From Promethearchaeota archaeon (lineage in GTDB: Archaea; Asgardarchaeota; Lokiarchaeia; Sigynarchaeales; SOKP01), in the NCBI GenBank assembly GCA_014730295.1, contig WJIN01000492.1:1-12295 (forward strand): a stretch of 12,295 nucleotides of DNA. The letters run 5' to 3'. This document shows, piece after piece, positions 1 through 12,295 of the stretch. The notes below the pieces were generated by a model. That model did no database searches and had not been told where the DNA came from. It was given only the letters and a program-made list of their open reading frames with translations. Within the stretch, counting starts at the first letter, position 1, and each line of letters starts with the position of its first letter. The position numbers and the translations under genes are program-made.

Positions 1-492
1 CCACAGGACCCGAACGAACCCGCGGGAATGCACCGGACGCAAGGGTGGCAGGCGTTCCGGACGTCGGTGTCCGTGAGCGCCTTGTTGTGCTACTCCGTTA
101 ACACTTCTCGCATGGACCAGGGGTTCGAGCACGTCCTCATGGCCGCTTGCGCAAGAGAAAAATGTATAAGACCCGGCTCGATCGGTACCGGCCGCGGCGC
201 CGCACGCTCCGCGATCCGGCCGTTCATTCCGCGTTTCCAACAGTGGGGTGCCTTATGTAAATGCACGGCAAAACCCGGCCGACATGAGTGAAGTCTTTGT
301 CCGACACGCTTTGCGAATGCGTTATCATCGGCGCCTATCCCGTGGTGAGAAGCACGCAGAATCACGCCCGCGGCGGGCAAATATCCGAAGCGCATTCTTG
401 TCGATATACACCAAACACCGCACGCCTCGCATTCCATTTTGCTAAGCACGCGTCCGTCGGCCCACGAAAGCTATTTCCGGCACAATTCCCGC

Positions 493-520
493 CGGTTAAT
501 TAATGGTGTAACCGTATAAT
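493..520 (+). promoter_or_regulatory. Inverted repeat abutting a TATAAT box; candidate operator/promoter
   Basis: CGGTTA (493-498) and TAACCG (509-514) form a perfect 6-bp inverted repeat around a 10-base AT-rich spacer. They are followed at once by TATAAT (515-520), a perfect -10 consensus. The half-site spacing of about 16 bp centre to centre suits a dimeric repressor or activator on one face of the helix. No recognisable -35 lies 16-18 bases upstream of the TATAAT, and no convincing gene follows on the plus strand for about 1 kb. If real, it would drive a short RNA, an unrecognised small gene or a very long leader. Confidence 0.3.
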
Positions 521-643
521 CGGTATCCGTTTGGCGCTGCTATCGAAGTGGGGAAACAGACGGGCGCTCGTCGGACAATTTGGGGCGCCTTCCGGCAACC
601 GACAACGGGGGTGCTTTGGCCATAGCCATGGCGACATATTTCG

Positions 644-673
644 GCAACCAAAAAGTAACATAGTTTTGGTTGC
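644..673. repeat. Perfect inverted repeat, 10-bp arms
   Basis: GCAACCAAAA at 644-653 is the exact reverse complement of TTTTGGTTGC at 664-673, with a 10-base spacer. As RNA this would be a 10-bp stem with a 10-nt loop. The stem is only half GC and no long T-run follows on either strand, so a terminator is a weak call. A protein-binding dyad or a recombination or insertion footprint is equally possible. The octamer CGGCAACC at the start of the left arm (642-649 region) also occurs near 592-599. Confidence 0.4.
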
Positions 674-773
674 TTTCCAAGTAGGAACCTAGTAGATTAG
701 ACGACGTCAGGGGCAGCATCGGATGGAAAAGACGCGGCCCCGCGGCCGGACAGTGTGCTGCTTGATGGCCTGC

Positions 774-798
774 GAAGTCAACGGCAGAAGTCAACGGC
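774..798. repeat. Short tandem repeat, two copies
   Basis: GAAGTCAACGGC occurs at 774-785 and again at 787-798, giving a 13-base period with one base between copies. Two copies are too few for an iteron array or CRISPR. It could be a local duplication or a pair of binding sites. Confidence 0.35.
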
Positions 799-1020
799 TT
801 ATGATCAGCAGGAGTGCGGTTCCATATTCTGTCGTACAATGCGTTGCACACTTGAGCTAGCGATTTGAAATTCGTGATATTTCGGGGCCAATGCCTGGAT
901 CGCCGCGGTAGCTGAATCCATACGCCCTTTGCTCTGGTAAACTGACGCGGATGGCAATTCGTGACACAGCATAACGGAAGCTATCATTACAATCCGCTAT
1001 AGCATCGGCGGAAGCCAAAC

Positions 1021-1034
1021 AGGTGATAGGTGAT
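1021..1034. repeat. Tandem heptamer repeat in a purine-rich tract
   Basis: AGGTGAT is repeated head to tail (1021-1027, 1028-1034) at the start of a purine-rich stretch that also carries ATAGAGAG twice (1073-1080 and 1092-1099). The stretch lies 90-160 bases upstream of the candidate promoter at 1183-1188, a plausible place for activator sites. There is no independent support for function. Confidence 0.2.
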
Positions 1035-1177
1035 ATGAGGCGAAGAGGTTATTACCAGCAAAGGGTGGCAATATAGAGAGCGATAAGTAAGATAGAGAGG
1101 AGATGGCGCCCTCGGACAAGGATTATCCATCTCCCCCGGCATCAGGCATGCACACGAAGTGAATACCGTCAGCCAAT

Positions 1178-1192
1178 AACAATATAATTGTT
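1178..1192 (+). promoter_or_regulatory. TATAAT -10 box inside a perfect dyad; candidate operon promoter/operator
   Basis: AACAAT (1178-1183) and ATTGTT (1187-1192) form a perfect inverted repeat around ATA. The plus-strand hexamer TATAAT (1183-1188), a perfect sigma-70-type -10, sits inside it. Flanking CCAA (1173-1176) and TTGG (1191-1194) add partial symmetry. The -35 region is weak: TGAATA at 1160-1165, with 17-base spacing, matches TTGACA at three of six positions. A repressor bound here would cover the -10 box, as is common for MarR- or TetR-type control. Transcription from about 1195 would give a leader of about 340 nt before the first radical SAM gene. No regulator gene is visible in the window. 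Confidence 0.4.
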
Positions 1193-1325
1193 GGTCAGTG
1201 GAGCACTATGCGATAGTGGCCCTATTCCTCGCGTATGCAAGAGCCCGATACAGAGCTGTATCGACGCATCTCGCCCGTCTGATTGTCTTGCCGCTCAGCC
1301 ATGGGCTTCGCCTCGCTGCCCCGAC

Positions 1326-1377
1326 AGAACCGGCAGTTCGGATGTGGGTGGGCAGTGCGCCGGCGCACTGCGGTTCT
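1326..1377 (+). promoter_or_regulatory. Strong hairpin in the presumed operon leader
   Basis: Bases 1352-1371 are a perfect 20-bp palindrome. In RNA, 1352-1359 pairs with 1364-1371 (8 bp, mostly GC) around a CCGG loop. An outer helix is also possible: AGAACC (1326-1331) pairs with GGTTCT (1372-1377), which abuts the inner hairpin on its 3' side and leaves a 20-nt internal loop at 1332-1351. The structure ends two bases before the GGAGG at 1379-1383 of the small ORF below, so folding could influence access to that site. No U-run follows, so it is not a typical intrinsic terminator. It could also be a DNA-level dyad. Confidence 0.4.
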
Positions 1378-1388
1378 TGGAGGATTCC

Positions 1389-1454
1389 GTGAGTGTGAAC
1401 ATGAGAAAGGTGCGGAGTGTTGGGCAAGCAGCGGGGGCTCATTGGCGCGCATAG
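1389..1454 (+). CDS. Candidate 21-residue leader peptide/small ORF
   Basis: This small frame starts with GTG at 1389 and stops with TAG at 1452-1454. It has one of the best Shine-Dalgarno sequences in the window, GGAGG at 1379-1383 with five bases of spacing. The peptide is basic (several Arg and one Lys) and ends in a short Ala/Gly-rich stretch followed by His-Trp-Arg-Ala. An internal ATG at 1401 is in frame. It lies just after the leader hairpin and 81 bases before the first radical SAM gene, so it could be a regulatory leader peptide. A RiPP-type substrate is conceivable next to radical SAM genes, but there is no recognisable leader/core organisation. It may also be a chance ORF or the truncated start of a lost gene. 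Confidence 0.25.
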   Translation: MSVNMRKVRSVGQAAGAHWRA

Positions 1455-1535
1455 GTCGTACTCTTTGTCTCTGCCCTTATCTCCGAATCTCAGCACGACC
1501 AGCGACGAGGGCATGAGTACAGAAGGAAGCATGGC

Positions 1536-2915
1536 ATGGACGTATTGATGATACAGCCGATGATGTTCACCGACAAATGGGCGGGCGCCGTTCCCGTTGC
1601 CCCCCTTGGCGCAACCTTGATCTGCCGGGCGCTCGAACGGGAGGGGGTGCCCTATCGGTTTCTCGACCTGTGCTTCGAAACATCTGAGACTGCCGAAGCG
1701 TTGCTCGCCCTGGCGCTACGCGAACGGCATTATGACGTTATCGCGTTCTCGATCAGGAATGTGGATACAACGCTCTTCGTAAAACCCATCTTCTTTCTTG
1801 AGCAGGTCAGACAGACGGTCGACTTCGTCAGAAAGCACATGCCTTCGACAAGCCGAACGGTGGTGGGTGGCGCGGCGTTTTCCATAATGCCCGCCGCGAT
1901 CCTCGCCTACCTCGATATCGATTACGGCATCATAGGAGAAGGCGAAGAGACATTCATCACGTTGTTACGCAAGCTCTCTCGCGATGAGACCGTACACGAT
2001 ATTGACGGCATTGTGCTCCATGAGGGCGATGGAATCACCGTTTCGCCGAAACAAACCTTCATTACTGACCTCGATGCATGCGCCGCGGTCCCGACTCGAT
2101 ACGTTGACCCTCGCTATCTCGAACCGAGACACTCCAACATGGGCCTCGCGCGTTGCTCAATTAACATTCAGACCAAGCGCGGATGCAGCTTTAACTGTAT
2201 CTACTGCATTTACCCTTGCATCGAGGGACGGCGGACGCGAGCCTTCGACAGCGAAGCCGTTATCGATACGCTTGAGGAGATGAAGCGTGAACGGGGCATA
2301 ACTGAGCTCGAGATCGTCGATTCGGTATTCAATGTGCCCCTCGAGCAGAGCATCGCGTTCTGCGAGGCCCTTATCCGTCGCGACCTCAATGTCGAGTGGA
2401 CCGCCGAATTTGTCCCCCTCAACATGACCGCCGACTATCTCGACCTGTTGAGACGGGCGAAGTGCAGGAAGACCGAGCTCGGTATCGATGTCGTTCATCC
2501 GACACTCATAAAGAACTTCCGTAAGCCGTTTGCGCCCGAAGATGTCGAGCGTACGCTGATGACGATCAACCGGTACGCGATGGATCATCTTGTGTACATG
2601 ATGATAGGCGGACCAGGCGATGATGATGAGAAGATAGCTTTCACGATGGCCTTTCTTGAGGCTCATCACGTGCGTACAATCCTCTTCTTCTTCGGTATTC
2701 GTATATACCCGGGAACAGAGATCGAGAGGATTGCCCGAAACGAGAATACTCTTGGGCCGGATGACGAGCTGCTGTACCCACATTTCTATTTCTCCGCTGC
2801 TATTACGGAAGAATCGATAGCCTGCATGCGAGACCACGCAGACCGCAATCCAGGCTGGGTCTTTGTCGGGCTCGACCAGATCGAGTCCTTCGTCAGCAAG
2901 GGAGCTACCGCATGA
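1536..2915 (+). CDS. B12-binding-domain radical SAM enzyme (first of two)
   Basis: The 459-residue protein has the architecture of class B-type cobalamin radical SAM enzymes. The N-terminal Rossmann-like B12-binding domain (about 1-170) opens with a hydrophobic strand ending in QP and contains VVGG and GEGEE motifs. The radical SAM barrel follows, with the [4Fe-4S] motif CSFNCIYC (Cys217, Cys221, Cys224), a later MIGGPGD loop and an IRIYPGTE motif. Such enzymes use SAM and cobalamin for methylation, cyclisation or rearrangement at unreactive carbons. The canonical DxHxxG cobalamin His ligand is not visible, as in several class B members, so base-off/His-off binding or loss of cobalamin are both possible. 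Relatives occur in lipid and polyketide-like clusters, including anammox loci proposed for ladderanes; the substrate here is unknown. Start ATG 1536 is preceded by AGAAGGAAG (1521-1529). The stop overlaps the next start by ATGA. Confidence 0.9.
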   Translation: MDVLMIQPMMFTDKWAGAVPVAPLGATLICRALEREGVPYRFLDLCFETSETAEALLALALRERHYDVIAFSIRNVDTTLFVKPIFFLEQVRQTVDFVRKHMPSTSRTVVGGAAFSIMPAAILAYLDIDYGIIGEGEETFITLLRKLSRDETVHDIDGIVLHEGDGITVSPKQTFITDLDACAAVPTRYVDPRYLEPRHSNMGLARCSINIQTKRGCSFNCIYCIYPCIEGRRTRAFDSEAVIDTLEEMKRERGITELEIVDSVFNVPLEQSIAFCEALIRRDLNVEWTAEFVPLNMTADYLDLLRRAKCRKTELGIDVVHPTLIKNFRKPFAPEDVERTLMTINRYAMDHLVYMMIGGPGDDDEKIAFTMAFLEAHHVRTILFFFGIRIYPGTEIERIARNENTLGPDDELLYPHFYFSAAITEESIACMRDHADRNPGWVFVGLDQIESFVSKGATA

Positions 2916-4030
2916 GCGTACCCGTGTATTTCGCCGACCTGAGCACAACCCCGAACGTCGGGTTTCCGGAGAAGATCTCTTTGCTGCTCCGAAGGGCCGG
3001 TGTCGACCAAATGTGGGGTGCAAACGACTACGTTGCCCTCAAGACTCACTTTGGGGAAAAGGGAAACATAACCTTTGTCAACCCCGTAGTCATGAAGCAC
3101 ATCGTCCGGACGTGCGGTCAATACACCGACCGACTGTTCCTGACCGACACGAATACGCTCTACATGCTATCACGCGGAGAGGGTATCGGCCACTATCATC
3201 GCGCCTTCGACCATGGGTTCTGTATCGCCACGATGGGCGTCCCGGTGGTTATTGCCGATGGGCTTCGTGGAACGCATTCGGAAGCCGTGCCGATTGAGGG
3301 CGGCAGGCATTACTCGTCGGTGGACGTTGCCCGTGAAATCCACGATGCTGACGGTATGGTCGTCGTCGCCCATTTCAAGCTTCACGACCTTCTGGGGATC
3401 AGCGGTGTCTGCAAGCATTTGGGGATGGGGTGTGTGGCGCGACCGGCGAAGCTCAAGATGCATTCGTCCGTGAATCCCTACATCGATGCCGAAGCGTGCA
3501 CGAGGTGCGGAAAGTGCGTTACGTGGTGCAAACGCGAGGCCATTGCCGCCGATAAGCCATCAGGCGTTGTCTCAATCGACGAGAACGTCTGTACGGGCTG
3601 CGGCATCTGCCTTACCACGTGTCCCTCACGAGCAATCAAGATCCGTTGGAATTCACGCGACCGCGACCTCGCCCGCCTACAAGAGAAGATCATGGAGCAT
3701 GCCGCGGGCGTATTGAGCAACAAGCGCGGCAAGACGGTCTACCTCAGTTTTTTGAAGGACGTATACGTAAATTGCGATTGTGAAGCTCACGTTGGGTCTC
3801 GTGTCGTCAACGACATCGGGATGCTGGCCTCGACTGACCCCGTTGCCATCGACGCCGCATGCGCGGAGCTGGTAAATCAGCGCCCCGGTATCGAATCGGA
3901 ATACCTGCGAGACCCGCTGAGTACGGACAAAATACGCAGCGTATACCCACATATTGATTGGCGTCACCAGCTTTCTTATGCCGAATCGCTCGGCATCGGT
4001 ACTACGGCTTATACTCTTGAACGCGTGTGA
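2912..4030 (+). CDS. DUF362-family 2x[4Fe-4S] iron-sulfur protein
   Basis: This 372-residue protein matches DUF362 from end to end: an early THFGEKGN segment, the DTNTLY motif, and HFKLHDLLGISGVCKHLGMG, which corresponds to the family's usual HFKGH...GFGG..KNLGMG. A bacterial ferredoxin-like insert carries two four-cysteine motifs: Cys196, 199, 202, 206 (CTRCGKCVTWC) and Cys227, 230, 233, 237 (CTGCGICLTTCP). The first motif lacks the proline that usually follows its last Cys. The C-terminal part contains the STDPVAIDAA motif. No signal peptide or membrane segment is apparent, so it is probably cytoplasmic. The biochemical role of the family is poorly defined. The ATGA overlap with one radical SAM gene and the adjacency to another suggest it supplies electrons for SAM cleavage or cobalamin reduction (inference). 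GGGAG lies seven bases before the ATG. Confidence 0.88.
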   Translation: MSVPVYFADLSTTPNVGFPEKISLLLRRAGVDQMWGANDYVALKTHFGEKGNITFVNPVVMKHIVRTCGQYTDRLFLTDTNTLYMLSRGEGIGHYHRAFDHGFCIATMGVPVVIADGLRGTHSEAVPIEGGRHYSSVDVAREIHDADGMVVVAHFKLHDLLGISGVCKHLGMGCVARPAKLKMHSSVNPYIDAEACTRCGKCVTWCKREAIAADKPSGVVSIDENVCTGCGICLTTCPSRAIKIRWNSRDRDLARLQEKIMEHAAGVLSNKRGKTVYLSFLKDVYVNCDCEAHVGSRVVNDIGMLASTDPVAIDAACAELVNQRPGIESEYLRDPLSTDKIRSVYPHIDWRHQLSYAESLGIGTTAYTLERV

Positions 4031-4037
4031 GGAGCTC

Positions 4038-5576
4038 GTGCCGCAACTGAACGGACGAACTGAAATGCAGATCTACCAAACCATCTCGGCACGGAGCGCC
4101 GGAAAGAGAGCAGTCTCAACTGCTAGGCCGAAGGTACTTTTCATCCAGCCGAGGCTGCTGTTTTCGGGTGTCATGAACAGCCCCAATATCGGCATCGCGT
4201 ACATCGTTGCCATGCTGGAGCAGGCCGGGTTCCCGGTATTCGTCATTGACCTCACATCGACGAAACGGTCAAAACGGTCGATCGGCAGGTTCCTTCGGGA
4301 CGAGAGCATCGCCATGGTCTGCGCGGGAGGCCAGACAGCGGTAACGCCGCAGTCGCTGGAGTATCTTGCCCTCGCGAAGAAAGTGAACCCCGCTATCCAG
4401 ACCGTTGTCGGCGGCCCCCATTTCAGCTTTACCGATGTTGAGTCTCTGAAGGACAATGAGTGTATAGATGTAGTAGTTCGCGGTGAAGCTGAGTACACCA
4501 TGCTTGAGCTCTGTCAGGCCTTTGGCCCGGACAAGGATTACGAAGGTATCACTGGAATCACCTACCGTTCGAAGCAAGGCGACATTGTCCGAAACAGCGA
4601 TCGAGAGCTTGTGGCCAATATCGATTCACTGCCGCGGCCGGGTTGGAACCATTTTCCGGTCAACACCTACCACCGCTTCGGCACCCCCATGCTGGGAATC
4701 ATCAGCTCGCGGGGATGCGTGTACCAATGCAAGCATTGCATAACGTGGAAGACCTATGACGGTCGATATCGTCGTCGCGACCCGCGGTTGGTCGTCGAGG
4801 AAATGGCGTATGTGAAGAAGCGATACGGTGTCGACACGTTCTTCTTCCATGACGACCAGTCCTTCGCTGAACCCAAGGAAATGGCTTCGTTTCTCGAGGC
4901 GTTGGGACAATGCCCTGAACGGCTGCACTGGTGCATGCCAAGCCAGGTCGCCACGCTGACCCGCTATAGGCATTTGTGGCCCGAGATGAAGCGGCTCGGT
5001 CTTTTTGAAATCGATATCGGCCTCGAGGCCGCGCAGGAGTCTCAGGTGGAGTATTACAATAAGGATTACTTCGGTCGCGATGCTGTACTTGCTTTCCTTG
5101 AAGAATTCGAGAACAAGCTCGACATTATGGTCAGCGCATACATGGTCATCGGCTCACCGGACGAAACGGAGGAATCGATGCGGGCAACGGTGGGGTTCAT
5201 CGGGGAGTTGGCTGAACAGCATCTGACCCGCGGCATGACCGCAATTCTGACCCCATTCCCCGGCACGGATCTTTACGAGGAGCTCCGTACGCAGAACCGT
5301 ATCCTGAGCCGCGATTGGGGTAAGTACGACCAACGTCGCCTGGTTATGAAAACACTCGTCGAGCCATCTCGCATACGGAAATACCAGATGGTGGGGTTCA
5401 TGGGGGTTGGATCGCCCCCGTACGTCAGACGAATGTGGAACAACCGTCGTTCTGAAAACAGGTTTCGCCGCGATGCCGCGAAGACGCTGATGCCGTTGGC
5501 GATATTCGGCCTGCTGACCGGCAACTACCGCAAACTACGTTCGTTCAGAAACAGTCTGGTTGCACGGGAGCGATAA
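4038..5576 (+). CDS. B12-binding-domain radical SAM enzyme (second)
   Basis: Taken from GTG 4038, the protein is 512 residues. After a variable N-terminus, the B12-binding domain starts at PKVLFIQPRL and includes VVGGPHFSF and VVRGEAEY motifs. The radical SAM domain carries CVYQCKHC (Cys227, Cys231, Cys234). It is followed by an EIDIGLEAAQ segment, a VIGSPDET loop typical of B12-radical SAM proteins, FPGTDLYEEL, and a basic C-terminal tail with a hydrophobic patch near LMPLAIFGLL. No DxHxxG cobalamin ligand is seen. The start is uncertain. GTG 4038 has GAGGAG at 4029-4034 and lies 7 bp after the DUF362 stop; ATG 4065 (503 aa) has no good ribosome site; the upstream TTG 3954 would overlap the previous gene by 77 bp. 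The protein differs clearly from the first radical SAM enzyme, so the two probably act at different steps or positions. Its TAA overlaps the next ATG by one base. Confidence 0.9.
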   Translation: MPQLNGRTEMQIYQTISARSAGKRAVSTARPKVLFIQPRLLFSGVMNSPNIGIAYIVAMLEQAGFPVFVIDLTSTKRSKRSIGRFLRDESIAMVCAGGQTAVTPQSLEYLALAKKVNPAIQTVVGGPHFSFTDVESLKDNECIDVVVRGEAEYTMLELCQAFGPDKDYEGITGITYRSKQGDIVRNSDRELVANIDSLPRPGWNHFPVNTYHRFGTPMLGIISSRGCVYQCKHCITWKTYDGRYRRRDPRLVVEEMAYVKKRYGVDTFFFHDDQSFAEPKEMASFLEALGQCPERLHWCMPSQVATLTRYRHLWPEMKRLGLFEIDIGLEAAQESQVEYYNKDYFGRDAVLAFLEEFENKLDIMVSAYMVIGSPDETEESMRATVGFIGELAEQHLTRGMTAILTPFPGTDLYEELRTQNRILSRDWGKYDQRRLVMKTLVEPSRIRKYQMVGFMGVGSPPYVRRMWNNRRSENRFRRDAAKTLMPLAIFGLLTGNYRKLRSFRNSLVARER

Positions 5577-6721
5577 TGAGCACATTTGAATCAGACACCC
5601 TGGACCTATACGAGGCGATTGACGCATTCGTTCAACGAGGTGTCGACGCCCCGAGGGACGATGAAGAATTCGGCGCCCTCGCATTGCGGTGTTTCGAGAT
5701 GCAGTTCAAGTACAATGAGCCGTACGGACACTATTGCCGACTCCGCGGCATTACCCCTGAGGCGATTTCGCAATGGGAAGAAATACCACCGATGCCGGCA
5801 ATCGGGTTCAAAGAGCTCGAGCTCCGCTGCTTTCCGGTGGAGGAAGTGGTTCGCGTTTTCAGAACCGGCGGCACGAGTGGTGCGGGAAAACGAGGCCAGG
5901 TTTTTCTCAATGAAAAGGGCCTGTCCTATGTGAAGACCGCCCATGAGTGGGTCTGCAAAGAGTACCTCATGCCTGATTGCGACTCCATGGATCTGCTCCT
6001 CATGGTGCCGCCTCCCCACGTCATTCCTGACATACTGATGGCCTTCGGCGTGGTGGTCACGGCCCGTTACATCGGCTCGCGCGAGAACGAGTTTTTCATA
6101 GGCAAGGATGGATTGCGGGTGGACGCGTTGATCGATTGCCTGCGCAAGGCGGAGAGCGCCGGACAGCCTATTGCCCTGATTGGGCCCACCCAGGTAGCCT
6201 ACGGACGGCTCTACGAAACGCTGACTGAGAGAGGCATCCGCTTCTCACTTGCCGAAGGAAGCCGAGTGTTTGATGCCGGAGGGATGAAGTCCGGCGGGCT
6301 TCGGCTCATGTCACGCGAAGAATACCTGCAAAGGACCGAAGAGCTACTCGGCATACCGAGTCACTTTGCCGTCAACGTCCTTGGAATGACGGAGGTAACA
6401 TCAATTTTCTTCGACAACACGATTCGCAATTACCACCATGGTAAGCAGCGCCCCCGCTGCAAGGCGCATTATCCATGGACACGCACGATGGCGATCGACC
6501 CCGAGACTCACGCGCGGCTGCCCACGGGGATGGTTAGTCAGTTGGTGCATTACGATTTGATGAACCTCGGCACGGTCGTCGCTGTTCGAACTGACGACTT
6601 CGGTTACGAACAGGACGGGGGGTTTGAAATTGTGGGACGAGCACTCGGGGCGACTCCCAAGGGATGTGCCCTATCGATGCACGAGCTAGTAACGACCGCG
6701 GAAGGAGCACGCGATGGGTGA
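5576..6721 (+). CDS. LuxE-type acyl-protein synthetase
   Basis: At 381 residues it has the length of LuxE of luminous bacteria. LuxE activates a free fatty acid with ATP to an acyl-adenylate, holds it as a thioester on its own cysteine and passes it to LuxC. The ATP-binding motif RTGGTSG is at 96-102, and the ANL-superfamily-like GMTE motif is at 270-273. Near the C-terminus, Cys364 sits in PKGCALS; in Vibrio harveyi LuxE the acylated residue is also Cys364, so the transfer site appears conserved. GGGAG lies five bases before the ATG. The ATG shares a base with the previous stop, and the C-terminus overlaps luxC-like DNA by 8 bp, fitting a physical LuxE-LuxC complex. No luxAB or luxD is in the window, so bioluminescence is not implied. 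The acid substrate is unknown and could be a released polyketide or a starter acid. Confidence 0.87.
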   Translation: MSTFESDTLDLYEAIDAFVQRGVDAPRDDEEFGALALRCFEMQFKYNEPYGHYCRLRGITPEAISQWEEIPPMPAIGFKELELRCFPVEEVVRVFRTGGTSGAGKRGQVFLNEKGLSYVKTAHEWVCKEYLMPDCDSMDLLLMVPPPHVIPDILMAFGVVVTARYIGSRENEFFIGKDGLRVDALIDCLRKAESAGQPIALIGPTQVAYGRLYETLTERGIRFSLAEGSRVFDAGGMKSGGLRLMSREEYLQRTEELLGIPSHFAVNVLGMTEVTSIFFDNTIRNYHHGKQRPRCKAHYPWTRTMAIDPETHARLPTGMVSQLVHYDLMNLGTVVAVRTDDFGYEQDGGFEIVGRALGATPKGCALSMHELVTTAEGARDG

Positions 6722-8228
6722 GCACTGCGAGTCATGCGTGTATGTGCCGCCGGGCCTTGTCGATGACATATCGAAACAGGGCGTACTGCGGTGGGAAGAC
6801 CCGCGGGGCGAGCATACGGTTCGCCTGACGTATCCGATACTGGCCCCCGCGACCGTGCGAGCGATTCAGAACCGTTTGCGCTCCGCGCGAGAAGAGTATC
6901 TCGTACCTATGACGACCCAACGGATTGCGGGCGACTGCGCCCGCGCGGCCCGACTCTGGTGTGACCCTGCTTTCGAGCTGCGCCGCAAGGCGGAAGCCCT
7001 ACTCCCGGTAATAACCGGCTTTTCATCCGAAATGGTCACGCGCACATTGGATTCGATGATGCTCGGACTGACCGAGGAATCGCTCATGGGCATGGTTTGC
7101 GGTGAGCTTGGCTGCGCCGAGGCACTGGATCGGTTCATTTATCGCGAGGGAACCGCATACCGCTCCATGGCTATGGGCCCCGGACTCGTTACTGAGGTGT
7201 TTTCGGGCAATGTTCCGGGGCTTCCGGTCTTGAGCATCATCTGCGGATTGCTCACCAAGTCCGCGGTCTTCGGCAAATGCGCGACCGGTGAACCGTTATT
7301 CCCCGCGCTCTTCGCTCGAACATTGCGGGAAATCGGCAGTCCGCTCGCTCACGCGCTGGCCATCCTCTATTGGGAAGGCGGCAACGAAGAGATTGAACGT
7401 GCCGCGTTCTCCGGAGCTGATGCGATAATCGCCTACGGCGGTCCCGAGGCTATCGCGGGTATACGCCGAGGCATTCCCGCCGAAACGCGGTTCGTGCCCT
7501 ATGGACACAAGATTAGCTTCGGCGTTGTCAGTGCCGCGAGACTAACGTCTGCTACTCTCTCGACGCTTGCAAAGGCGGCTGCACGGGACACGGCGGTTTT
7601 CGACCAGCAGGGATGCCTTTCACCGCATGCCGTCTTCGTCCAGAACGGCGCGGAAGTACCGCCGAAGGCCTTTGCCGAGGCTCTGGGCGTCGAGCTCGAA
7701 TCGCTCGCCCACGAACTTCCGCGTGGTACGCTTTCCCAGCACGAAGCTATCGAGATGCAGAATACACGCGCTCGCGCACTGTTCTCAGCGATTAAAGGAG
7801 ACTCGGTCACCCTTTTCGCATCTGAAGGTAACCTACAGTGGACGGTTATTCACGACGAATCCGGCGTTTTCACGCCCTCCTGCCTGAACCGGGTCGTACG
7901 AGTCGTTCCTTTCAACACATTCGAGGACCTGCTCACCCTCGTCGCGCCGCTCCGCGGTTTCCTGCAGACCGTGGGATGCGCGGTGTCCCGCGCTGAGAGC
8001 CTGGAGCTCGGGCTTGCACTCGGAGCGATGGGCGCAACCCGCTTTGTTCCGCTTGGAACGATGACCGATGTCACCACCGATTGGCACCACGACGGACGAT
8101 ACAACATACTCGACTTGGTCTATTGGGTCGACATTGTGGAGGAGTGTGGAGCGGATGTGTCGCGTGGTGGTGAGAACGGCGATGCGCTCTCCCGTGTTTC
8201 GGCCAATGAAGGGCGGTGTACCCGATGA
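6714..8228 (+). CDS. LuxC-type acyl-CoA/acyl-protein reductase (PF05893)
   Basis: This 504-residue protein belongs to the LuxC family, distant aldehyde-dehydrogenase-fold reductases that take an acyl group from LuxE, hold it on a cysteine and reduce it with NADPH to the aldehyde. The FSGNVPGLP segment (GNVP at 165-168) matches the family's nucleotide-binding region, and DQQGCLSPH puts the likely catalytic nucleophile at Cys301. The C-terminal part contains the LGTM motif and a tryptophan/histidine-rich stretch (TTDWHHDGRYNILDLVYWVD) often seen near LuxC ends. GGAAGGAG lies before the ATG. The overlap with the synthetase gene indicates coupled translation and stoichiometric production. The expected step is reductive release of a thioester-bound chain to an aldehyde, which could then be reduced, condensed or transaminated. 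The last 4 bp overlap the MFS start. Confidence 0.87.
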   Translation: MGEHCESCVYVPPGLVDDISKQGVLRWEDPRGEHTVRLTYPILAPATVRAIQNRLRSAREEYLVPMTTQRIAGDCARAARLWCDPAFELRRKAEALLPVITGFSSEMVTRTLDSMMLGLTEESLMGMVCGELGCAEALDRFIYREGTAYRSMAMGPGLVTEVFSGNVPGLPVLSIICGLLTKSAVFGKCATGEPLFPALFARTLREIGSPLAHALAILYWEGGNEEIERAAFSGADAIIAYGGPEAIAGIRRGIPAETRFVPYGHKISFGVVSAARLTSATLSTLAKAAARDTAVFDQQGCLSPHAVFVQNGAEVPPKAFAEALGVELESLAHELPRGTLSQHEAIEMQNTRARALFSAIKGDSVTLFASEGNLQWTVIHDESGVFTPSCLNRVVRVVPFNTFEDLLTLVAPLRGFLQTVGCAVSRAESLELGLALGAMGATRFVPLGTMTDVTTDWHHDGRYNILDLVYWVDIVEECGADVSRGGENGDALSRVSANEGRCTR

Positions 8229-9418
8229 AATCATGCGCGGCTCTTCACTCTCTCCTCCGCGATCGCCGACTCATGGTCCTGGCGACGACGGTCGTGTTGG
8301 TGATGTCGAGCATGTCGGCCATACCGATAGTGCTCAGGGAGATCTCGGTCGCACTCTCGGTCTCCGAACATAGCGCGGCCCGGGTCATACCATCATATAT
8401 GGCGGGTTACTTTCTCGGCTCGGTTCTCTATACGCTCTTTTCTTCCCGTATCGGGCCGACGGTACTCACGCGATACTTGCTCATGCTCTTCGTGGTCAGC
8501 AACCTGTTCGCCGCGGCGACATCATCGGTACTTGTCCTTACAGTCGCCCGTTTCGTATCAGGCATTGCTTCCTCGTCATTCGTCCCCTTTACACTCTACT
8601 ATTTGTCCAAGAACCGCGGCAAGTCCGGTTCCGCGGTAGGAACGGTTTTCGCGCTGTCGACCGCCGGAGGACTGATTGGCTCACTTGTCGCGGGACTCGT
8701 TCCCTGGCGGGCGGCGTTCCTAATTCCCGCCCTGCTCGGAGCGGTACTCGTGGCGCTCGGCTGGAAAGACCGGAATGCATCCGAAAGAGCACTTGCTCGT
8801 CCGGACAGGCGGTTCACTCTGTCGCTGTTCCGCCATGGCGAGGTGTGCATGCTCTTGCTCTACATATTCGCACTGCGCACCATGTCGGTCATGGTCTACA
8901 CGTGGATGGGCACGCACCTGCAGGTTGAGAACGGATGGACAAAAGCAATGGTTTCGTTGTTCTATCTTACCGCCGGTCTTCTCGCTGTCGTCGGCAGTAT
9001 GGCTGGGGGGCTGCTGTTGGACCGTATGCGTGGACGTGGAGCGCTCACAGTGTTCGGTTTTCTGTTCGTGTTGTTCTTCGTCGGCTTCTGCTGGGAGCGC
9101 CATGTCGCCCTCGTACCATTGCTGATGTTCGGAGCGTTGTTCGGCTCGGCTCGCCAGGGAATGCATGTCTCCTTTATCGGGCTGCTCTCACGCGCCGACG
9201 ATACCATACGCGCGGCGTCTCTCGGAATGAATAGCGTTGTGGTATTCCTGGCGAACACTCTCGGCTCGGCAGGAATCATCCGCGCGACCAAAATGATTTC
9301 CTTTGAACAGGTTATGCTCGGACTCGGGTGCCTGTTCGTTGTGTGCTACGCAACACTACTGTCGCGCAGAAATCTTATCTACAGAATCGAGAGGGGAACA
9401 CACATGACAAATGCCTAA
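8225..9418 (+). CDS. Major facilitator superfamily transporter
   Basis: The 397-residue hydrophobic protein shows about 12 predicted membrane segments in two halves, the usual length and layout of MFS exporters. The first segment is near residues 16-36. A motif A-like loop is present in the second half (GGLLLDRMRGRG). The first-half equivalent (FSSRIGP) is degenerate. A basic, hydrophilic stretch separates the halves around the centre. I chose ATG 8225 because it forms an ATGA overlap with the reductase stop and has AAGGGCGG eight to nine bases upstream; a GTG at 8216 would add three residues but lies inside that ribosome site. The substrate cannot be read from sequence. Co-translation with the LuxC-like reductase suggests export of the pathway product or self-protection. 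Confidence 0.88.
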   Translation: MKSCAALHSLLRDRRLMVLATTVVLVMSSMSAIPIVLREISVALSVSEHSAARVIPSYMAGYFLGSVLYTLFSSRIGPTVLTRYLLMLFVVSNLFAAATSSVLVLTVARFVSGIASSSFVPFTLYYLSKNRGKSGSAVGTVFALSTAGGLIGSLVAGLVPWRAAFLIPALLGAVLVALGWKDRNASERALARPDRRFTLSLFRHGEVCMLLLYIFALRTMSVMVYTWMGTHLQVENGWTKAMVSLFYLTAGLLAVVGSMAGGLLLDRMRGRGALTVFGFLFVLFFVGFCWERHVALVPLLMFGALFGSARQGMHVSFIGLLSRADDTIRAASLGMNSVVVFLANTLGSAGIIRATKMISFEQVMLGLGCLFVVCYATLLSRRNLIYRIERGTHMTNA

Positions 9419-9484
9419 TGCCGTTCACGGTCAGGTGATTCCTCATTCTATCAGTTTAACCGAATACAAACGGAGAAACGCTGT
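9419..9484 (+). promoter_or_regulatory. 66-bp gap before the ABC transporter genes
   Basis: This is the largest gap in the gene array. It opens with a small dyad, CCGT-TC-ACGG (9421-9430), too weak and without a T-run to count as a terminator. It then becomes AT-richer, and a poor promoter match can be drawn (TTCACG at 9424 and TATCAG at 9449, spacing 19). Either read-through from the MFS gene or a weak internal promoter for the ABC-ketosynthase part is possible. GGAG at 9472-9475 is the ribosome site of the permease. Confidence 0.25.
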
Positions 9485-10630
9485 ATGTTCCAATACGTCA
9501 TTAGTAACATCCTCAGGCAGAAGGCCAAGAGTGTTCTGCTCGTGGTAGGAATCTCGGCCCTTGTGTCGATGGTTATCTGCATTACGGGGATAGTGTCCTA
9601 CCAGTTGCGCAATGCGGAGCTTCATTCCGCGGTAACTGCGGGTCGCGTTGTAGTACAGCCACAGTACACAGGGACCACATTCCCCCCTTCAACGCGGGAG
9701 CTTCCCGAAGAGGAATTTGAGGCCGTCGAGTCGGCCGGCGAGTTTCAGCCTCATTTGTCCACACCAGTGCTCTTTCACATTGTAGAACCGCCCGAATACC
9801 CGACCGGCCCGCCATTGCAGCTTCTCGTCGGACTGCGCCCCGGCGCCATAAAGGCGATCACTGGTGATGCGGCTCACGAAACCAAGACCATCAAGGGCGA
9901 GCTTGCCTTGCCGAGCGAAAACCATGTCGTGCTTGGGAACCGCACCTTTCAGCGGCTCAAGGAGGAAAATCCCGACATTGGTGTCGGCTCAACCGTGGAG
10001 CTGATGGGCGAAACCTTTACGGTGAGCGGTGTCCTCGATGTTTCGAACGATCAAATGGTGGATTTTACCTATATCATAGATCTGAAGAAAGCGCAGGAGA
10101 TATTCGACAAGCCCGGTTTCGTCTCCTCCTTCGTGCTTACACTCGAAGACGTTTCCAAGCTATCCGAAACCAGCGACAGAATAAATGCACTCGGCGAGAA
10201 CTACGCGCTCATTACCAATGAAACCATGGCGCAGAACGTCGAGGAGGGCATCAAGCTCTTCAAGAGCCTGGTGGTCACTATCTCAACCGTCGTCATCCTC
10301 GTTTCAACCATCATGATAATGACCGTGATGCTTCTCAGTATTCGTGAGCGTACCAGAGATATCGGCATATTCCGCGCCCTGGGTATGCCGAACAGCAGAA
10401 TCATCATGTTGGTGTTCTGGGAGATATTCATAATCGCATCGCTCGGCTGCCTAATCGGCGGCGCTGTCTCATCGTACGTTCTCAAATACCAAATGCTTTT
10501 CGACCTGTTCGATTTTGGGCATATAGTCAAGGTCGTACCCTTGGCACTCCTTCTGTCGGTGCTCTCGTCGATAGTACCTGCTCTCCGTATCGTGAAAATC
10601 AACCCAATCGAGGCGCTCCACTATGAATAA
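9485..10630 (+). CDS. MacB/LolCE/FtsX-type ABC transporter permease
   Basis: The 381-residue protein has the four-helix layout of the type VII (MacB/LolCE) exporter family. TM1 is at about 16-40, followed by a large extracytoplasmic domain (about 41-260, MacB-PCD-like), then TM2 (262-285), TM3 (306-332) and TM4 (350-369). The cytoplasmic coupling segment RERTRDIGIFRALGMP (287-302) and the C-terminal KINPIEAL motif are family hallmarks. Such permeases do not usually move substrate through a membrane channel; they transmit ATPase motion to the periplasm to extrude lipoproteins, peptides, antibiotics or lipids. No membrane-fusion protein or outer-membrane channel gene is present in the window. 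The 3' end overlaps the ATPase gene by 8 bp, so the two form one transporter. In this cluster it likely exports or confers tolerance to the product. Confidence 0.9.
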   Translation: MFQYVISNILRQKAKSVLLVVGISALVSMVICITGIVSYQLRNAELHSAVTAGRVVVQPQYTGTTFPPSTRELPEEEFEAVESAGEFQPHLSTPVLFHIVEPPEYPTGPPLQLLVGLRPGAIKAITGDAAHETKTIKGELALPSENHVVLGNRTFQRLKEENPDIGVGSTVELMGETFTVSGVLDVSNDQMVDFTYIIDLKKAQEIFDKPGFVSSFVLTLEDVSKLSETSDRINALGENYALITNETMAQNVEEGIKLFKSLVVTISTVVILVSTIMIMTVMLLSIRERTRDIGIFRALGMPNSRIIMLVFWEIFIIASLGCLIGGAVSSYVLKYQMLFDLFDFGHIVKVVPLALLLSVLSSIVPALRIVKINPIEALHYE

Positions 10631-11366
10631 GAACTACCAGTTCCGGATGGAGAACATCTATAAGACCTACATAATGGGCTCGGTCACTGTCGAAGTCCTC
10701 AGAGGCCTTTCGATTTCCGTTGAAAAGGGCACGACGAATGCGGTCATTGGTCCGAGCGGTTCCGGCAAATCGACCTTCCTGAACATCCTCGGCACGATGG
10801 ACACACCGACATCCGGCGAATATCAGTTCGAGGGCAGATCGGTCAGTGGGCTGTCCGACAGGGAGCGCACGCGGCTCCGTGCAGAGCATCTCGGTTTCGT
10901 CTTCCAGAACTACAACCTGATCCCCTCTCTGAACGTATTCCACAACGTGGCCGTACCGCTCCACATCTTGAACGAGGACCGGAAGACAATTGCCGCTAAG
11001 GTCGGCAAGGTGCTCGAGGAGGTCGGGCTATCCCATCGTCGAAACCACCACCCCAGCGAGCTGTCGGGTGGTGAGAGGCAGCGTGTGGCCATCGCTCGGG
11101 CGATTCTGAAGGACTGCTCGCTAATCATAGCGGACGAGCCAACGGGAAACCTTGATGAGAAGACCAGCATCGACATCGTCAGGCTGCTCTGTCGCATCAA
11201 CGAACAGCGAGGGACGACACTGCTGGTTGTCACACACGATGTCGAGTTGACCTGCCATTTCCAGACCACGTTTCGTATGAAGGACGGGCGGATTGCGCAG
11301 GAATCAAAGAGTGGCGCGGAAGCAAAGCGGGAATGTGCCGAGCCGCAACGCACGAAATCTTGTTGA
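10623..11366 (+). CDS. MacB/LolD-type ABC transporter ATP-binding protein
   Basis: A complete nucleotide-binding domain of 247 residues. Walker A is GPSGSGKST (43-51), the Q-loop Gln is at 95 in FQNYNL, the signature is LSGGE (147-151), Walker B is LIIADE ending at Asp171-Glu172, the D-loop is GNLD, and the switch His is at 205 (THD). The FQNYNL and EPTGNLD wording is characteristic of the LolD/MacB/FtsE subfamily, matching the permease just upstream. The last about 20 residues are a charged, Lys/Glu/Arg-rich tail ending in Cys, outside the conserved domain. The start ATG overlaps the permease end by 8 bp, with a GAGG-type ribosome site inside the permease gene. It acts at the inner face of the membrane as a dimer driving the permease. 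Confidence 0.95.
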   Translation: MNKNYQFRMENIYKTYIMGSVTVEVLRGLSISVEKGTTNAVIGPSGSGKSTFLNILGTMDTPTSGEYQFEGRSVSGLSDRERTRLRAEHLGFVFQNYNLIPSLNVFHNVAVPLHILNEDRKTIAAKVGKVLEEVGLSHRRNHHPSELSGGERQRVAIARAILKDCSLIIADEPTGNLDEKTSIDIVRLLCRINEQRGTTLLVVTHDVELTCHFQTTFRMKDGRIAQESKSGAEAKRECAEPQRTKSC

Positions 11367-11388
11367 CATGAATCGAAAGAAGGAACAC

Positions 11389-12295
11389 ATGAAAAGGCGA
11401 GTTGTCATGACCGGAGCGGGTGTCATTACCCCCTGCGGACTGGACGTCGCATCGTTCTGGGAGAACTCCCGCTCAGGGAAATCCTACGTTTCGAGCGTCG
11501 CTGATGAGCAGGACTTCCCATTCAACTCCCGCGTAGCGGGCAAGATAAGAGACTTTGATTGGAACGACCATGGCATCACCGAGAGCGAGGCGGAGCAAAT
11601 GGGACGCCCCGCGCAGTTCGCCGTTGCTGCGGCGCGGCAGGCTATTGCCGACTCGGGTCTCGAGCTCGACGATGAGCTCCGGGGGCGAGCTGGGGTGTGC
11701 ATTGCATCGGCGATTGCCGATACCCCGGCAGCCGAGCGAGTGTTCGCACGAATCAAGGATTCCATCTATGCATCCCATGACATCAGTCAGGACGTCGACA
11801 GGCACCTGTTCCAGAAGGCGATGTTCAATGCCATCGCCACTACTCTCTCCGGGCGCTTTGGCTTGCATGGCGAAGCGTTTGTCATGTCCACGGGATGTAC
11901 TGGTGGGATCGATGCCGTCGGATACGGGTTCGAAACTATCGCTCACGGCGACGCGGATGTGATGCTTGTCGGCGGTTCGGATGCGCCGCTTACCGGGATA
12001 AGTTATTCCTCCTTTGATGCGATCTCGGCGACTTCGCAGAAAAACGACGACCCTTCAAGGGCCTCTTCTCCTTTTGACATTACTCGTGACGGCTTTGTGC
12101 TCGGCGAGGGATGTGGGATGATTGTGCTGGAGGAATACGAGCATGCGTTGGCGCGTGGCGCCTTTGTGTATGCCGAAGTGAAGGGATATGATTCCCTCTC
12201 GAATGCATGGCACATGACCGACCTGCCGAAGGACGGCTCGCCGCTGGCCCACTTGTTTCGTCGAGTCATGGATGACGCGGGAGTGCGTCCGGAGG
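11389..12295 (+). CDS. Type II PKS-like beta-ketoacyl synthase (KS-alpha), 3' truncated by window edge
   Basis: The first 302 codons of a KAS-II-like ketosynthase are present (about 420 residues expected). It opens with MKRRVVMTGAGV. The nucleophile is Cys170 in STGCTGGIDAVG, closer to the STGCTSGLDSVG of aromatic type II PKS KS-alpha subunits than to the TACTSG of FabF. Flanks agree: RPAQFAVAAARQA, then DAPLTG...FDAISAT..NDDP..AS.PFD.TRDGFVLGEG, and SNAWHMT. The Cys is present, so it is not a chain-length factor. The catalytic His motifs lie beyond the edge. ATG 11389 has AAGGA four bases upstream; the in-frame ATG 11368 has no ribosome site. It would condense acyl and malonyl-ACP units. A chain-length factor and ACP are expected next but are not in the window. 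An aryl-polyene or other FabF-like KS remains an alternative. Confidence 0.88.
   Translation, partial: MKRRVVMTGAGVITPCGLDVASFWENSRSGKSYVSSVADEQDFPFNSRVAGKIRDFDWNDHGITESEAEQMGRPAQFAVAAARQAIADSGLELDDELRGRAGVCIASAIADTPAAERVFARIKDSIYASHDISQDVDRHLFQKAMFNAIATTLSGRFGLHGEAFVMSTGCTGGIDAVGYGFETIAHGDADVMLVGGSDAPLTGISYSSFDAISATSQKNDDPSRASSPFDITRDGFVLGEGCGMIVLEEYEHALARGAFVYAEVKGYDSLSNAWHMTDLPKDGSPLAHLFRRVMDDAGVRPE

Follow-up and report, generated by a model that had tools for sequence, protein, structure and literature searches.

The window analysed here is an entire contig of 12,295 bases, whose right edge falls inside a ketosynthase gene. Nine plus-strand genes form one compact run from position 1536 to the contig end, and their identities were obtained from Pfam matches (all nine genes) and NCBIfam family scoring. 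In order, they encode a cobalamin-binding radical SAM protein (rSAM1, 1536–2915), a DUF362 protein (2912–4030), a second cobalamin-binding radical SAM protein, BchE/HpnJ-like (rSAM2, 4065–5576), a LuxE acyl-protein synthetase (5576–6721), a LuxC acyl reductase (6714–8228), an MFS transporter (8225–9418), a MacB/FtsX-type ABC permease (9485–10630), a LolD/MacB-type ABC ATPase (10623–11366) and a partial ketosynthase, predicted to be of the KS-alpha type (11368–12295). Family matches and motifs confirmed these assignments, which an earlier sequence-only reading of the DNA had made. Judging from its family matches, the MFS protein (PF07690, 90.8 bits; efflux families far under their NCBIfam cut-offs) is probably an exporter. 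The permease matched PF02687 and PF12704, and the ATPase matched PF00005 and scored 251 bits against LolD, under the cut-off of 308. Bases 1–1535 contain eight ORFs, none with a Pfam match at or above the cut-off and one with a chance-level match (E 0.14), and searches of the window for Rfam families at the gathering threshold and for tRNAs gave no match.

The tight overlaps that had been claimed from rSAM1 to the MFS gene are present at four junctions, namely rSAM1/DUF362 (4 bases), rSAM2/LuxE (1 base), LuxE/LuxC (8 bases) and LuxC/MFS (4 bases), but not ahead of rSAM2, where a gap of 34 bases follows the DUF362 gene (zero if rSAM2 starts at the upstream TTG at 3954). The 66-base gap previously placed at 9419–9484, between the MFS and permease genes, is correct. 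As also stated there, the ABC genes and the ketosynthase follow on the same strand: permease and ATPase overlap by 8 bases, and the ketosynthase begins 1 base (first ATG) or 22 bases (second ATG, at 11389, with the better ribosome-binding site) after the ATPase. Judged from spacing alone, it is likely that the ketosynthase shares a transcription unit with the upstream genes. The 66-base gap could instead separate two adjacent units, the genes from rSAM1 to MFS making and exporting one product and the ABC and ketosynthase genes opening a separate polyketide cluster; among 60 LuxE loci examined, LuxC-linked LuxE occurred without a ketosynthase in 17, and radical-SAM-linked LuxE in 21. However, gaps as short as this are common inside operons, both blocks lie on the same strand, and a sequence scan, a weak method with totals near chance, found neither a terminator-like nor a promoter-like site in the gap, so that we consider two units unlikely. 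The closest plus-strand terminator-like site in that weak scan lies at 9315, inside the MFS gene.

The ketosynthase

The readable part of the ketosynthase (PF00109) comprises 309 aa, about three quarters of the protein, the closest relatives being mostly 410–440 aa long. It carries an active-site-type cysteine in a TGCTGG motif at residue 175, and the expected catalytic histidine region falls past the contig end. Among solved chains the highest scores were to the actinorhodin KS-alpha (1tqy_A, 226 bits) and 6smo_B (218 bits), whereas FabF chains reached at most 201 bits within the best 60 of 151 matches. In a tree of 84 rows, the protein was placed in a KS-alpha group of 67 rows (support 100/97), apart from 10 FabF and 7 CLF rows; within this group, it fell in an 18-row subclade (100/99) together with P0137, to which it is 55% identical, and a Paenibacillus ketosynthase. 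The TGCTGG cysteine and the clade placement mark the protein, as far as sequence can tell, as almost certainly a KS-alpha, in agreement with the type II PKS kind first suggested for it. A housekeeping FabF was also considered and was ruled out by the solved-chain scores, by the tree placement and by the ketosynthases of LuxE-bearing genomes, whose best match across 29 genomes (213.5 bits) groups with FabF.

Relatives of this ketosynthase were sought more widely. Within the group to which several Bacillota-labelled loci belong, a scope that leaves Paenibacillus outside, none of 249 genomes had a match to the ketosynthase at E ≤ 1e-65, and in 199 genomes of the same group the best ketosynthase-profile score was 437 bits versus 560–586 bits for KS-alphas. 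A scan of viral contigs with the ketosynthase alignment found no relatives, and the 12 matches listed out of 852 plasmid records were all from Streptomyces.

Radical SAM proteins and the LuxE/LuxC pair

Both radical SAM proteins combine PF02310 and PF04055, that is, a cobalamin-binding domain and a CxxxCxxC motif (CSFNCIYC at residue 217 of rSAM1 and CVYQCKHC at residue 218 of rSAM2), as in cobalamin-dependent radical SAM enzymes. The best NCBIfam match of rSAM2 was BchE, at 165 bits far under the cut-off of 481. The predicted structure of rSAM1 (pLDDT 91.9) had its best PDB match in TsrM (6wte/6wtf; TM by query 0.73–0.75), and the model thus suggests a TsrM-like fold. The DUF362 protein (PF04015, 137.8 bits) also matches Fer4 families and contains two CxxCxxCxxxC (4Fe-4S) motifs, from which it is probably an electron donor. 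A plasmid search with rSAM1 returned 62 records, every one below 60% identity.

The best NCBIfam match of rSAM1 is TIGR04072 ("lipid biosynthesis"), on which our literature search found nothing. Together with the neighbours of rSAM1 relatives, this match raises a different possibility, a specialised-lipid pathway of the anaerobic polyunsaturated-hydrocarbon or ladderane type, in which the radical SAM proteins would modify acyl-ACP and LuxE/LuxC would reduce the completed fatty acid, the resulting aldehyde going into a lipid or hydrocarbon. KS-like or ACP-like matches, the latter weak, were found near rSAM1 relatives in 6 of 10 loci, which makes an acyl-ACP substrate plausible, and excerpts of PMC2649909 describe an anammox bacterium whose FASII clusters include several fabF paralogues and radical SAM enzymes, one of which carries a B12 domain. 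Against this, rSAM1 scores 277 bits where TIGR04072 membership requires 360, so that it is a distant relative and not a member; the window's ketosynthase resembles KS-alpha, not the fabF type; and no phytoene-desaturase-like gene was found among the nine genes scanned. In addition, five KS-like proteins encoded near rSAM1 relatives were placed in a quick tree without bootstrap: three grouped with FabF (support only 83), two were unplaced long branches, and none joined the window's ketosynthase, which remained in the KS-alpha clade. We therefore see the lipid pathway as a minority possibility.

LuxE (PF04443) has a putative acyl-transfer Cys364 near its C terminus, whose motif KGCALSM aligns with KGCSLSM of 7xc6_E, and LuxC (PF05893, 297.7 bits) has its acylation cysteine in DQQGC, which aligns with DQQAC of 7xc6_A. 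The acylation sites given for P. phosphoreum in the excerpted text of PMC8301110 are LuxE Cys364 and LuxC Cys286. The C-terminal cysteine motif occurred in 19 of 19 LuxC-linked LuxEs versus 0 of 21 radical-SAM-linked LuxEs. These residues argue with good confidence for an acid reductase that converts a carboxylate to an aldehyde. A mere PaaK/ligase-like member with no reductase role is less likely, because the C-terminal cysteine is present and LuxC is adjacent. In the LuxE tree, from which L058 and L060 were left out because their matches were too short, the window branch was long and weakly placed (94/88). A viral-contig scan with the LuxE alignment found no relatives. A plasmid search returned 27 records; the two loci inspected, one from Pantoea and one from Azospirillum, were both LuxE–LuxC with no annotated PKS genes nearby.

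A putative oxygen-free polyketide pathway

Aromatic polyketides have been studied mostly in aerobic actinomycetes, in which oxygenases do the tailoring. No oxygen-dependent tailoring enzyme was found by Pfam among the nine genes of the window, and we think the chances about even that these genes are the beginning of a single operon that makes and exports a type II polyketide without using oxygen. CLF and ACP genes would then lie just past the contig end; neither these nor a ketoreductase or cyclase were found among the nine genes readable before it. The KS-alpha/CLF pair would build a poly-beta-keto chain on ACP. LuxE with ATP would convert a carboxylic acid, either a starter or the released chain, to an acyl-cysteine, and LuxC would accept the acyl group and reduce it with NADPH to the aldehyde. 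The proteins rSAM1 and rSAM2, supplied with electrons by the DUF362 protein, could introduce C-methylations or C–C bonds on the chain, and the product would be exported by the MFS and ABC transporters. The substrates and products given here for every enzyme are putative.

We slightly favour an aldehyde that is part of the polyketide pathway itself. LuxE/LuxC might otherwise serve a starter or side product, the aldehyde being used outside the PKS chain and the polyketide never being involved. Free acids are LuxC/LuxE substrates via acyl-enzymes according to the excerpts of PMC8301110, and no chain-releasing thioesterase-like or LuxD-like gene is present among the nine scanned; no starter-specific gene is visible either, and we hold this option to be very improbable. 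Within the polyketide reading, a more specific scheme is tentative and less likely than not: in a type II pathway of an anaerobe, LuxE would re-activate the free polyketide acid, LuxC would reduce it to the aldehyde, and the two cobalamin radical SAM proteins would replace oxygenases in tailoring. The oxygen-independent type II polyketide or specialised lipid route via an aldehyde that had been proposed at the outset was upheld for the KS-alpha, its near contiguity with the ABC genes, a credible LuxE–LuxC pair and the lack of oxygen-dependent enzymes among the nine genes, whereas a complete PKS and passage of the chain through an aldehyde are what we infer.

The full gene combination was found only at this locus among the loci examined (60 LuxE, 7 KS-alpha), which, as far as these loci reach, is the lack of conservation in relatives that the earlier reading had named as refuting its proposal. 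None of the 60 LuxE loci had a match to the window's ketosynthase, and none of the seven KS-alpha loci, which all come from outside its own subclade, had a LuxE or LuxC match; LuxE was not found in the genomes of these seven KS-alphas in a search run without a positive control. The literature search yielded nothing that joins type II polyketide, radical SAM and LuxE, and nothing on-topic, judged from the listing, for LuxE/LuxC in polyketide biosynthetic gene clusters; on type II PKS in Desulfobacterota it gave one paper, which the listing shows to be a study of soil. We judge the locus to be a genuine and unusual form of type II PKS-type cluster, with a putative aldehyde step. The presence of a KS-alpha next to cobalamin radical SAM proteins and an acid reductase of the Lux type would suggest an alternative, oxygen-free way to finish such molecules. 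If true, the ATP-driven reduction to an aldehyde by a pair of this type would be new among the finishing steps of type II polyketides.

Comparison with known systems

As in the LuxC–LuxE complex of bioluminescence (7xc6), the window has both subunits and both acylation cysteines; in the window the two genes overlap. Unlike it, the pair sits among radical SAM and PKS-type genes and scores far from the bioluminescence equivalogs of NCBIfam (LuxE 54.7 of 550 bits, LuxC 99.8 of 750), and neither luxAB luciferase nor luxD genes, as a lux operon would have, were found in the nine genes or in the eight ORFs ahead of them. The KS-alpha family is shared with aromatic type II PKSs, including actinorhodin (1tqy_A) and 6smo_B, a PKS_KS-domain protein which we take to be AntD of Photorhabdus; by contrast, the neighbours of the window's ketosynthase are radical SAM and LuxC/LuxE genes, and the readable part is without CLF and ACP. 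Clostrubin-type aromatic polyketides are made by clostridia, which are anaerobes, so that finding a type II PKS in an anaerobe is not in itself new. We know of no link of these compounds to radical SAM or LuxC/LuxE.

The coelulatin cluster, from a soil cosmid expressed in Streptomyces, shares a type II PKS and a radical SAM tailoring enzyme with the window; its radical SAM enzyme is HemN-like, and the excerpts of PMC9714029 describe no LuxE/LuxC. Ladderane and polyunsaturated-hydrocarbon FASII clusters of anaerobes, which in the anammox bacterium are partly syntenic with Desulfotalea, likewise combine radical SAM proteins, some of the radical SAM/B12 kind, with ketosynthase paralogues, but differ from the window in fabF-type ketosynthases and phytoene-desaturase-like genes, with no LuxC/LuxE described in the excerpts of PMC2649909. 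In addition, a separate cluster with KS-alpha/CLF and a B12 radical SAM gene (L078–L082) occurs in five of 297 genomes from a single phylum and is a precedent for these genes within one cluster. No LuxE, LuxC or DUF362 match was found in these five clusters; their KS-alphas belong to a different subclade (42–44% identical to the window's), and an aldehyde:ferredoxin-oxidoreductase-like protein is present in three. Sharing KS-alpha and cobalamin radical SAM with the window, they offer more complete examples for the study of oxygen-free tailoring.

Gene order and neighbourhood of LuxE

The window spans one entire contig of 12,295 bases. Nine genes follow one another on the + strand from 1536 to the contig end: a radical SAM gene (rSAM1, 1536-2915), a DUF362 ferredoxin-like gene (2912-4030), a second radical SAM gene (rSAM2, 4065-5576), LuxE (5576-6721), LuxC (6714-8228), an MFS gene (8225-9418), an ABC permease (9485-10630), an ABC ATPase (10623-11366) and a ketosynthase (KS, from 11368 or 11389, cut by the contig end). 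The combination of KS, radical SAM and LuxE/LuxC claimed by the sequence-only reading is real, and no publication on it was found in the open-licence literature. The junctions, in gene order, measure -4, +34, -1, -8, -4, +66, -8 and +1 bases; the second ATG of KS lies at +22 from the ABC ATPase and is preceded by an AAGGA site. In the 66-base gap between the MFS and permease genes (9419-9484), our site scan, whose totals were near chance (15 terminators against 10.1 expected, 5 promoters against 6.6), found neither terminator-like nor promoter-like sites. Upstream of the operon, positions 1-1535 gave no RNA-family, tRNA or above-chance protein-family match; they could be an extended leader or hold a gene, either decayed or of an unknown kind. 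Gene spacing by itself suggests a single molecule as the common target of the KS, LuxE/LuxC and the radical SAM enzymes, so our overall confidence in this reading is moderate.

Scanning genome contigs, several of them short, with a 15-protein LuxE alignment and two peptide patterns yielded at least 60 LuxE loci. A B12 radical SAM match stood within 5 kb of LuxE on the same strand in 21 of 60 loci and LuxC did so in 17, with neither within this distance in 22 and both in none; thus the window unites neighbours that were seen there only apart. DUF362 was also present in one of the 21 radical-SAM-linked loci (L025), and no KS match occurred anywhere in the 60. These 21 loci, all within L001-L059, encode LuxE-family proteins without the C-terminal Cys motif near B12 radical SAM genes, and their hosts include Geobacteraceae, Aromatoleum and Thermincola. 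In two loci (L002 and L031), inspection by eye showed an adjoining ORF with several CxxCH haem-type motifs.

The C-terminal motif KGCALSM of the window LuxE matches KGCSLSM in the LuxE of the solved LuxC-LuxE complex, and DQQGC of the window LuxC lines up with DQQAC of its LuxC (phmmer). The P. phosphoreum acylation sites are given as LuxE Cys364 and LuxC Cys286 within 'YDQQACFSTQ' (PMC8301110). The motif [KRPAST][GT]C[SA] was found in the last 45 residues of 19/19 LuxC-linked LuxEs (17 of the 60 loci plus two plasmid loci), 0/21 radical-SAM-linked ones and 7/22 others, some of the latter being cut by contig ends; QGCS within the long tails of L002 and L003 was uncounted by this pattern. By this motif test, the window LuxE is predicted to be of the reductase kind, an identity that is well supported. 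Its highest-identity relatives are radical-SAM-linked (41%), and in the LuxE tree its branch adjoins the radical-SAM-linked side, a weak placement (94/88). CSTVAD-type repeats occur in the L051 LuxE; such repeated Cys motifs mark the C-terminal tails of the relatives P0004, P0013, L018 and L051, and perhaps provide several acyl-carrying Cys. On two plasmids, of Pantoea (L085) and Azospirillum (L086), the members of a LuxE-LuxC pair bear the annotations long-chain fatty acid-CoA ligase and acyl-CoA reductase, and a gene labelled '3-oxoacyl-ACP reductase' lies nearby.

Ketosynthase

Among the best 60 of 151 matches to solved structures, the window KS scored 226 bits with actinorhodin KS-alpha, 218 with the PKS_KS-domain protein 6smo_B and 201 with the top FabF chain. 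Among the best 120 of 1678 database relatives, the closest was P0137 (55%) and the remainder were mostly at 40-52% (including Paenibacillus, 48%, and Gorillibacterium, 47%), several being labelled 'minimal PKS ketosynthase (KS/KS alpha)' by source. An 84-row tree combined the window KS, its 39 best relatives, 20 chosen randomly among the 80 that followed and 24 rows of retrieved loci, for which we set the FabF, KS-alpha or CLF (KS-beta) labels from source and score. A KS-alpha group of 67 rows split from ten FabF and seven CLF rows (support 100/97), and the window KS fell inside an 18-row subclade of it (100/99) as sister of P0137 (100/93). Assignment to the KS-alpha type is well supported by sequence for this partial protein of predicted activity, whose two catalytic His are expected past the contig end. 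In this tree, three KS-alpha-type proteins of Omnitrophota genomes (P0165-P0167) are placed close to the ones from L073-L077. Clostridial aromatic polyketides (clostrubins) are already known. KS-CLFs have been described from 14 phyla (Firmicutes, deltaproteobacteria, Nitrospirae and Omnitrophica among them), with one large clade mainly non-actinobacterial (PMC10132072), so type II PKS outside actinobacteria were known before.

Radical SAM proteins

rSAM1 scored 277 bits against TIGR04072 'lipid biosynthesis B12-binding/radical SAM protein' (cut-off 360), and rSAM2 was closest to BchE and HpnJ, far below both cut-offs. The predicted rSAM1 model (pLDDT 91.9) matched TsrM best, followed by MgmA, CysS, OxsB, AprD4 and TokK. 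Some of the CysS and TokK entries are titled with pantetheine-linked substrates, which makes carrier-linked substrates conceivable for rSAM1 by analogy. Relatives of rSAM1 (E<=1e-60) were present in 21 of 148 genomes of one phylum, and the ten best-scoring loci were compared. Six (L106, L108, L110, L111, L113 and L114) held KS-like or ACP-like matches, the ACP-like ones weak (37-44 bits), and eight held an SDR match. Three of the five KS-like proteins grouped with FabF (support 83, not strong), two were unplaced long branches, and none joined the window KS in this second, quick tree. Some of these six loci carry additional radical SAM matches, an arrangement also found in ladderane-type FASII clusters. 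Ladderane-related FASII clusters are described in PMC2649909, and a HemN-like radical SAM methylase encoded within a type II PKS cluster in PMC9714029.

Separate clusters of KS-alpha and B12 radical SAM

KS matches at E<=1e-65 were found in 5/297 genomes of the phylum of genome G019 and 2/301 of that of G004. For the five genomes hosting loci L078-L082, the KS profile refound all of them in a 198-genome sample of the phylum of G005 (560-586 bits, next 431); they probably belong to Thermodesulfobacteriota, since G005 carries L009, a locus whose record bears the name Desulfurivibrionaceae. Each of the five loci has matches to the L078 gene products of the B12 radical SAM, PanE-like, KS-alpha, CLF, ACP, cyclase, SRPBCC and SDR types. 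An aldehyde:ferredoxin oxidoreductase (AOR)-like protein occurred in three (L078, L079 and L080) and was absent from L081, while L082 starts downstream of its expected place; FAD and FMN oxidoreductase matches were confined to L078 and L079. The seven KS-alpha loci L078-L084, between 7.4 and 20 kb long, yielded no match to LuxE, LuxC or DUF362. Across the seven genomes, LuxE gave no match in a search run without a positive control, and one genome had a LuxC match that was partial and scored 23 bits. No publication on this cluster type was found in the open-licence literature.

KS-alpha and B12 radical SAM thus occur together both in L078-L082 and in the window, whereas an AOR-like protein accompanies them in the former (3/5) and LuxE/LuxC in the latter. 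An acid/aldehyde theme common to both would be no more than an analogy, and the two separate pairings make oxygen-free tailoring of polyketides more plausible.
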